Assembly (NCBI RefSeq): GCF_001647715.1
Contig: NZ_CP015600.1
Coordinates: 2,914,001 to 2,978,000, forward strand
DNA: 64,000 bases
Source: Pseudomonas antarctica
Lineage (GTDB): Bacteria > Pseudomonadota > Gammaproteobacteria > Pseudomonadales > Pseudomonadaceae
Direction: 5' to 3'
Position numbers and translations under genes: made by a program. The notes under the pieces are model-generated. The model had not been told where the DNA came from, made no database searches, and was given only the letters and a program-made list of their open reading frames with translations. This document shows positions 1 to 64,000 of this stretch, piece by piece (positions within the stretch are counted from its first letter, which is position 1; each line of letters starts with the position of its first letter).

Positions 1-423
1 GCCGAACCGCCGGCTGACGTGCTTGCCGAACAGGCCCGCATCGACCGCGCGGATGCACTGGTGCTGGCGTTCCCGGTCTATTGGTGGTCGCTGCCGGGCC
101 TGCTCAAAGGCTGGGTCGACCGTGTGTTCGTCAACGGCTGGGCGATTGATTACGGCCCGGACAGCCCGGTGGTGAAAAAACTGCGGCATTTGCAGGTGCA
201 TCTGCTGGCGGTCGGCGCAGCGGACGCAAGCGCGTTTGATCGACACGGTTATGCCAAGGCGATGCGCACGCAGATTGATTACGGGATTTTTGATTACTGC
301 GGCGCGCAGGTGGTGACGTCGAAGTTGCTGCTGGAGTCGGAAAGCGGCACGGCGCAGGCGCATTTGCAGACGGCGAAGGCGCTAGGGCAGGGCCTGTTTG
401 CAAACGAGACGGTCGCCGGGTAG
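1..423 (+). CDS. NAD(P)H dehydrogenase (quinone)-like flavodoxin-fold protein, 5'-truncated
   Basis: The frame is open to the left edge of the window, so the N-terminus is missing; 140 codons remain, ending in TAG. The visible part has the Flavodoxin_2 signature FPVYWWSLPGLLKGWVDRVF, in which the Trp/Pro-rich loop and Lys-Gly-Trp-Asp lie near the flavin in MdaB/NQO-type enzymes. The family transfers two electrons from NAD(P)H to quinones or related acceptors in the cytoplasm. The downstream gene is convergent and begins one base after the stop. The exact substrate cannot be inferred. Confidence 0.8.
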   Translation, partial: AEPPADVLAEQARIDRADALVLAFPVYWWSLPGLLKGWVDRVFVNGWAIDYGPDSPVVKKLRHLQVHLLAVGAADASAFDRHGYAKAMRTQIDYGIFDYCGAQVVTSKLLLESESGTAQAHLQTAKALGQGLFANETVAG

Positions 424-813
424 TCAGCCTTCGCGAAACAAATCGTGGGCGTCCAGCAGGCGGTAGGTAATTTCCGGGCGTTTTTCCATGCCTCTGCGAA
501 TCGCCGCCGGAATGGCTTGTCGGGTTTTACGGCACATACCGGGCAGCTCATCGAGGGTGATCAGTATCCCGCGCATGCTCTTGACCTCGGTGTGCCCCGG
601 CGCGACATGCACGCGGATACCCAATAGCTCGTACATCCGCTGTTGCATGTGCTCCAGGTCCTGCAGGCTTTTGAGGTCTTCAAGGCGTTCGATCAGCTTC
701 TTCTCTTCCTGACGTGTCAGGTTGAGGACGCGCAGGTCGGCGTCGGGGACTTGCAGCAGTTGTTCGCGATCGCAGACACACACGCCGGGTGGGCAGGGTT
801 GGCGAATTGTCAT
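424..813 (-). CDS. Conserved small protein of unknown function
   Basis: A 129-residue protein I cannot assign to a named family. ATG at 813 is preceded by a GGAGG-like site at good spacing and is preferred over the GTG two codons upstream. The N-terminus has a closely spaced Cys pair (GVCVCDREQLL). The middle (roughly residues 30-65) is strongly charged and helical, with a RQEEKKLIERLEDLKSL stretch that may form a coiled coil. No membrane segment or signal peptide is visible. It lies 31 bases downstream of aroA on the same strand and may be co-transcribed with it. Confidence 0.6.
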   Translation of the reverse strand: MTIRQPCPPGVCVCDREQLLQVPDADLRVLNLTRQEEKKLIERLEDLKSLQDLEHMQQRMYELLGIRVHVAPGHTEVKSMRGILITLDELPGMCRKTRQAIPAAIRRGMEKRPEITYRLLDAHDLFREG

Positions 814-844
814 GATCACTCCCTCCCCATGCCGACGCGTTGGA

Positions 845-2101
845 TCAGTAGCTCAGCGCAACCCCAAGACTGCCCAGGGCCTTCCAGTAGCCAGGGTAGG
901 TCTTGGCGACGCAGTCCGGGTCTTGAATACGCACCCCCGACACCTTCAGGCCTGCCAGGGCAAAGCACATGGCGATGCGGTGGTCGGCGTGGGTGTCGAT
1001 CAGCGCAGTGCACGAGGTGCCGGCCAACGCAGGATCACTGGCGACGAGCAGGTCGTCACCTTCGATGGTCGCCAAACCCGGGCGGATTTCGTTGAGACCG
1101 TCGTGCAGCGCCTGTACGCGATCACATTCCTTCACGCGCAGGTTGGCCAGTTCGGTAAAACGCACCGGGGTGTTGTTGAACGCGGCAAGCACCGCGAGGG
1201 TCGGGATCGCGTCCTGCATTTGCGAGCCGACGACGGTGGCCTGCATGTGCGGGAACTGGGCGATCACGGCTTGTGCCTTGGCGTCCGGCTGGGTGAAGTC
1301 TTGCGCGGCGACGCCAATGTCGATGTGGCCGCCGGTCAACACTTCAGCGGCCCACAAGTAGGTGGCGGCGGAGGCGTCGGGTTCGATCAGGTAATCATGG
1401 GCGGTGTAGCCGGTCGGGGCCACGCGCCAGGTGGTGTCGTCAACCGCGTCCACTTGAGCGCCGAACGCGCGCATGCAGTCCAGGGTCAGGTCCACATAGC
1501 CACGGGCGCCAATGTCTTTGCCGGTCAACGCCACTTCAATGGGCGCTTCGCCGCATGCGGCAAGCATCAGCAGGGCTGACACATATTGGCTGGACAAACC
1601 GCCATCGATTTCAAACCGCTTGGCCTTGATCTTGCCCACGCCATGCACGGTCACGGGCGGGCAGCCGGTCGGGCTATCGACGCGGATGCCGTTCTGGCCA
1701 AGGGTCGCCAGCAGCGGGCCGATCGGGCGTTTTTGCATGTAGTCGTCGCCGTCCAGCACCACCGTGCCTTCGACCGTCGCCACGGCAGCGGTGAGAAAAC
1801 GCATCGCGGTGCCGGCATTGCCCAGAAACAGCGGTTGCGTTGGCAATTGCAGTTTGCCTGCGCCGGTGACCACGAAGGTGGTCTCGTCCGGCTCGTCGAT
1901 GGTCACGCCCATCTGGCGCAGGGCCACCGACATGTGGCGGGTGTCATCACTCTTCAAGGCGCCGCTCAGGCGGCTGGTGCCCTTGGCCAGGGCTGCCAGC
2001 AACAGGGCACGGTTGGTAATGGATTTGGAGCCGGGCGGCGCGACCTTGCCGTTCAGGGGGAAATTAGGCGGTGTAACGGTCACGGTTTTCTGCGAACTCA
2101 A
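845..2101 (-). CDS. aroA: 3-phosphoshikimate 1-carboxyvinyltransferase (EPSP synthase), stand-alone
   Basis: EPSP synthase joins shikimate-3-phosphate and phosphoenolpyruvate in the sixth step of the shikimate pathway. The N-terminal substrate motif PPGSKSITNRA, the PEP-loop motif LGNAGTAMR, SSQYVSALLM and the C-terminal DTHADHRIAM are all present. I chose TTG at 2101 (418 residues) because AGGAG lies nine bases upstream; the frame extends further (to 2179) but without family similarity. Many pseudomonads carry aroA fused to a prephenate dehydrogenase domain, whereas this copy is single-domain and may be a second paralogue. The residue after LGNAGTAMR is Phe102, where class I enzymes normally have Pro (Pro101 in E. 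coli). Confidence 0.92.
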   Translation of the reverse strand: MSSQKTVTVTPPNFPLNGKVAPPGSKSITNRALLLAALAKGTSRLSGALKSDDTRHMSVALRQMGVTIDEPDETTFVVTGAGKLQLPTQPLFLGNAGTAMRFLTAAVATVEGTVVLDGDDYMQKRPIGPLLATLGQNGIRVDSPTGCPPVTVHGVGKIKAKRFEIDGGLSSQYVSALLMLAACGEAPIEVALTGKDIGARGYVDLTLDCMRAFGAQVDAVDDTTWRVAPTGYTAHDYLIEPDASAATYLWAAEVLTGGHIDIGVAAQDFTQPDAKAQAVIAQFPHMQATVVGSQMQDAIPTLAVLAAFNNTPVRFTELANLRVKECDRVQALHDGLNEIRPGLATIEGDDLLVASDPALAGTSCTALIDTHADHRIAMCFALAGLKVSGVRIQDPDCVAKTYPGYWKALGSLGVALSY

Positions 2102-2212
2102 GGTACAAGGCTCCTGATCAAGGCAAGGTGGTGCGCAGTGGCGCGACGGACGGACGGAATAATCAGCCAAACACGCCACGCTTGTCGAGCAGGGATCGTT
2201 GTACGGCGCGTA

Positions 2213-3013
2213 TTACGGCGCCATCAGCCCATTCACTGCACCGTAGGTGAAGGCCTTGAGGTCTTGGGTGTGCAAGGTGCCGGTGCGCAGGAAACCACCC
2301 GCGAGCTGGTGCATGGCCCCATAGAGGAACTCGGCGATGCTGGAACCCGCCGTCAAGCGCCGCACACCCAGCGCTTGCAGGCTTTCGGGAGTGGGCAGGT
2401 TGGCCCAGGCCAGTACATTGACGGGCAAGGGCGTGGCCTGGCACAGCTGCCGGATTTCGTGTTCAATGTGGATGCCGGCCGCGAACAAGCCGTCTGCACC
2501 TGCCTGCTGATAAATGCTTGCGCGGCGCACAAGCTCTTCCAGGCGTTGAGCCTCGGGGGCCAAGCCCTTGAGGTACACATCGCAGCGTGCATTGATAAAC
2601 AGCTTCACCCCGCAGCGATCGGCGATCTGGCGCGCCACTTCGATCTTGCGCGCCAATAGTTCAGGCGAACCGGCACCGTCTTCCAGGTTGATGCCCACGG
2701 CGCCGGCCTCGATCAGCGCTTCCACGAGTTGGCCGACCTGCTGCGGATCGTCCGAATAACCGCCTTCGATATCGACACTCAGGGGGACATCGATAACCCG
2801 CACGATGGAGTGCACAGTGCTGACCAGCAGCGGCTGCGGCAACTGGTTGCCATCCTTGTAACCATGCGCCCACGCCACGGCGGCGCTGCTGGTGGCAACG
2901 GCCTTACTGCCCAGTTGCGCCACCAGGCGCGCACCGCCGGCGTCGGCGACATTGGGCAGGATCAGCAAGGTGTCGCGGTGAAGGGCGTGGAAGGCGTCGG
3001 CGTGTGCGGGCAT
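2213..3013 (-). CDS. Isocitrate lyase/PEP mutase family protein
   Basis: A 266-residue TIM-barrel protein of the PEP mutase/isocitrate lyase superfamily. Diagnostic pieces are VDIEGGY (Mg-binding Asp/Glu), GINLEDG and NARCDVYL. Family members make or break C-C or P-C bonds next to a carboxylate, for example oxaloacetate hydrolases and carboxyphosphoenolpyruvate mutases; the loop residues seen do not settle which. ATG at 3013 has AAGGA ten bases upstream; the TTG two codons earlier is too close to that site. It lies upstream of aroA with a 111-base gap and may share its transcript. Confidence 0.85.
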   Translation of the reverse strand: MPAHADAFHALHRDTLLILPNVADAGGARLVAQLGSKAVATSSAAVAWAHGYKDGNQLPQPLLVSTVHSIVRVIDVPLSVDIEGGYSDDPQQVGQLVEALIEAGAVGINLEDGAGSPELLARKIEVARQIADRCGVKLFINARCDVYLKGLAPEAQRLEELVRRASIYQQAGADGLFAAGIHIEHEIRQLCQATPLPVNVLAWANLPTPESLQALGVRRLTAGSSIAEFLYGAMHQLAGGFLRTGTLHTQDLKAFTYGAVNGLMAP

Positions 3014-3344
3014 GGTCAATCAGTCCTTTGAGCGAGCGTTTTTTATTGAAGGCGCTTTTGATACCAAGAATCGGAGGACGGCCGCAACGAATAACCTAAT
3101 CCAGGTCGACATTTCCTACATCGGTGTCGACTTGGTGTCTTATCCCTAACGCAGCGTGTAGCCGTACCGCTCGTTACCGGGTAGGACTACTGCCAAAATT
3201 GATGCAGGACAAAGGCCTTTACTCCGCGAAACTGAGGCGAAGTATGAAGTTTCCGAGAGAAGTGCCTGCTGGACAATAAAACGCAGCGAGGTAAGTTCGA
3301 AGCGTGCCCCATGACGGGGCATATTCAATCAAGGAGTGAATGAA
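3014..3344. promoter_or_regulatory. Divergent intergenic region with an inverted repeat
   Basis: This stretch of about 330 bases separates the PEP-mutase-like gene from the AA10 gene and must hold both promoters. It contains an imperfect dyad, CCAGGTCGAC at 3101-3110 and GTCGACTTGG at 3126-3135, with 9 of 10 bases paired and a 15-base spacer. I found no convincing coding sequence, and a stop at 3312-3314 closes the AA10 reading frame upstream of its start. The dyad could be an operator; its regulator is unknown. Confidence 0.4.
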
Positions 3345-3974
3345 ATGAACAAACCCGAGACTCAACTCAGACATGGTCGCGTCGTGACGCCGGCCAGCCG
3401 TGGTTCCGTGGCAGTGGAACGCGGGCTGTTGGGCAACTGGCAAGTCAACGAAATGGAAGGCGGCAAGAACTTCCCGGCACTCACCGCCGGGCCTTTCCCA
3501 GCACCCTATGAAACCGACGACCCCAGCGTAACGCCACCTGCCGATGGGTATATCCTGAGCGGCGGTAAAACCGACGACCGTGACTGCATCAACTTCACCG
3601 ACGAGGAAATGGGCAAAAAGCTCAATACCCCGTTTAACTGGCCGTTGCTGAATGTCGAGGCCGGCCAGGTGTTCAAGGTGCAGTGGGAATACACCGCCGC
3701 CCACGTCACCCGTGGCTATCGTTGGTTAATCACCAAGGATGGCTGGGACCCCAAGCAGCGCATCAGCCGCGCTCAACTGGAGGCCAAGCCGTTCTTTGAA
3801 GACTTTTACACCCAAGTGCCTTACTACCAGCACGCCGACGAAATGAAAGCCAAGGTCGAACACCAGGTCACCCTGCCCAAAGGCAAGAAGGGCCGGCACG
3901 TAGTGGTGTTGATGTGGATCGTGGCCAACACCGGCAACGCGTTTTATCAGGCGTTTGACCTGGACTTCAAGTAA
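3345..3974 (+). CDS. AA10-type lytic polysaccharide monooxygenase-like (chitin-binding) protein without signal peptide
   Basis: The 209-residue product matches the LPMO_10/chitin-binding fold: HGRVVTPASRG at residues 10-20 (the copper-binding first histidine is normally His1 of the mature protein), second brace histidine His120 in YTAAHVTRGYRW, and the C-terminal NTGNAFYQAFDLDF. Secreted members oxidatively cleave chitin or cellulose. ATG at 3345 follows AAGGAG by eight bases. Only nine polar residues precede His10, there is no hydrophobic leader, and an in-frame stop at 3312 excludes a longer start. A single Cys (Cys81) means no internal disulfide. Either another route exposes His10 or the protein acts in the cytoplasm. 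Confidence 0.85.
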   Translation: MNKPETQLRHGRVVTPASRGSVAVERGLLGNWQVNEMEGGKNFPALTAGPFPAPYETDDPSVTPPADGYILSGGKTDDRDCINFTDEEMGKKLNTPFNWPLLNVEAGQVFKVQWEYTAAHVTRGYRWLITKDGWDPKQRISRAQLEAKPFFEDFYTQVPYYQHADEMKAKVEHQVTLPKGKKGRHVVVLMWIVANTGNAFYQAFDLDFK

Positions 3975-3980
3975 GTCCGA

Positions 3981-4535
3981 TTAACGCTTGCTCAACCAGT
4001 AATCATGTAACGCCCGCACGGCCGGTTCGATTTCGCTGACCTGCTGTTGATGGGCGTTTACATCCAGGTCCGCCGGCAACTCGAAGTTATCCTGCTCGGC
4101 GCACCAGGAAATTTTCTCCAACTGCGTGGCCTGTTCGGCCGGCAGTTCCGGCCAGTTGCCAATCGCGGCACCACGGATATAGCCAAAGCACCATTCTTCA
4201 GCGAGCGTTACGGCCTGGCCTTGATGTTCGGTGTCATCGAAGCGTGCCTTGAAGTTTTGCGTATCGGTTGCCAGTTGCGCCGCCAGGGTATTCATATGGC
4301 GCACGCACAGCTCCAGGAAGCGCTGGGCCTCTTCGGCACTCTCCCACGCCGGGTTCTGCCCACCCCAGATCGCCGGGAACCACTCACCGACTTCCACTTG
4401 TGCCGGGCTGGACACCAGCGCGGTGAAATAGCCGTCGAGTTCGGCCAGGTTCAGCACCGAATGATCGTCGCCGTACTTGAGCAAGGTTTCTTCGATGAAT
4501 TCGAAATCGGCAGGGGCGAGAGGTTGGGCGTGCAT
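3981..4535 (-). CDS. UPF0149 family protein (YecA/YgfB-like)
   Basis: The 184-residue protein has the UPF0149 pattern: LAELDGYFTALVSSP near residue 30, WFPAIWGG, a middle helix with FLELCVRHMN, and EEWCFGYIRGA near residue 120. The family is all-helical and of unclear biochemical role; YgfB has been linked to regulation in P. aeruginosa. Unlike YecA, no C-terminal Cys-rich SEC-C zinc motif is present. It is convergent with the AA10 gene, six bases away. Confidence 0.85.
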   Translation of the reverse strand: MHAQPLAPADFEFIEETLLKYGDDHSVLNLAELDGYFTALVSSPAQVEVGEWFPAIWGGQNPAWESAEEAQRFLELCVRHMNTLAAQLATDTQNFKARFDDTEHQGQAVTLAEEWCFGYIRGAAIGNWPELPAEQATQLEKISWCAEQDNFELPADLDVNAHQQQVSEIEPAVRALHDYWLSKR

Positions 4536-4630
4536 GGCATTTCCTTTGAGCGTCGAACGCCGCTGATGGGCGGCTTAAAGCGCGAAGGATGGCGCCTGGG
4601 CCGGCTTTTTTCCAGCGTTTTTGCCGGGTT

Positions 4631-5878
4631 TTACCTGCGACGTTGGCACAGCTTGCTCACGCACGTTGCGCCCACCACTGCGAGAATGATCGGCACCAGA
4701 AAGTCATGGTCGATGCGGGTAAATTCCGCCACCAGCACAATCGCGGTCAGCGGCATGCTCATGCTGGCCGCCAGGAACGCCGCCGCGCCAATGATCGCAA
4801 ACGCCCCCAGCGGCACGCCGGGCCACAGCAGGCTCCAGGCGCCGCCGAGGATGATCGCCAGCAATGCGCCGTTGGCCAGGCCCGGCGTCAGCAGACCGCC
4901 TTCGGCCCCGGCGCGCAGGCTGCTGGCGGTGATCAGCACCTTGACCAGCAGCAGAATGGCGGCCAGGCCGATGCTCAGTTCATTGTCGAAGCCCAATTGC
5001 GCCGGGCCTTTGCCATTGCCGAGAATTTGCGGCAGCAGCATCGCCAGCCCACCGATAATCGTGAAGTTGATCACCGACAACACCGGTAAACGCCAGCCGC
5101 GCGCGGCATTGGCCCTGGCGGCGCCGGTAAGGCGGGTAAAGCCATAGGCGGCCACGCCAAACACTGGCCCGCAGACCACCGCCCAGGCGATCAATGCCGG
5201 GCTCAGCGCAAAGTGCGGCACCTCATATTGCGATTGCGCGCCCAGACCGATCCACGCCACTGCCGCGCCCAGCGCCGAAGTCGTCAGGGCAATCACGGCC
5301 GCCGGCCAACTGAATGCCCCCACCAGCACTTCCAGCACAAACACCGCGCCGCCCAACGGCACGTTATAGACTGCCGCCAGCCCGGCGCCCGCACCGCACG
5401 CCACGATCAAGCGGTGCATGTCGGGTTCAAGCCGCGCACGTTGCGACAACCACGTCGCCGCCAATGCGCCGACTTCACGCGGCGCCACTTCACGCCCCAG
5501 TGGCGAGCCAAGGGCCACGGTGATGATCTGCAGCACGCTGTGGGCGAGGGTGGTCTTGGGCGGCATGCTCGGCATGCTGGGCGATACCGCCTGCTTGATA
5601 CTCACTAGTGGGCGACCGTAGCGATAAATCGTCCACCAGCCCAACCCGGCCACCACACCGCACACCACCAGCACCCACACGCGGCGTTCCGGCGGCGCAG
5701 CGGTCACGCCCCATAAAAAGGTTTCGTGGCTGACCAGGCTGTCGAGGCTGTAACCGTAGGCCAAATGCTGGATGCCATGCAGCAGCAACGCCAGGAGCAT
5801 GCCGCCCAGACCCGCGCCAATCCCGGTCAGCACGACGACCAGGGCCAGAATCAACGATGAACGAAACGTGGACGGCAT
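4631..5878 (-). CDS. ClC-family chloride channel/antiporter
   Basis: A 415-residue polytopic inner-membrane protein with about ten hydrophobic helices. The gating-glutamate motif is GSPLGREVAPREVGA (GREGP in the E. coli protein) and the third pore motif is GGLLTPGLANGA (GxFxP). The first pore motif, GSGIP in typical ClC proteins, is not recognisable; the aligned region reads VSPSMPSMPPKT. ClC proteins move Cl- or F-, often in exchange for H+, and the altered motif leaves the ion open. It is transcribed alone, away from the isomerase gene. Confidence 0.85.
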   Translation of the reverse strand: MPSTFRSSLILALVVVLTGIGAGLGGMLLALLLHGIQHLAYGYSLDSLVSHETFLWGVTAAPPERRVWVLVVCGVVAGLGWWTIYRYGRPLVSIKQAVSPSMPSMPPKTTLAHSVLQIITVALGSPLGREVAPREVGALAATWLSQRARLEPDMHRLIVACGAGAGLAAVYNVPLGGAVFVLEVLVGAFSWPAAVIALTTSALGAAVAWIGLGAQSQYEVPHFALSPALIAWAVVCGPVFGVAAYGFTRLTGAARANAARGWRLPVLSVINFTIIGGLAMLLPQILGNGKGPAQLGFDNELSIGLAAILLLVKVLITASSLRAGAEGGLLTPGLANGALLAIILGGAWSLLWPGVPLGAFAIIGAAAFLAASMSMPLTAIVLVAEFTRIDHDFLVPIILAVVGATCVSKLCQRRR

Positions 5879-6070
5879 ACACGGCTCCAGGCAAGGGCCC
5901 TGATTGTATAGCCGATAAGTCGCGCTTTCGGGATGAAATGTAACGGCGCTGCATGAACCTGCCGCCCACGCCCTTTCATTACGTTTGCCAGTCCCGTTTT
6001 TGGCTGATGCGCCGTCGCGCTCCCTTGTTATAGTTCGGGCCTTATCACTCGCCAGTCAGGGATCACTGCC

Positions 6071-6883
6071 ATGTCCGAATACCAAGCCTTCGTCGTCGAA
6101 CTCACCGGCAACGTTGCCCATGTGCAGATCAACCGCCCGGAAAAGATCAATGCGATGAACGCGGCGTTCTGGACCGAAATCATCGACATCTTCCAATGGG
6201 TCGAAGACACCGACGCCGTCCGCGCCGTGGTGCTCAGCGGCGCCGGCAAGCATTTTTCCTCGGGCATCGACTTGATGATGCTTGCCTCGGTGGCCAACGA
6301 GTTCGGCAAGGACGTAGGCCGCAATGCACGCCTGCTGCGCCGCAAGATCCTGGAACTGCAAGCGTCCTTCAACGCCGTCGACAACTGCCGTAAACCCGTA
6401 CTGGCGGCGATCCACGGCTACTGCATTGGAGGCGCTATCGACCTGATCAGCGCCTGCGACATGCGCTACGCCGCCGAGGATGCGCAATTTTCCATCAAGG
6501 AAATCGACATCGGCATGGCCGCTGACGTCGGCACCTTGCAACGCCTGCCGCGCATTGTCGGCGACGGTATGTTGCGTGAGCTGGCCTACACCGGCCGCCA
6601 ATTTGGCGCTGAGGAAGCGCGCAGCATCGGCCTGGTCAATCGCGTGTATTCGGACTATGAAAGGCTGTTGGCTGGCGTCATGGAAATTGCCCAGCAAATC
6701 GCCGCCAAGTCGCCGATTGCCGTGGCCGGCACCAAGGCCATGATCAGCTACATGCGCGACCACACGGTCAATGATGGTTTGGAATACGTTGCCACCTGGA
6801 ACTCGGCTATGTTGCAATCCAACGACCTGCGTGTGGCCATCGCGGCCCATATGAGCAAGCAGAAACCCGAATTCGTGGATTGA
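6071..6883 (+). CDS. Delta(3,5)-delta(2,4)-dienoyl-CoA isomerase (crotonase family)
   Basis: The 270-residue protein is a crotonase-fold enzyme with the oxyanion-hole segments HFSSGIDL and [10 protein letters not shown]. The stretch from residue 121 to 160 closely matches mitochondrial dienoyl-CoA isomerase: Asp124 in [10 protein letters not shown], Glu144 in SIKEIDIG and Asp152 in [12 protein letters not shown] correspond to its three acidic catalytic residues. This predicts isomerisation of 3,5-dienoyl-CoA during beta-oxidation of unsaturated fatty acids rather than simple hydration. nudC starts five bases after its stop, so the two probably form an operon. Confidence 0.88.
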
Positions 6884-6888
6884 CCGAC

Positions 6889-7722
6889 ATGACCCCAGGC
6901 TGGATTACCACAACGCTGCTCGACAACGACGCCCCCGGCGGCTGGGCCGTCGCCCGCAGCCGCGAAGGCTTTTTGCATGACACCAACGGCCCGCTGTTTC
7001 CCAGGGAATGGCTCAAGCGCCAGGACCTCTCGGTGTTCGCCGAACATGGCATCGGCCACCTCGATGGCGAGCCGGTGTACTTGCTTGAGCTCAACTCGGC
7101 CAGTGATGTGCCGGGTTGCAGTTGGCAGGGTTTGCGCGGCTTCATGCTGCAAGGCGACCACACGCTGTACAAAGTGTTGGGTTACGCCGCGCAGATCGGC
7201 ACATGGGCGCGGGAACATCGGTTTTGCGGCAGTTGCGGCCAGGCCATGGTCCAGGTGCCACGGGAGCGGGCGATGTATTGCCAGGCGTGCGACCTGCGCA
7301 GCTACCCGAGGATTTCGCCGAGCATGATCGTGCTGGTGACGCGGGGCGACGAGATCCTGTTGGCACGCTCGCCACGCTTTGTCAGCGGTGTCTACAGCAC
7401 CCTGGCCGGGTTTGCCGAGCCGGGTGAATCCGCTGAAGACTGCCTGATTCGCGAAGTACGCGAAGAAGTGCAGGTGGAGGTCAAGAATATCCAGTACATG
7501 GGCAGCCAATGCTGGCCGTTCCCACACTCGATGATGCTGGGGTTCCATGCCGAGTACGCCGGCGGCGACATCGTGCCCCAGGCCGACGAGATCGAAGACG
7601 CGCAGTGGTTCAACATCCACGACCTGCCGCCGTTGCCGGCGTCACGCTCGATTGCGCGCTACCTGATCGACCTCTACCTGGCTCGGCGCTTAGGCCACGC
7701 TGAACCAGTGCTGCCAGGCTAG
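6889..7722 (+). CDS. nudC: NAD+ diphosphatase NudC (Nudix hydrolase, NAD-cap decapping)
   Basis: NudC splits NAD(H) into NMN(H) and AMP and removes NAD caps from RNA. The 277-residue protein has the zinc ribbon (CGSCGQ at about residue 107 and CQACDL about 20 residues later), the Nudix box [20 protein letters not shown], and the NudC-specific element [11 protein letters not shown], where the usual SQPWPFPxS has Cys for the first Pro. ATG at 6889 lies five bases after the previous stop. The last 33 bases overlap the 3' end of the convergent TSUP gene. Confidence 0.93.
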
Positions 7723-8469
7723 GCGCACGGTCAGGCCGAGCACCACGGTGATAAACACCGGGCGAATGAATTTGGCGCCGCCGCTGATCGCGCTGCGTGC
7801 GCCAAAGAACGCGCCACCCATCACCGAGAAGCCCATCGCCAGGCCGACGATCCAGTCCACCGAACCGTTGAAGATGAACACCGACAGCGCCGCCGCGTTG
7901 CTGACGAAGTTCATGCTGCGCGCCACGCCGCTGGCTTTGACCAGGTCGATCGGGTGCAGCAGCATCGTGCTCACCGTCCAGAACGCGCCGGTGCCGGGCC
8001 CGGCCACGCCATCGTAGAAGCCCAGGCCGAAGCCTTGGGTGGACTGCCATTTCTTCTTGATGGGTGCATCGGCATCCAGCGGCGCCTTGGGCGTGCCGCC
8101 GAACAGCAGGTACACACCGCAACCGAACACGATTACCGGGAGCATTTTGTTCAGGGTTTCGGCGGGCAGGTAGTGGGCGACCACCGCACCGGCCAGGGCC
8201 CCGATCAGGGTGCCGACGATGGCATGGACCCATTGGCGCGGGTGAAACAGTTTGCGCCGGTAGAAGGTGAAGCTCGCGGTGGCGGAGCCGAACGTCGAAC
8301 TCAGTTTGTTGGTGCCCAGTACCAGGTGTGGCGGCATGCCGGCGGTCAGCAGGGCCGGCGTGGTGAGCAGGCCGCCGCCGCCGGCGATGGCGTCGATGAA
8401 ACCGGCGATAAAGGCAACGACGGCGAGAATGGCGAGGGTGGTCAGGTCAACGCTGAGTTCGAAGGGCAT
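7690..8469 (-). CDS. TSUP (TauE/SafE) family membrane permease
   Basis: A 259-residue polytopic protein of the TauE/SafE family. It opens with a hydrophobic stretch, [21 protein letters not shown], and carries the characteristic Gly-rich [16 protein letters not shown] and, in the second half, [11 protein letters not shown] and [19 protein letters not shown] proteins export or import sulfite, sulfoacetate or related organosulfur anions. No sulfur gene is adjacent, so the substrate is open. A REP hairpin sits between this gene and the phosphatidylcholine synthase gene. Confidence 0.88.
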
Positions 8470-8555
8470 GGGCAGGGCTTATTATTGGCAGGGCGCAGCG
8501 AAGGGGCTGTACCGAAGGCCAGTATCTTACCTGTCTGATGAAGGCAGAACCAAAT

Positions 8556-8577
8556 GTGGGAGCGGGTTTGCTCCCAC
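8556..8577 (-). terminator. REP-like hairpin downstream of the phosphatidylcholine synthase gene
   Basis: GTGGGAGC at 8556-8563 and GCTCCCAC at 8570-8577 form a perfect 8-bp stem with a six-base loop, 22 bases after the pcs stop. It has the core of the Pseudomonas REP sequence. In the pcs direction only ATTTGG follows, so it may be a weak terminator or mRNA stabiliser. Confidence 0.5.
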
Positions 8578-8599
8578 CTTTTAAATCCTGCCCACTTTA

Positions 8600-9316
8600 T
8601 TAACGGTGTGTGCCTAACCACTCCAGCGCGGTGCGCCACACACAAATCCCGAGGAAGTAAGCCGACATCAGCGACCACAGCCCGAACGTCCACGGGTTGG
8701 TATTCGGGTAATCCACCACCATCAAAAAGCTGCACAGCAACCAGATCGTGGTGACTGCGATATTGATCGGCATGAACCGCTTGACCCGGAACGGGTGCAG
8801 GAACTTCATGGGGGTCACCGTCAACAGCGCCAGGCCGATCACGGTCAGCAACGTGACCCAGGCTTGCGGCTGGATGATGTAGACGCACAGGGCAACCACG
8901 TTCCACGCGGCGGGGAAGCCGACAAAGTAGTTGTCCTTGCTCTTCATATTCACGTTGCAGAAGCAGAACAACGACGACACCAGAATCACCGAAACCGTGA
9001 ACAGGTGCGTAAAGTCCGGCAGGTCGATATAGCGGTAGATAAACAGTGCCGGAATAAACACGTAGGTCAGGTAATCAATCACCAGGTCCAGCACCGAGCC
9101 ATCAAAGCTCGGTAATACCGTACTCACATTCACTCGGCGCGCCAGCGAGCCGTCGACACCATCGACCACCAGCGCAAGGCCCAGCCACAGCAGGCAAGCC
9201 TTGGGTGAGTTTTCCAGTAGTGCCAGGGTGGCCAGGAAGGCCAATACCACACCGGTGGCGGTAAAGCCGTGGGCGCCCCAGGCTTTGAGTCTGGCTACAT
9301 GCAGGGTCGATATCAC
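8600..9316 (-). CDS. pcs: Phosphatidylcholine synthase (CDP-alcohol phosphatidyltransferase)
   Basis: Pcs condenses CDP-diacylglycerol with choline to make phosphatidylcholine in the inner membrane in one step. The 238-residue protein has the CDP-alcohol motif starting at DGVDGSLARR and completed by FDGSVLDLVID, then about seven further membrane helices including the Pcs-like segment DYLTYVFIPALFIYRY. The start is GTG at 9316 with GGAG eight bases upstream. A bacterial Pcs is typical of host-associated and many fluorescent pseudomonads and depends on outside choline. Confidence 0.92.
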   Translation of the reverse strand: MISTLHVARLKAWGAHGFTATGVVLAFLATLALLENSPKACLLWLGLALVVDGVDGSLARRVNVSTVLPSFDGSVLDLVIDYLTYVFIPALFIYRYIDLPDFTHLFTVSVILVSSLFCFCNVNMKSKDNYFVGFPAAWNVVALCVYIIQPQAWVTLLTVIGLALLTVTPMKFLHPFRVKRFMPINIAVTTIWLLCSFLMVVDYPNTNPWTFGLWSLMSAYFLGICVWRTALEWLGTHR

Positions 9317-9465
9317 GGGCGGTTCTCCAAAAGGTCAAACGGGGCAGCCGACGACGTAACGCCGTCGAGTCTGGCCAGGGGATGCAGGTATCGACCGGGA
9401 AGGGGGGGATAAGGTTCACCCTCCCGGTATATCACTTAGCGTAGCAAGCGTAGGACGTTTCGGCA

Positions 9466-10389
9466 TCAGCCCTGACGGAACACCAGCGCCTTCAGACCAC
9501 TTTGAGGGTCGATATCCGGAAATTCCGGTGGGTTCTCCAGCCGCTCGACAAAGCGCAGGCCCGGTGCTTCGCGGGTTACACCGTCAATCAGGAAGTCTTC
9601 GCCGAAGGCCGGGTCGTTCATGCAGGCCAATACCGTGCCTTGCGCCGTGAGCAAATCCGGCAGGCGGCGCAGTACGCGCTGGTAGTCCTTGGTCAGCAGG
9701 AAGCTGCCTTTCTGAAAAGAGGGCGGGTCGATGATCACCAGGTCGTAGGGGCCACTGTTGGTGACTTTGGCCCAGGACTTGAACAAGTCGTGGCCCAGAA
9801 AGGTGACCTTGCTCAGGTCGTGACCATTCAGGCGATGGTTGTCGCGCCCACGGCTCAGGGCACCACGGGCCATGTCCAGGTTCACCACATGGTCCGCGCC
9901 ACCTTCGATGGCGGCCACCGAAAACCCACAGGTATAGGCGAACAGGTTAAGCACGCGCTGGCCCTTGGCCTGCTCGCGGACCCAGTTGCGGCCGTAGCGC
10001 ATGTCAAGAAACAGCCCGCTGTTCTGTTTTTTACCCAGGTCGATCAGGTAACGCAGGCCACCTTCGGTGATGGTCAGCTCATCCATCGCTTCGCCCACCA
10101 GCCATTCGGTGGTGCTCTGCGGCAGATAGCGGTGTTGCAGGGCGACCGTATGAACACCGAAGCGAGCCCAATCAATCTGCACCAGTTGCTGCTTCAAGGC
10201 ATCCAGTTGCTCCGTCTCTTTGAACAGGGCAACCAGCACCACGCCTTGCAGCCAGTCCACCGTCAGTTGTTCCAGCCCGGGCCAGCAGCGGCCACGGCCA
10301 TGGAACAAGCGCCGGGTTTCAGCCGGCGCGCCGGCCAGGGCGGTGAGCAAATGGGCGTGCAAGGTAGCGAGTGCGTCTGGGTTCATCAT
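9466..10389 (-). CDS. Class I SAM-dependent methyltransferase (RlmI/RlmK-like)
   Basis: A 307-residue protein with a SAM-binding Rossmann fold: VLNLFAYTCGFSVAAIEGGA (motif I) near residue 145, VNLDMARGALSRGRDN (motif II), and the catalytic signature IIDPPSFQKGSF near residue 223. NPPF/DPPSF motifs of this kind are typical of base amino- or carbon-methyltransferases acting on 23S rRNA. There is no PUA domain. Two ATGs (10389, 10386) are possible. The broken DUF1289 gene lies immediately upstream on the same strand, which suggests a former operon. Confidence 0.82.
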   Translation of the reverse strand: MMNPDALATLHAHLLTALAGAPAETRRLFHGRGRCWPGLEQLTVDWLQGVVLVALFKETEQLDALKQQLVQIDWARFGVHTVALQHRYLPQSTTEWLVGEAMDELTITEGGLRYLIDLGKKQNSGLFLDMRYGRNWVREQAKGQRVLNLFAYTCGFSVAAIEGGADHVVNLDMARGALSRGRDNHRLNGHDLSKVTFLGHDLFKSWAKVTNSGPYDLVIIDPPSFQKGSFLLTKDYQRVLRRLPDLLTAQGTVLACMNDPAFGEDFLIDGVTREAPGLRFVERLENPPEFPDIDPQSGLKALVFRQG

Positions 10390-10418
10390 TCAGCGTCGGT
10401 CTTTGAGCGGGCGGCATT

Positions 10419-10790
10419 TTAAACACAGTTACGGGTTTCAGGGGGGGCTGGAGCACATCGTGCTGGGAAAGCACGCCGGGCGATCAATTGATATGCCCAG
10501 AATTACGGCAACTGGTGCGGCACAACGTGAATCTTGCGGTCTTCCAATGCCGGCGCAGACGCTGCGCGTCGAGCACCTCCAACGTGCTCGCCATCACCCG
10601 CACCCGTAAATGCTTCAGGTGCAGCCAAACTTCCTGTTCTTCATCGGCGTTGTAGCCATTCCACTGAATGACTTCATGGTGATAACGCTTGCAGCCTCGG
10701 CAGACAAGGTCGCTGTAAACCGTGGAGCACAGGCCCTATGCAAGGTGTCTTGATGGTTTGATTGGGTATAAGGAGCCTGATCTATAGGTA
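10419..10790 (-). pseudogene. DUF1289 protein, degraded by two frameshifts and a stop
   Basis: Translated piecewise on the minus strand, this region gives the DUF1289 signature GLCSTVYSDLVCRGCKRYHH followed by EVIQWNGYNADEE, which no single open frame contains. Reading from 10790: the segment ending TPC is shifted relative to GLCSTVYSD near 10736 (an extra base also creates TAG at 10736-10738). A second shift near 10548 moves from LRRH to LEDRKIHVVPHQLP. A TAA at 10503-10505 then interrupts before FWAYQLIARRA. The remnant of a Cys-rich conserved protein is therefore not translatable. The 5' boundary is approximate. Confidence 0.8.
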
Positions 10791-11288
10791 AAGCAAGGTA
10801 ATGGTGATTTAAAACCAGACGTTTTAAATATTGTGACAAAAGTGCTAACGCATTTTGTTGGCGTTTCTTTGTTGTCGGGGGGCAAAGATGGTTCTAGTTC
10901 TGAAAGGGTAACAACCATTAAAACTACACTCAAAGCTTTGGTCTATTGGCTGGCTGCACTTGTGTATCAGCCAGTCCTCCCGCTTGGTGACCTTCATCGA
11001 ACCTACGCCAGTCGAGCCCACAACTTGGATTACGTGTAGTTTGAACGCAGGGACGTCCCTACACGTTTATATGCGCGATGCGTTCAAGGACCAGTCGGCA
11101 CTTGATGCACATTTTTTACTGTGTACTTTCAGCGGTTCGCCGCAAAGGCGGCTGATGTGCTCAGCCAACCCCTGTAGCTGATATTTTGGAACGGGAGTCA
11201 AATTAAAACTGCCCACGGGCCGCTTATTACGGTCCATGGGCCAAAAGCTAGTTTCCAATATCACCAGAAACACACCTTAGACTTGTAC
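10791..11288. other. AT-richer intergenic stretch, no supported gene
   Basis: About 500 bases of visibly lower GC than the surroundings. Short frames exist on both strands (for example 11067-11273 on minus) but none has a recognisable family, a good ribosome site and a plausible length together. One hairpin is clear: ACGTGTAG at 11032-11039 with CTACACGT at 11059-11066, with the palindrome GGGACGTCCC in its loop. The region may be decayed or inserted DNA. Confidence 0.4.
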
Positions 11289-11513
11289 TTAGCCCTTTGG
11301 TGGAAATGGGTCATCTCCGTAGGTATTGCGCTCGCGAATCTGGCCATTCTGTCCATGGATGAACATTTCGCTCTCCTGGTTTATTGCGATTTCGCGTGCA
11401 AGTTTAATAGCTTCTGCTTGAGTACCAACGACCTTAGTGGCTTTTGAGTTGCCTGCGCCTTTTACGGCCCAGTCGTTGCCATGAGGTACTACATGTTGAT
11501 TTTTTTTGGCCAT
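11289..11513 (-). CDS. DUF2188 domain protein
   Basis: A 74-residue basic protein that fits DUF2188: HVVPHGNDWAVKGAGNSKAT, then TQAEAIKLAREIAINQESEM and IHGQNGQIRERNTYGDDPFPP. Domain members are small two-strand, one-helix proteins of unknown function, frequent on mobile DNA. ATG at 11513 follows GAAGAGA with a spacing of about eight to nine bases; the longer frame to 11591 adds a stretch unlike the family. Its GC content is lower than that of the flanking genes. Confidence 0.75.
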   Translation of the reverse strand: MAKKNQHVVPHGNDWAVKGAGNSKATKVVGTQAEAIKLAREIAINQESEMFIHGQNGQIRERNTYGDDPFPPKG

Positions 11514-11575
11514 GATTAATGATCTCTTCAGATTTGGTGTCTGAGCGCTGGCAATTAATTTGCCGGCTCGTCGGA

Positions 11576-11842
11576 TTAATTTGGAGCCCAAGATATGGAT
11601 GCAAAATCTTGTCTCCGACGATCAGCCATTGACACCGCTTGACGGTCCTCCATAATCACGCCCCGCATTTCCTCAAATGCTTTCGTGATTGTGGTTTTCC
11701 CCAATCGCGGCTCGTATAGGTGGGCTTTGTTCACCTTTACGATCAAGACCCACAGCAGTCGCTCGAACGATTGCTGTGGGTTTCTTGTTTCTGGTCCCTT
11801 CTTTTTCAGTCCTTCGATGGCACACTTGGATGCTACTTGTGC
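11576..11842 (-). pseudogene. Start-less open frame of 88 codons, possible gene remnant
   Basis: Between the nrdB stop and the DUF2188 gene the minus strand stays open from TAG at 11843-11845 to TAA at 11576-11578. The translation looks protein-like (SFERLLWVLIVKVNKAHLYE, then TKAFEEMRGVIMEDRQAVSM) with balanced charged and hydrophobic residues, but it has no ATG near its beginning. Internal GTG at 11734 would give 52 residues but lacks a good ribosome site. I do not recognise a family. It may be the 3' part of a gene lost on insertion or by decay; it could also be chance. Confidence 0.35.
11749..11790 (+). terminator. Hairpin with T-rich tail downstream of nrdB
   Basis: CCCACAGCA at 11749-11757 pairs perfectly with TGCTGTGGG at 11772-11780, followed on the plus strand by TTTCTTGTTT. 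The T-rich side faces plus-strand transcription, although no plus-strand gene precedes it; read from the minus strand it could still act as a weaker terminator for nrdB. It overlaps the start-less open frame at 11576-11842. Confidence 0.4.
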
Positions 11843-11867
11843 CTAGGTGTCACTGCAGTCGTAGAGG

Positions 11868-13118
11868 TCAGTCCCAGCTTAAAGCGCCGCCAGTTTGATA
11901 CTCGATCACGCGGGTTTCGAAGAAGTTTTTCTCTTTCTTCAAGTCCATGATCTCGCTCATCCACGGAAACGGGTTAGTCGTTCCTGGATACTCTTCCTTC
12001 AAGCCAATCTGCGACAAACGACGATTCGCGATGAACTTCAGATAGTCTTCCATCATCGCCGCATTCATGCCCAGTACGCCGCGCGGCATGGTATCGCGCG
12101 CATATTCAATCTCCAGCTGCGTCCCTTGCAGGATCATCTGGGTCGCTTCTTCCTTCATCTCAGCATCCCACAAGTGTGGGTTTTCGATTTTGATCTGGTT
12201 GATCACGTCGATACCGAAGTTCAGGTGCATCGACTCGTCGCGCAGAATGTACTGGAACTGCTCGGCGACGCCGGTCATTTTGTTGCGGCGGCCCATGGAC
12301 AGGATCTGGGTGAAGCCGCAGTAGAAGAAGATGCCTTCGAGGACGCAGTAGTAGGCGACCAGGTTGCGCAGCAGTTCTTTGTCGGTTTCGACGGTGCCGG
12401 TTTCGAACTTCGGATCGGAGATCGAACGGGTGTACTTCAGGCCCCACGCGGCTTTTTTAGCCACCGATGGGATCTCGTGGTACATGTTGAAGATCTCGCC
12501 TTCATCCATGGCCAGCGATTCGATGCAGTACTGGTAGGCGTGGGTGTGGATCGCTTCTTCGAAGGCCTGGCGCAGGATGTACTGGCGGCACTCCGGGTTG
12601 GTGATCAGGCGGTACACGGCCAGCACCAGGTTGTTCGCGACCAGGGAGTCGGCAGTGGAGAAGAAGCCGAGGTTGCGCATGACGATGCGGCGTTCGTCGT
12701 CGGTCAGGCCTTCCGGGTTTTTCCACAGCGCGATGTCGGCGGTCATGTTGACCTCTTGCGGCATCCAGTGGTTGGCGCAGCCGTCGAGGTACTTTTGCCA
12801 GGCCCAGTCGTACTTGAAGGGCACGAGTTGGTTGAGGTCGGCGCGGCAGTTGATCATGCGCTTTTCGTCAACGGCGACGCGGGCGGCGGAGCCTTCCAGC
12901 TCAGCGAGGCCTTCGGCGACGTCGAGTTTGTCCAGGGCGGCCTTGGCGCGGATGATCGCAGCGGAGTCGTTGGCAGTCACATTGCGTGCTTCCAGCGCAG
13001 CAGCGGCGCCGGCACCGTCGAGGCGGTCCATGTTGGCTTCGCTGGCGTGGCCGGCATTGGCGCCTTTGATCACCGCTGCACCGGTGTCTTCGTTGTCGAC
13101 TTCATCCCAACTCAGCAT
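11868..13118 (-). CDS. nrdB: Ribonucleoside-diphosphate reductase class Ia, beta subunit
   Basis: NrdB carries the diferric-tyrosyl radical that starts reduction of ribonucleotides by NrdA. The 416-residue protein has the ferritin-like core with the iron-ligand segments [14 protein letters not shown], the repeated Glu/His pairs around [12 protein letters not shown], and the conserved C-terminal tail ending ALSWD. ATG at 13118 follows AAGGAG by eight bases. nrdA is not adjacent in this window; upstream are two NrdR-like boxes and then a divergent gene, so nrdB has its own promoter. Confidence 0.95.
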
Positions 13119-13236
13119 TGAAATACTCCTTCCTGTTCTGTTTTGACGGCGTCTAAGCCCGTCCAAAAATATGCGTTTTGCAGGCTACTAGGCATTGAAA
13201 TACTGCGCGTAGTGTGGTCAGTAAATACCGATGCTG

Positions 13237-13284
13237 CACACTATGTAGTGGTCTGTTCTGTTTGTGGGCACACTATATGGTGTG
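13237..13284. promoter_or_regulatory. Two NrdR-like boxes upstream of nrdB
   Basis: ACACTATGTAGTG starts at 13238 and ACACTATATGGTGT starts at 13270. Both match the NrdR box pattern ACAC-W-ATAT-N-GTGT, and they are 32 bp apart, about three helical turns as is usual for NrdR pairs. They lie about 120-165 bases upstream of the nrdB start, where NrdR would repress transcription when dATP is high. They might also affect the divergent Fae-like gene. Confidence 0.8.
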
Positions 13285-13442
13285 TAACAAACCAGGTCAA
13301 CGGCACAAGCGGGCACCGATCGTCGCAGGGGCCATGAGCAAAACTCACACCCCTATGACTTTTAATGGTTACGGCCGCCTCAACGCCCAGTGCTAAAAAT
13401 TCGCCAACAAGCTCCCCATAACAACAATGAGCGTTTGCGAAA

Positions 13443-13955
13443 ATGAAATCACTTGATCTGTACATCGGCGAAGGCTTCGAAGGCCCAGGCGTCAATGCTG
13501 CCCACATCAACATCCTGATCGGCCCACGCAATGGCCCTGCCGGCCAAGCGTTCGCCACCAGCCTCGCATCCCCAAGCCAGGGCCATTGCCCGTTCATGGT
13601 GATTGCCCAGCCGAATATCCCGGTCAAACCCATGACCCTTTACGTCAACAAAGCCGCCATCGGCAGTGACCTGCACGGCAATGCCACCTGGGGCGCGTCC
13701 CAGGCCGGGATCGCCAAGGCGGTGCTCGAAGCCTTGCTCGACAGCACGTTGCCGCCGGAAGCCGAAGACGAGTGGGCCATCGTTACCGCCAACTGGGTTA
13801 ACCCGGCCTGCGATGACCTGGACGCCGTCTACCTGAATAACTACAACGCCTGCCGCACCGCGATCCGCGCCGCCTTGACCGGCACACCGCACACTGCGCA
13901 GTTGGCCGACGTGGTCAACCACATCAGCAATCCTTTCTACACGCCCAAGGCCTGA
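13443..13955 (+). CDS. Formaldehyde-activating enzyme (Fae) family protein
   Basis: The 170-residue product has the Fae N-terminal pattern GEGFEGPGVNAAHINILIGP, followed by GPAGQAFATSLA and KPMTLYVNKAAI; His in AAHIN corresponds to the conserved catalytic His of Fae. In methylotrophs Fae joins formaldehyde to tetrahydromethanopterin, a cofactor not generally known from pseudomonads, so this may act on another C1 carrier or aldehyde. It sits ten bases before an aldo/keto reductase and an aldehyde dehydrogenase, consistent with an aldehyde-handling operon. No strong ribosome site is visible before ATG 13443. Confidence 0.82.
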   Translation: MKSLDLYIGEGFEGPGVNAAHINILIGPRNGPAGQAFATSLASPSQGHCPFMVIAQPNIPVKPMTLYVNKAAIGSDLHGNATWGASQAGIAKAVLEALLDSTLPPEAEDEWAIVTANWVNPACDDLDAVYLNNYNACRTAIRAALTGTPHTAQLADVVNHISNPFYTPKA

Positions 13956-13965
13956 GGAGACTGCC

Positions 13966-15000
13966 ATGCACTACATCCGTTTGGGCAACTCCGGCCTGCA
14001 AGTCTCGCGCCTGTGCCTGGGCACCATGAACATGGGCACCCCGGATTGGAAACCGTGGATCTTCGATGAGAAGCAAAGCGAGCCGATCGTCGCTCACGCT
14101 CTGGACAACGGCGTCAACTTCATCGACCTGGCTGACTTCTATTCGGCGGGTGTCGGCGAAGAAGTGGTGGGGCGCATCCTCAAGCGCGTGGCACGGCGTG
14201 AAGACATCGTGGTCACCACCAAAGTCGGTTATGGCACCCGCAATGGCATCAACGCCAGCGGCCACTCGCGCAAGCACATCATGGACAGCATCGACGCGTC
14301 CCTCCGCCGGCTGGGCATGGATTACGTCGACGTGTTCATGCTGCATTACTTCGATGTCAATACACCGGTCGAAGAAACCATGGCCGCGATGAACGACATT
14401 GTGCGTTCCGGCAAGGCCCGTTATATCGGCGTATCGACCATGCTCACCGGCCAACTGGCCAAGATCCTCATGGCCTGCGAGCGCAATGGTTGGGTCAAGC
14501 CGATCAATATGCAGCTGCAACTGAACTGCGCCTACCGTGAAGAAGAGCGCGAGATGATCCCGTTCTGCCGCGACCAGGGCCTGGGTGTCTCGGTGTTCAG
14601 CCCGCTGGCCCGTGGCTTGCTCACCGGCGAAGTGCAGTCGACCCGCAACCAGACCGACTTCTTCACCCAGCAGATGTACAGCGACCAGGCGTCGTTCGAC
14701 ATCGCCCATTCGGTGCAACGCGTGGCACGTGCCCGTGGCGTGTCGAATGCGCAGATCGCCCAGGCCTGGGTCGCCAACCATCCCGGCGTCGATGTGATGC
14801 TGGTGGGCGCCGACACCACCGCGCAATTTGACAGCGCACTCGCGGCCCTCGACACCCAGCTGGATGCCGAAGAACTGCACGAGCTGGAACGCAACTACAC
14901 CCCGTGCGATGTGATCAACGACTACACCGCCGGCAAGCGCATCCTGCGCGAGGCCCGCCCGGGCCTGGACCGTTTCAACCTGATCGAGGCCGTGGCATGA
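13966..15000 (+). CDS. Aldo/keto reductase
   Basis: A 344-residue NADPH-dependent oxidoreductase of the AKR superfamily. The catalytic tetrad is visible: Asp and Tyr in NFIDLADFYSAG, Lys in VVTTKVGYG and His in VFMLHYFD. The C-terminal cofactor segment has VMLVGADTTAQFDSAL. ATG 13966 follows GAGGAG. It overlaps the next gene by four bases (ATGA), so translation is probably coupled; the substrate is likely an aldehyde or ketone shared with the dehydrogenase. Confidence 0.9.
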   Translation: MHYIRLGNSGLQVSRLCLGTMNMGTPDWKPWIFDEKQSEPIVAHALDNGVNFIDLADFYSAGVGEEVVGRILKRVARREDIVVTTKVGYGTRNGINASGHSRKHIMDSIDASLRRLGMDYVDVFMLHYFDVNTPVEETMAAMNDIVRSGKARYIGVSTMLTGQLAKILMACERNGWVKPINMQLQLNCAYREEEREMIPFCRDQGLGVSVFSPLARGLLTGEVQSTRNQTDFFTQQMYSDQASFDIAHSVQRVARARGVSNAQIAQAWVANHPGVDVMLVGADTTAQFDSALAALDTQLDAEELHELERNYTPCDVINDYTAGKRILREARPGLDRFNLIEAVA

Positions 15001-16430
15001 ACCCGCTGATCCGTACTGGCAACTACATAGATGGCCAATGGTCCAGCGGTGGGCCGACGTACCCGGTGCTCAACCCGGCCAATGGCGCCTTGATCGCAGA
15101 CGTCCAGCGCGCGGGCGCGCAAGCCACCGACCTGGCCATCCAGGCCGCCAACCGCGCTTTGCCGGCCTGGCGCAAGCTCACCGCCAAGGAGCGCAGCCAG
15201 CGCCTCAAGCGCTGGAGCGAACTGATGCTGGGCCACCAGAAGGACCTGGCCCAACTGCTGAGCCTGGAACAGGGCAAACCCCTGGCCGAAGCGATGGGCG
15301 AAGTGGTCTACGCCGCGAGTTTTCTGGAGTGGTTCGGCGAAGAAGCCAAGCGCGCCTATGGCGACGTGATCCCGACCCACAAGGCTGATGCACGCATCAT
15401 CGTGACCAAGGAAGCAATTGGCGTGGTGGCTGCCATCACCCCGTGGAACTTCCCGCTGGCGATGGTCACCCGCAAAGTCGGCCCGGCGCTCGCGGCCGGT
15501 TGCACCATGATCCTCAAGCCTTCGGAAGAAACCCCGCTGTCGGCATTTGCCCTGGCGGTGCTGGCGGAGCAGGCGGGTATTCCGGCGGGTGTGTTCAACA
15601 TCGTCTCCGGTGATGCCGTCGCCATTGGCGGCGCACTGCAAGCTTCCAGCGTGGTGCGCAAACTGTCATTCACCGGCTCCACCCGCACCGGCAAACTGCT
15701 GATGCGCCAGGCCGCCGACACGCTGAAAAAAGTTTCGCTGGAACTGGGCGGCAACGCGCCCTTCATTGTGTTCGACGATGCCGACCTGGAGGCCGCCGTC
15801 AAAGGTGCCATGGCCTCCAAGTTCCGCAACACCGGGCAGACCTGTGTGTGCGTCAACCGCTTCTTTATCCAGGACGGGGTGTATGAGGCCTTCACCCACA
15901 AATTGGCGGAGGCGGTCAGCGCGATGCGTGTGGGCAGCGCGTTGGACGGCGAAACCGAACAGGGCCCGCTGATCAACGCGGCGGCGCTGGCCAAGGTTGA
16001 AGCCCATGTCGGCGATGCGTTGGAGAAGGGCGCCAAGCTGCTGTGTGGCGGTCGTCGCCACGCGTTGGGGGGCACCTTCTTCGAACCGACCATCCTGACT
16101 GAAGCCCATGGCGATATGTTGATCGCCCGGGAAGAAACCTTTGGGCCGGTGGCGGCGTGCTTCCGTTTCAAGGATGAGGCCGAGGTGCTGCAACGTGCCA
16201 ATGACACGCCGTTCGGGTTGTCTGCGTATTTCTACAGTCGTGATATCGGCCGGGTGTGGCGCATGGCTGAAGGTCTGGAGGCCGGCATGGTGGGTATCAA
16301 CGAAGGGATTATCTCTACTGAAGTCGCGCCGTTTGGCGGTATCAAGGAGTCTGGGTTGGGCCGTGAGGGTTCCAGGTACGGGCTGGATGATTATCTGGAG
16401 ATCAAATACTTGTTGATGGGGGGCTTGTGA
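14997..16430 (+). CDS. NAD(P)-dependent aldehyde dehydrogenase (succinate-semialdehyde dehydrogenase-like)
   Basis: A 477-residue ALDH-family enzyme that oxidises an aldehyde to its acid. Key parts are AITPWNFPLAMVTRKVGPAL with the catalytic Asn, FTGSTRTGK (nucleotide site), VSLELGGNAPFIV with the general-base Glu, and FRNTGQTCVCVNR with the nucleophilic Cys. The order and length resemble GabD-type succinate-semialdehyde dehydrogenases, but the operon with Fae-like and aldo/keto reductase genes leaves the substrate open. The start ATG overlaps the upstream stop. Confidence 0.9.
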   Translation: MNPLIRTGNYIDGQWSSGGPTYPVLNPANGALIADVQRAGAQATDLAIQAANRALPAWRKLTAKERSQRLKRWSELMLGHQKDLAQLLSLEQGKPLAEAMGEVVYAASFLEWFGEEAKRAYGDVIPTHKADARIIVTKEAIGVVAAITPWNFPLAMVTRKVGPALAAGCTMILKPSEETPLSAFALAVLAEQAGIPAGVFNIVSGDAVAIGGALQASSVVRKLSFTGSTRTGKLLMRQAADTLKKVSLELGGNAPFIVFDDADLEAAVKGAMASKFRNTGQTCVCVNRFFIQDGVYEAFTHKLAEAVSAMRVGSALDGETEQGPLINAAALAKVEAHVGDALEKGAKLLCGGRRHALGGTFFEPTILTEAHGDMLIAREETFGPVAACFRFKDEAEVLQRANDTPFGLSAYFYSRDIGRVWRMAEGLEAGMVGINEGIISTEVAPFGGIKESGLGREGSRYGLDDYLEIKYLLMGGL

Positions 16431-16502
16431 GACAACGTCGCTCTAAGGTGGGCGCTGGCTTGGCTGCGGTAGCGGGGTGTTGGGGGTGTTGGGGGTGTTG
16501 GT

Positions 16503-16832
16503 GTACATATCCGTTGCTGCGGTAACGGCGGCTTAGGGTTCCGCCCTTACGGCGGGTCACTTTTTTACAAAACGCCTAAAAAAGTAACCAAAAAACGCTT
16601 TGCCCCACCACTCGGTGCCTCGCCTAGGCTCGGCATGCCCGCACTCCGGCTTGAATCCGTGGGCCGCCGCAATGGGCCATCCTTGGCCCAGTGCGGCTAA
16701 CCCGGCGTCCTGCCGGGTTACCCACGGATTCAAGCCTGCGTTCGGCCATCGTGGTTAACGGGGCCTGTCAGATCAAAATCAAAAGCAGAGCACGGCGGCC
16801 TGGTAGCCGACCTGAGTGGTAGAAGCAAAAGC
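16503..16832 (+). repeat. Structured dispersed repeat, copy A
   Basis: About 330 bases nearly identical to 46191-46528 and related in inverted orientation to 46748-47085. It folds into several stems: GGTCACTTTTTT at 16555-16566 with AAAAAAGTAACC at 16578-16589; GGCTTGAATCCGTGGG at 16648-16663 with CCCACGGATTCAAGCC at 16721-16736; and inside the latter GGGCCA/TGGCCC and AACCCGGC/GCCGGGTT. No open frame is conserved among copies. The 3' boundary is approximate. Confidence 0.85.
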
Positions 16833-16864
16833 CAGGTCAAGGTCCGGATCAAGAGCTGCTTTTC

Positions 16865-16967
16865 TGTGGGAGCTGGCTTGTCGGACCGCCGAACCGCTGC
16901 GATGCAGACACCTCGGTATATCAGGCATAAGCAGTGGATGCCATTGCAGGCAGGCCAGCTTCCATGG
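16865..16967. repeat. REPIN-like element (degenerate second arm)
   Basis: TGTGGGAGCTGGCTTG at 16865-16880 faces a degenerate complement, about CAGGCCAGCTTCCA, near 16951-16964. The same element, with intact arms, follows copy B of the structured repeat at 46589-46690. The pairing of large repeat and REPIN at both places suggests one composite unit. The rest of the gap 16431-17011 shows no gene. Confidence 0.65.
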
Positions 16968-17011
16968 AGCCCATCGCCGCCATTACCCAAACAATGGCTA
17001 TGTAGTCGCTA

Positions 17012-17887
17012 TCAAGGGTTACGCACTCGGTTCAACCACTCGGTAAACAACCGAACCTTGGATAACCCTTGCTTGTCCGCCGCCACATCCAGCCAATAAC
17101 CATACGGGCCGATCACTTCCACCGCGGTGATCGGCAATAAACTGCCAGTAGCCAGTTCGCGCTCGATCATTTGCCGGTCTATCACGGCCAGGCCGCCGCC
17201 AGCCAGGGCGGTGTGTATGACTTGGTCCAGGGTGCTGAATTCCAGGCCCTGGCCCGCGTCGATGTCGTCCCGGCCCATGGCGGCCAGCCAGTTTTCCCAG
17301 ACCTTCAAGCGCTTGCCGTCGTGCAGGATGTGCAGCAATGGGAAACGCTGCAGGTTGGGCGGTTGGCCGTCGCTGAACAGCTCCGGGCTGGCCACGGCGA
17401 TGTGGCGTTCCATCACCAGCAATTCACTGCGGCAATGCGGGTCTGGTTCAAGGCCGAAGCGAATTCGGCAGTCGATCTCTGCCAGGCTGTCATGGCTGTT
17501 CTGATGCGTGACGCTGAGGTTGATAGCCGGATAGCGCTCGCAAAAGCGTCGTAAGTGCGCCGACAGCCAGCGCGTGGCCCAGGTCGGCGGCGCGACGATG
17601 CGCAGGCGCTGGCGCAGGTTGGGTACGCGCACGGCTTGCAGGGCGCGTTCGATATGGTCGAAGGCGTCGCTCAGGTGCGGGGAGAGGGCGAAGCCGGCTT
17701 CGGTCAGGGACAGGCCCTGGGGCGTGCGGATGAAGAGGGCGACGCCGAGGTAGTCTTCCAATTGTTTGATCTGGCGGCTGACGGCGCCTTGGGTCACGTT
17801 AAGGCCCACGGCAGCCTGGCTGAAGCTGCGGTGGCGGGCGACTTCTTCGAAGATGCGCAGCATGTTGAGAGCGGGCAGTTGGCGCAT
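17012..17887 (-). CDS. LysR-family transcriptional regulator (GcvA-like)
   Basis: A 291-residue LTTR. The winged helix-turn-helix lies at residues 1-60 (LRIFEEVARHRSFSQAAVGL then VTQGAVSRQIKQLEDYLG). The effector domain opens with the GcvA-group feature RLRIVAPPTWATRWLSAHLR. It follows the porin gene on the same strand, separated by a REPIN, and may regulate the transport operon or another target. The effector is unknown. Confidence 0.88.
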   Translation of the reverse strand: MRQLPALNMLRIFEEVARHRSFSQAAVGLNVTQGAVSRQIKQLEDYLGVALFIRTPQGLSLTEAGFALSPHLSDAFDHIERALQAVRVPNLRQRLRIVAPPTWATRWLSAHLRRFCERYPAINLSVTHQNSHDSLAEIDCRIRFGLEPDPHCRSELLVMERHIAVASPELFSDGQPPNLQRFPLLHILHDGKRLKVWENWLAAMGRDDIDAGQGLEFSTLDQVIHTALAGGGLAVIDRQMIERELATGSLLPITAVEVIGPYGYWLDVAADKQGLSKVRLFTEWLNRVRNP

Positions 17888-17934
17888 GAAAGGACTTCCA
17901 CACTGGTTGTTTTTAGAGTGCCTGTAGCGGCCTC

Positions 17935-18000
17935 TTCGCGAGCAAGCCCGCTCCCGCAGGAGGAATGCATTCCAACTGTGGGAGCGGGCTTGCTCGCGAA
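17935..18000. repeat. REPIN with perfect 21-base arms
   Basis: The arms at 17935-17955 (TTCGCGAGCAAGCCCGCTCCC) and 17980-18000 are perfect inverted copies with a 24-base spacer. It has the classical fluorescent-pseudomonad REP doublet structure, sited between the porin stop and the LysR start, where it may also end transcription. Confidence 0.9.
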
Positions 18001-18023
18001 GGCTTCAGTGGTATCGCCTCCGA

Positions 18024-19193
18024 TTAGAAGTAGTACCCAATGTTCATATACAGCTGATTCTCCCACTGGTTACTCCCACCCGCACCCAAGCTCTCGGTAT
18101 AGCTGCTGCCGCCGATATACGGATCGTTCTTGCCAATCAACCACTCCGTCGCGACCCACAACTTGCTCACCGAAAACGACGTGCCGAGGATCACCCGCTG
18201 CGAGGTCTTGAACTGACTCTCGGATTTATCAAACGCACTGTAGTTGGCATACAGCTTTACACCGCTGATCTGGTCAAACAGGTATTTGCCGCCCACGTCG
18301 TAGCTCAAGTCCGCCACGTATAAATTACCCCGGCTGGCTACGTTGAACGTCCCGTCGTAGCCACCCAAGGTGACGACGCTATTGGTGCCCGGGTTGCGCG
18401 GTGACATTTGCTGGCGCGCCGCCTGCAATTGCACGCCCCACGGGCCGTTCTTGCCCAGGTAGTGGATTGCCACGGCGTTGCGGCGGCCGTCGTCGTTGGT
18501 GTCTTTGTTTTCCAGCGTGGAGGTCAGGCCGGAAAGCCCGACTTCGGATTTCCAGTTGCCCAGCTCCAGGGCCTTGGCCACCCGCACCACCACGGTGTTG
18601 CGCTCCTGGTTGTTGCTGCCGTCGCCCACGTAGCTGTCGGCTTCGGAGATCACGCTGGAGTAGGTCACGCCCTTGCTGGTGCCTTTGCCTTGCCACGCCG
18701 GGCGCAGGTAGTAGCCGGCCTGGATATTCCAGTCGCCGCTTTGCTGGATGTATTTGGCGCCGACCTGTTGCACGTCTTCCAGGCCGATGACGTTGCCCAG
18801 GGTTTCGTAGAAGGTGCTGCCAAAGTACGGCTGCAAACCAAACGGTACTGTGTTCAAGCCCACTTGCACCTGCTGGTTCGGGTTGAACTTGTAGCCGACC
18901 CACGCGAACTTGGCGAACTGAATATCGCCGTAGTTCTTGGTGTACTGGTACGGGTAGGAACGCCCGTAGAACCGGTACTGCGCCTCGCCGATCCAGGTGT
19001 CGGAGTTGTACTTGGCGCTGAGGAAGGCCGTGTCGAGGCCGAACTTCTGGATGTCGCGATCCGGGTCATAGTCCCAGCGTGCACGCACGGCGCCGCCGAG
19101 GTCGAGGTTGTCGGTGACCTGGTAGGCCATGGCCGGTGCCGCAAGGGCGCCGAGCACAGGGACCAGGGCGATGTAACGTAGGGTTGGTCGCAT
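18024..19193 (-). CDS. Outer-membrane porin
   Basis: The 389-residue protein has a Sec signal peptide (MRPTLRYIALVPVLGALAAP, cut after AMA), then alternating short amphipathic strands rich in Tyr and Gly such as NTDFLSA-like turns, YGRSYPYQYTKNYG and LYVADLSYDVGGKYLF. It ends in Phe (MNIGYYF), the signature for BAM-dependent insertion. ATG 19193 follows GAGAG. It is the last gene after the peptide-type ABC transporter and probably lets that transporter's substrate cross the outer membrane. Confidence 0.8.
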   Translation of the reverse strand: MRPTLRYIALVPVLGALAAPAMAYQVTDNLDLGGAVRARWDYDPDRDIQKFGLDTAFLSAKYNSDTWIGEAQYRFYGRSYPYQYTKNYGDIQFAKFAWVGYKFNPNQQVQVGLNTVPFGLQPYFGSTFYETLGNVIGLEDVQQVGAKYIQQSGDWNIQAGYYLRPAWQGKGTSKGVTYSSVISEADSYVGDGSNNQERNTVVVRVAKALELGNWKSEVGLSGLTSTLENKDTNDDGRRNAVAIHYLGKNGPWGVQLQAARQQMSPRNPGTNSVVTLGGYDGTFNVASRGNLYVADLSYDVGGKYLFDQISGVKLYANYSAFDKSESQFKTSQRVILGTSFSVSKLWVATEWLIGKNDPYIGGSSYTESLGAGGSNQWENQLYMNIGYYF

Positions 19194-19278
19194 GGTTTCG
19201 CTCTCATTATTGGTTATTTTTTGGCAACAGCAGCCCGTTGCCGCAGCGAACGCTGCGACGCAGGGAAAGGGTGACAAC

Positions 19279-20916
19279 TCAGTGCGCTGCGGGGCGGATC
19301 AACCTCAACGGCGGCCCGTCAGCCGGTAGTTGCGTCGCGCCCGGCGCAGCGGCAAGCAAGGCCTGGGTGTAGCTGTTCTGTGGTCTGAGCAATACCTGTT
19401 CGGCGCTGCCGTATTCCACCACTTCACCCTGGCGCATCACGGCGATGTGGTCGCTGATCTGCGCCGCCACGCGCAGGTCGTGGGTGATAAACAGGATGCT
19501 CAGGTTCAACTGCTGTTGCAGGTCGGCGAGCAGCTCCAGCACCTGTTTTTGCACCGACACATCCAGCGCCGAGACACTTTCATCGGCGATCAGCACTTCC
19601 GGGCGCATGGCCAGGGCGCGGGCGATGCCGATGCGCTGGCGCTGGCCACCGGAAAACTGGCGCGGCTTGCGCTTGAGCGCATCACGCTTGAGGCCGACCT
19701 GTTCAAGCAAGTCACCGGCCTCGGCCCAGGCATCCTTGGCCGACAACCCACGCAATTGTGCGGCGCGGGCGATGATGTCACCGACGCGGTGCCGTGGATT
19801 GAGCGAGCCGTACGGGTCCTGGAAGATCATCTGGATACGCCGCCGATTGGCCGCCAGGGCCGAACCGCGCAAGGCCAGAAAATCAGTGTCGCCGACCCAC
19901 ACATGCCCGCTGTCGCTGTCGACCAGGCGAATGGCTGCTTTGACCAGGGTGCTTTTGCCCGAGCCGGACTCGCCGACAATCGCCAGTGTTTTGCCGCGTG
20001 GCAGGTTCAGCGACACGTTGCGCAGCGCCGCCACTGAGCTGCCGCCGACGTTGTAGGTCTTGGTCAGGTTTTCGATGCGCAACGCCAACTCGCCATCCGC
20101 GCTCGGCGTGTGCAATTCCGGGTGCAGCGCCGGCACTGCCGCGATCAGCTTGCGGGTGTAGGCGTGCGCCGGGGCATTCAGCACTTGGTCGCGCTCCCCG
20201 ATTTCCACCAGGCGGCCGCCTTCCATGACGGCAATGCGGTCGGCAATTTGCGCCACCACGCCGAAGTCGTGGGTGATAAACAGAATGCCGTGCTGGCCAC
20301 GCCCACGCAGCTCGCGCACCAGTTTCAAGACCTGGGCCTGGGTGGTTACGTCGAGTGCCGTGGTGGGCTCGTCGGCGATCAACAAGTCGGGGTTCATCGC
20401 CAACGCCATGGCAATCACCACGCGCTGGCACTGGCCACCGGACAGTTGATGGGGAAAGCTGTTGGCAATGCGTGGCGGGTCGGGCAACTGGGTGGATTCG
20501 AGCAGCGCGAGCGTGCGTTCGCGACGTTCGCGCTGGGGCATTTGCGGGGCATGGATAGCGAAGATTTCTTCGACTTGCTTGCCGATCCGAATCGCCGGGT
20601 TCAGCGCCGCCATGGGCTCCTGGAAAATCATCGCAATGCGGTTGCCGCGCAGTTCGCGCAGGCGTTTTTCGTCCAGGCTGCAGATGTCGTCGCCGAGAAA
20701 ATCGATCACCCCACCGGCATGCCGCAGGCCTTTGGCGTAATCGCCCATGATCGCCGCCGACAGCACTGATTTACCCGAGCCGGATTCACCGATTACGCAG
20801 AGGATTTCGCCCTTGCGTACGTCCAGGCTGATGCCTTGCACGGCGTGGCTGCGGTCGGCGCCGGCCGGCAGTTCGATCGACAGGTTTTGCACCCGTAATA
20901 CTGGTTGTGGGTTCAT
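19279..20916 (-). CDS. ABC transporter, two fused ATP-binding domains (DppD-DppF type)
   Basis: A 545-residue protein with two complete nucleotide-binding domains that energises the permease pair. Each half has a Walker A (GESGSGKSVLSAAIM near residue 47; GESGSGKSTLVKAAI near residue 314), a signature (LSGGQCQRV; FSGGQRQRIGI) and a Walker B (LLIADEPTTALD; VLIADESVSALD). The second half has Ser for Pro after the Walker B Glu. ATG 20916 follows AAGGA by seven bases. It starts two bases after the permease stop. Confidence 0.93.
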   Translation of the reverse strand: MNPQPVLRVQNLSIELPAGADRSHAVQGISLDVRKGEILCVIGESGSGKSVLSAAIMGDYAKGLRHAGGVIDFLGDDICSLDEKRLRELRGNRIAMIFQEPMAALNPAIRIGKQVEEIFAIHAPQMPQRERRERTLALLESTQLPDPPRIANSFPHQLSGGQCQRVVIAMALAMNPDLLIADEPTTALDVTTQAQVLKLVRELRGRGQHGILFITHDFGVVAQIADRIAVMEGGRLVEIGERDQVLNAPAHAYTRKLIAAVPALHPELHTPSADGELALRIENLTKTYNVGGSSVAALRNVSLNLPRGKTLAIVGESGSGKSTLVKAAIRLVDSDSGHVWVGDTDFLALRGSALAANRRRIQMIFQDPYGSLNPRHRVGDIIARAAQLRGLSAKDAWAEAGDLLEQVGLKRDALKRKPRQFSGGQRQRIGIARALAMRPEVLIADESVSALDVSVQKQVLELLADLQQQLNLSILFITHDLRVAAQISDHIAVMRQGEVVEYGSAEQVLLRPQNSYTQALLAAAPGATQLPADGPPLRLIRPAAH

Positions 20917-20918
20917 GC

Positions 20919-21755
20919 TCAATTCCTTGCGCCTTGCTGGGCGTTTTCATCCAGGCCGTCCGCCAGCAGGCTCAAGCCCAGCATCAGGGTGGAAATGGCA
21001 ATGCACGGGAAGATCACCAGGTGCGGGAAGGCGATGGCCATGGCGCGGCCGTCGTTGATCATGCCGCCCCAGTCCGGGGTCGGTGGCGGCAGGCCAAGGC
21101 CGAGAAAGCCCAGGGCGCCGATCATGATCGCGGTGTAGCCGATGCGCAGGCAGAAATCGACTATCAGCGGCCCGCCGCAGTTGGGCAGGATTTCCACGAG
21201 CATGATCCGCAGCGAACCCTCGCCCTGAGTGATTGCGCTGAGGACGTAGTCCCGCGAGCGGATGTCGATGGTCAGGGCACGCATGATGCGGAAAATCGCC
21301 GGGGCACTGGTGAAGGTCACCGCAATCAGGATATTCAGCGCCGACGCGCCGAGGGCGATGATGATCACGATGTACAACACCAGCACCGGGAACGACAGCA
21401 CCGTGTCGGCCACATACGACAGCACGGCATCGACCCAGCCGTTGAAGTAACCGGCGCACAGGCCCATGGCGATGCCCACGGCGAACGCGGTGAGCGTGGC
21501 CAGGATCGACCAGAACAGCACGGTGCGGGTGCCCCAGATCAGCCGCGAGAGAATGTCGCGCCCGATCATGTCGGTGCCCAGCAGGAAGCTTTGGCCGTTG
21601 TCGCCGCTCGTCAGCGGGGTCAGCAGTGGGGTAAAGCTTTCCAGCGGATCATGGGGCGCCAGCCACGGCGCAAAGAGCGCGACCAAGACCCAGCCGCCCA
21701 CCAGCAGCAGGCCGAGCAACGCCAGGGGATGTTTGAAGGCGTGCAGGCGATTCAT
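20919..21755 (-). CDS. ABC transporter permease, DppC type
   Basis: A 278-residue inner-membrane permease with an N-terminal helix (LALLGLLLVGGWVLVALFAP), a periplasmic loop and five further helices. The EAA-like coupling loop reads DYVLSAITQGEGSLRIMLVE. It pairs with the DppB-type protein to form the channel for peptides or similar solutes. Its ATG overlaps the DppB stop by four bases. Confidence 0.92.
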   Translation of the reverse strand: MNRLHAFKHPLALLGLLLVGGWVLVALFAPWLAPHDPLESFTPLLTPLTSGDNGQSFLLGTDMIGRDILSRLIWGTRTVLFWSILATLTAFAVGIAMGLCAGYFNGWVDAVLSYVADTVLSFPVLVLYIVIIIALGASALNILIAVTFTSAPAIFRIMRALTIDIRSRDYVLSAITQGEGSLRIMLVEILPNCGGPLIVDFCLRIGYTAIMIGALGFLGLGLPPPTPDWGGMINDGRAMAIAFPHLVIFPCIAISTLMLGLSLLADGLDENAQQGARN

Positions 21756-22705
21756 TGGGCACCTCCGCCGAGACTGCGCAGGGTGATGCGCGGGTTGAGC
21801 CAGGTGTAGGCCAGGTCCGAGAAAATCTTGGTGATGCCCACCACGACGGCACTGACCATGGCGCAGGCTTCGATCAGGTACACGTCATGGTTCAGCGACG
21901 CGGTGTACAGCAACGAGCCGAAGCCCTTGTAGGCAAAGAACACCTCGACCACGATCACGTTGGACAGCAGCCACGGGATGTACAGCATGATCACCGTGAT
22001 CGGTGCGATCAGCACATTGCGCAGGGCATGGCGCACGACGATGCGTGCGGTGGAGGCACCTTTGAGTCGCGCCGTGCGGATGTACGGCGACTGCATCACT
22101 TCCACCATCGACGCCCGGGTGATTCGCGCCAGGTAGCCGATGCCGAACAAGCACAACACCATCAGCGGCAGCACCAGTTCCACGGCGCTGAACCCCTCGC
22201 TCATGCTGCTGACACCCGGCAGCCAGTTGAGCCAGAACACAAAGATTGCCGAGACGAACACTGCACTGGCGAAATCGGGAATCGAGGTGGTGACAATCGA
22301 CAGGAACGACACCAGGCGGTCGAGCGCCGAGCCCTGGCGAATGCCGGCGAGAATGCCCAGTGTCAATGCCACGGGCACCATCACCAGCAAGGCCAGCCCG
22401 GCAAGCGTCAGGGTTTGTGCCAGGTTGGGCAGCAACAGCTTGATCACCGACTCACGAAAGTACACTGAAGTGCCCCAGTCGCCGCTGACAAAGTCCTTGA
22501 GCCACACCAGGTAACGCCACACAAAAGGTTGGTTGTAGCCATGTTCCACCAGCCACGCCGCCCGCTGGTCTGCGGCGGAGTAGGGGCCAAGGACGTTGAT
22601 GGCCACGTCTTCGATGTTCAGCTCCAGGGCCAGGAACACGATCAATGACACCGACAGCAGGGTCGCCACCAGCGCGAGTAATTTGCGCAATAGAAAATGA
22701 GCCAT
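21752..22705 (-). CDS. ABC transporter permease, DppB type
   Basis: A 317-residue permease with the first helix LLRKLLALVATLLSVSLIVF, a large periplasmic loop, and the coupling loop YIRTARLKGASTARIVVRHA near residue 215. ATG 22705 has GGAG nine bases upstream and is preferred to the TTG six codons earlier. It is followed by overlapping DppC, as in dipeptide/nickel-type transporters. Confidence 0.92.
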   Translation of the reverse strand: MAHFLLRKLLALVATLLSVSLIVFLALELNIEDVAINVLGPYSAADQRAAWLVEHGYNQPFVWRYLVWLKDFVSGDWGTSVYFRESVIKLLLPNLAQTLTLAGLALLVMVPVALTLGILAGIRQGSALDRLVSFLSIVTTSIPDFASAVFVSAIFVFWLNWLPGVSSMSEGFSAVELVLPLMVLCLFGIGYLARITRASMVEVMQSPYIRTARLKGASTARIVVRHALRNVLIAPITVIMLYIPWLLSNVIVVEVFFAYKGFGSLLYTASLNHDVYLIEACAMVSAVVVGITKIFSDLAYTWLNPRITLRSLGGGAQ

Positions 22706-22770
22706 GGGTGCATGCTCCGACAAATATTGGGATGCCTGCCCGCGTGCGGGCAGGGCGTTTGCGCCTTAAC

Positions 22771-24405
22771 TCAGGCGCTTAGCCACACGCTGCCCATGGG
22801 GTAGAAGTCGGAAGGGTGCACCTGGAAGCCCTGGACCTTTTTGCTCACGGCCGTGAACTTGTCGCCCCAGAACGGCTGCACGATCACGCAGGCGTCCTGC
22901 AGGATCTGCTCGACGCTTTGCATGGCCACGGCGCGTTGCTTGGGGTCGATGATGCCCATGGCTTTGTCCAGTGCGGCATCGAAGGCCGGGTCGCTGTAGT
23001 GGCTTTCATTCCAGGCGCCGCCGCCGCGGTAGGCCAACTCCAGGGACATCACGCCCAACGGGCGATGGGCCCAGTACGTGAGGCTGAACGCCGCCTTGTC
23101 CCAGATCGGCCAGTATTGGGCCGCCGGCACCACTTTGAGGTTGATGCGAATTCCGGCTTCCAGGCAGTTCTGTTGCAGGATCTGCGCACAGTCCTGTTCG
23201 TAGCGGCCCTGGGTGTTGCCGACGATCAGGTCGATGTCGATGCCATTCGGGAAGCCGGCTTCGGCCAGCAATTTCTTGGCCGTCGCCACGTCGCGGTTGC
23301 GCTTGGGCAGCGGGAAGTATTCGGGATGGGAAGGCGCCACATGGTGGTCTTCGCCCAGGGTGCCCATGCCGCGGTAGGCGATCTTCAGCATCTGCGCGTT
23401 ATCGGCGCACAGCACCACGGCCTTGCGGATGCGCAGGTCGGTGAATGGCTTTTGATCGCAGGCCATGCGCATCACCACGGTTTGCGCGGATTTGCAGGTG
23501 AGCAATTGCGCGCCGGGCAGGCGTTTGGCGAGGTCCAGCTCGGCCACGGTCACGCGGTACAGCACGTCCACTTGGCCGGCTTGCAAGGCGGCGAGGTGGG
23601 TGGACACGTCGGTGCCCATGTCGATGTAGCGCAGCTCGTCGAGGTTGGCGGGCTTGCCCCAGTAATCGGCGCGTTTGGCGAACGTCGCCTGTTTGTTCAC
23701 CGCGAATGCGACCAGCTTGAACGGCCCGGTGGCCAGCGGGTTTTTCGCCCAGTCATCACCGGCTTTGAAGCTGCGGTGCACGATGGCGCAGGTGAATGCG
23801 TTGAGCATCTCCGGGATCGCCAACATCGGCCGCTTGAGCTGCAGGCGAAACTGGTAGTCGCTGACTTTTTCGAAGGCCTTGATGTCCTGGAAGGCGGTGC
23901 GGTTGACCGACTTGGAGTCAGCGGCAATCCAGCGCTCGATGTTGTGCTGCACGTCGTCGACGTTGAAGCTGTCGCCATTGCTCCACTTCACGTCCTGGCG
24001 CAGGTTGAAGGTCCAGGTGGTGAGGTCGTCGGAGGGGCTCCAGCTTTCGGCGAGGTAGGGGTGAGTGATGTTATCGGCGTCGACCCAGGTCAGGTATTCC
24101 AGCGAGTTGCGCAGCAGGTTCGAGGCTTCGATCCAGGTGATCAGCATCGGGTCCTGGATTTCCTGAATCGCACAGGCAAAGCGCAGGCTGCCGCCTTGGC
24201 GGGCGGGTGTGCCGTCGGCGGCCTGGGCGTCGTTGCCGAGCAAGGCCGAGCCGATAAAGCTACTCGCGCTGGCCACGGTGATACCCAGCAGGGCGGCGGT
24301 GCGCAGGAATTGGCGGCGGTTGATTTCGCCACGTTGGACTTGGGAACACAGGTCATTTACGGCTGGATGCGGCGCGGCGCCGTCCAGGGTAGTCAACTCT
24401 TTCAT
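22771..24405 (-). CDS. ABC transporter substrate-binding protein, peptide/opine type, Tat-exported
   Basis: A 544-residue SBP_bac_5-family protein. The start ATG 24405 gives a twin-arginine signal at residues 29-35 (NRRQFLR) followed by TAALLGITVASASSFIGSAL, so it is exported folded by Tat, unusual among dipeptide-binding proteins. The mature domain has the family pieces LTTWTFNLRQDVKWSNG and WDKAAFSLTYWAHRP. It delivers the substrate to the DppBC-type channel. A 293-base gap to the M24 gene holds a palindromic site, so it may have its own promoter. Confidence 0.9.
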   Translation of the reverse strand: MKELTTLDGAAPHPAVNDLCSQVQRGEINRRQFLRTAALLGITVASASSFIGSALLGNDAQAADGTPARQGGSLRFACAIQEIQDPMLITWIEASNLLRNSLEYLTWVDADNITHPYLAESWSPSDDLTTWTFNLRQDVKWSNGDSFNVDDVQHNIERWIAADSKSVNRTAFQDIKAFEKVSDYQFRLQLKRPMLAIPEMLNAFTCAIVHRSFKAGDDWAKNPLATGPFKLVAFAVNKQATFAKRADYWGKPANLDELRYIDMGTDVSTHLAALQAGQVDVLYRVTVAELDLAKRLPGAQLLTCKSAQTVVMRMACDQKPFTDLRIRKAVVLCADNAQMLKIAYRGMGTLGEDHHVAPSHPEYFPLPKRNRDVATAKKLLAEAGFPNGIDIDLIVGNTQGRYEQDCAQILQQNCLEAGIRINLKVVPAAQYWPIWDKAAFSLTYWAHRPLGVMSLELAYRGGGAWNESHYSDPAFDAALDKAMGIIDPKQRAVAMQSVEQILQDACVIVQPFWGDKFTAVSKKVQGFQVHPSDFYPMGSVWLSA

Positions 24406-24593
24406 AAGCCTCTCCGGTACTTGCGAATATGCGTTTTTGTTGAACCGCAAGGGTCAGTGGCAAGCGCCGCCAAGGCGCAGCACGGACCGCTGTGAAACCG
24501 GCAGAAGAACAAGGCGCAACGAAGTCAGGAGGCGGGCAATGGGACAGGACATAGGGCAGCTCTCATGTTGTTTTTATTAGAGATGCCCGCAGT

Positions 24594-24620
24594 TTTGTCA
24601 TTTGCGCAAAGATCGACAAA
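24594..24620. promoter_or_regulatory. Nested dyad upstream of the binding-protein gene
   Basis: TTTGTC at 24594-24599 and GACAAA at 24615-24620 flank the perfect palindrome TTTGCGCAAA at 24601-24610. It lies about 190 bases upstream of the binding-protein start, in the AT-richer part of the gap. It is a candidate operator; the LysR protein encoded at 26963 is the nearest regulator of the group. Confidence 0.4.
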
Positions 24621-24698
24621 CGACAAATTCTGCGATGTAACGTTCTATAAATGCATGTTACAGGTCCTGCCCAGGCCCACCTGTCGCGCTAGACGCGT

Positions 24699-25925
24699 TC
24701 AGCGTGGCAACAGGCGCGGGTCGAACGGGTAATCGGAGAGCAACTCGATGCCGTGTTCGTGGATATAGATCTGTTCTTCAAGCTTCACGCCTTCGCCGCC
24801 GTCGTCGTGGCCGATGTAGCTTTCCACACAGATGGTCATGCCGGCCTCGAACACGCCGTCGTAACCCAGCGCGTCAATGTCTTCGCGGTGCACCACATAA
24901 GGGTACTCGCCGGTCATGCCAACCCCGTGCACCAGGGCGAAGTAGCGGTTGTTTTTGTAATGCTCGGGAATCTTCCAGGCCATCTCGGCGTATTCCTTGA
25001 AGCTGCGCCCGGCCTTGAGCATTTCGACGTTGGTTTGCACTTGCTCATAGGCGAGTTTGTACAGCTCTTGCTGCTTGGCGGTGGCGGCCTGGTCGCCGCA
25101 CAGGAAGGTGCGCGAAAAGTCCGCGTAGTAGCCGAAGCGGCCGACCACGTCGGTATCCAGGGCGACCAGATCACCGGCTTCGATCGGCCGCGTGCTGCAT
25201 TCCTGGAACCAGGGGTTGGTGCGTGGCCCGGAGGACAGCAGCCGGGTCTCGACGTAGTCGCCGTCGGTGGCGATCACATGCTGGTGCAGGTGCGACCACA
25301 GCTGGTTCTCGGTGATGCCGGGCGTCAGTTTGCTTTCCATCAACCGCACCCCGGCCTCGGTAGCACGCAGGCTCGCGCGGATCATCTTCAGCTCGTTGGG
25401 CACCTTGATGCAGCGCGCACGCTCCAGCGGTTCCTGGGCGTCAAACACCTGGTAGCCGAGCTTTTGCAATTCGAAGGCCGCCGCCGACGTGGCGCTTTCA
25501 ATCGCGATGCGTTTTCCGCCACCGCACTTGCGCACCAACTCGTCAATCTCGGCGGCCCAGTCGGCAGTGACGTTGCCGAGAAAACTTTCACAGAAGTAAT
25601 AAGAGATCGCCTTGGCCGGGCGCACTTCATCCACGGTATTGAGGGTTTCGGCCAAGTGCAGGCAGCCGCCGAACTCGAAGATCACCACCGGGCCTTCCGC
25701 CGGGATAAAAGCATAGCGCGCCGGGTTACGCGCCGAGTACACCTGCATATTGCGTGAGCCGGTGGCGTAACGCATGTGGGTAGGGTCGAACAGCACACAG
25801 GCGGCGTAGTCGCGTTTCTTCAGTTCGTTGCGCACCCGTTGCAGACGGTCCAGCTGGATCTGCTGGATTTCGTCATAGGTGGGCTCACAGTCGGCGGGGT
25901 TGCGGTTCGGGCCGGACAGACTCAT
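24699..25925 (-). CDS. M24-family metallohydrolase, DddP-like
   Basis: The 408-residue protein aligns through its length with the DMSP lyase DddP, a member of the M24 pita-bread fold: FDPTHMRYATGSRNMQVYSA, SGPRTNPWFQECSTRPI, then Asp257 and Asp269, His333, Glu368 and Glu383 as the five metal ligands with DddP-like spacing. The position of the DddP catalytic Asp, six residues after the His, is Gly339, so DMSP cleavage is unlikely. It may be a peptidase- or amidohydrolase-like enzyme acting on the transported compound. ATG 25925 follows GAGGA. Confidence 0.85.
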   Translation of the reverse strand: MSLSGPNRNPADCEPTYDEIQQIQLDRLQRVRNELKKRDYAACVLFDPTHMRYATGSRNMQVYSARNPARYAFIPAEGPVVIFEFGGCLHLAETLNTVDEVRPAKAISYYFCESFLGNVTADWAAEIDELVRKCGGGKRIAIESATSAAAFELQKLGYQVFDAQEPLERARCIKVPNELKMIRASLRATEAGVRLMESKLTPGITENQLWSHLHQHVIATDGDYVETRLLSSGPRTNPWFQECSTRPIEAGDLVALDTDVVGRFGYYADFSRTFLCGDQAATAKQQELYKLAYEQVQTNVEMLKAGRSFKEYAEMAWKIPEHYKNNRYFALVHGVGMTGEYPYVVHREDIDALGYDGVFEAGMTICVESYIGHDDGGEGVKLEEQIYIHEHGIELLSDYPFDPRLLPR

Positions 25926-25975
25926 GGGGTGTTCCTCGCAGGGCAAATACGGTTTTTAAGTTTTTTGGGGGCGAA

Positions 25976-26857
25976 TCAGTCGAGCAACTGGTCGCTGCGC
26001 ACCAGGTTGCGTTCGGCTTGCAGGTGGGCTTCGGACAGGCGTCCGTAAAGCTGTTTGGTGCGTTGGGCGCGGCCGATAATTCCGGGCTTTTCCGAGTAGG
26101 CGAAGATCGCCGTATTGCGCTCGGTGGCGCCTTCGACGCGGGTGACCCGGTGTACGGAGAAACGGCCCTTGAAAATCTGCAGGTCGCCCGGGTTGAGTGC
26201 CAGGTCCTTGACCCGCGAACGGTCCTCGCCGCGTACTACTTTGCCGACGGCACCGAGGTTTTCCTGGCTGCGCGAGCGGATCATCGGCGCGTATTCGAAC
26301 AGGCCGCCGGCCTCGGGCTTCTGGGTCATCATGCTGACGATGAATTCGTTGGTGTCGAAGTGCCAAGGCTGCTCGGTGCCTTCGGGCATCACGTTGATGA
26401 CCAGCCCGGCGAAGGGGTCGGCGTATTCGAAAATCTCCGGTTCGTCGAGGCAGGCGCCGATAAAGCGTTTCATCATTGGCGAGACATACAGCCGGTGGAT
26501 GATTGCGTCGGGGGCGATCATGTCGCGGGTCACAAAGCCGCTGGTGCGCTCCATGAACGTGCGGCGCGGGTCATCCTGGGGCAGGCTGGCGTCGTCCTCG
26601 GTGAAGTAGGCGTTGACCTTGCGCACCGAATAAAACGTTTTGCCCGACAGTGCCTGGCCTTCCAGGCGCGCCTGTTCCAGCACTTCGGGGCGCAGGAAGT
26701 TCTTTAGCAGGCAGCAACCGTCCTCGGCCAATTCGGCGCGGGCATGTTCAATTAATGCCTGTAATTGAACATGGCCCGAATCATGTATGGGGTACAGCGC
26801 GGTATTAATGATGTCGCTGATATCACCGGTTTCGGCATCGGCAAGTTTAAGACTCAT
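25976..26857 (-). CDS. Fe(II)/2-oxoglutarate-type dioxygenase (PhyH-like)
   Basis: A 293-residue protein with the double-stranded beta-helix facial triad: His166 and Asp168 in QPWHFDTNEF, His236 in GRFSVHRVTR, and Arg247 as a candidate 2-oxoglutarate anchor. It probably hydroxylates, or cleaves oxidatively, a small molecule in the cytoplasm. It heads the minus-strand group (50 bases before the M24 start) and is divergent from a LysR gene, so it is likely the first step for the imported substrate. Confidence 0.8.
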   Translation of the reverse strand: MSLKLADAETGDISDIINTALYPIHDSGHVQLQALIEHARAELAEDGCCLLKNFLRPEVLEQARLEGQALSGKTFYSVRKVNAYFTEDDASLPQDDPRRTFMERTSGFVTRDMIAPDAIIHRLYVSPMMKRFIGACLDEPEIFEYADPFAGLVINVMPEGTEQPWHFDTNEFIVSMMTQKPEAGGLFEYAPMIRSRSQENLGAVGKVVRGEDRSRVKDLALNPGDLQIFKGRFSVHRVTRVEGATERNTAIFAYSEKPGIIGRAQRTKQLYGRLSEAHLQAERNLVRSDQLLD

Positions 26858-26962
26858 ACACGGCTCCTGAAGTAGGGTGTTGTGTTGAGTGGATAGTTGC
26901 GTAAAGCGATTTGAAGTGGAAATTACAAGTTGTGATCGAATCCATCGGCAGGGGCGATAGTG

Positions 26963-27877
26963 ATGTCAGGCGAACTGGATGGCAGCTTACTTAAAGTGTT
27001 TGTGGCAATTATCGAGTGCCAGGGCTTTTCGGCCGCGGCCGAGCGCCTGCATAAAACCCAGTCCACCGTCAGCCAGAGCTTGCAGCGGCTGGAGGAGATT
27101 GTTGGCACACCGCTGATCCATCGCACCAGCCGCTCCATCGGCCTCACCCCGAGTGGGGAGACCTTTCTGATTTACGCCCGGCAAATCCTCAAGCTGCACC
27201 ACGAGGCGGTGGCTGCGGCGCAATTGCCCAATGAGCAGGTGTGTATCCACCTGGGCATGCCGGAGGACTACGCCGAATATTGCCTGGGCGGCATGCTCAA
27301 GGACTTCCAGGCGCAGTTTGCCCAAGTGCGCCCGGACATCTGCTGCGAGATGTCCACCGCGCTGGTCAGCCGGTTGCACCGCGGCGAGTTGGACCTGGTG
27401 TTGGGCGTCGAACATGCCGGCCTGCAGCCCGGTGAATACCTGTGCGACGAGCCGCTGGTGTGGGTGGCGGCGCCGAGCTGGAGTGCCGTGGGGCGCCAGT
27501 CGGTGCCGCTGGCCGTGTACGCCGAGGGCTGTGCGTTCCGTGCCAATGCCGTGCAGGCGCTGGCCCAGGCCGGGCGTTCATGGCAGGTGGTGTACACCAG
27601 TCAGAGCCCACGCGGAATCGCGATTGCGATTGAGCAGGGTCTGTCGGTTGGGGTGATGGCGCGGCGCCTGGTGCCGGCTGGCTGGCAGATTCTGGATGAG
27701 CGCCAAGGCTTCCCGCCGATTGCGCCGGCCCGCCTGATGTTCTGGCGCACAGCCGGTTGCCAGGTGCCGGAAGTGGAGGCGCTGGTAGAGATTTTGCAGC
27801 GCCAGTTGGGGCGTTCAGGGTACCTGGACAGGCCGCGCAGCGTCAGTCGCTCGCCGAGCCATGCGTTTGAGCAATAA
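26963..27877 (+). CDS. LysR-family transcriptional regulator
   Basis: A 304-residue LTTR with the N-terminal helix-turn-helix LLKVFVAIIECQGFSAAAER and TQSTVSQSLQRLEEIVGTPL. ATG 26963 follows AGGGG by eight bases. It is divergent from the dioxygenase gene across 105 bases, the usual layout for a regulator of the adjacent operon. Its last 63 bases overlap the 3' end of the MFS gene on the other strand. Confidence 0.9.
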   Translation: MSGELDGSLLKVFVAIIECQGFSAAAERLHKTQSTVSQSLQRLEEIVGTPLIHRTSRSIGLTPSGETFLIYARQILKLHHEAVAAAQLPNEQVCIHLGMPEDYAEYCLGGMLKDFQAQFAQVRPDICCEMSTALVSRLHRGELDLVLGVEHAGLQPGEYLCDEPLVWVAAPSWSAVGRQSVPLAVYAEGCAFRANAVQALAQAGRSWQVVYTSQSPRGIAIAIEQGLSVGVMARRLVPAGWQILDERQGFPPIAPARLMFWRTAGCQVPEVEALVEILQRQLGRSGYLDRPRSVSRSPSHAFEQ

Positions 27878-29047
27878 CAGGCCAGCGAGCACCCAGCCGA
27901 CGATCCAGGCATGCACCCCGGCAAATTCGCCGCTGGCCTGCAACAGCCAGCCGCACAACCCATTGGCCGAGGCGCTGGCCAAGCCATAGCTGACCATGCT
28001 CAGGCTCACCACTTGCAGGCTGTGCACCGGGTTGAGACGTGCGCTGAGGTAGGCCGCCATCAAGCCCCACGAGGGGAAATAAAATACTGCAAACAACCCG
28101 GCGGCCAACCAGCTCAACAACAGGCTGGGATGCCACAGCAGGCCAATCATCGCGAGGCCGAAAGCGCCGATGCTCAGCGCCAGCACCCGCAATGCACCCC
28201 AGCGATCCGCCAGCGTGCCCAACAGCAGGCCGCCGATTGCGCCGCCGATGCCGATCAGCGTCCACATTGAGCCGGTCACTGCTGCGCCGGCGTGCAGGCG
28301 ATCGCTGACAAATGCCGACAAAAAATTAAGAAACGGCCCACTGATTGCGCCGATAAACCCGCTGAGCAAGACAATCTGCATTGCCACAGGGTGTTCCAGG
28401 CACACGTTCAGCCACTGCTTCAGCACTTGATTGAACGCGGGCGGCCGGCTGGAGCGAGGCGCTTGTTCGGCGTAGGGAGCCAGGGCCCACAGCGTCAGCA
28501 GCGTGACCAGCAGCGTCAAGCCTGCGCAGATCAGCCAGAACTGGCGTAACGACAACCCCTGTAGCCAGGTGATCAGCAACCCGTTCAGGCAAATCGCAAA
28601 GGCCGCCCCCGAAGACGCCAGCCCCAGCACGCGACTGCGGTGGCTGGCCGGGATGACCTCGCGGGCGAGTGCCGCAATCGCGTTCCAGTTCGACACCGCA
28701 CACGCCGACACCAGCGCCAGGCACAGGGCAAAGGGCAGCACCCAGGGTGTGGCGACCGCCAGGGCCAGCAACACCGGGCTCAGCACCATGGTCAGGCGCA
28801 CCATGGTGCGCGGGGTCACCCACGCCGCGGCAATGCCGCTGGCAATGGATGCCCCCATATAAAACAGCTGCAGCAAGGCGGCAATCAGCGCCGCCTGGCT
28901 GTAGCTCAGTTCAAATACCTGGCGAATCTGCGGCAATAAAGCGGAATACAGAAAAATACTGAAACCGTGGGTGGTGGCGTTGCAGGCGGTGAAGACCAGT
29001 GCCAACAGCGCAATACTTCGCCGCGATGAAACAGGCGTACTCGACAT
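27815..29047 (-). CDS. MFS transporter
   Basis: A 410-residue major-facilitator protein with about twelve helices, starting MSSTPVSSRRSIALLALVFT. The loop 2-3 motif is degenerate (GIAAAWVTPRTMVRL), while the matching loop in the second half is better kept (GTLADRWGALRVLAL). It resembles sugar/organic-anion symporters of the YbfB/NarK-like groups, but I cannot name a substrate. It is convergent with and overlaps the LysR gene. Confidence 0.85.
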   Translation of the reverse strand: MSSTPVSSRRSIALLALVFTACNATTHGFSIFLYSALLPQIRQVFELSYSQAALIAALLQLFYMGASIASGIAAAWVTPRTMVRLTMVLSPVLLALAVATPWVLPFALCLALVSACAVSNWNAIAALAREVIPASHRSRVLGLASSGAAFAICLNGLLITWLQGLSLRQFWLICAGLTLLVTLLTLWALAPYAEQAPRSSRPPAFNQVLKQWLNVCLEHPVAMQIVLLSGFIGAISGPFLNFLSAFVSDRLHAGAAVTGSMWTLIGIGGAIGGLLLGTLADRWGALRVLALSIGAFGLAMIGLLWHPSLLLSWLAAGLFAVFYFPSWGLMAAYLSARLNPVHSLQVVSLSMVSYGLASASANGLCGWLLQASGEFAGVHAWIVGWVLAGLLLLKRMARRATDAARPVQVP

Positions 29048-29333
29048 GGCGCGGCCCTGATTTAAATGATGAGTCAGGCAGTGGGTTAGTTGTTGCAGAG
29101 ACTAACTTTTGTGGTGAGTGGGCGACCAATGCTTAATTGTCTTAGTGTGCATGCGTCCTACGCGTGCTATTTATTCGTCAACGACGTATTCAGGTTAAAA
29201 ACGACGCTGCTGGCATTAACCGAGTTTTTCTTCGGCCGCAGAGGGTGCTACCCCAGGTTCAATACAAAAAGGTATGTTGTGTGCAGCATTGCTCTGCTCA
29301 ATCTTCCTTGTCCGCTGCTGTCGAGTGCCCTCC

Positions 29334-30266
29334 ATGAAACGCAAAATGCCTGGTCTCAATGCCCTCAAAGCCTTCGAAGTTGCCGGCAGCACCGGCAGTT
29401 TTACCCGGGCTGCCGAGTTGTTGAACGTGACCCAAAGTGCGGTCAGTCGCCAGGTCCGCCAGCTTGAGGAACAACTGGGAGAGCACCTGCTGGAACGGCG
29501 TCACCACCATTTGGAGCTGACCAGTGCCGGGCGTGTGTTGTTGCGGGCGTTGCATCAGTCTTTTGACAAGATCGAGCTGACGGTGCGCAGCATTCAGCAG
29601 AAAACCCATTCCAACCGACTGCACCTCCACGCGCCGCCGACCTTTACCAGCCGCTGGTTGATGCCGCGCCTGGGAAGGCTGCGCGAGCAACACCCGGAGT
29701 TGGAGTTGAGCATCACCACCTGCATGCAGGACACCCTGGCGCAGACCAGCACCCTCGACTGTGCGATTCGTTTTGGCAATGGTGAGTGGGATGGGCTGGA
29801 CAGCTCGCTGTTGTTCCAGGAGCGGCATATCGCCGTGTGCACACCGTCGTTGTTCGCCCGCGAAGGTGGCGGGGACGGTATCGACTTGAATCGGATGACG
29901 TTGCTGCATGTGTTGGCGAGTGAAGATCAGCGTTATCTCACGTGGAAGCATTGGCTGGATGCGGCGCGGATTACCGGAGTGGATACCCAGGGCGGTTATG
30001 AGTTTGATTTGCTCAACCTGGCGATACAGGCGGCGGTCGATGGGTTGGGGATTACCATTGCGGACTGGCATATGGTTGCGTCGGAGTTGGCCAGTGGGCA
30101 GTTGACGCAGGTGTTGAATGTGCATGTGGAAGGGCATCAGTCCTACTGGCTGGTGACCCGGCCGGAGCAGACGGATATGCCGCAGTTGCAGGTGTTTGGG
30201 CGCTGGCTGCAGGAGGAAATCTGGTTGGCGCAGCGGCAGTTGGAGCCTTCTACGGCGGCGGGGTGA
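29334..30266 (+). CDS. LysR-family transcriptional regulator (GcvA-like)
   Basis: A 310-residue LTTR; DNA-binding helices are at NALKAFEVAGSTGSFTRAAE and TQSAVSRQVRQLEEQLGEHL, and the effector domain has the GcvA-like RLHLHAPPTFTSRWLMPRLG. ATG 29334 is preferred; the frame extends upstream without LTTR similarity. It lies divergent from the MFS gene and just upstream of the aldehyde dehydrogenase operon, either of which could be its target. The 286 bases upstream hold the promoters. Confidence 0.87.
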   Translation: MKRKMPGLNALKAFEVAGSTGSFTRAAELLNVTQSAVSRQVRQLEEQLGEHLLERRHHHLELTSAGRVLLRALHQSFDKIELTVRSIQQKTHSNRLHLHAPPTFTSRWLMPRLGRLREQHPELELSITTCMQDTLAQTSTLDCAIRFGNGEWDGLDSSLLFQERHIAVCTPSLFAREGGGDGIDLNRMTLLHVLASEDQRYLTWKHWLDAARITGVDTQGGYEFDLLNLAIQAAVDGLGITIADWHMVASELASGQLTQVLNVHVEGHQSYWLVTRPEQTDMPQLQVFGRWLQEEIWLAQRQLEPSTAAG

Positions 30267-30271
30267 GTTTG

Positions 30272-30309
30272 AGTACCTATCCGTTACCGCAGTAACGGAT
30301 AGGTACTCG
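30272..30309. repeat. Perfect 17-bp hairpin after the LysR gene
   Basis: GAGTACCTATCCGTTAC at 30272-30288 pairs perfectly with 30293-30309 across the four-base loop CGCA. There is no T tract. Its core CCGTT...AACGG is also present at the outer end of the structured repeats (near 16511 and 46199), so it may be a solo end of that family. Confidence 0.75.
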
Positions 30310-30425
30310 AACACCCGTAACCTTCATTTTCCTCACGTTACCCCACCCAATAAGTCGTTTGCACACCCCCCAAGCAAATACAAAACTGCATGTCACTCGC
30401 AAAACAACAACGTTGGGCAAACCAC

Positions 30426-31850
30426 ATGCAATTCGAGCGCAATTTCTATAACGGTCAGTTCGTCGAGCCCGCCAGCGACGCCCTGATCGCCGTTTACAAC
30501 CCTGCCAATGAATCCCTGGTCGGCCACGTCAGCGCTGCCACCGCCGATGAGGCCATTGCCGCCGTCGACGCCGCCGCCATCGCCCAAAAAACCTGGGGCA
30601 AGCTCACCAGCATCGAACGCGCCGAACACTTGCGTGCCTTTGCCGACGCCCTGGACGGCCACGCCGAAGCCATCGGCACGGCCCTGGCCCGCGAGTCCGG
30701 CAAGAGCGTCAGCGATGCCAGCAACGAAGCACGCTACGCCGCGCAAATTACCCGCTACCACGCCGAATGGGCGCGCCGTATCGAAGGCGAAATCATCCCC
30801 AGCGACACGCCGGATGAAAACCTGTTCCTGCAACGCGAGCCGATTGGCGTCGTGGCCTGCCTGATCCCGTTCAACTACCCGGTCTACACCTTGCTGCGCA
30901 AGGTCGCCCCGGCGCTGATCGCCGGTAATACCGTGGTGGTACGGCCCAGCAATAACACCCCGTTGTCCGCGTTTGAGATCGCCAAGGCCGTGGTCACCGC
31001 CGGGATTCCGGCCGGTGTCATCAACATCCTGACCATGGACCATGCCACCGCTGCCAGTGTCTGCACGCATAAAGCGGTCGGCCTGATTACCCTTACCGGC
31101 AGCGTGAATGCCGGGCGTATCGTGCTTGATTACTGCAAGGCCAATATCGCCAAGCCGTCCCTGGAACTGGGCGGCAAGACTCCGGCGATCATCGAGGCCG
31201 ATGCCGACCTGGAAAAGGCTGCCAGCGCCATCATCGGCTCCAAGACGACCCACTGCGGCCAACTGTGCACGGCGGTAGAGCGGGTGTATGTGCACGAAAG
31301 CGTCTACGACCGCTTCCTCGCCTTGCTGAAAACCAAGATCAGCGCCGTCAAGTTCGGCGACCGGGCCAACGATGAAAGCTTGATGGGCCCGCTGGTCAAC
31401 GCCAGTTCACAAAGGAATATCCATGCCATGGTCGAGCGCGCCGTGGCTGCGGGTGCTGTACTGGAAACAGGCGGCGTGCTGCCCGAGGGCCCCGGCCATT
31501 TCTACCCGCCGACCTTGCTCAGCGGCTGCCGCCAGGACATGGAAATCATCCAGGAAGAAATTTTCGGCCCCGTGCTGCCGGTGCTCAAGTACCGCGACAT
31601 TGACGAAGCACTGGCCATGGCCAACGACCACCAGTTCGGCCTGTCGTCGGTGCTCTACACCGAGAACTACCGCACGGCGATGAAAGTGGCGAACGCCATT
31701 GAAGCCGGCGAGTTGTACGTCAATCGCACCCCGGCGGACCCGTATCAGGGCTTTCACGCCGGTTGGAAACGCTCAGGGCTGGGCGGCGATGACGGCAAGC
31801 ACGGAATGCTGGAATTCACCCAGACCCGTCTGGTGGTCATGAAGTACTGA
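30426..31850 (+). CDS. Aldehyde dehydrogenase (AldA/lactaldehyde-type)
   Basis: A 474-residue ALDH with VACLIPFNYPVYTLLRKVAP (catalytic Asn), ITLTGSVNAGR, SLELGGKTPAII (general base Glu) and TTHCGQLCTAVERV with the nucleophilic Cys. The variant motifs resemble glycolaldehyde/lactaldehyde dehydrogenases. The start is uncertain: ATG 30426 gives the family-like MQFERNFYNGQF; ATG 30390 would add 12 residues. It is first in a plus-strand group with MFS, enolase-superfamily and GMC genes, pointing to oxidation of an alcohol-derived aldehyde. Confidence 0.88.
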   Translation: MQFERNFYNGQFVEPASDALIAVYNPANESLVGHVSAATADEAIAAVDAAAIAQKTWGKLTSIERAEHLRAFADALDGHAEAIGTALARESGKSVSDASNEARYAAQITRYHAEWARRIEGEIIPSDTPDENLFLQREPIGVVACLIPFNYPVYTLLRKVAPALIAGNTVVVRPSNNTPLSAFEIAKAVVTAGIPAGVINILTMDHATAASVCTHKAVGLITLTGSVNAGRIVLDYCKANIAKPSLELGGKTPAIIEADADLEKAASAIIGSKTTHCGQLCTAVERVYVHESVYDRFLALLKTKISAVKFGDRANDESLMGPLVNASSQRNIHAMVERAVAAGAVLETGGVLPEGPGHFYPPTLLSGCRQDMEIIQEEIFGPVLPVLKYRDIDEALAMANDHQFGLSSVLYTENYRTAMKVANAIEAGELYVNRTPADPYQGFHAGWKRSGLGGDDGKHGMLEFTQTRLVVMKY

Positions 31851-31926
31851 TTCACGCATACCGGCTGCACCTTCAATAAAAACAATTATGAGGGCACCTG
31901 CACAGTGGGTGCCCGAGGTCATCAAG

Positions 31927-33237
31927 ATGTCCAAGCCTGCACCCGTTGCCCAGGGTCTCGATGCCGTGTCCGCGGCAAAAAGCGACACCGCCAGTCGCTA
32001 TTTCCAATTGCTCTTGCTGGTATTGGCCGCCGGGGCGATTTACCCGATCCTCTACCTGCGCCAGGTCTACCAGACCACCATGCTCGACGTGTTCCAGATC
32101 AACCACAGTGAACTGGGCTACTTGTACTCCATGCTCGGCACCGTCTTTTTGCTCAGCTACCTGCCCAGCGGTTGGCTGGCCGACCGTTTGCCGCCGCGCT
32201 TTCTGATCTTTTTCTCGCTGGTCGCCACCGGCGCCCTGGGCCTGTGGTATTCGACGGTGCCGTCGATGACCGGCCTGATGATTATCTTCGGTTGCTGGGG
32301 GCTCACCACCGGCCTGACCTTCTGGGCCTCGGTGCTCAAGCGCGTAAAGATGATCGCCCACCCCACTGAGCAGGGGCGTTTCTTCGGGATACTCGATGGC
32401 GGTCGCGGCCTGGTTGAAGCGTTATTGGCAACCGTGGCCCTCGGTCTGTTCGCCTATGCCACTGAAACCCGCAGCCAGTCGGCGGCCGAAGGTTTCAAAC
32501 AGGTGGTCTACCTGTATTCGTTCATCTGCATCGCCATCGGCTGCGGGCTGGTGTTGCTCAAGGACCCCAAGTCCATGGCCGAAACGTCGGCGGTGGAGAA
32601 GGGTAAGTTCAACCTGATTGCCGACCTCACGACTCTGGTGAAGATCCCCGAACTGTGGCTGGTGACCGCCATCGTGTTCTGCGGTTATCACATGTTCTGG
32701 GCCACCTACAGCTTCTCCGATTACCTGCAAGGCAGCGGCATGACCGCCGTCATGGCCGGCACCATCACCACCATCAAATTGTGGATGCGCCCCATCGGCG
32801 GCATTGGCGGCGGTTGGTTGGGGGACAAGTTCTCGAATATCTCGGTGCTGATCGTCGCGCTGGTGCTGGTGACCCTGGCCATGGTCGGGCTGATTGTGTT
32901 CCCGGCGCTCAATAGCCTCGGGCTGCTGATCGGCACGGTGATCTTCATCGGCCTGATGACGTATGCGATTCGCGGCCTGTACTGGGCGATCCTCGACAGT
33001 TGCGACATCCCGCTGCGCATCACTGGCCTGGCCATCGGCATTGTCTCGGTGGTGGGTTACCTGCCCGACACCTTTATCCCGCTGATCAATGGCTACCTGA
33101 CCGACACCTACCCAGGCAAGGCCGGTTACAACCTGTACTTCGGCTACATCGCTTTTGTCGGCGTGCTCGGGACCCTGGCGGCCCTGACCCTGCGCGCTCG
33201 AATCAACCGTAAAAAATTCAACCAGACAGGTGCCTGA
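31927..33237 (+). CDS. MFS transporter (YihN-like)
   Basis: A 436-residue twelve-helix permease. The loop 2-3 motif is SGWLADRLPPRFLIF and the sixth-loop region has EQGRFFGILDGGRGLVEAL, common in the YihN/hexuronate-like group. ATG 31927 follows GAGG by seven bases. The enolase-superfamily gene begins one base after its stop, so it probably imports the substrate of that pathway. Confidence 0.87.
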   Translation: MSKPAPVAQGLDAVSAAKSDTASRYFQLLLLVLAAGAIYPILYLRQVYQTTMLDVFQINHSELGYLYSMLGTVFLLSYLPSGWLADRLPPRFLIFFSLVATGALGLWYSTVPSMTGLMIIFGCWGLTTGLTFWASVLKRVKMIAHPTEQGRFFGILDGGRGLVEALLATVALGLFAYATETRSQSAAEGFKQVVYLYSFICIAIGCGLVLLKDPKSMAETSAVEKGKFNLIADLTTLVKIPELWLVTAIVFCGYHMFWATYSFSDYLQGSGMTAVMAGTITTIKLWMRPIGGIGGGWLGDKFSNISVLIVALVLVTLAMVGLIVFPALNSLGLLIGTVIFIGLMTYAIRGLYWAILDSCDIPLRITGLAIGIVSVVGYLPDTFIPLINGYLTDTYPGKAGYNLYFGYIAFVGVLGTLAALTLRARINRKKFNQTGA

Positions 33238-33238
33238 G

Positions 33239-34456
33239 ATGAAAATCGTCGCCCTTGAAACCCATATCGTCGCCGTTCCACCGCCGCACATTGGTGGTAT
33301 GTACTGGCTGTTCGTCAAACTCAAGACCGACTGCGGCATCGAAGGTGTCGGTGAGATCTACGCCGCCACCTTTGGCCCCAAGGCCATGCTGCCGATCATC
33401 GAGGATGTGTTTGAGCGCTACCTGCTCAACCACGACCCGCACCATATCGAGCGCTTTTTCCGCCAGGCCTATTCCAGCGGTTTCACCCAACGCCCGGACT
33501 TGACCATGATGGGTGTGGTCAGCGGCCTGGAAATGGCCTGCTGGGACATCATCGGCAAGGCGGCCAACAAGCCGGTCTACGAATTGCTCGGCGGCAAGGT
33601 CAACGAGCGCCTGCGTTCCTACACCTACCTGTACCCGGTTAACAGCCTGGGCGAGTATGACTACGACGACCCGGACCTGGCGGCCGAGTGCGCCATCGAG
33701 AATATGAACAAGGGCTTCACCGCGGTGAAATTCGACCCGGCGGGGCCGTACACCGCGTACTCCGGCCACCAGATTTCCCTGGAGGTGCTGGAACGCTGCG
33801 AGACCTTCTGCCGCAAGATCCGCGAGGCGGTAGGCGACAAGTGCGACCTGCTGTTCGGCACCCACGGGCAGATGGTGCCATCGTCGGCGATCCGCCTGGC
33901 CAAGCGCCTGGAGAAATACGACCCGCTCTGGTTCGAAGAGCCGGTACCGCCTGGCCAGGAAGAGGCCATGGCCCAAGTGGCGGCCAAGACCAGTATCCCG
34001 ATCGCCACGGGCGAACGGCTGACCACCAAGTATGAATTCTTCAAGCTGCTACAAGCTGGCGGCGCGTCGATCCTGCAGATGAACGTGGCGCGCTGCGGCG
34101 GGCTGCTGGAGGCGAAGAAAATCGCGAGCATGGCCGAGGCCTACTACGCGCAGATCGCGCCCCATCTGTACAACGGGCCGATTGGCGCGGCGGCGAGTTT
34201 CCAGCTGGCCACCTGCACGCCGAACTTCCTGATCCAGGAAAGCATCATGACCTGGGGCGGTTTCCATGCCGAAATCCTGACCAAGCCACTGCAATGGGAG
34301 GACGGCTACATCATTCCGTCCACTGAGCCGGGCCTGGGGGTGGAGCTGAACATGGACGTGGTGCGCAAGCACACGCCCTATACCGGCGAGCGCCTGCACC
34401 TGCAAATGGCTGCGACACCGGCTGACGTCAAAGACACCTCGCCGGCCAAAGGCTGA
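33239..34456 (+). CDS. Mandelate racemase/enolase-superfamily protein (sugar-acid dehydratase-like)
   Basis: A 405-residue protein with the capping domain and barrel of the MR subgroup. Barrel-end residues are Lys164 in TAVKFDP, GTHGQ at 207-211, Glu233-Glu234 in WFEEPVPP, Glu259 in ATGERL, and His309 in APHLYNGP. Members dehydrate or racemise sugar acids by taking a proton alpha to a carboxylate. The first metal ligand, usually Asp in DFHGR, seems to be Gly207/Thr208 here. ATG 33239 is one base after the MFS stop. Confidence 0.87.
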   Translation: MKIVALETHIVAVPPPHIGGMYWLFVKLKTDCGIEGVGEIYAATFGPKAMLPIIEDVFERYLLNHDPHHIERFFRQAYSSGFTQRPDLTMMGVVSGLEMACWDIIGKAANKPVYELLGGKVNERLRSYTYLYPVNSLGEYDYDDPDLAAECAIENMNKGFTAVKFDPAGPYTAYSGHQISLEVLERCETFCRKIREAVGDKCDLLFGTHGQMVPSSAIRLAKRLEKYDPLWFEEPVPPGQEEAMAQVAAKTSIPIATGERLTTKYEFFKLLQAGGASILQMNVARCGGLLEAKKIASMAEAYYAQIAPHLYNGPIGAAASFQLATCTPNFLIQESIMTWGGFHAEILTKPLQWEDGYIIPSTEPGLGVELNMDVVRKHTPYTGERLHLQMAATPADVKDTSPAKG

Positions 34457-34493
34457 GCCAGGCACTTCACTACGAATAACGCGGTAATTGTGC

Positions 34494-36104
34494 ATGACAT
34501 ATGACTACATCATCGCCGGCGCCGGCGCCGCAGGGTGCGTACTGGCTAACCGGTTGTCCGCCTCGGGCGAATACTCCGTGTTGCTGCTGGAAGCCGGCGG
34601 CAAAGACAGTTCCTGGTGGTTCAAGATCCCGGTCGGTTTCGCCAAGATGTATTACAACCCGACCTTCAACTGGATGTACTACAGCCAGCCGCAAAAGCAG
34701 CTGGCAGGCCGTGAAATCTACGCGCCACGGGGCAAAGTGCAGGGTGGCTCGGGCTCGATCAATGCGATGATCTATGTGCGCGGCCAGGCCCATGACTTCA
34801 ATGACTGGGCCGCCAACGGCAACGATGGCTGGGGCTTTGCAGACGTGCTGCCGTACTTTCGCAAGCTGGAAAACCACCCGTTGGGCGACACCGAGTACCA
34901 CGGCGGTAGTGGCCCCATCAGCATCACGCCGATGAAGGGCCAGACCCACCCGATCTGTGACGTGTTCCTCAAGGGCTGCGAGCAACTCGGCTACGCCCAT
35001 AGCGACGACTTCAACGGCCCGAATTTCGAAGGCGCCGGGCTGTATGACGTCAACACCCGCAAGGGCGAGCGCTGCTCCAGCAGCTTTGCCCATTTGCACC
35101 CGGCCCTCAGTCGCTCGAACCTGACCGTGGAATTGCATGCGCTGGTTGATCGCGTGCTGTTCGACGACCAGCAACGCGCCACCGGCATTGCCGTCACCCA
35201 GCACGGCGTGGTCCGTACCTTCACCGCGCGCAAGGAAGTGATCCTGTGCGCCGGTGCGGTGGACACGCCCAAGATCCTGCAACTGTCGGGTGTGGCTGAC
35301 CAACAACTGCTGGCCGAGCATGCAATCCCGCTGGTCAAGCACCTGCCGGCCGTGGGCGATAACCTGCAAGACCACCTGTGCGCCAGCTACTACTACAAGG
35401 CCAATATCCCGACGCTGAACGATGAGCTCAGCTCGCTGTTCGGCCAGTTGAAACTCGGCCTCAAGTACCTGTTTACGCGCAAAGGTGCGTTGGCCATGAG
35501 CGTCAACCAGGCGGGTGGTTTCTTTCGCGGCAACGACGCGCAGAAGGACCCGAACCTGCAGCTGTATTTCAACCCGCTGTCGTACCAGATTCCAAAAAAC
35601 AACAAGGCCAGCCTCAAGCCCGAGCCTTACTCCGGCTTCCTGCTGTGCTTCAACCCGTGCCGCCCGACCAGCCGTGGCACCATCCGCATCGCCTCGAAAA
35701 ACCCGCGGGACGCGGCGCTGATCGACCCCAACTACCTGAGCACCCAAAAGGACATCGACGAGGTGATCCAGGGCAGCCGATTGATGCGCAAGATCATGCA
35801 GGCACCAGCGCTCAAGGGCATCACCGTGGCCGAAGTATTACCGGGCGCGGCGGTGCAGACCGATGAGCAGATGCTGCAATACTTCCGTGAAAACAGCGGC
35901 TCGATCTACCACCTGTGCGGCTCCTGCGCCATGGGCTCGGACCCGCAGGTCTCGGTGGTGGACAAACGCTTGAAGGTGCATGGGCTGGACGGATTGCGGA
36001 TTGTCGATGCGTCGATCTTTCCGAATGTGACGTCGGGCAATACCCATGCGGCGGTGTTGATGGTGGCAGAGAAGGGCGCCGACCTGATTTTGCAGGACGC
36101 TTGA
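34494..36104 (+). CDS. GMC-family FAD-dependent alcohol dehydrogenase (choline dehydrogenase-like)
   Basis: A 536-residue GMC oxidoreductase. The N-terminal dinucleotide fold is DYIIAGAGAAGCVLANRLSA; the GMC signature follows as RGKVQGGSGSINAMIYVRGQ; the C-terminal active site has IYHLCGSCAMG and VTSGNTHAAVLMVAE, with the two conserved histidines. It oxidises a primary or secondary alcohol and passes electrons to a quinone or oxygen. With the aldehyde dehydrogenase at the other end of the operon it could turn an alcohol into an acid. Confidence 0.9.
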   Translation: MTYDYIIAGAGAAGCVLANRLSASGEYSVLLLEAGGKDSSWWFKIPVGFAKMYYNPTFNWMYYSQPQKQLAGREIYAPRGKVQGGSGSINAMIYVRGQAHDFNDWAANGNDGWGFADVLPYFRKLENHPLGDTEYHGGSGPISITPMKGQTHPICDVFLKGCEQLGYAHSDDFNGPNFEGAGLYDVNTRKGERCSSSFAHLHPALSRSNLTVELHALVDRVLFDDQQRATGIAVTQHGVVRTFTARKEVILCAGAVDTPKILQLSGVADQQLLAEHAIPLVKHLPAVGDNLQDHLCASYYYKANIPTLNDELSSLFGQLKLGLKYLFTRKGALAMSVNQAGGFFRGNDAQKDPNLQLYFNPLSYQIPKNNKASLKPEPYSGFLLCFNPCRPTSRGTIRIASKNPRDAALIDPNYLSTQKDIDEVIQGSRLMRKIMQAPALKGITVAEVLPGAAVQTDEQMLQYFRENSGSIYHLCGSCAMGSDPQVSVVDKRLKVHGLDGLRIVDASIFPNVTSGNTHAAVLMVAEKGADLILQDA

Positions 36105-36126
36105 TCGTGCCAGCGGCCACAAGGGT

Positions 36127-37530
36127 TTACTGCGCCTGGGAAACCGGGTGCAGCGAGGGGGTGTTGCGTCGGGTGATATGGCTGATCCCCATAATCACCA
36201 ACGGCGTAAACAGCGCCACATACGCGTTATCAATCCCCCAAGGGTTACCCGCCAGAAACCAGCCTACCGTCGCCAGGAGTGACGCAATAATGCTCAGGAA
36301 TGCGCCGGTCGCGGTGCCGAAGCGTGGCGCGTAGAACACCAGCAATACCAGGACCGCCAACGACGCTCGCAGGGCTTTGCCGAGAAAAGCGATCATCAGC
36401 ACTTTGTCCGAGGTGAGTGCCAACGCAATGGGCAGCAGGCCCACCGCAATGGTCGCCAGACGCACGAAGCGCAGGTTCTTGGCGTCACTTTTTTCCGGGT
36501 TGAACCACGGCTCGTAGAAGTCCCGCAGCAGCAACGTGGCCGAGCCCATGCTCACCGCCGATATCGTGCCGAACAGCGAGCCAGCCAGGCCCGCAACGAC
36601 TAATCCGGCGGTCAATTGATCCATGCTCGCGATTAGGCTGGGAAAGGCTTGCAGCGAATCCACCTGAGGAAACAACACGGCGCTGCACATGCCGATCAAT
36701 GCCGCGCCGATGCCAAACGGCACCATCAACACCGCCACGTAGAAGCACGCACGCTGGGCCTTGCCCGCATGGCTGACGGTGTTCACTGCCTGGATCACGT
36801 ACTGGGTGGAAAAGATTGAGCCGATCCCGGCGATCATCCACGCAATGATCTGGCCCCAGCCGACGGTGGTCCAGTTGAACATGCTCGCGGGCAATTGCGC
36901 CTGTAACTGGCCGATGCCGCCGACTTGCTTGAGACCGAACCACAACGCTAGGCCGACACCCAGGTACTTCAACGCTGCGTGCACAAAGTTGGTGTAGATC
37001 ACCGAGCGCATGCCGCCGATGCTTACATACATCACTGACACTACGCCGACAATGACGATGGCCAGTGTGCGGTCCACTTGCATCACGCTGGCCAACACCG
37101 CTCCGCCGCTGGCGTAGATGGACACCGCGACGATCTCCAGCGCGAAAATGGTAATGATGGAGGTCGCGAAGCGCGTGCGCTGGCCGTAGTTGCGCGAGAG
37201 CACGCCGGAGATGGTGTTGTCGCCCAGCTCCTTATATTTGCGCGCCAACAGCCAGGCGAACAGCACAAAGCCCAGGGCCAGGGCGAACAGGTTCCACGCA
37301 GCCGAGAGGCCGACTTTGAACCCGGTCTGCGCGGTGCCGATGCTGACTGCCGTGCCGATGAATTCAGAGAGCATCAGGAAGCCAATCAGGAATGCGGGGA
37401 AGTGCCCACCGCCGGTGGTGTAGTTGGTGGCGCTGCGCGAATGCCGACGTACCCCGTAGCTGATCAGCGCAAGGCTAACCATGTACAGGCCGGTGATGGA
37501 CAGGACAATCCAGGAGGAATGGGTCTGCAT
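36127..37530 (-). CDS. Sodium:solute symporter (SSS family)
   Basis: A 467-residue membrane protein with about thirteen helices of the LeuT-like SSS family. Typical elements are YTTGGGHFPAFLIGFLMLSE at the first helices, YVSIGGMRSVIYTNFVHAAL in the middle, and AGLAGSLFGTISAVSMGSAT. It imports an organic solute with Na+. It is downstream of the DSD1 enzyme gene (105-base gap), so a hydroxy- or D-amino acid is a likely substrate. Confidence 0.88.
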   Translation of the reverse strand: MQTHSSWIVLSITGLYMVSLALISYGVRRHSRSATNYTTGGGHFPAFLIGFLMLSEFIGTAVSIGTAQTGFKVGLSAAWNLFALALGFVLFAWLLARKYKELGDNTISGVLSRNYGQRTRFATSIITIFALEIVAVSIYASGGAVLASVMQVDRTLAIVIVGVVSVMYVSIGGMRSVIYTNFVHAALKYLGVGLALWFGLKQVGGIGQLQAQLPASMFNWTTVGWGQIIAWMIAGIGSIFSTQYVIQAVNTVSHAGKAQRACFYVAVLMVPFGIGAALIGMCSAVLFPQVDSLQAFPSLIASMDQLTAGLVVAGLAGSLFGTISAVSMGSATLLLRDFYEPWFNPEKSDAKNLRFVRLATIAVGLLPIALALTSDKVLMIAFLGKALRASLAVLVLLVFYAPRFGTATGAFLSIIASLLATVGWFLAGNPWGIDNAYVALFTPLVIMGISHITRRNTPSLHPVSQAQ

Positions 37531-37604
37531 CTTTATACTCTTTAGGTATTTTTATAGTTGGCGCTAGTTTCCTCCCTTGTTTTTGTTTGCGTCTAATATC
37601 AAGT

Positions 37605-37622
37605 GAGTATGGTTTGATACTC
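37605..37622. promoter_or_regulatory. Short dyad upstream of the symporter gene
   Basis: GAGTAT at 37605-37610 and ATACTC at 37617-37622 are a perfect inverted pair with a six-base spacer, about 75 bases upstream of the symporter start and in AT-rich DNA. It may be an operator or part of a separate symporter promoter. Confidence 0.35.
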
Positions 37623-37635
37623 GCTGGGTATTTAT

Positions 37636-38739
37636 CTACCAGCCGCGCAACCGCTCCCAGACGTGCACTTCACCGTTATCCAGAATCGCGTGGTAGCGAC
37701 CAAACTGCGCCCCTGTGGCGCACGCATGGTTGGGCAGGATGCGCAGGCGGGTGCCGAGCGGGAACTGTGCGACGACGTCCATACCGCTGTCTTCGAACCG
37801 CGCCACACCATGTTCCTGATTGGCACTGCTCAACAACAAGCCTGCGATGGGCTCACCGTGTTCATCACACACCTGGCCATAGCCGAAATCGCGTCTCTGC
37901 GATTGGGTGCCGCGATCCCGGCTCATGGCCATCCAGCCGGCGTCGGTGATGATCCAGCCTTTTTCCGCTTGATGGCCGATCACCGTAGTCAGCACGCTCA
38001 AGGCCAGTTCCTCGGTGCGGCACACGCCGATGTTGTGCATCACCAGGTCGAAAAACGCATACACCCCGGCGCGCAGTTCGGTGACGCCGTCCAGGTTCAT
38101 TGCCGACAATGCGGTCGGAGTGGAACCGACGCTGACCTGCACGCAGGGCAAGCCCGCCGCTCGAATCCGCTCGGCCGCTTCAACACAGCGCGCACGTTCC
38201 TGCTCGGCAATGGCCTGCAAGGCCTCGGGCGTATCCAGCCCGTAGCTTTCACCGGCGTGAGTCAGCACGCCGGTGAGTGTGTTGCCGAGCAGGTGCGCGA
38301 TTTCCAGCAGTAAGGGCTCCTGCGGCTTGACCCCGGAGCGGTGGCCGTCGCAGTCGATCTCGATCATGACGGCAAAGGCTTCACCGTGCTCTCGGCCGAA
38401 ATCAACAATCGCCCGGGCACCGGCGAGGCTGTCGGTGATCAGCGTCAGCGCACAACCCTGACGACGCAGTGCCAGCGCTTGAGGCAGTTTGTGTGGCGCC
38501 ATCGCCACTGCATAGAGAATGTCGTGGAGGCCCAGTTCGAAGAAATACTCGGCTTCTTTCAGCGTCGAAACGGTGATGCCGTGAGCACCGGCGGCGATCT
38601 GTGCGGCCACCACTTCGGTGCATTTGTGGGTTTTGACGTGGGGGCGCAAGTGCACGCCCAAGCTGTCGGCGCGCTGTTGCATGCGCTGGATATTGCGCTG
38701 CATTTTCAGCGTATCAATCAATGCGGCAGGGGTGTCCAT
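37636..38739 (-). CDS. DSD1-family PLP enzyme (D-serine / D-threo-3-hydroxyaspartate dehydratase-like)
   Basis: A 367-residue fold-type III PLP enzyme. The PLP lysine is in LRPHVKTHKC near residue 35; SVGSTPTALS holds phosphate-binding residues; the C-terminal PNHACATGAQF has the His-x-Cys pair that binds zinc in eukaryotic-type D-serine dehydratase. Such enzymes deaminate D-serine, D-threonine or D-threo-3-hydroxyaspartate to a keto acid and ammonia. It is divergent from a YheO/DauR-like regulator and precedes a symporter. Confidence 0.88.
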   Translation of the reverse strand: MDTPAALIDTLKMQRNIQRMQQRADSLGVHLRPHVKTHKCTEVVAAQIAAGAHGITVSTLKEAEYFFELGLHDILYAVAMAPHKLPQALALRRQGCALTLITDSLAGARAIVDFGREHGEAFAVMIEIDCDGHRSGVKPQEPLLLEIAHLLGNTLTGVLTHAGESYGLDTPEALQAIAEQERARCVEAAERIRAAGLPCVQVSVGSTPTALSAMNLDGVTELRAGVYAFFDLVMHNIGVCRTEELALSVLTTVIGHQAEKGWIITDAGWMAMSRDRGTQSQRRDFGYGQVCDEHGEPIAGLLLSSANQEHGVARFEDSGMDVVAQFPLGTRLRILPNHACATGAQFGRYHAILDNGEVHVWERLRGW

Positions 38740-38797
38740 GGTTCAAGCTCCACAATGAGGGACAGCGGCCAAATTGACGCCCTGTCCAGGACTGGAT

Positions 38798-39436
38798 ATG
38801 TTGTCTTGCATGAAAAAGACCTCTCCCGAAGACACCACCCTGATCAGCCAGCTCGAACAGATTGCCGAAGGCTTGAGCAAGACTTTCAGCCCATTCTGCG
38901 AGGTGGTGCTGCATGACTTGCGTGACCCGCAGCACGCGATCCTGGCGATCCATAACAACCTCTCCGGGCGTCAGCCGGGTGACCCGGCCACCGAGCTTGG
39001 GCTGGCGCGAATTGCCGACCCTGAGTACCCCCAGGTCATCGCCAATTACCAGAACCAGTTCGCCGATGGCCGCCAGGTCAAGAGCACCTCGATTGGTATC
39101 AAGGACGCCAGCGGCAAGTACGTCGCCGCCTTGTGCATGAACGTGGATCTTTCGTTGTTCCGGGGCTTGCAGGGCATGCTGGAACAGTTTGGCTCGGTCA
39201 GTGGTGACAAGCCCGGCGAGTCCCTCGACCCCTCGGGCGCCGATGTAATTCGCGCACGTATCGACCAGTTCGCCGCACGCCTGGCAACCACGCCGCGTGC
39301 ACTCAAGGCGGCGGACCGGCGGGTGCTGCTGCAAGAGCTCAAAGACGCCGGCTGCATGGATATTCGTCGGGCCATGGAGACTGTGGCCTCGCACTTGGGC
39401 GTGTCACGCGCAGCGGTCTACACCTACGCCAAGTAG
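38798..39436 (+). CDS. YheO-like PAS/HTH transcriptional regulator (DauR-like)
   Basis: A 212-residue regulator with an N-terminal YheO PAS-like domain (FSPFCEVVLHDLRDPQHAIL, then STSIGIKDASGKYVAALCMN) and a C-terminal helix-turn-helix (METVASHLGVSRAAVYTYAK). DauR, a member, represses D-arginine catabolism genes. ATG 38798 follows AGG at a suitable distance; ATG 38810 is an alternative. It lies 58 bases from the divergent DSD1 gene and overlaps the 3' end of the convergent RidA gene by 13 bases, so it probably controls both flanking groups. Confidence 0.87.
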   Translation: MLSCMKKTSPEDTTLISQLEQIAEGLSKTFSPFCEVVLHDLRDPQHAILAIHNNLSGRQPGDPATELGLARIADPEYPQVIANYQNQFADGRQVKSTSIGIKDASGKYVAALCMNVDLSLFRGLQGMLEQFGSVSGDKPGESLDPSGADVIRARIDQFAARLATTPRALKAADRRVLLQELKDAGCMDIRRAMETVASHLGVSRAAVYTYAK

Positions 39437-39804
39437 CGCGCCACGGCTTCAATCTCCACCAGGTAACCGTGATGCAATTCGGGCACCGGCACCACCGCGC
39501 GGGCAGGGCGGTGATCGCCCAGCGCGGCAGCGTAAACGCGGTCGAACGCCGGCCAGTGCCCGACCCCGGCAACGTACACCGTGACCTTCACCAAATCCTG
39601 CGGCGAACCGCCGGCGGCGTTCAGGATGGCCAACAGATTATGCAGTGCGATTTGGGCCTGTTCGGCAAACGGCGCCGACAGGTTGTGACGCCCGTCCGGG
39701 CTGACCGGCAATTGCCCGGAGATATACAGCGTGTCGCCGTGGCTCATGGCCTGGGAATAATGCCCGGCAGGTGCCGAGGCCTTCGACGTGTGGATGATCT
39801 TCAT
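39424..39804 (-). CDS. RidA-family enamine/imine deaminase
   Basis: A 126-residue YjgF/YER057c/UK114 protein. It has YSQAMSHGDTLYISGQLPV, VKVTVYVAGVGHWPAFDRVY and the active-site Arg in RPARAVVPVPEL. RidA proteins hydrolyse reactive enamines/imines released by PLP dehydratases. Its ATG overlaps the stop of the threonine-dehydratase-like gene by four bases, which fits that role. Confidence 0.92.
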   Translation of the reverse strand: MKIIHTSKASAPAGHYSQAMSHGDTLYISGQLPVSPDGRHNLSAPFAEQAQIALHNLLAILNAAGGSPQDLVKVTVYVAGVGHWPAFDRVYAAALGDHRPARAVVPVPELHHGYLVEIEAVARYLA

Positions 39805-40766
39805 GGCGCCTCGCTGAGCAGGGCGGCGTAGCGCTGGATGTCCACGTTGCCGCCGGTGACGATGATGCCCACGCGCTGGCCTTTGAACCGCTCGCCCAGT
39901 TGGCGTAATGCCGCCAGGCCCAGGCAGCCGGTCGGTTCAACCACCAGTTTCATGCGCTGCATGAAGAAGCGCATGGCGTCTACCAACTGCGCGTCGGAAA
40001 CCGTAAGGATGTCATTCACCAAGTCACGGATGATCGGGAAGGTGTAGTTGCCCAAATGTTGGGTTTGCGCGCCGTCGGCGATGGTCGCCGGGGTGTCGAT
40101 ATGCACGATGCTGCCGCTGTGGAATGAGCGCTGGCCATCGTTACCGGCTTGGGGTTCGACGCCGAACAGTTGGCAATCCGGCGACAGGGCGCGAGTCGAT
40201 AACGCGGTGCCGGAGAGCATGCCACCCCCGCCCAGGCCGACGAACAGGGCGTCCAGCGGGCCGCTGAATTCCAGCAACTCTTTAGCGGCGGTGCCTTGGC
40301 CGGCGAGGATGTGCGGGTGATCGTAAGGCGGGATCAGCGTCATGCCGTGTTCAACGGCCAGGGTGCGGCCGATTTGTTCGCGGTCTTCGGTGAAACGGTC
40401 GTACAGCACCACGCTGGCGCCATATTCCCGCGTCGCTGCAACCTTGGCGGCAGGCGCGTCGGTGGGCATCACGATAGTCGCCGGCATGCCCAGCAAACGA
40501 GCAGCCAGCGCAATGCCCTGGGCGTGGTTGCCGGAAGAAAACGCCACCACGCCCGCCTTGCGCTGCTGCGCGTCAAACTGCGACAGGGCATTGAACGCGC
40601 CGCGAAACTTGAACGAGCCGGTGCGTTGCAGGTTTTCACATTTGATGAACACCTGGGCGCCGGTTTCGGCGTCGAGGGTGCGCGAAGTAAAGACCGGCGT
40701 CTGATAGGCGATGCCTTCCAGCCGTTGGGCGGCAGCGATGACGTCTTGATAGTCAGGCAATTGCAT
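39801..40766 (-). CDS. Threonine/serine dehydratase-like PLP enzyme (hydroxyaspartate ammonia-lyase type)
   Basis: A 321-residue fold-type II PLP enzyme. The PLP lysine is in RTGSFKFRGAFNAL near residue 53; SSGNHAQGIALAARLLGMPA is the asparagine loop; VGLGGGGMLSGTAL binds the phosphate. There is no C-terminal ACT domain, so it is a catabolic form resembling threo-3-hydroxyaspartate ammonia-lyase/serine racemase. It feeds an enamine intermediate to the coupled RidA. Confidence 0.9.
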   Translation of the reverse strand: MQLPDYQDVIAAAQRLEGIAYQTPVFTSRTLDAETGAQVFIKCENLQRTGSFKFRGAFNALSQFDAQQRKAGVVAFSSGNHAQGIALAARLLGMPATIVMPTDAPAAKVAATREYGASVVLYDRFTEDREQIGRTLAVEHGMTLIPPYDHPHILAGQGTAAKELLEFSGPLDALFVGLGGGGMLSGTALSTRALSPDCQLFGVEPQAGNDGQRSFHSGSIVHIDTPATIADGAQTQHLGNYTFPIIRDLVNDILTVSDAQLVDAMRFFMQRMKLVVEPTGCLGLAALRQLGERFKGQRVGIIVTGGNVDIQRYAALLSEAP

Positions 40767-40886
40767 GAGCGGACCTCGTGTGCATTTGTGGATAAAATAT
40801 CTATATCAAGACAAATAGTAAAGTTCCGTTTATCACGCCCGACATGCTAGCGTTTCGAGCTTCTTTGACCGCTGGAGGGTTCGACG

Positions 40887-41504
40887 TTGATCCGACTCAC
40901 CGACTACATCGCCCACGTTTCCCAATCCCCGTTGGCGCCTTGGGCTGACCTCACGCCTTGGGCGTTGGTGGCCCAGGCACCGGCAATTGTTCGCCAGTTA
41001 CTGGCGCAATTGCCGGCAGACGCTTACGTCGTTCAGGATGAAATCGCCATCCACCGTACCGCCACCGTCGAGTCCGGCGCCTTGCTCAAGGGGCCACTGA
41101 TCATCGGCGCGCATTGTTTTATCGCCAGTGGTTCTCTGCTGCGCGCCGGGTGCTGGGTGGATGCGCAATGCATCATCGGCCCGGGTGCGGAGTTGAAAAG
41201 CTCGTTTGTGTTCAGTGGCAGCAAGCTGGCGCATTTCAACTTTGTCGGCGATTCGGTGCTGGGCCATGGGGTCAATCTGGAGGCCGGCAGCATCGTCGCC
41301 AACTACCGCAATGAGCGCGAGGATAAGGAAGTGCAGGTGCGGATCAACGGGCAATTGCAGCGCACCGGGTGCGATAAATTCGGCGCGTTGCTCGGCGATC
41401 AGTGCCGAATCGGCGCCAATGCGGTGTTGGCGCCGGGGGCGGTGTTGGCACCTGCCAGCGTGGTCGGGCGCGGTCAGGTATTTGATGCAGAGGCTTGCGT
41501 ATAA
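40887..41504 (+). CDS. Left-handed beta-helix (hexapeptide repeat) transferase-like protein
   Basis: A 205-residue protein whose middle and end are hexapeptide turns (for example ESGALLKGPLIIGAHCFIAS and LGDQCRIGANAVLAPGAVLA), as in the acetyltransferase half of GlmU and nucleotidyltransferase-associated helices. No N-terminal nucleotidyltransferase domain is present. The start is TTG 40887, with GGAGGG seven bases upstream. It may acylate or bind a sugar nucleotide; the substrate is not evident. Confidence 0.75.
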   Translation: MIRLTDYIAHVSQSPLAPWADLTPWALVAQAPAIVRQLLAQLPADAYVVQDEIAIHRTATVESGALLKGPLIIGAHCFIASGSLLRAGCWVDAQCIIGPGAELKSSFVFSGSKLAHFNFVGDSVLGHGVNLEAGSIVANYRNEREDKEVQVRINGQLQRTGCDKFGALLGDQCRIGANAVLAPGAVLAPASVVGRGQVFDAEACV

Positions 41505-41552
41505 ACGCAATGTTGAAAAGAACATGGTGTGTCGGCACGATATTAAATAGAA

Positions 41553-41572
41553 TTAATCTCATTTGAGATTAA
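41553..41572. promoter_or_regulatory. Palindrome in front of the FecI-like gene (possible Fur site)
   Basis: TTAATCTCA at 41553-41561 and TGAGATTAA at 41564-41572 form a perfect inverted repeat with a two-base centre, 24 bases upstream of the sigma-factor start. FecI-type genes are normally Fur-repressed, and the AT-rich dyad resembles a diverged Fur box, though the match to GATAATGATAATCATTATC is only partial. Confidence 0.5.
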
Positions 41573-41596
41573 CTCGCGCCGCGCAGGTTGCTCGCC

Positions 41597-42115
41597 ATGA
41601 CTGATGCTGTTGCCCCGACCCACGCTGCCGAACTCACGTTGTCGAGTTTGTACCGCGACCACCGCAGTTGGCTGGAAAGCTGGTTGCGGCGGCGCCTGGG
41701 CAATGCCTGGGATGCAGCGGACCTGAGCCAGGACACCTTTTTGCGCGTGCTCGCCAGTGCACAGCCAATTGCGCAGATGCAGGAACCGCGTGCCTATCTG
41801 GTGACCGTCGGCAAGCGCCTGCTGGTCAACTTTCATCAGCGGCGCAGCCTTGAGCAGGCGTACTTGAATGCGTTGGCAAACCTGCCGCACGCCTGCGTGC
41901 CGTCACCCGAACAACGCTGGCTGATGCTCGAAACCCTGCAAGCACTGGATGAGTTGCTTGACGGTTTACCGGTGCTGGTGCGCCGCGCGTTTCTGTGGAG
42001 CCAGTTGGAAGGCCTGGGCTATCGAGATATTGCCGAACGGCTCGACGTTTGCGAGCGCACGGTGAAGCGCTACATGGCCCAAGCCTACGAACATTGCCTG
42101 CTGGTGGACCTGTGA
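41597..42115 (+). CDS. FecI-family ECF sigma factor
   Basis: A 172-residue extracytoplasmic-function sigma factor. Region 2 is LYRDHRSWLESWLRRRLGNA followed by AADLSQDTFLRVL; region 4 has AFLWSQLEGLGYRDIAERLD and CERTVKRYMAQAYEHCL. It redirects RNA polymerase to iron-uptake genes when signalled through FecR. It overlaps the FecR-like gene by GTGA. No TonB receptor gene follows. Confidence 0.92.
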   Translation: MTDAVAPTHAAELTLSSLYRDHRSWLESWLRRRLGNAWDAADLSQDTFLRVLASAQPIAQMQEPRAYLVTVGKRLLVNFHQRRSLEQAYLNALANLPHACVPSPEQRWLMLETLQALDELLDGLPVLVRRAFLWSQLEGLGYRDIAERLDVCERTVKRYMAQAYEHCLLVDL

Positions 42116-43035
42116 ATCGCGATGTCGCGCGCGCCGCCGCCCAATGGCTGGCATTGCTGGAGTCCGGCGCCGCCACCGAGCGTGACCATGCGGCCTTGCA
42201 GCAATGGCGCGACAGCCATCCCCAACACGAACAGACTTGGCAAAAAGCCCAATCCCTGCGCCAGCGTTTCAGTGACTTGCCACACGCATTGGCGATGGCC
42301 AGCCTCGACCGTCCGCAATTGGCGCGGCGAGCGATCCTCAAGCGTGCCTTGGGTGTGGCGGCGCTGGTGCCCACCGCCTGGTTGATCAGCCGCCAGTTGC
42401 CGATCGAGGCGTGGCGTGCCGATCTGCACACCGCCACCGGCGAGCGCAAACGCCTGCCCTTGATCGATGGCAGCAGCAGCCTGCAACTCAATACCGCCAC
42501 AGCGGTCGATGTCGACCGCGCGCATCGGCGCATCACGCTGGTGGAAGGGGAATTGGCGCTGAGTGTGCCGGGCTCGGCTTTGATCACAGTGAACACCCGC
42601 TACGGCGAGGTTCAGGTCAGCCAGGCCGAGGTGTGTGTGCGGCAGTCGTCGACCGGCTGCCGGGTGTCGGTGCTCAAGGGCGCGGTGCAGGTGCGCGATG
42701 TGACCGGGCAACTGGCGACTTTGAGCAACGGTCAGCAAGCGTTATTAAAGCCCCAGGGGCTTAGGGAGCGGGTGCCGTTCGATGCGCAGCAACTGGACTG
42801 GCGCGATGGCGTCTTGACCGCGCAAAACCAGGCGCTAGGGGATTTTTTGCGCGAGCTGGAGCGTTATCGCCCAGGTGTGCTGCGCTGGGACCCGAGCCTG
42901 GAAACCCTGCGGGTCACCGGCAGCTTTCGCCTGGATGACACCGACCGCATCCTAAGCCTGCTGGCCCAGACACTGGGGTTTGAGGTGCGGGCGCGGACGC
43001 GGTATTGGGTGACACTCAGTCGCACATTGGCCTAA
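42112..43035 (+). CDS. FecR-family anti-sigma/signal-transducing membrane protein
   Basis: A 307-residue protein. The N-terminal cytoplasmic part has the FecR_N pattern AAAQWLALLESGAATERDHA with WRDSHPQHEQTWQKA; one membrane segment (LGVAALVPTAWLI) follows near residue 80; the periplasmic FecR domain has LNTATAVDVD and VNTRYGEVQVSQAEV. The C-terminus (LRWDPSLETLRVTGSF) resembles the STN-like region that contacts a receptor. The GTG start overlaps the sigma-factor stop. Its 3' end overlaps the SsuB-like gene by three bases. Confidence 0.9.
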   Translation: MNRDVARAAAQWLALLESGAATERDHAALQQWRDSHPQHEQTWQKAQSLRQRFSDLPHALAMASLDRPQLARRAILKRALGVAALVPTAWLISRQLPIEAWRADLHTATGERKRLPLIDGSSSLQLNTATAVDVDRAHRRITLVEGELALSVPGSALITVNTRYGEVQVSQAEVCVRQSSTGCRVSVLKGAVQVRDVTGQLATLSNGQQALLKPQGLRERVPFDAQQLDWRDGVLTAQNQALGDFLRELERYRPGVLRWDPSLETLRVTGSFRLDDTDRILSLLAQTLGFEVRARTRYWVTLSRTLA

Positions 43036-43748
43036 ATCACATGGGCCCGCTGCAACTCGGTCAAGGACAGCGCCTTGAGCTGCGCCAGCAGCGGGTCACG
43101 CCGGTCTCGCGGGTGAGGCAGGTCCACCGCCAGTGTCTGACGAATGCTGCTTGGCCGGTTGTCCATCACCAGCACCCGGTCACTCAGGTACAGCGCCTCG
43201 TCCACATCGTGGGTCACCAGCAGCAGGGCAATGGCATGGTGCTCGGCCAGTTGCAGCAGCAAGTCCTGCAGTTTCATGCGGGTGAAAGCGTCCACCGCGC
43301 TGAAGGGCTCATCGAGCAATAGCACCTGCGGGCGTGAATACAGGCCGCGCGCGATGGCCACCCGTTGCGCCATGCCGCCGGACAAGGCCTTGGGCAGCGC
43401 CTGGGCGAAGCCCGCGAGGCCGACTTCTTCGATCAACTGCGTGACCCAGGCCTTGTCATAGTGGCTGTCATCGCTGAAACCGATGTTTTGCTCCACCGTC
43501 AGCCAAGGCATCAGCCGGGGCTCCTGGAATACAAAAGCGACCTCGCCTGAGGGGCTGCGCAGTTCACCCTGGAAGTCCTTTTCCAGGCCGGCGACGATGC
43601 GCAACAACGTGCTTTTGCCGCATCCGCTGGGGCCCAGCAGGCTCACGGCTTCGCGCGGTAGCAACGCCAGGTGTACATTTTTCAGCACTGTGGTGCTGGC
43701 AAAGTTTTTACGCGCGACGTGAATCTCTAATAACGGTTGCATGCTCAT
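43032..43748 (-). CDS. ABC transporter ATP-binding protein, SsuB/TauB type
   Basis: A 238-residue ATPase: Walker A GPSGCGKSTLLRIVAGLE near residue 38, Q-loop FVFQEPRLMPWLTV, signature ALSGGMAQRVAIARGL, Walker B LLLDEPFSAVDAFTR, and H-loop LLVTHDVDEALYL. The Q-loop and Asp-Ala D-loop are typical of sulfonate/nitrate/taurine uptake systems. It overlaps the permease gene by four bases. Confidence 0.9.
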   Translation of the reverse strand: MSMQPLLEIHVARKNFASTTVLKNVHLALLPREAVSLLGPSGCGKSTLLRIVAGLEKDFQGELRSPSGEVAFVFQEPRLMPWLTVEQNIGFSDDSHYDKAWVTQLIEEVGLAGFAQALPKALSGGMAQRVAIARGLYSRPQVLLLDEPFSAVDAFTRMKLQDLLLQLAEHHAIALLLVTHDVDEALYLSDRVLVMDNRPSSIRQTLAVDLPHPRDRRDPLLAQLKALSLTELQRAHVI

Positions 43749-44575
43749 TGCTCCGCGCCTTGGCCATTGAAGGTGTCACGCCAGGCCAGACAGCGTTTCT
43801 CCAGTGCCGCGAGCACGCCATCGCTGACCTTGCCCAACAGCGCCAGCACGATGATTGCCGCCAGCACGATGTCCGGCCGCGAGGTTTCCCGACCATCACT
43901 GAGCAAGTAGCCCAGGCCCTTGGTGGCCGCGATCAGTTCGGCGGCCACCAGAAACATCCAGGCCAGGCTCAGGCCGCTGCGCAGCCCGGTAAACAGGCCG
44001 GGCAGGGCGGCGGGCAAGAGAATCCGGCGCACCAGGCGTGGCCTGCTGAAACCGTACATTTGCCCGACTTCCACCAGCTTGCGGTCGATATCACGAATCG
44101 CCGCGACGCCATTGAGGTACACCGGGAAGAACGCGCCAATCGCGATCAGCACGATCTTCGAGGTTTCATCGATGCCCAGCCACAGCAGCAACAGGGGTAC
44201 CCAGGCCAGGCTCGGAATTGAGCGCAACCCGGCAAACGTTGGCTCCAGGTAGGCTTCGGCTTCACGGCTCAAGCCCACCCAGGCGGCGAAGATCAAGGCC
44301 AGGCTCGCGCCAATGGTGAAGCCCGCCAACACCCGCAACAGGCTGGCGCTGATGTGTTTCCACAACGCGCCCTCGGCCAGGTCGGTGAGCGTCACCGCAA
44401 TCTCGCTGGGGGCCGGCATCTGGTAGGATGGCAGCCAGCCGATACGCACGACCACTTCCAGCACCAGCAGGATCAGCACCGGCAACAGCAGCCCCTTGAG
44501 CCGCCGAGGCCAGGCGCTGCGGTTGATGGCGACCGGCGCGGGAAGGGCCGTTGTTTGGATTCTGCTGGTCATCAC
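43745..44575 (-). CDS. ABC transporter permease, SsuC type
   Basis: A 276-residue inner-membrane permease with six helices, starting around LLLPVLILLVLEVVVRIGWL, and the coupling loop YGFSRPRLVRRILLPAALPG near residue 182. It forms the channel of a sulfonate-type importer. ATG 44575 or 44572 are both possible, eight bases after the binding-protein stop. Confidence 0.9.
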   Translation of the reverse strand: MMTSRIQTTALPAPVAINRSAWPRRLKGLLLPVLILLVLEVVVRIGWLPSYQMPAPSEIAVTLTDLAEGALWKHISASLLRVLAGFTIGASLALIFAAWVGLSREAEAYLEPTFAGLRSIPSLAWVPLLLLWLGIDETSKIVLIAIGAFFPVYLNGVAAIRDIDRKLVEVGQMYGFSRPRLVRRILLPAALPGLFTGLRSGLSLAWMFLVAAELIAATKGLGYLLSDGRETSRPDIVLAAIIVLALLGKVSDGVLAALEKRCLAWRDTFNGQGAEQ

Positions 44576-44582
44576 GCTCCCC

Positions 44583-45554
44583 TTACTGCTTTGGCAGCGC
44601 CTGGCCGAAAGAGGTGTCGATCAATTGGTCGATCACCTGGTCCACGTTCACGCCACGGCGCACCAATTCCTCGGACACCAGGATCGGCGCAGCGGCCTTG
44701 GAGGACAGCACATCCTGGGCGGTCAGCAACGGGCTGCCGAGGTCGGTGCGCGACAGTTGCAGCTTGGCCACTTCCAGCGGCAGGCCGGCTTCGTCGGCGA
44801 GCAATTTGGCGAAATCATCCGGGTGTTTCACTGCCCAGTCGCGGGCTTTTTCATAGGCGCCGAGCACCTTGCTGATGGTCTGCGGATGCTCCTTGGCGTA
44901 CTGCTCGGTGACGCTGACCACGCCGTAGCTGTTGAAGTCCTTGTTGCGGTACAGCAGGCGTGAGCCGGCCTGAATTTCACTGGCGGCCATGTGCGGGTCG
45001 AGACCGGCCCAGGCGTCTACGTCACCTTTTTCCAGCGCCGTGCGGCCGTCGGGGTGTTGCAGGTGAACTAACTCGACGTCGTCTTTTTTCAGCCCGGCTT
45101 GTTGCAGGCTGCGCAGGGTGAACAGGTACGGGTCGGTGCCTTTGGTGGCGGCGATTTTCTTGCCTTTCAGATCCGTCACGCGGTTGAACGGCGAGTCTTT
45201 GCGCACCACCAGCGCGGTCCACTCGGCGCGGCTGTAGACGTACACCGATTTGATCGGGCTGCCATTGGCGCGGCTCAACACCGCCGACAGGCTGGCGGAC
45301 GAGGCAAAGTCGACGCCGCCGCTGTTGAGGTATTCCAGCGAGCGGTTGCTGCCTTGGCTCAGTACCCAGCCGACTTTGCTGTTCGGCAGCGCTTGTTCCA
45401 GCCAGCCGAAATGCTTGAGCACCAGGCTGACCGGTGAGTAGTAGGCGTAATCCAGGTTGACTTGCGCGGGGTCGGCTTCGGCGGCGAAGGCTTGCGGTTG
45501 CACACACAAGATGAGGGCGCAGGCGCCCAGTAAGCGTTGGGTGAAGGGTTTCAT
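44583..45554 (-). CDS. Aliphatic sulfonate-type ABC substrate-binding protein
   Basis: A 323-residue periplasmic protein with a Sec signal (MKPFTQRLLGACALILCVQP, cut after AFA). The mature part has NLDYAYYSPVSLVLKHFG, DLKGKKIAATKGTDPY and GDVDAWAGLDPHMAASE, typical of SsuA-like proteins. ATG 45554 follows CGGAG. It begins a three-gene operon (binding protein, permease, ATPase). No SsuD/SsuE oxygenase genes are nearby, so the substrate may be processed elsewhere. Confidence 0.88.
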   Translation of the reverse strand: MKPFTQRLLGACALILCVQPQAFAAEADPAQVNLDYAYYSPVSLVLKHFGWLEQALPNSKVGWVLSQGSNRSLEYLNSGGVDFASSASLSAVLSRANGSPIKSVYVYSRAEWTALVVRKDSPFNRVTDLKGKKIAATKGTDPYLFTLRSLQQAGLKKDDVELVHLQHPDGRTALEKGDVDAWAGLDPHMAASEIQAGSRLLYRNKDFNSYGVVSVTEQYAKEHPQTISKVLGAYEKARDWAVKHPDDFAKLLADEAGLPLEVAKLQLSRTDLGSPLLTAQDVLSSKAAAPILVSEELVRRGVNVDQVIDQLIDTSFGQALPKQ

Positions 45555-45873
45555 GGAACAGCTCCGGACAAGGCGGTGAGAGAAGGCTTTTCTTATATTC
45601 AGAAAATTGAAATGACATGTTCCATCATGCTCAATCGGAATATGCAGTCTCTGTGCCATCTGTTGTCGGGGCGTATTTGCTGGGGTTCAGGTCAATTGTG
45701 TTGTGGTGTGAGAGGGCAGTGTGTTGATCCGCTGTTGCCAGGTGAACAGTGCGTATATATCCATATCGAATAAATAAAGAGTTATATATTCCTTTTAATG
45801 GATGATTGAGTGGCGCATTTTGAGGGCCTGCGCATTCGTGCGGATTGACCCAACAGCCAAAAGGAAAGCCGAC
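45555..45873. promoter_or_regulatory. Divergent promoter region between the sulfonate operon and the SsuF-like gene
   Basis: About 320 bases with AT-rich tracts (for example near 45754-45800). I see no gene and no definite operator. Such sulfonate regions usually carry CysB-family activator sites, but I cannot point to one with confidence. Confidence 0.4.
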
Positions 45874-46089
45874 ATGACTATTAAAGCGATCAACGTGCGC
45901 AACCAGTTCAAGGGCGTGATCAAGGAAATTCTGCTGGGGGAAGTGGTGTCCGAAATCGACGTGCAGACCGCGTCCGGCATCGTCACCTCTGTGATCACCA
46001 CCCGCTCGGTGCGTGACCTGGAATTGAAAGTGGGCAGCGAAGTGATTGCCTTTGTGAAGTCGACCGAAGTGTCCATCGCCAAGCTGTAA
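45874..46089 (+). CDS. ssuF: Molybdopterin-binding (TOBE/Mop) small protein, SsuF-like
   Basis: A 71-residue Mop-domain protein: AINVRNQFKGVIKEILLGEV, VSEIDVQTASGIVTSVITTR, then VGSEVIAFVKSTEVSIAKL. Small molbindins bind molybdate or related oxyanions as oligomers. In P. putida the ssu cluster includes ssuF, a protein of the same size and type needed for growth on sulfonates, and this gene is divergent from a sulfonate-type operon. ATG 45874 follows AAGGA by eight bases. Confidence 0.8.
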   Translation: MTIKAINVRNQFKGVIKEILLGEVVSEIDVQTASGIVTSVITTRSVRDLELKVGSEVIAFVKSTEVSIAKL

Positions 46090-46190
46090 ACCCCGATCAT
46101 TTGGGGGGGGCTGGCTTGCCTGTGATAGTCATAGGTATCTACGCAACTCTTTGTGTTGCTTTGCGCCTGTTAGGGGGTTAGGTAGATTGA

Positions 46191-46528
46191 GTACATATCC
46201 GTTGCTGCGGTTACGGCTGCTTAGGGTTCCGCCCTTACGGCGGGTCACTTTTTTACAAAGCGCCTAAAAAAGTAACCAAAAAACGCTTTGCCCCACCACT
46301 CGGTGCCTCGCCTGGGCTCGGCATGCCCGCACTCCGGCTTGAATCCGTGGGCCGCCGCAATGGGCCATCCTTGGCCCAGTGCGGCTAACCCGGCGTCCTG
46401 CCGGGTTACCCACGGATTCAAGCCTGCGTTCGGCCATCGTGGTTAACGGGGCCTGTCAGATCAAGATCAAAAGCAGATCAAAAGCAGAGCACGGCGGCCT
46501 GGTAGCCGACCTGAGTGGTAGAAGCCAC
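46191..46528 (+). repeat. Structured dispersed repeat, copy B
   Basis: Nearly identical to 16503-16832, with a few single-base differences and a short extra AT/AG-rich insertion. The main stem is GGCTTGAATCCGTGGG at 46337-46352 with CCCACGGATTCAAGCC at 46409-46424. It lies in a 1.16-kb gene-free stretch (46090-47248). Confidence 0.88.
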
Positions 46529-46547
46529 AGCAGGGCAAAAGCACAGC

Positions 46548-46578
46548 AGAAGCAGATCAGAAGCAGATCAGAAGCAGA
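46548..46578 (+). repeat. Short tandem repeat, 11-base unit
   Basis: The unit AGAAGCAGATC occurs twice and then a nine-base partial copy, between copy B and the REPIN. Similar AGCAGATCAAA runs occur at the ends of all three large repeats, so copy number here may vary among strains. Confidence 0.75.
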
Positions 46579-46588
46579 ATTGCTTTTC

Positions 46589-46690
46589 TGTGGGAGCTGG
46601 CTTGCCTGCGATGCGGACACCTCGGTCCACCAAGTACACCGAGTTGATGCTATCGCAGCGGTTCGGCGGTCCGACAAGCCAGCTCCCACA
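46589..46690. repeat. REPIN between inverted copies B and C
   Basis: TGTGGGAGCTGGCTTG at 46589-46604 pairs perfectly with CAAGCCAGCTCCCACA at 46675-46690. A further half-REP with CAAGCCAGCTCCCACA occurs near 47206-47222. Confidence 0.88.
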
Positions 46691-46747
46691 TTTGATTAGG
46701 TTCAGCTTCCAAGATCAGGTCGGCTGTCAGGCCGCCTCGGTTTTGCT

Positions 46748-47085
46748 TTTGATCTAACCACTCAGGTCGGCTACTAGGCCGGCGTGCTCTGCTTTTGATC
46801 TTGATCTGTTTTTGATTTTGATCTTAGGCGCCCCGTTAACCACGCTGGCCGAACGCAGGCTTTGGAGCGTGGGTAACCCGGCAGGACGCCGGGTTAGCCG
46901 CACTGGGCCAAGGATGGCCCATGGCGGCGGCCCACGGTCCAAAGCCTGCGTGAGGGCACACCGAGCCTAGGCGAGGTGCCGAGTGGTGGGGCAAGAGCCC
47001 TTTGGTTACTTTGGGGCTTTTCCAAAGTGACCCGCCGTAAGGGCGGAACCCATGTCAGCCGTGACCCAAACAACGGATATGTACT
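46748..47085 (-). repeat. Structured dispersed repeat, copy C (inverted, diverged)
   Basis: On the minus strand this copies A and B with many substitutions, yet the stems remain paired by changes on both sides: GGCTTTGGAGCGTGGG (plus strand 46858-46873) with CCCACGGTCCAAAGCC at 46931-46946, and GGTTACTTTGG at 47004-47014 with CCAAAGTGACC at 47022-47032. Outer boundaries are approximate. Confidence 0.82.
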
Positions 47086-47248
47086 CAGCGCCCCCCCGAC
47101 AACCACAGCACTCAACCCGTAAAAAAAGAGGTGTAGATACCTATGCCGCGATAGCGGTCTATCAGTCACATCACATGGATGGTAAATGCGAAGCCGTCAT
47201 CGCAGGCAAGCCAGCTCCCACATGGAGAGAGGCCCGCCCGCCTGGCCG

Positions 47249-50200
47249 TTAGTTAATGCGCGGGCCACCGCCGCCGGGTGCATGGGGTTGTGGTCTCTCC
47301 GGCGGCGCATCACTCGGCAAGCTTTTCGGCGGTGTGTTCGGGTCTTCGTAATGCTTGTGCAAGTCCCCGTCCAGTCGGTTACTCGAGGAGCCACCTTTTT
47401 GCGGGGTCTCGTCAAAGTGTTCCCACTCGGATTGCTGGAAGCGAAAAATACTGTCGTCGGTCGGCGTGTCGCGGCCTTTGTAGTGGTGGATTTCGTAGTG
47501 GGCGTATTCGACCTTGTCGGCCCAGTTGTCCTGCAATAAACCGTCGCCGGCCAGGTCGCGGTACCAGTCGTTTTCTTTCTCGGTGGCTTTCTGTTTTTTG
47601 TTGTGGTCGACAAAGTAGCCGATGATCCCGCCGACTACCGCCAGCACCACACCCACCAGGAACAGCGGCCCGGTCAATGCCGCCGCCGTGCCCGCGCCAA
47701 ACAGTGCGGCGGCGCCGAGCACCCCGGCCGATGCGCCGAACGCACCGCCCGCCACTTGCAGGCCACCCGCCGCCTGGGCCAGCGGGTCTTTGCTGTCGAC
47801 CCCACTCTTGATCGCCAGGGCGCCCAACACGATATCGGCAAAACCCCCGACGATATCCGTGGCCGGGCCCAGGACCTTGATCACCGAACCGGCAATCTTC
47901 GCCGACTTGGACGCACCCAACTTGGCCGCGCCTGCTGCCGCCAGGCCGTCATCCAGGTGAGTGGCCAGGCCTTCGGTGGCCTCGGTGACGGCTTTGTCGC
48001 CCTCGCCGAACATTGTCGAGATGCCGTCGTACTGGCTGTCGGGCACGGCATCGAGGGCACTGGTAATCTTGGCTTTGACGTCGCTTGGCAACTCGTTGAC
48101 GCGAAACTCGAAGTTAGGCTCCTGCAGCCCGTTCTTGCCCCAAATCTCCGGCAAGGTCTTGTCCAGGCCGAGGAAGTCCACCAGGCCGCCTTTGCCCAAG
48201 GTCTCGCCGATCTTGTCGCCCAGGCGCACAAAGTGGCTGGAACCGCCGGCAAAGCTGAGGAAATCCTTGGCGATGGACATCCGCTGCGCCGGGGTTTCAC
48301 CGAGCTTGCCGCCTTTGCCCACCAGTTGGTAAATCGCTGAAAACAGCGTCACGCCGGCGCCGAGGGAGCCAAGAATGCCCTTGCTGTTAAGGGTGTTGAA
48401 GACCTCGCCGAGCATGCCGCGATCGGCCACTGCGATATAGGGTTTGTTCAGTGCGCTTTTCAGGTCGGCTTCGCTGATGGAGCCGTTGTTCTTGTAGACC
48501 TCACCCAACTCTTCCAGAGCCTTGGTCACCCCGGCCGACTTTTCCTTGCCCTGCAAGCCTTCGTTGAGGAACTTCTCGAGGGTTTCCTGGGTACGGCGCG
48601 GCAGGTCGAGCAGGGTGCCTTTCAATACACCCTTGAGCAGGCCGAACAGGTCCTTGGTGGCCAGTTCCTTGTTCTCGTCGGAGATCTTGCTCGGGTCCGA
48701 AAGAATCGCATTGAGGTCGGTGGTCAAACCATCGGCCTGGATATTCTGCGCCGCTTTGCTGGCCGCTTCGGGATCGAACAGTGACAGCGAGGTCAGGGTG
48801 TCGCTCAGGTCTTTTTGCGCCTCGGAGGTCTTGCCCTGGTTTTGCAGGTCCTTGAGGTACAGCACGTAATCCGGGTTGGATGTGAGGTCCAGCAGCTTCT
48901 GCTTGATCTCGTCCTTGTTCGGCAGCTTGTTGATCGCGTCGTCCATCTTCGACTTGTAGTCGGCCTGCACGGTCGGGTCTTTGAACAGTTCGCCGATCTG
49001 CTGTTGCACGGCCTTGCCGTCGATGATGTCGTGCATGTCGGCCGAGGTCAGCTCGGTCTGCTTGTCATCGAACTCGCGCCAGGTGGTGTTGAACGGGCGC
49101 TTGGATTCTTCGTAGCCGGTGATGCCGTGGCCATTCTGGTAGGCGGCCTGGGCTTCCAGGGCGCGCACCAGCTTGGCCCGCGGGTCATCCTTGGGAATCG
49201 AGCCGTCTTTGACGCCGGCGCGGTAGGTGTCGATCAGTTGGGTGGTGGCCAGTTCGCTGACGCTCAGGGTTGGCGACTTGTCGTCTTTTTCATCGGCGTG
49301 CACGCCGGTGTCCATGTTCAGCACATCCAGGTCAGCGGACTTGGGCAGGTTGTGCTTCGTGCGGGTGTCATCGACTGCACCGGCACTGAAGGCGTCCCAC
49401 TTGGCCTTGACGTCATCGTAGAGCTGCGGGCTCAGTTCCTTGGACACGATGACTTTGCCTTCGCTGGTCTCGTAGCGGATCAGGCCATCGCCCAGTTCAT
49501 CGGGGGAACCAAAGGTGATGTCGGTATTTTTCAGGAAGTCATTCGGCCCCGCCAGCTTGTAGCCTTCGCTTTCGCTGGTGTGGATTTTGTCCCAGGTGTC
49601 ATGCGCGGTGGCGACACTCTTGAACAGCTCGGGGCTGACATTCGAGGACACCACCACCTTGGTGCCGTCATGGAGTTCGTAGGTGAGGATGCTGTCTTTC
49701 TGGTCGTTGTTCCAACTGAACGTCTTGTAGTCATTCAGGCCCGGCACTGGCGTGTTGGCGTCGGCCAGTGTCGCGCCGTTATTCAGTTCGCCTTCCACCA
49801 CGGCCTTCTTGCCCGGGTCGGTATAGACCTCGTGCAGGCCGGCCAGGTAGTCGAACAGCTTGGGGTTGTCATCACGGGCCACGACCATTTTCTGGCCGTT
49901 GCTTTCGAAGCGGATCAGCCCCGGGCCGACTTCATCGACCGGGCCGACGGTGGTGCCACCATACGGCGGCCACACTTCGTTATCGCTGGCGCGCTTGTAG
50001 CCGGCGTCTTCGCTGCTGGTGAGGCCGGTGAAACTCGCATAGTCGTCCTTGGCTTTCTGGAAGGCTTCGGGGTTGTCACGCTGGCTGATAACGACCTTGG
50101 TGCCGTCCTGGGTTTCATAGCGGATCACGCCGGGGCCGGTTTCATCAGGCGGGCCGAGAGATTTGTAATCGGCGAGTTTTTCCGGTGCCTTGCCGTCCGC

Positions 50201-50596
50201 GCCCAGGCTCTGGTAACCGGCGTTCTGGCTGGCAACCACGCCGGAGAGGGACTTGAAGTCTGCGCTGACTTGCTTGAACAGGTCCGGGCTGTCGTGCTCG
50301 CTGACGATGACCTTCTTGCCGTCCTGGGTCTCGTAACGAATCAGCCCCGGGCCCACTTCATCCGGCGGGCCGATGGCCTTGTAGTCAGACAGAGCAGGTG
50401 GCGGCGTGGCGTCCTTGGCCGCCAGTTCGTAGCCTTGTTGCTTGCTGGCATCGAGCCCCGATGGCGTCTTGTCCTGGGACTCGACTTTCTTGTTTGCACT
50501 GTTCTTGAGTAGCACATGGAACGCTGCGGCTGACTTAAGCGGCGTACCGGGAAGGGATTTGGGGTCGGACGAACGATCAAGGGGCTGGGTCGCCAT
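47249..50596 (-). CDS. Large repeat-containing protein, possible HrpK/HrpF-like type III translocator
   Basis: A 1115-residue protein. Residues 55-415 hold five repeats of about 72 residues, starting at 55, 127, 199, about 271 and 345, each with GY...DYK..GPPDE.GPGLIRYE...KVVVS....P.LF. The middle (about 415-740) is helical. The C-terminal third has glycine/alanine-rich hydrophobic segments (for example GPATDIVGGFADIVLGALAI and TGPLFLVGVVLAVVGGIIGY), then a polar, Pro-rich tail. There is no Sec signal. N-terminal repeats plus C-terminal membrane segments recall the HrpF/NolX/HrpK translocators, but no type III genes are nearby; the assignment is tentative. Confidence 0.55.
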   Translation of the reverse strand: MATQPLDRSSDPKSLPGTPLKSAAAFHVLLKNSANKKVESQDKTPSGLDASKQQGYELAAKDATPPPALSDYKAIGPPDEVGPGLIRYETQDGKKVIVSEHDSPDLFKQVSADFKSLSGVVASQNAGYQSLGADGKAPEKLADYKSLGPPDETGPGVIRYETQDGTKVVISQRDNPEAFQKAKDDYASFTGLTSSEDAGYKRASDNEVWPPYGGTTVGPVDEVGPGLIRFESNGQKMVVARDDNPKLFDYLAGLHEVYTDPGKKAVVEGELNNGATLADANTPVPGLNDYKTFSWNNDQKDSILTYELHDGTKVVVSSNVSPELFKSVATAHDTWDKIHTSESEGYKLAGPNDFLKNTDITFGSPDELGDGLIRYETSEGKVIVSKELSPQLYDDVKAKWDAFSAGAVDDTRTKHNLPKSADLDVLNMDTGVHADEKDDKSPTLSVSELATTQLIDTYRAGVKDGSIPKDDPRAKLVRALEAQAAYQNGHGITGYEESKRPFNTTWREFDDKQTELTSADMHDIIDGKAVQQQIGELFKDPTVQADYKSKMDDAINKLPNKDEIKQKLLDLTSNPDYVLYLKDLQNQGKTSEAQKDLSDTLTSLSLFDPEAASKAAQNIQADGLTTDLNAILSDPSKISDENKELATKDLFGLLKGVLKGTLLDLPRRTQETLEKFLNEGLQGKEKSAGVTKALEELGEVYKNNGSISEADLKSALNKPYIAVADRGMLGEVFNTLNSKGILGSLGAGVTLFSAIYQLVGKGGKLGETPAQRMSIAKDFLSFAGGSSHFVRLGDKIGETLGKGGLVDFLGLDKTLPEIWGKNGLQEPNFEFRVNELPSDVKAKITSALDAVPDSQYDGISTMFGEGDKAVTEATEGLATHLDDGLAAAGAAKLGASKSAKIAGSVIKVLGPATDIVGGFADIVLGALAIKSGVDSKDPLAQAAGGLQVAGGAFGASAGVLGAAALFGAGTAAALTGPLFLVGVVLAVVGGIIGYFVDHNKKQKATEKENDWYRDLAGDGLLQDNWADKVEYAHYEIHHYKGRDTPTDDSIFRFQQSEWEHFDETPQKGGSSSNRLDGDLHKHYEDPNTPPKSLPSDAPPERPQPHAPGGGGPRIN

Positions 50597-50607
50597 GCCA
50601 TGGAACT

Positions 50608-50653
50608 CCTGCTGTTGCCGGTGGGACTGAAAGGCAAAAACAGTAACAGCAGG
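50608..50653 (-). promoter_or_regulatory. Leader hairpin covering the ribosome binding site of the large repeat protein
   Basis: On the minus strand CCTGCTGTT (50653-50645) can pair perfectly with AACAGCAGG (50616-50608) over a 28-base loop. The second arm contains part of the AGGAG Shine-Dalgarno that precedes ATG 50596. Folding would hide the ribosome site, suggesting translational control. Confidence 0.5.
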
Positions 50654-50690
50654 GGTTCGGCACTCGCTGCGAAACGTTGTGAATTGCGCC

Positions 50691-51836
50691 CTAACGGTGA
50701 CGCAGTGCGTGCGCCATGCGTTGCAGGCCTTCTTCGAGCATCGCCCGTGGGCAGCCGAAGTTCAGGCGTACAAACTGCTGGCTGTCATCGCCGAATTCGA
50801 TGCCTGCGCTCAAGCCGACCTTGGCCTGTTCCAGGAAGAATTGCTGTGGGTCATCCAGGCCCAGGGCGCTGCAATCCAGCCAAGCCAGAAAGGTGCCCTG
50901 AGGGGCATGCATCACCACACCCGGCAAACGGGTTTGCACGGCATTGAGCAGATAGTCACGGTTGGCTTGCAGGTACTGCACCAGCGCGTCCAGCCAGTCG
51001 CTGCACTGGCTATAGGCGGCGCGGGTGGCTTCCAGGCCCAGCGGGCTGACACTGTCGACCATGCCGCAGCGGGCATTATTGAAGCGCTCGCGCACCTCGG
51101 CGTTCTGCACCACGGCAAAGCAGGTCTTCAAACCGGCCACGTTGTAGGCCTTGCTCGCCGACATCAGGGTAATGGTGCGCTGGGCGATTTCGGGACTGAG
51201 GCTGGCGGTAGGGATGTGGCGGCGGCCATCGAAGCACAGTTCGGCATGGATTTCGTCGCTGATGATCAGCGCGCCGTTTTCCAGGCAGGCGTTGGCCACG
51301 GCGAGCAGTTCTTCGCGGGGGAAGACTTTGCCCATGGGGTTGTGCGGGTTGCTCAGCAACAGTGCACCGGCGCCGGTCAGTGCCTGGCGTATCGCGGGCA
51401 TTGGTGTGATGTATTCGCCGTTGATCAGTTCGAACGGCACTTCGATACGCGGCAGGTTCCAGTGACCCGGTGCCAAGCGGATCGGCCGGTAATTGGGGGT
51501 TTGCAGCACCACCGGTTGGCCCGGTTGCACAAACGCATGCAGGGCCATATTGAAGCCGGGCTCGACGCCGGGCAGGAACAACAGCTCTTCAGGCTGCACG
51601 CGCCAGGCGTATTTGGCCCACAGGTCAGCGACGATGGCTTCGCGCACGTCCGGGCCGGCGACGCTGTAGCCAAGGATTTGCTGATCAAGGCGAGCATGCA
51701 GCGCGTGCAATATCGCGGGTGGCGCGGCGATATCCATGTCGGCGATCCACATCGGCAAGATGTCTTGCGGGTAGCGGCTCCACTTGGTGCTGCCGGTGCC
51801 GAGGCGGGGGTGGATCGTGTCGAAATCAAAGCTCAT
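50691..51836 (-). CDS. MalY/PatB-family PLP-dependent C-S lyase
   Basis: A 381-residue class I/II aminotransferase-fold protein of the MalY/PatB group, which cleaves cystathionine or cysteine conjugates to a thiol, pyruvate and ammonia. Evidence: MSFDFDTIHPRLGTGSTKWS, LPMWIADMDIAAPPAI, NPHNPMGKVF, SDEIHAELCFDG and the PLP Lys in MSASKAYNVAGLK. It lies downstream of the azoreductase operon, 59 bases away, and may be part of it. Confidence 0.9.
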   Translation of the reverse strand: MSFDFDTIHPRLGTGSTKWSRYPQDILPMWIADMDIAAPPAILHALHARLDQQILGYSVAGPDVREAIVADLWAKYAWRVQPEELLFLPGVEPGFNMALHAFVQPGQPVVLQTPNYRPIRLAPGHWNLPRIEVPFELINGEYITPMPAIRQALTGAGALLLSNPHNPMGKVFPREELLAVANACLENGALIISDEIHAELCFDGRRHIPTASLSPEIAQRTITLMSASKAYNVAGLKTCFAVVQNAEVRERFNNARCGMVDSVSPLGLEATRAAYSQCSDWLDALVQYLQANRDYLLNAVQTRLPGVVMHAPQGTFLAWLDCSALGLDDPQQFFLEQAKVGLSAGIEFGDDSQQFVRLNFGCPRAMLEEGLQRMAHALRHR

Positions 51837-51895
51837 GGGCGGCTCGTATCAGAGAGGCAGGTGCAAGAATGGCGCTGATTCTAGCGCCATTAATT

Positions 51896-52489
51896 TTATA
51901 GGCCAGTGCTGATTGCCTGCGACAATTGTCGGTGTGCCTGTTCCACCGCCCGGGCGACCGCTTGTTCTCCGCGCACCATGGCGCCCAGGTAGACGAAATC
52001 CACGCTGTGGATGCCCACCGTCGACAGGATCGCGGTCAGATAAGGTGTCAGGAAATCCGGCTCATGCCCCTTGCGTGAATTGCCGCAACTGACCAGCACA
52101 AACGTACGCAGATCCTTGAGCAACCCGACTTTTTCGAACTGTGCATTCACCGTGAAACTGCGATGAATACGCACCACATGGTCGATCCAGCCCTTGAGCG
52201 CCGCCGGCACGGTGAAATTGTGCACCGGGGTGCAGAGGATCAGCAGGTCACAGGCTTCCAGCTCGACGATCAATTGTTCCGACAACGCCGTCGCGTTGCC
52301 GCTTAAGCCGCCAGGCGTGGTGAGTGCATTCGCATACTCACGGGTCAGCGGCGGCAATGCCTGGCCGCCGTAATCGCGCTCGCTGACCTCGGCGCCCGGC
52401 ACCACGTCATCCAGCAGCGCGCGGGCCAGCTTGAAGGTCTGCGCGGCCTTGCCGTGGGGGCTGAAGCTGAGTAACAGGGCGCGGGTCAT
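51896..52489 (-). CDS. FMN-dependent NADH-azoreductase-like flavoprotein
   Basis: A 197-residue Flavodoxin_2 protein. LLLSFSPHGKAAQTFKLARA is the FMN-phosphate loop; LLILCTPVHNFTVPAALKGW and IDHVVRIHRSFTV match AzoR. It reduces azo or quinone compounds with NADH. The start overlaps the GNAT stop by four bases. Confidence 0.87.
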   Translation of the reverse strand: MTRALLLSFSPHGKAAQTFKLARALLDDVVPGAEVSERDYGGQALPPLTREYANALTTPGGLSGNATALSEQLIVELEACDLLILCTPVHNFTVPAALKGWIDHVVRIHRSFTVNAQFEKVGLLKDLRTFVLVSCGNSRKGHEPDFLTPYLTAILSTVGIHSVDFVYLGAMVRGEQAVARAVEQAHRQLSQAISTGL

Positions 52490-52926
52490 TGGCTCAGGTC
52501 CTGGGAAAAATGCATGCCGCGCGGCAACAAGCCTTGACGGAAGTAGAAACGCTGGGCCAGGACCATATGCAAGCCGGTGTCCAACACCAGGTAGCGATAA
52601 CCCCGGGTGCGGGTTTCTTCGCGCACCCGCTCGAGCAGTTGCTCGCCCAGGCGTCGACGTTGCAAAGCCGCATCGACCACCAGGTCATCGACATAGATAA
52701 ACCGCCCGTAGAGGGTGTTTTCGGTCAGCCGGTAGCCGGCCAGGCCGATGACCCGGCCGTGCTCGCGCGCGGCCAGCAAGTGGTAGCCATTTTGGCGCTG
52801 GCGCTGGACTTGTTCCGCGAAGCTGATGGCGTCGGTCAGGTGCGGCCGCAGTTGCTGCATCAGCGCAAAGCTGGCGATGCAGTCGGCCTCGGTTTCCATC
52901 GGCGCGAATTCGACGTGCTCATTCAT
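52486..52926 (-). CDS. GNAT-family N-acetyltransferase
   Basis: A 146-residue GNAT protein. The central strands read GRVIGLAGYRLTEN and YGRFIYVDDLVVDAALQRRR; the acetyl-CoA pyrophosphate loop is QRRRLGEQLLERV, near residue 93. The acceptor is unknown. It overlaps the neighbouring genes at both ends (8 and 4 bases), so it is in an operon with the AhpD-like and azoreductase genes. Confidence 0.88.
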   Translation of the reverse strand: MNEHVEFAPMETEADCIASFALMQQLRPHLTDAISFAEQVQRQRQNGYHLLAAREHGRVIGLAGYRLTENTLYGRFIYVDDLVVDAALQRRRLGEQLLERVREETRTRGYRYLVLDTGLHMVLAQRFYFRQGLLPRGMHFSQDLSQ

Positions 52927-53395
52927 CGTTGAGGTTCTCCTGATGGGCCTTGACCGCCGTCGGCACTTTGCGAAAGCTGATGGCGACGCGGTTCAAAGCG
53001 TTCATCAGGGAAATGGCCAGGGTCAGGTCAGCGACTTCCTTCTCGCTGAACATTGCCGCCACGCTGACGTAATCCGCTTGCGGCACCTGGGTTTGCGCGA
53101 CCTGGGTGACCACCTCGGCCCAGGCCAGGGCGGCACGTTCACGCGCGGTAAACAGCGGCAATGCTTCGTGCCAGGCCGCCAGTAGCATGATTTTTTCCAG
53201 GCTCACGCCTTGCTTGAGCAGGTCGCGCGAATGCGAGTCCAGGCAATAAGCGCAGCCGTTGAGTTGCGAGACCCGCAGGTACACCAGTTCAATCAATTCT
53301 TTCTCCAGGCCGCAGCCATGGATATAGCTGTGGACTGATCCCAGGGCTTTGTAACCTGCAGGGGCGGCTTTGGCGTAATCGAGACGGTGTTTCAT
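52919..53395 (-). CDS. Carboxymuconolactone decarboxylase/AhpD-like protein
   Basis: A 158-residue protein of the AhpD-like fold with the peroxidatic motif E..CAYCLDSHSRDL (LNGCAYCLDSHSRDLLKQG), where the CxxC pair and following His are typical of alkylhydroperoxidase activity. ATG 53395 follows AAGGA. It is divergent from the MocR regulator and starts the operon toward the azoreductase, suggesting a redox-stress function. Confidence 0.88.
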   Translation of the reverse strand: MKHRLDYAKAAPAGYKALGSVHSYIHGCGLEKELIELVYLRVSQLNGCAYCLDSHSRDLLKQGVSLEKIMLLAAWHEALPLFTARERAALAWAEVVTQVAQTQVPQADYVSVAAMFSEKEVADLTLAISLMNALNRVAISFRKVPTAVKAHQENLNDE

Positions 53396-53484
53396 GGGCG
53401 ATCCTTGTTTGCGTAAGGGATGCGCCATTTTCGGTGGCGGCACGGCCGCTCAACAGGGGCATGATTGGACAAGTGGGTTGGGAC

Positions 53485-54948
53485 ATGATCAGACTCCGCT
53501 TTGTCATTCTGCCGAGCCTGTTTGCGATGTCGTCACTGCCCAAATACCAGGAAATCTACCGCCGCTTTCGTCTGGCCATTGATCAGGGCCAGCTTGGCCC
53601 GGGTGATCGCGTGCCGTCGGTGCGCAGCCTTGCGCTGGAACTCAAGGTGGCGCGCGGAACGGTGGAAGCGGCTTATCAACTGTTGGTCAGTGAGGGTTTC
53701 TTTGAGGCGCGGGGGCAGGCGGGCACCGTCATTTCCAGGGCATTGCCGCAGGTTGCGATGAAACCGCAGCCGGCCGCACTGCCGCAGGCCTCGGCAACCC
53801 CGGCGTTGCAAATGGGGCAGCCGGCGCTGGATGCGTTCCCGCGCAAACTGTGGGCACGACTGGTCACCCGGCAGGTGCGCCGCACCGATGCCGACAGCCT
53901 GGGCATGGGCGACGTGCGTGGCGCCCAGGCGTTGCGTGTGGCGATTGCCAGCTACCTGGCGTTGTACCGGGGCGTGGAATGTACGCCACAGCAGGTATTT
54001 GTGTGCTCAGGCTATGCGGGGTGCCTGACGCTGGTGTGCGATGCGCTGCAGATGGCGGGGCAGCGTTGCTGGTATGAAGACCCGGGTTATCTGCACGCAC
54101 GGCAGCTATTGATCCATCAAGGTGTTGAGCTGGTGCCGGTGCCGGTGGATCGGGATGGACTGGATGTCGGGCAGGGCATCCAGCGTGATCGGCAGGCGCG
54201 ACTGGCGGTCGTGACCCCGGCCCATCAGAGCCCCCTGGGCGTGGCGTTGAGCTGGGCGCGGCGGCAGGCTTTGCTGGCCTGGGCGCAGGAGCAGGGCAGT
54301 TGGGTGGTAGAGGATGATTACGACAGTGAGTTTCGCTACCAGGGGCAGCCGTTGGCGGCGCTCAAGAGTCAGGATGTGCAAGACCGGGTGATCCATGTCG
54401 GGAGCTTCAGCAAAATGCTGTTTCCGGGGTTGCGGCTGGGCTATCTGGTGGTGCCCGCGCAGTTGGTGGAGGCTTTCGAGCACAGCGCCCACGCGTTGCA
54501 ACAGCGCAGTGCGCAGTTATTGCAGCTGACGGCGGCGGATTTTCTGGAACAGGGCCATTTCACCCGACACCTGAAAAAGATGCGCCTGTTGTATGCGCAG
54601 CGCCGAGGGTTTTTAGTGGAGGCGTTACGCGTGCATTGCGCGGCGTTTTTGTGCGTGGATGAGCAAGCCGGGGGGATAAATCTGTTGGCGCGGTTGGTGG
54701 TGGCGGTGCCGGATCACGTTGTCGCCGAGGCGGCGAATCGCGAAGGCCTTGCCCTTCAAGCGTTGTCGCAGTGGATGCTTGAACCGGGGCGCGAGCAAGG
54801 CTTATTGATGGGCTTCACCAATGTCGTAACAGCGCAGCAGGCGACGGATGTGGCCCTGAAATTGTCCGGCATTCTACAGGCCTGCCTCAATCCAAAGAGG
54901 GGGGCGGGCTTGCTCGACAAAGCAGGGAACCCGTCGGGCCGCCCGTGA
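53485..54948 (+). CDS. MocR-family regulator (GntR HTH fused to aminotransferase domain)
   Basis: About 487 residues from ATG 53485 (53527 is also possible). The N-terminal GntR winged helix is YQEIYRRFRLAIDQGQLGPG followed by RVPSVRSLALELKVARGTVE; the aminotransferase-like domain has DYDSEFRYQGQPL and the PLP Lys in VGSFSKMLFPGLRLGYLV. MocR proteins sense PLP or amino compounds. It is 89 bases from the divergent AhpD-like gene, a likely target. The last dozen or so codons lie in a REP sequence. Confidence 0.9.
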   Translation: MIRLRFVILPSLFAMSSLPKYQEIYRRFRLAIDQGQLGPGDRVPSVRSLALELKVARGTVEAAYQLLVSEGFFEARGQAGTVISRALPQVAMKPQPAALPQASATPALQMGQPALDAFPRKLWARLVTRQVRRTDADSLGMGDVRGAQALRVAIASYLALYRGVECTPQQVFVCSGYAGCLTLVCDALQMAGQRCWYEDPGYLHARQLLIHQGVELVPVPVDRDGLDVGQGIQRDRQARLAVVTPAHQSPLGVALSWARRQALLAWAQEQGSWVVEDDYDSEFRYQGQPLAALKSQDVQDRVIHVGSFSKMLFPGLRLGYLVVPAQLVEAFEHSAHALQQRSAQLLQLTAADFLEQGHFTRHLKKMRLLYAQRRGFLVEALRVHCAAFLCVDEQAGGINLLARLVVAVPDHVVAEAANREGLALQALSQWMLEPGREQGLLMGFTNVVTAQQATDVALKLSGILQACLNPKRGAGLLDKAGNPSGRP

Positions 54949-54977
54949 TTGAAAGATCGCATCGCGAGCAAGCCCGC
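54904..54977. repeat. REPIN overlapping the 3' end of the MocR gene
   Basis: GCGGGCTTGCTCG at 54904-54916 pairs with CGAGCAAGCCCGC at 54965-54977. The left arm is inside the MocR coding region and encodes its residues GLLD near the C-terminus. Confidence 0.75.
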
Positions 54978-55000
54978 GGCCACATTTGTCGGTGTTCGGC

Positions 55001-55852
55001 TTATAAACCCTGGCTGGCGCGAATCAAGTCATACGCCTTGCGCGCAATCGGATTCGCTGTATTCGGCCGAATCCACAAGTAATAGGTCACCTCCGGCAGT
55101 CGCGGCAACCCATCCGTTTCCCCGAGCACGCGCATATCCGGCCCCAACATCTCCATGCTGCGCGGCGTTACGCCCAGGCCTGCGCGGGTTGCGGCCTTGA
55201 TGCCGATCAGGTTCGACGCCAGGTACGCCTGCCGCCAGGGAATATTGGCCCGTTCCAACGCCTCCAGCGCGTAGCGCCGGTAGATGCTTGGCTCATCCAC
55301 CAGAATCAACGGCAGCGGTTCACCTGGCTGGTGAATGTACTGCGCCGAACAAATCCACCACACCGGCGAGGTGCGCAACGCAAACCCCTCAAGATTCGGG
55401 TCGGAGCGGGTGGAAATCACCATGTCCACCTTGCCCCGGTGCAGGTCATCCATCAAAAACGGGCTGCGCCCCACGTCGATTTCCAGGCGCAGTCGCGGGG
55501 CCGAGCGGGCGATGTGGCTCAGGATGGGCGGCAGAATGGTGTCGGCGATGTCGTGGGGCGAACCGATACGCAGCACCCCGCTCAAGCTGCTTTCGCGCAG
55601 GGAGTTCAACGCGTCATCATTCAGCGAGAGCATCTGTCGCGCATGGCGCAACAGTTGCAAACCCGGCTCGGTCAGTTGTTTTTGGCGGCCGCGCTTTTCG
55701 AACAGGCTCACGCCCACTTGCTGCTCCAGGCGCTGCATGTGCTGGGTCACGGACGATTGGGTACGCGCCAGGTGCGTGCCGGCTTCGGCAAAGCTGTGGT
55801 GATCGACCACCGCGATAAATGTGCGCAGGAGCTCTAAATCAAGGGTCGACAT
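55001..55852 (-). CDS. LysR-family transcriptional regulator
   Basis: A 283-residue LTTR. The helix-turn-helix is at LDLELLRTFIAVVDHHSFAE and RTQSSVTQHMQRLEQQVGVS. The effector domain starts SGVLRIGSPHDIADTILPPI. ATG 55852 has GGA at a suitable distance; upstream ATGs are possible. It is divergent from the large plus-strand transport/thiol operon and is its most likely regulator. Confidence 0.9.
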   Translation of the reverse strand: MSTLDLELLRTFIAVVDHHSFAEAGTHLARTQSSVTQHMQRLEQQVGVSLFEKRGRQKQLTEPGLQLLRHARQMLSLNDDALNSLRESSLSGVLRIGSPHDIADTILPPILSHIARSAPRLRLEIDVGRSPFLMDDLHRGKVDMVISTRSDPNLEGFALRTSPVWWICSAQYIHQPGEPLPLILVDEPSIYRRYALEALERANIPWRQAYLASNLIGIKAATRAGLGVTPRSMEMLGPDMRVLGETDGLPRLPEVTYYLWIRPNTANPIARKAYDLIRASQGL

Positions 55853-55895
55853 GGCCATTTCCAAGGGCGGTTTTATATCAAGAGTGCGAAGTTAA

Positions 55896-55914
55896 ACATT
55901 ACATATTTTAATGT
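55896..55914. promoter_or_regulatory. Small dyad between the LysR gene and the thiol-related operon
   Basis: ACATTA at 55896-55901 and TAATGT at 55909-55914 with a seven-base spacer lie in AT-rich DNA about 180 bases before the first operon gene. The size fits a LysR T-N11-A site. It is a candidate operator only. Confidence 0.35.
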
Positions 55915-56095
55915 GTTGTCGGGAGTGTTTTTTAAAAAGACCAATAAATAATGGGTTATGCCTGAATGAAAGGCGGTGCTTACACTGCAAGTTATAACGA
56001 TATGAGATATTTGCATTTCCGTTGCCACCGCACTCTCCCTAGCATGCCCCTCCATCAGGTCGGGGTACGCCGACCATTCGCCAGGGGGAAGTCCA

Positions 56096-56917
56096 ATGAT
56101 GTTCAAGAAATGGTTGCCGGTGGCCCTGGGATCGATGATCGCCTTGGGCGCCACTGCGGCGGCCCAGGCCGATGCGACACTGGACAAAGTCGAGCAGCGC
56201 CATGTGCTGGTGGTCGGCGTGTTGTTGTCCGGCGGGCCGTTCGGCAGCATTGATCCCGCCACGCAGAAGCCCAAGGGATTGAACGTGGACCTGGCTAACG
56301 AACTGGGGCGTCAGCTCAAGGCCGATGTGCAATTGGTGCCGGTGTTGCCCGCCAACCGCGTGCAGTTTCTGCAGCAAGGCAAGGTTGACCTGCTGATTGC
56401 CAATATGGAATGGACCGCCGAGCGCGGCGAAATCCTTGGCTTTGTGCCAACGCCGTTCTATCGCGTCGGCGGCACTGCGGCGGTGCTCAAAGACAGCAAG
56501 ATCACCCGTTGGGAAGACCTTAGTGGCCAACCCGTGTGCACCTCTCAAGGCAGCAGCTACGTCAAGCCGCTGACCGAGTTCGGCGCCCAGATCAAGGCGT
56601 TCAAGAGCTCGTCCGAATCGCTGCTGGCACTGCGCGGCAACAACTGCGTCGCGGCGGTGCATGACTCCACCCTGATCAACCCACTGATCAACGACAGCGC
56701 CGAATGGAAGGACTACCGCGCCCTCAGCCCGGAGCTCAACCCGGCGCCGTCGGTGATCTGGACCCGTCGCGGCGAAGGCGATACCCAGGCCCGGCTCGAC
56801 CCGATCGTCAAGGAACTGCACCGCAGCGGCTGGCTGATCGAAGCCCAGACGCGCAACCGCATCAGCCCGGCGTCGCCAGCGCTGGTGGAGTTGCAACAAC
56901 AGTTCAAGGGCGCTTGA
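56096..56917 (+). CDS. Amino-acid-type ABC substrate-binding protein (first paralogue)
   Basis: A 273-residue periplasmic SBP_bac_3 protein with a Sec signal (MMFKKWLPVALGSMIALGAT, cut after AQA). The mature domain has RHVLVVGVLLSGGPFGSIDP, NRVQFLQQGKVDLLIANMEW and PVCTSQGSSYVKPL. ATG 56096 follows AGGGGG. It is one of two tandem paralogues; both start DATLDK..QRH after cleavage. It likely captures a small amino-acid-like ligand. Confidence 0.9.
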   Translation: MMFKKWLPVALGSMIALGATAAAQADATLDKVEQRHVLVVGVLLSGGPFGSIDPATQKPKGLNVDLANELGRQLKADVQLVPVLPANRVQFLQQGKVDLLIANMEWTAERGEILGFVPTPFYRVGGTAAVLKDSKITRWEDLSGQPVCTSQGSSYVKPLTEFGAQIKAFKSSSESLLALRGNNCVAAVHDSTLINPLINDSAEWKDYRALSPELNPAPSVIWTRRGEGDTQARLDPIVKELHRSGWLIEAQTRNRISPASPALVELQQQFKGA

Positions 56918-56918
56918 G

Positions 56919-57725
56919 ATGAATCTGAAAACCCTGACCGCACTCGGCCTGGCCCTGTGCGCCGGCTTCGCCCACGCCGATGCCACCCTCGACAAAATCC
57001 AGCAACGCCACGCCATCAGCGTCGGCGTGATCCTCAGCGGCCCGCCGTTCGGCACTATCGACCCCAAGACCGGCGAGCACCTGGGCTACAACGTCGAACT
57101 GGCCAAGGGCATTGGCCAGGTGCTGGGCGTGGAGACCAGAACGGTCTCGGTACTGGCGCCCAACCGCGTGCAGTTCCTGCAACAGGGCAAGGTCGACATC
57201 TTGATCGCCAATATGCAATTCACCGAAGAGCGTGCCGACATCCTCGACTACGTGCCCACACCGTATGAGGAAGTCGGCGGTGCGGCGTTGATTCGCAAGG
57301 GCGCCGGCATCACGCAATGGGCCGACCTCAAGGACAAGCCGGTGTGCGTGTCCCAGGGCAGCAACTTCATCAAGCCGCTGCAGGAAACCTACGGCGCGCA
57401 GATCAAGGCGTTCCGCAGCCAGTCCGAATCGTTGTTGTCGCTGCGCGGCAACGGTTGCGTGGCCGCCGTACACGTCAGTCCGACCATGCATGCGCTGCTC
57501 AATGAAGCCGAATGGGACGGTTACGAAATCCCCTTGCCGGGTGATTTGATCCCGTCGAAGTCGGTGATCTGGATTCGCAAGGGCGAACACGACACCCAGG
57601 CCAAGCTCGATGCCATCGTGCGTGACTGGCATAAAACCGGATTTCTGATTGCCCTCGGCGAGCGCACCGGTATGGCGCCGTCCCAGGCCTTGCGGGATTT
57701 GCACGAGCAATACAGCCATGAGTGA
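56919..57725 (+). CDS. Amino-acid-type ABC substrate-binding protein (second paralogue)
   Basis: A 268-residue SBP closely related to the upstream protein; signal MNLKTLTALGLALCAGFAHA, then DATLDKIQQRHAISVGVILS, QFLQQGKVDILIANMQFTEE and PVCVSQGSNFIKPL. The ATG is one base after the previous stop. A tandem pair serving one permease set usually widens ligand range. The 3' end overlaps the FAD enzyme gene by eight bases. Confidence 0.9.
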   Translation: MNLKTLTALGLALCAGFAHADATLDKIQQRHAISVGVILSGPPFGTIDPKTGEHLGYNVELAKGIGQVLGVETRTVSVLAPNRVQFLQQGKVDILIANMQFTEERADILDYVPTPYEEVGGAALIRKGAGITQWADLKDKPVCVSQGSNFIKPLQETYGAQIKAFRSQSESLLSLRGNGCVAAVHVSPTMHALLNEAEWDGYEIPLPGDLIPSKSVIWIRKGEHDTQAKLDAIVRDWHKTGFLIALGERTGMAPSQALRDLHEQYSHE

Positions 57726-59139
57726 AGCGCTTTTTGCCACCTTGCAACAGCTGCTCGGCGCAACCCATGTACAAACCAGCGAAGAAGCGGCGCCGTACCT
57801 CATTGACAAGCAAGGGCGCTACACCGGCCAGGTAATCGCGGCAGTGCACCCGGCCAATACCGATGAAGTGGCGGCGGTGGTGCGTGCCTGCGTGGCCTTG
57901 AGCGCGCCCATCGTGGTGCAGGGCGGCAACACCGGTCTGATGGCCGGCGCCACGCCGGACGCCAGCGGGCGCTCGGTGTTGCTGTTGCTCGACCGCATGG
58001 ACCGCGTACGCACTGTCGATACCGACAACGACACCCTCACGGTGGAAGCCGGGTGCATCCTGCAGAACATCCAGGACGTGGCGCGCGATGCCGATCGCTT
58101 GTTCCCGTTGAGCCTCGGCGCCGAAGGCAGTTGCACCATCGGCGGCAACCTCGGCACCAATGCCGGCGGCACAGCGGTATTGCGTTACGGCAATACCCGC
58201 GAGCTGACCCTGGGCCTGGAGGTGGTGACTGCCGAAGGCGAAATCTGGCATGGCCTGCGCGGTTTGCGCAAGGACAACACCGGCTACGACCTGCGTGATT
58301 TGTACATCGGCAGCGAAGGTACCCTGGGGATTATCACGGCCGCCACCTTAAAGCTGTTCCCGCTGCCGAAAGCCCAGGCTACGGCGCTATTAGCCTTTGA
58401 TGAACTGGCCCAGGCGGTGGCGTTTTTGTCCCATGCCCGCGCCGGCTTTGGCGCCAACCTGACGGCCTTTGAACTGCTGACCGCTGATTGCCTTGCGTTG
58501 TTGCGCGAACAATTTCCGGACGGTCCGCAGCCTTTTAAAACGGCGAGCCAGCCCTGGTTTGCGTTGATTGAACTCTCGGATAACCACGGCGAAAGCCACG
58601 CCCGCGAGGCCTTCGAGCGGGTGCTCGGCGATGCCTTCGAGCAGCAACTGCTCAGTGACGCCTTGATCGCCGAGAGCCTGGCGCAAAGCGAGGCGCTGTG
58701 GCTGCTGCGCGAGAACATGAGCGAGGCGCAGAAGCGCGCCGGGCGCAACATGAAGCACGATATCTCGGTGCCGATTTCCCAGGTTGTGGCCTTCGTTGCC
58801 CACACCGACGCGCTGCTGCAACAGCATTTCCCCGGCGTGCGCAACTTCACCTTCGGCCACCTGGGCGACGGCAACCTGCATTACAACGTGGCACACCCAT
58901 TGGATTCGACGGTGGACGCACACATGGCTCACTACGCCGAGTTGAGCGCGTTGGTGCATGACAGCGCCCATGCCCACGGCGGCTCGATCAGTGCCGAGCA
59001 TGGCATCGGTCAGCGCAAGGTCGGCCTGCTCAGCCGCTACAAGAGCCCGGTGGAGCTGGACCTGATGCGCCGCATCAAGCAGGCGCTTGACCCGTACAAC
59101 CTGCTCAACCCGGGCAAAGTCCTTGAGGTGCAGCCATGA
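57718..59139 (+). CDS. FAD-binding 2-hydroxyacid dehydrogenase (GlcD/D-2-hydroxyglutarate dehydrogenase-like)
   Basis: A 473-residue PCMH/GlcD-type flavoenzyme. The FAD domain has VVQGGNTGLMAGATP near residue 75, and EGSCTIGGNLGTNAGGTAVL and YGNTRELTLGLEVV; the C-terminal FAD-oxidase domain has FTFGHLGDGNLHYNVAHP and HGGSISAEHGIG. Such enzymes oxidise D-2-hydroxy acids to 2-oxo acids. It overlaps the genes on both sides by 8 and 4 bases; together with the following aminotransferase it would interconvert hydroxy, oxo and amino acid forms. Confidence 0.9.
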   Translation: MSEALFATLQQLLGATHVQTSEEAAPYLIDKQGRYTGQVIAAVHPANTDEVAAVVRACVALSAPIVVQGGNTGLMAGATPDASGRSVLLLLDRMDRVRTVDTDNDTLTVEAGCILQNIQDVARDADRLFPLSLGAEGSCTIGGNLGTNAGGTAVLRYGNTRELTLGLEVVTAEGEIWHGLRGLRKDNTGYDLRDLYIGSEGTLGIITAATLKLFPLPKAQATALLAFDELAQAVAFLSHARAGFGANLTAFELLTADCLALLREQFPDGPQPFKTASQPWFALIELSDNHGESHAREAFERVLGDAFEQQLLSDALIAESLAQSEALWLLRENMSEAQKRAGRNMKHDISVPISQVVAFVAHTDALLQQHFPGVRNFTFGHLGDGNLHYNVAHPLDSTVDAHMAHYAELSALVHDSAHAHGGSISAEHGIGQRKVGLLSRYKSPVELDLMRRIKQALDPYNLLNPGKVLEVQP

Positions 59140-60338
59140 CCGTACGTTTGTCCAAACGCGTGCAGCGCGTGTCGCTGTCGGCCAACGCCGCGGCCAAATC
59201 CCGCGCCACCGAATTGCGTGACACTGGCCGCGATATCCTCGATCTCACCACCGGCGAGCCGGATTTCGACACCCCGGAACACATCAAGCAAGCCGCCTAC
59301 ACCGCCATCGCGGCGGGCGCCACCAAGTACACGCCGACGCCGGGTGTAAAGGCGCTGCGCCTGGCTGTGCAACGCAAACTGGCCGGGGAAAATCACCTGG
59401 ACTACCCACTGGCGTCCATCGTGATTGCCAACGGCGCCAAGCAAATCATCTTCAATGCTTTCGCCGCCACCTTGGATGAAGGTGATCAAGTGTTGGTACC
59501 GACGCCTTACTGGCCGTCGTTTCCGGACAGCGTGCGCTTCAACGGCGGCGAACCGGTGTTCATCGAATGTGGGCTGGAGCAGGGCTGCAAGTTGCTCCCG
59601 GCCGAGTTGCAACAACACATCACTGAGCGCACGCGCTGGTTGATTCTGAATGGCCCGGGCAACCCCAGCGGCGCGGTCTACAGCGACACCGAATTGCAGG
59701 CGTTGGCCGAGGTGCTGCGTCGCCATCCTCAGGTGCTGATCCTGCTGGATGAACTGTACGAGCACATCCGCTTCGATGGTCGCCCGGCCCAGAGTCTGCT
59801 GAACGTCGCGCCGGACCTGCAGGACCGTTGCCTGCTGGTCGGCGGTGTGTCCAAGACCTACGCCATGACCGGCTGGCGCATCGGCTTCGGTGCCGGGCCG
59901 AAAACCCTGACCGATGCGATGGCTGTGGTGCAATCCCAATCCACCTCTGGCGCATCATCGGTGGGGCAGGCGGCCGCGTTGGCGGCGTACACCGGCGGGT
60001 TGGACTTCCTCGCTGAGCAGGTCGCGGCTTACCAGTTGCGGCGAGACATTTTGGTCACGGCCCTTAACGGTGTCGAGGGCCTGGAAGTCCTTGAGCCTCA
60101 GGGCGGCTTCTTTGTATTCGTGCGTTGCGCCGGGCTGCTGGGGCGCCGCCGCCCGGACGGCCAGCGCGTGGACAACGACGGCGATGTGGTCGCCTGGCTG
60201 CTGGAGGAGGGCGTAGCCGGTGTGGCGGGCAGTGCCTATGGCCTGTCGCCGTGGTTTCGCTTGTCCATCGCCACGGCGACCGACAGCGTGGCCGAGGCCG
60301 GGCGGCGTATCGCGGCAGCCTGCGGAAAATTGCGATGA
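59136..60338 (+). CDS. Class I/II aminotransferase (AspC-like)
   Basis: A 400-residue fold-type I PLP enzyme. It has LTTGEPDFDTPEHI, ATKYTPTPGVKALR, ILNGPGNPSGAVY, LLDELYEHIRFDG and the PLP Lys in GGVSKTYAMTGWRIGFGA, with the C-terminal carboxylate Arg in PWFRLSIAT. It transfers an amino group between an amino acid and a 2-oxo acid. It is coupled (ATGA) to the flavoenzyme upstream and the permease downstream. Confidence 0.92.
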   Translation: MTVRLSKRVQRVSLSANAAAKSRATELRDTGRDILDLTTGEPDFDTPEHIKQAAYTAIAAGATKYTPTPGVKALRLAVQRKLAGENHLDYPLASIVIANGAKQIIFNAFAATLDEGDQVLVPTPYWPSFPDSVRFNGGEPVFIECGLEQGCKLLPAELQQHITERTRWLILNGPGNPSGAVYSDTELQALAEVLRRHPQVLILLDELYEHIRFDGRPAQSLLNVAPDLQDRCLLVGGVSKTYAMTGWRIGFGAGPKTLTDAMAVVQSQSTSGASSVGQAAALAAYTGGLDFLAEQVAAYQLRRDILVTALNGVEGLEVLEPQGGFFVFVRCAGLLGRRRPDGQRVDNDGDVVAWLLEEGVAGVAGSAYGLSPWFRLSIATATDSVAEAGRRIAAACGKLR

Positions 60339-61060
60339 TGGAGCTTTTCGTCCATTGGGCCGCAGGCTTTGGTCTGAACTACACCTTCCTGCTGGACGCC
60401 TACCAGCGCGGCAGCCTGGTACAAGGCGCGCTGACCACCGGCCTGTTGTGCCTGTTCACGATCATTGGCAGCCTGCTGGCGGGTATCAGCCTGGCGGCGA
60501 TGCTCACCTGCGGCAATCCGTGGCTGGCCAAGCCGGCGCGGGTGTTTGTCGAGGTCACGCGCAATACGCCGACGCTGGTGCAGCTGTATTGCGCGTTCCT
60601 GGTGCTGAACATGTTGCTGACCCAGGCGGTCGGCGCGGCCAACCCGCTGACGCCGTTTGCCTGGGTGGTGATTGTGATCTCCCTGCACAAAGGCGCGTTC
60701 CATGCCGAGGCCTTGCGCGCCGGGATCGAAGCGGTGCCCGCCGTCACACTTGAAGCTGCCAGTTCCCTGGCGTTCAGCAGCCGTCAATTGCTTTGGAATG
60801 TGCAGTTGCCCCTGGCGGTGCGCTTTGCCTTGCCGTCGCTGATCAACAACCTGATTGACCTGGTGAAGATGACCGCCGTGGCCTCCGCGATCGCGGTGGG
60901 CGACATCACCTACGCCGCGATCATGATCTGGACCCAGAGCGACAACGTGCTGGAACTGATGATCCTGATCCTGAGCTTCTTCGGTCTGCTGAGTTTTATC
61001 GTCAATTGTGTGGGGCGCTGGCTGGAAGCGCGCCTGAGGATGCCCGGCTATGGCCATTGA
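60335..61060 (+). CDS. Amino-acid ABC transporter permease (HisM/GlnP type) 1
   Basis: A 241-residue permease with about five helices and the amino-acid-type coupling loop EALRAGIEAVPAVTLEAASS near residue 128. ATG 60335 overlaps the aminotransferase stop (60338 is an alternative start). It forms a heterodimer with the next gene product. Confidence 0.9.
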   Translation: MMELFVHWAAGFGLNYTFLLDAYQRGSLVQGALTTGLLCLFTIIGSLLAGISLAAMLTCGNPWLAKPARVFVEVTRNTPTLVQLYCAFLVLNMLLTQAVGAANPLTPFAWVVIVISLHKGAFHAEALRAGIEAVPAVTLEAASSLAFSSRQLLWNVQLPLAVRFALPSLINNLIDLVKMTAVASAIAVGDITYAAIMIWTQSDNVLELMILILSFFGLLSFIVNCVGRWLEARLRMPGYGH

Positions 61061-61733
61061 TTCATTTCCGGTGCTGTCAGCGTTGTGGCAGTGGTCACCG
61101 GCGCTGGTGGCGGGCTTCGGCCAGAACATCCTGATCAGCCTGTTGGCGATTGCCATCGGCTCGTTGCTCGGCCTGTTGATCGGTGCGCTGGCGTTATCGC
61201 CGGTGGGGATTGTTGCGCGACTGTGGGTGCAGGTGTTTCGCAATGCGCCGTGGCTGGTGCTGATCTATTTCACCACCTACGTGTTCCCGTTCGAAATTCA
61301 TATTGGCAGCAGTTACGTGTCGTTTCCCGACTGGGTCAAGGTCACCATCGGCCTGGCCTTGCCGGCGAGTGCCAACGTCGCGGAGATCTTCCGGGGTGCC
61401 ATCGGTTCGATTCCCAGCACCCAGTGGGAAGCCGCACGCTCGCTGGCGTTTACCCGCGGGCAGCTGTTCCGTTCGATCATCCTGCCGCAGTGCTTCAAGC
61501 GTATGTTGCCGCCGTGGATGAACCTGTATGCGGTGGTCACCATGGGCACGGCGCTGGCGTCACTGGTGGGTGTGCATGACGTGATCGACACCGCGCAGAT
61601 CGCCAGCAATACCGTGAATCTGACCGGTTTTACCGTGGTGATCTATCTGAGCCTGCTGGTGTTGTTCTTCGCCTATTGCTACCCGATTTCCCGTCTCACC
61701 CAACACCTGGAGCGCCGTTATGCCTTCTATTGA
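61050..61733 (+). CDS. Amino-acid ABC transporter permease 2
   Basis: A 227-residue permease with the polar-amino-acid pattern VFRNAPWLVLIYFTTYVFPF and the coupling loop EIFRGAIGSIPSTQWEAARS near residue 112. It overlaps the previous gene by 11 bases and the ATPase gene by 14, showing strong translational coupling. Confidence 0.9.
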   Translation: MAIDSFPVLSALWQWSPALVAGFGQNILISLLAIAIGSLLGLLIGALALSPVGIVARLWVQVFRNAPWLVLIYFTTYVFPFEIHIGSSYVSFPDWVKVTIGLALPASANVAEIFRGAIGSIPSTQWEAARSLAFTRGQLFRSIILPQCFKRMLPPWMNLYAVVTMGTALASLVGVHDVIDTAQIASNTVNLTGFTVVIYLSLLVLFFAYCYPISRLTQHLERRYAFY

Positions 61734-62544
61734 ACCCCTGGTGAGCCTGCGGGATATCCACCTGTCATTCGGCAGCAACCCGGTGCTCAAGGGCATCGAC
61801 CTGGAGGTGTACCGAGGTCAAGCGGTCTCGATTATCGGCCCGTCGGGTTCGGGTAAGTCCACCATTCTGCGTTGCATTACGGGGTTGTTGCAGCCGCAGC
61901 GCGGCACCATTCGTGTGGGTGACACCCGTGTGGACACCCTGACGCAGGAAACCCAGCGTATCGAGTTGCGCAAGCGCGTCGGCTTTGTGTTCCAGCAATA
62001 CAACCTGTTCCCGCATTTATCCGTTTTGGAAAACCTGGTGATTGCGCCGCGCAAAGTGTTGGGCCGCAACCGTGCAGACGCCGAGAAAGACGCACGAGCG
62101 CTGTTGGCCAAAGTGCGCATGGAGCACAAGGCCGACGCCTATCCGGGCCAGTTGTCCGGCGGCCAGCAGCAGCGCGTGGCGATTGCCCGTGCCCTGGCAA
62201 TGCGCCCGGAGCTGATCCTGTTCGATGAAGTGACCTCGGCGCTGGACCCGGAAACCGTCGGTGAAGTGCTGACGGTGATCCGCGAGCTGACCGAAGAGGG
62301 CATGACCTGCGTGCTGGTCACCCATGAAATGCGCTTCGCCGAAGAGATCAGTGACTTGGTGTACTTCACTGAAAACGGCGTGATTGTCGAGCACGGCAGC
62401 GCAGCCCATATTTTCCAGAACCCGAGCAGCGAACGCACCCAGACGTTCCTGCGTCATGCCCTGGGCGATTCGGGGCGCCGTGGCCCCATCGCCCACGACC
62501 CGTACCTGTTGACCAATTTGAGCCGTTACAGCCTGTCAGTCTGA
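61720..62544 (+). CDS. Amino-acid ABC transporter ATP-binding protein (GlnQ type)
   Basis: A 274-residue ATPase: Walker A IIGPSGSGKSTILRC near residue 40, Q-loop GFVFQQYNLFPHLSVLENL, signature QLSGGQQQRVAIARAL, Walker B LILFDEVTSALDPETV and H-loop CVLVTHEMRFAEEIS. The C-terminal extension (about 20 residues) exceeds the usual GlnQ length. It powers the two permeases. Confidence 0.93.
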   Translation: MPSIEPLVSLRDIHLSFGSNPVLKGIDLEVYRGQAVSIIGPSGSGKSTILRCITGLLQPQRGTIRVGDTRVDTLTQETQRIELRKRVGFVFQQYNLFPHLSVLENLVIAPRKVLGRNRADAEKDARALLAKVRMEHKADAYPGQLSGGQQQRVAIARALAMRPELILFDEVTSALDPETVGEVLTVIRELTEEGMTCVLVTHEMRFAEEISDLVYFTENGVIVEHGSAAHIFQNPSSERTQTFLRHALGDSGRRGPIAHDPYLLTNLSRYSLSV

Positions 62545-62560
62545 TAAGAGGAATACCGTC

Positions 62561-63157
62561 ATGAGTAGCGTAAACCGTGCCGCCGTTATCGAGGCGTTTT
62601 TGCAGCAGATTCGCGTCATCAACCAGCGCGGCGTAGACCGCGCGGCCCTGGTGGAAATCGTCAGCCTGCTGGAAGACCTGGCTGAGCGTCGCGACCTGTT
62701 CAACTTCGACGAATTTCCCGCGCCGGTGCCAGGGCAGGGCAGCACAGCGTTTCGCTATCGTTTGAATGACGACGGTGACACCCCGACGCTGTACCTCAAC
62801 TCGCTGTTGCCAGGCAAAAGCACGATCGCGCATAACCACGATACCTGGGCAATCATCAGTGCGATCGAAGGCCAGGAAATCAATTACGTCTACGCGCGCA
62901 ATGACGAGGGCCGTGAGCCGGGGTTCACCACCCTGACCCTTGAGAAAGAAGTGATTGTGCAGCCGGGCACGTCGATCTCGTTTCTCGGTGCAGACCTGCA
63001 CGGTATTCGTGTCGAAGGCGAGCAGGCGACCTTGCATTTCCACCTCTACGGCTTGCCGCTGGAATCGCTGAACGGCCGGTACGGCGTGGAAGCTGACGGT
63101 CGCATCCTCAATTACAACGCCTCGCAGATGGCGCCGTCGATCAAGGCCTATTTGTAA
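62561..63157 (+). CDS. Cysteine/thiol dioxygenase-like cupin
   Basis: A 198-residue cupin of the cysteine dioxygenase superfamily. Iron ligands are His91 and His93 (IAHNHDTWAIIS) and His147 (ADLHGIRV). Arg67 in FRYRLND fits the substrate carboxylate Arg of CDO, and HFHLYG (His159, His161, Tyr163) corresponds to the Ser-His-Tyr triad, with His replacing Ser. It oxidises a thiol to a sulfinate using O2. AGAGGA precedes ATG 62561. It follows the transporter genes, indicating a thiol-bearing substrate. Confidence 0.85.
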   Translation: MSSVNRAAVIEAFLQQIRVINQRGVDRAALVEIVSLLEDLAERRDLFNFDEFPAPVPGQGSTAFRYRLNDDGDTPTLYLNSLLPGKSTIAHNHDTWAIISAIEGQEINYVYARNDEGREPGFTTLTLEKEVIVQPGTSISFLGADLHGIRVEGEQATLHFHLYGLPLESLNGRYGVEADGRILNYNASQMAPSIKAYL

Positions 63158-63172
63158 GCACGCCAACGATCA

Positions 63173-63265
63173 AATGTGGGCGGGGGCTTGCTCCCGAAAG
63201 CATCGGGTCAGACACATCAGCATTGCCTGATACACCGCATTCGCGAGCAAGCCCGCTCCCACATT
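63173..63265. repeat. REPIN between the thiol-dioxygenase and GST genes
   Basis: Arms at about 63173-63198 (AATGTGGGCGGGGGCTTGCT...) and 63240-63265 (TTCGCGAGCAAGCCCGCTCC...) are imperfect inverted copies around a 41-base spacer. It could reduce read-through into the GST gene. Confidence 0.85.
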
Positions 63266-63293
63266 GGGTGCAGCGTTCATCCCAGGGGTTTTT

Positions 63294-63941
63294 ATGATTG
63301 ATCTGTATTACTGGCCAACGGGCAACGGCCTCAAAGTCGGCATCCTGTTGGAAGAGTTGGGGCTTGAATACCGCCTGCTGCCGGTGAATATCCGCGAAGG
63401 CGAGCAAAAGCAGGCGAGCTTCCAGCGCATCAGCGCCAATGGGCGGATTCCGGCCATTGTCGACCATCGCACCGAAACGCCGCTGAGCCTGTTTGAGTCC
63501 GGGGCGATCCTCAATTACCTGGCTGACAGCGCCGGGCAATTCCTGCCGCCGGCCGGGAGTGCCGCGCGGCAAAAGGTGCAGGAATGGCTGTTCTGGCAGG
63601 TCGGGCATATCACCCCGTACCTGAGCCAGTTGCAGCTCTTCAAGGAGAAGGCGCCGGAGCCGATTCCGTTCGCCCTCGACCTGCTGAATGCCGAGGCCAC
63701 GCGCCTCTATGGCGTGCTCGAACAGCGCCTGGCCGAGGTGCCGTATGTGGCCGGTGAATACTCGGTGGCGGATATGGCGATCTTTCCGTGGATTCAGCCG
63801 CTGCGCCAGGGCCAGGCATTGGCGGACTACCCACATATCCAGGCCTGGCGCCTGCGCATCAAAGCGCGACCGGCGGTGCAGCGGGCCTATGCCAAGGGGC
63901 TCGAAGTGGCACCCGGCGAGCGCTCGTTGGCGTTGCAGTAA
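63294..63941 (+). CDS. Glutathione S-transferase family protein (YfcG/Nu-like)
   Basis: A 215-residue GST. The thioredoxin-like N-domain starts MIDLYYWPTGNGLKVGILLE; the glutathione-binding segment is NGRIPAIVDH then LFESGAILNYLAD; the helical C-domain has GEYSVADMAIFPWI. It may reduce disulfides or handle glutathione adducts. ATG 63294 follows AGGGG. It lies 136 bases after the dioxygenase and is separated by a REPIN. Confidence 0.9.
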   Translation: MIDLYYWPTGNGLKVGILLEELGLEYRLLPVNIREGEQKQASFQRISANGRIPAIVDHRTETPLSLFESGAILNYLADSAGQFLPPAGSAARQKVQEWLFWQVGHITPYLSQLQLFKEKAPEPIPFALDLLNAEATRLYGVLEQRLAEVPYVAGEYSVADMAIFPWIQPLRQGQALADYPHIQAWRLRIKARPAVQRAYAKGLEVAPGERSLALQ

Positions 63942-63968
63942 CTCTTTTCTTAACTTGTTGGGACTTCC

Positions 63969-64000
63969 ATGAGCCAGACCATCACCCCACGTCAACTGCA
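63969..64000 (+). CDS. Start of an unidentified gene, cut by the window edge
   Basis: ATG 63969 begins MSQTITPRQL and runs off the window. It lies 27 bases after the GST stop and is probably in the same operon. Ten residues are not enough to name a family. Confidence 0.45.
   Translation, partial: MSQTITPRQL

Follow-up and report, generated by a model that had tools for sequence, protein, structure and literature searches.

A dispersed repeat first noticed at positions 16503-16832 of a 64,000-nucleotide stretch of Pseudomonas antarctica DNA (the window; NZ_CP015600.1, positions 2,914,001 to 2,978,000) is best explained, with moderate confidence, as a non-coding, non-autonomous, structured mobile repeat of Pseudomonas that inserts in an orientation dependent on the replication fork. 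The earlier note had proposed a structured RNA, a non-autonomous mobile element, or both, and it is the last option that fits best. Kept hairpins, two conserved loops that resemble protein-binding sites and a mostly one-way orientation together suggest an element that is structured, mobile and coupled to the fork.

All three copies described in the earlier note were recovered (16503-16832, 46191-46528 and, inverted, 46748-47085; hereafter A, B and C), with stems common to all. The exchanges of paired bases that it had quoted were also verified: CACTTTTTT...AAAAAAG in copies A and B stands where copy C has CACTTTGG...CCAAAG, and in the large stem TTGAAT/ATTCAA of A and B is TTTGGA/TCCAAA in C. 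Copies B and C are not, however, two independent copies, because they are the two arms of a single 1,016-bp composite (46130-47145), with a REPIN at its centre, terminal repeats of its own and an imperfect 10-bp flanking duplication (7/10). Behind copy A lie a REPIN and, as read by eye, an apparent relic of a right arm. The features of the window are as follows.

16503-16832, plus strand: arm of A type (copy A), co-oriented with replication
16641-16743, minus strand: TwoAYGGAY core of copy A (RF01731, 51.1 bits)
16866-16968, unstranded: REPIN-like spacer (GTGGGAGC...) behind copy A, limits set by eye
16969-17005, minus strand: what is left of an inverted right arm, a short relic (...CCATTACCCAAACAATGGCTATGTAG), by eye
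46120-46129, unstranded: left 10-bp flanking duplication CTGTGATAGT (7/10 against the right copy)
46130-46151, plus strand: left terminal repeat CATAGGTATCTACGCAACTCTT of the composite
46191-46531, plus strand: arm of A type (copy B), co-oriented with replication
46329-46431, minus strand: TwoAYGGAY core of copy B (RF01731, 51.1 bits)
46586-46692, unstranded: REPIN between arms B and C (GTGGGAGCTGGCTTGCC ... CAAGCCAGCTCCCAC), limits set by eye
46748-47085, minus strand: arm of C type (copy C), inverted partner of B
46846-46958, plus strand: TwoAYGGAY core of copy C (RF01731, 45.5 bits)
47124-47145, minus strand: right terminal repeat of the composite, reading CATAGGTATCTACACCTCTTTT on that strand
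47146-47155, unstranded: right flanking duplication CCGCGATAGC

The repeat unit is an arm of about 330 bp, often arranged as inverted pairs of an A-type and a C-type arm around a REPIN. Its core pattern occurs in 52 of 69 Pseudomonas genomes and, among the 80 loci listed from a collection of named genomes, 79 belong to Pseudomonas and one to Atopomonas. The P. antarctica genome (G000) holds 54 whole or partial matches to copy A; the arms used from it, all full-length, were 21 of A type and 13 of C type. Within P. antarctica, each of the seven arm pairs checked has REP sequence in its spacer, and nine arm-pair spacers of the related genome G017 show it by eye. A crude gene caller, a GC3 script also used in the analysis of tandem genes below, placed 19 of 28 loci between convergent genes. 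Flanks were compared with those of loci fetched from G017, G010 and G005: two of 29 clusters (28 chromosomal, one on contig C2) share both flanks, each with G017, and five more share one, so turnover looks high. Plasmid carriage was rejected: copy B had no match in PLSDB, though one disrupted copy lies on contig C2 (below).

Two subfamilies differ at their ends. The CATAGGTATCTAC-ended (CATAGG) subfamily consists of composites with inverted terminal repeats placed inside REPs. Both ends could be recovered in seven of nine such elements examined, and in six of these the 10-bp flanks agree at 8, 10, 9, 7, 9 and 10 of 10 positions; the seventh, internally deleted, agrees at 1/10, while crossed flanks as a control gave a mean of 4.0/10 with a maximum of 10. 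In the second subfamily, which includes copy A, the arm starts with GTACATATCC after a variable G/T-rich tract, and ends of CATAGG type are absent from this subfamily and from single arms. Across four arm groups the G+T content of this outer border is 0.75-0.89 over bases 1-10 and falls to 0.55-0.58 at 200-300 bases; in G005 arms the tract has ended by bases 10-20. Tracts adjoining arm ends are in part simple repeats (GTAG, GGGTT), for example at loci L110 and L104.

Contig C2 of the P. antarctica genome carries a disrupted arm copy (L069, 5555-6592), interrupted at internal position ~138/140 by about 1.1 kb with an apparently broken IS110-family transposase gene, and at L126 of G010 the spacer between two arms holds an insert of about 1.6 kb with an IS110-like transposase gene (2280-3308), both identified by eye. 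We considered these genes as a possible autonomous carrier, but read the inserts as insertion sequences that landed in the repeat and do not drive it.

The orientation of the arms mostly follows replication. Contig C1 of P. antarctica (6.44 Mb) has dnaA at position 1,064 and, at 3,263,238, a dif-like site. Every one of the 21 full-length A-type arms is directed away from dnaA and towards dif, co-oriented with replication, while 12 of the 13 C-type arms lie against it. The co-oriented exceptions are the C-type arm at 2,091,196 and two truncated C-like arms at 2,857,669 and 3,878,735. Left ends of the CATAGG subfamily agree with fork direction in 13 of 13 cases, a count not independent of that of the arms. 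Six other single-contig genomes mostly agree and two small sets disagree. In G017, five of five single-arm loci are co-oriented, and in all but one of 16 pairs it is the more A-like arm that runs with the fork, weakly so in two of the 15 (L107, L112). Nine stretches sampled from G005 gave six of six singles and three of three pairs co-oriented, as are five further matches listed from that genome. In G010, seven of eight single-arm loci are co-oriented (8/9 arms if tandem arms are counted separately), and of its pairs one is for, one against and one tied. An exact-pattern search returned 11 of 11 co-oriented single loci in G029, together with one unscored pair, 5/5 in G015 and 2/2 in G055. The contrary sets are G018 (1/3 co-oriented) and the singles of G061 (0/2). 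Pooled, 60 of 65 are co-oriented, or 59 of 64 without the G029 pair, here counted as co-oriented; G010 tandem arms enter separately, copies are treated as independent, and truncated arms, G003, G066 and five G061 pairs are left out.

Single-arm loci between tandem genes followed the fork in 10 of 10 cases, six pointing with the genes and four against both. Subject to the crude gene calls, these contexts separate fork direction from gene direction; two of the four loci against both genes (L117, L111) have well-scored genes on both sides. They also disfavour a sense placement in 3'-UTRs as the cause of orientation. Both loci common to P. antarctica and G017 are co-oriented in both genomes. Enrichment near ter, known for Tn7/TnsE and IS608, is present in G000 and G017, but was rejected as a general rule since it is not significant in G029 and the G010 copies are origin-proximal. 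We found no report of fork orientation for such repeats in the literature searched, which included few subscription papers.

We then turned to the fold. Against dinucleotide shuffles, copy A folds with z-scores of -6.8 (plus strand) and -7.5 (minus strand). In an alignment of 87 near-full-length arms from four genomes, 56 stem pairs in seven helices are 95.9% paired, and 30 of the 56 are altered on both sides, a number reached by none of 500 shuffles. Changes on both sides occupy 524 cells, compared with 161 +/- 9 for the shuffled sets; slid controls gave no more than 102, but these flatter the structure because it was derived from the same 87 sequences. Changes on one side that keep the pair occupy 16 cells. 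All these counts are of sequences, not of events on a tree. Covariation across many copies had been set beforehand as the check that could refute a structural claim; it was passed on four of five measures and failed on further pair types (48 against 48.8 in shuffles, no excess). Both this covariation and loop columns more constant than the stems support the claim that the fold is conserved, as against a passive repeat. In six arms of G005 (L133-L138) the base stem is retained but the whole tip domain is another one, a domain swap; these arms are left out of the loop, pairing and wobble counts that follow.

The minus strand of an arm forms a long stem that ends in two hairpins, whose loops are of the type CA(N)GGAYG. 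GGA is present in both tip loops of 79 of 81 arms, and loop 1 reads CANGGATG in 77 of 81; the N is free and in loop 2 often absent. The GGA columns are at least 98.8% conserved, against a stem mean of 0.865, and the stems differ by whole blocks. These tip loops appear to resemble the CsrA/RsmA site consensus. All three window copies score above the gathering threshold (43 bits) of the Rfam family RF01731, at 51.1, 51.1 and 45.5 bits, and the strand and place of the matches coincide with the minus-strand tip loops. In their letters, many arms have ATGGAT, while the window copies have AAGGAT and AGGAC and so are not exact AYGGAY. RF01731 is TwoAYGGAY, already published as a candidate RNA (PMC2864571, in its available part), for which available excerpts propose CsrA binding (PMC4333381) and extend the helix by covariation (PMC7657543). 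The arms share with it two adjacent hairpins, GGA loops and a long stem; they differ in that the structure is here the tip of a dispersed repeat of about 330 bp, matched without much of the model's outer stem. The cis-regulatory label given in Rfam is unsupported by the location of the arms, most of which lie between the 3' ends of genes.

Pairing in the stems is nearly the same on either strand (4429 of 4536 shared-pair cells are Watson-Crick). Among evolving pairs common to both folds, 31 cells are A-C, 6 G-T and 62 otherwise mismatched, of 2025; RNase P RNA under the same treatment (26 of 29 fetched sequences) gave 1 A-C, 40 G-T and 5 mismatched of 778. Wobble thus amounts to 1.8% (37/2025) in the arms and 5.3% (41/778) in RNase P. 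For the minus-strand fold there are 151 A-C and 6 G-T cells of 2511, an A-C on the plus strand being a G-U on the minus strand; RNase P wobble is of the sense type by 98 to 1. Of the arms' count, 68 of the 151 A-C cells come from one marginal column pair. Wobble in the arms is rare, and what exists points to the minus strand.

The minus-strand evidence raises the possibility of a structured RNA gene or 3'-UTR element, whose two GGA hairpins of CsrA/RsmA/RsmE type would titrate or recruit the protein and which would spread as a portable regulator. The RF01731 match on that strand, the constancy of the CA(N)GGAYG loops while the stems change, the CsrA binding proposed for TwoAYGGAY and a wobble skewed to the minus strand as that of RNase P is to its sense strand all speak for it. 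Set against this, read-through from the neighbouring genes would transcribe the wrong strand at 6 of the 10 tandem loci, RNase P has more wobble than the arms, whose count leans in part on the single column pair mentioned above, and an RNA role alone does not explain fork orientation. No sigma-70-like promoter was found in 46100-47200, which says little because shuffles average only 0.5 sites. We regard this as a possible but doubtful account of the family.

Orientation could instead arise by selection after insertion, copies placed the other way being unstable or harmful at the fork through hairpins, termination or pausing, and so lost. Its persistence across several genomes and both subfamilies, and at the two loci common with G017, is what such selection would leave. 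With nearly all shared-pair cells Watson-Crick, however, hairpin stability hardly depends on orientation, and inverted C arms are tolerated as partners. Selection of this kind appears unlikely; we infer that fork-coupled insertion ranks above it, as the fold is nearly strand-symmetric and a harmful hairpin would be expected to harm either way.

The paired changes themselves might be mostly a mutational artefact, with hairpin-templated (template-switch) copying and gene conversion keeping stems complementary without selection on the fold. That stem blocks differ as wholes, with 524 both-side cells to 16 one-side cells, and that wobble is rarer than in RNase P, would be natural outcomes of this process, a published source of compensatory changes (PMC8794818, in its available part). 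Template switching does not protect the GGA loops, however, and these are among the most constant columns; wobble is also strand-asymmetric. Constant loops and asymmetric wobble suggest that template switching is not the whole story and that selection on the folded strand acts in addition. As the main source of the paired changes we hold it improbable, though template switching may well account for some of the clean double changes.

More speculatively, the repeat could be a bacterial counterpart of a SINE, in which a structured, possibly RsmA-binding minus-strand RNA is copied back by a reverse transcriptase acting in trans and primed at the fork. If true, this could jointly explain the strand-asymmetric covariation, the fixed fork orientation and the G/T-rich border (A/C-rich at the 3' side of the RNA), but we consider it a long shot. 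It is highly improbable that the family is a passive repeat whose folding and orientation merely follow its gene context, despite the 19 of 28 loci between convergent genes and a tail-to-tail bias reported for several Pseudomonas repeat families (PMC2718517, available text), given the covariation in 87 arms, the constancy of the GGA loops and the fork-following orientation in tandem contexts.

Several other identities were rejected. The earlier note had stated that the copies share no open frame; this does not hold for copies B and C, which have a 52-amino-acid open frame, beginning with TTG, at corresponding positions, but a coding reading is still rejected. Across 84 arms with the start motif the frame has its exact length in 29, while 55 stop elsewhere (4-82 amino acids), and a Pfam search with six ORFs returned nothing above cut-off, one match reaching E 0.039 and 14.4 bits against a cut-off of 27. 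Differences between the A and C consensus fall at codon positions as 3, 6 and 11, a third-position excess judged too weak to indicate coding. In copy B, the plus-strand hairpin CCGCCCTTACGGCGG followed by a T-run scores as terminator-like (three sites in 46100-47200 against 1.2 in shuffles); an intrinsic terminator as the main function of the family was rejected because C arms do not keep the T-run. Matches to the Rfam families NiCo and IRES_HCV score far short of the gathering thresholds and were put down to chance.

We next compared the arms with known systems. The R200 and R26 repeats (320 and 352 bp, G+C 60-61%) were described in P. fluorescens SBW25, Pf-5 and Pf0-1, with 47 R200 copies in SBW25 (Silby et al. 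2009, PMC2718517, in its available part). The arms are similar in length, G+C and copy number, a likeness by description and not by sequence, and the available text of that paper mentions neither fork orientation nor covariation nor A-REPIN-C composites. With REPINs and the REP-RAYT system (Bertels and Rainey 2011, PMC3116915, available part) the arms have in common that both are non-autonomous hairpin repeats of Pseudomonas, and a REP sequence lies between the paired arms checked. The arms themselves, about 330 bp long with other ends, are not REP doublets, that is, two inverted REPs within about 100 bp as a unit; the REPIN is their spacer.

Elements of the IS200/IS605 family and TnsE-directed Tn7 insert in an orientation that tracks replication direction (PMC5371812, available part), as arm orientation does except in G018 and G061. 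The arms differ from them in the 10-bp target duplications of one subfamily, and no linked transposase was found. When an arm is co-oriented, its minus strand, whose fold looks conserved, is the leading-strand template, whereas IS200/IS605 elements use the lagging-strand template. The CATAGGTATCTAC subfamily can be classed with MITEs: it has inverted repeats at its termini and target duplications of 10 bp, and no coding capacity was recognised in it. The second subfamily and single arms differ in lacking ends of the CATAGG type. A search of the P. antarctica genome that allowed up to 3 mismatches found no autonomous element with such ends: of 26 matches to the ends, 25 lie at the arm repeat and one is a 3-mismatch stray. 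The arm-end motif TACATATCC is absent from all loci (~3.3 kb each) of five matches to Y1 transposases (IS200-like/RAYT-type) in this genome, and a non-systematic look at flanks revealed no driver transposase or reverse transcriptase. Three Y1 transposase matches, one with an internal stop, lie within 6 kb on contig C1 of G000 (228,615-234,536; L287-L289). Repeats of this size class, tail-to-tail placement of repeat families and the candidate RNA were already published.

Under fork-coupled insertion of a structured mobile repeat, our preferred reading, an enzyme acting in trans would mobilise the arm repeat by engaging either the replication fork or the single-stranded template there, and this engagement would set arm orientation, as in IS200/IS605 and TnsE-directed Tn7. 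Intergenic sites between gene 3' ends would be where insertions are tolerated. The folded strand may be recognised by the mobilising enzyme and/or, once transcribed, bind a protein of CsrA/RsmA type through its GGA loops. This analysis joins TwoAYGGAY, an unexplained candidate RNA, with probably known but likewise unexplained Pseudomonas repeats, and adds a testable property, an insertion orientation tied to the replication fork and not to gene direction. If this is confirmed, a harmless laboratory strain could serve for studying how fork direction is read by so small a non-coding repeat, and whether binding sites of the Csr/Rsm regulator are spread by a mobile repeat.

Some loci depart from the usual architecture of arms and pairs. 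At L057 (5618-6288) and L048 (5279-5627) the final ~80 bases of the arm are repeated behind it, three and two times respectively, and at L057 a REP-like sequence lies between the repeated ends. In G066, four arm pairs on contig C1 (531,087; 545,898; 1,106,966; 3,279,081) face outward, in place of the inward arrangement found elsewhere, and each is made of two different variants (GAG and GGG). At 3,279,081, past the dif site of that genome (1,971,241), the variants lie on swapped strands relative to the other three pairs.
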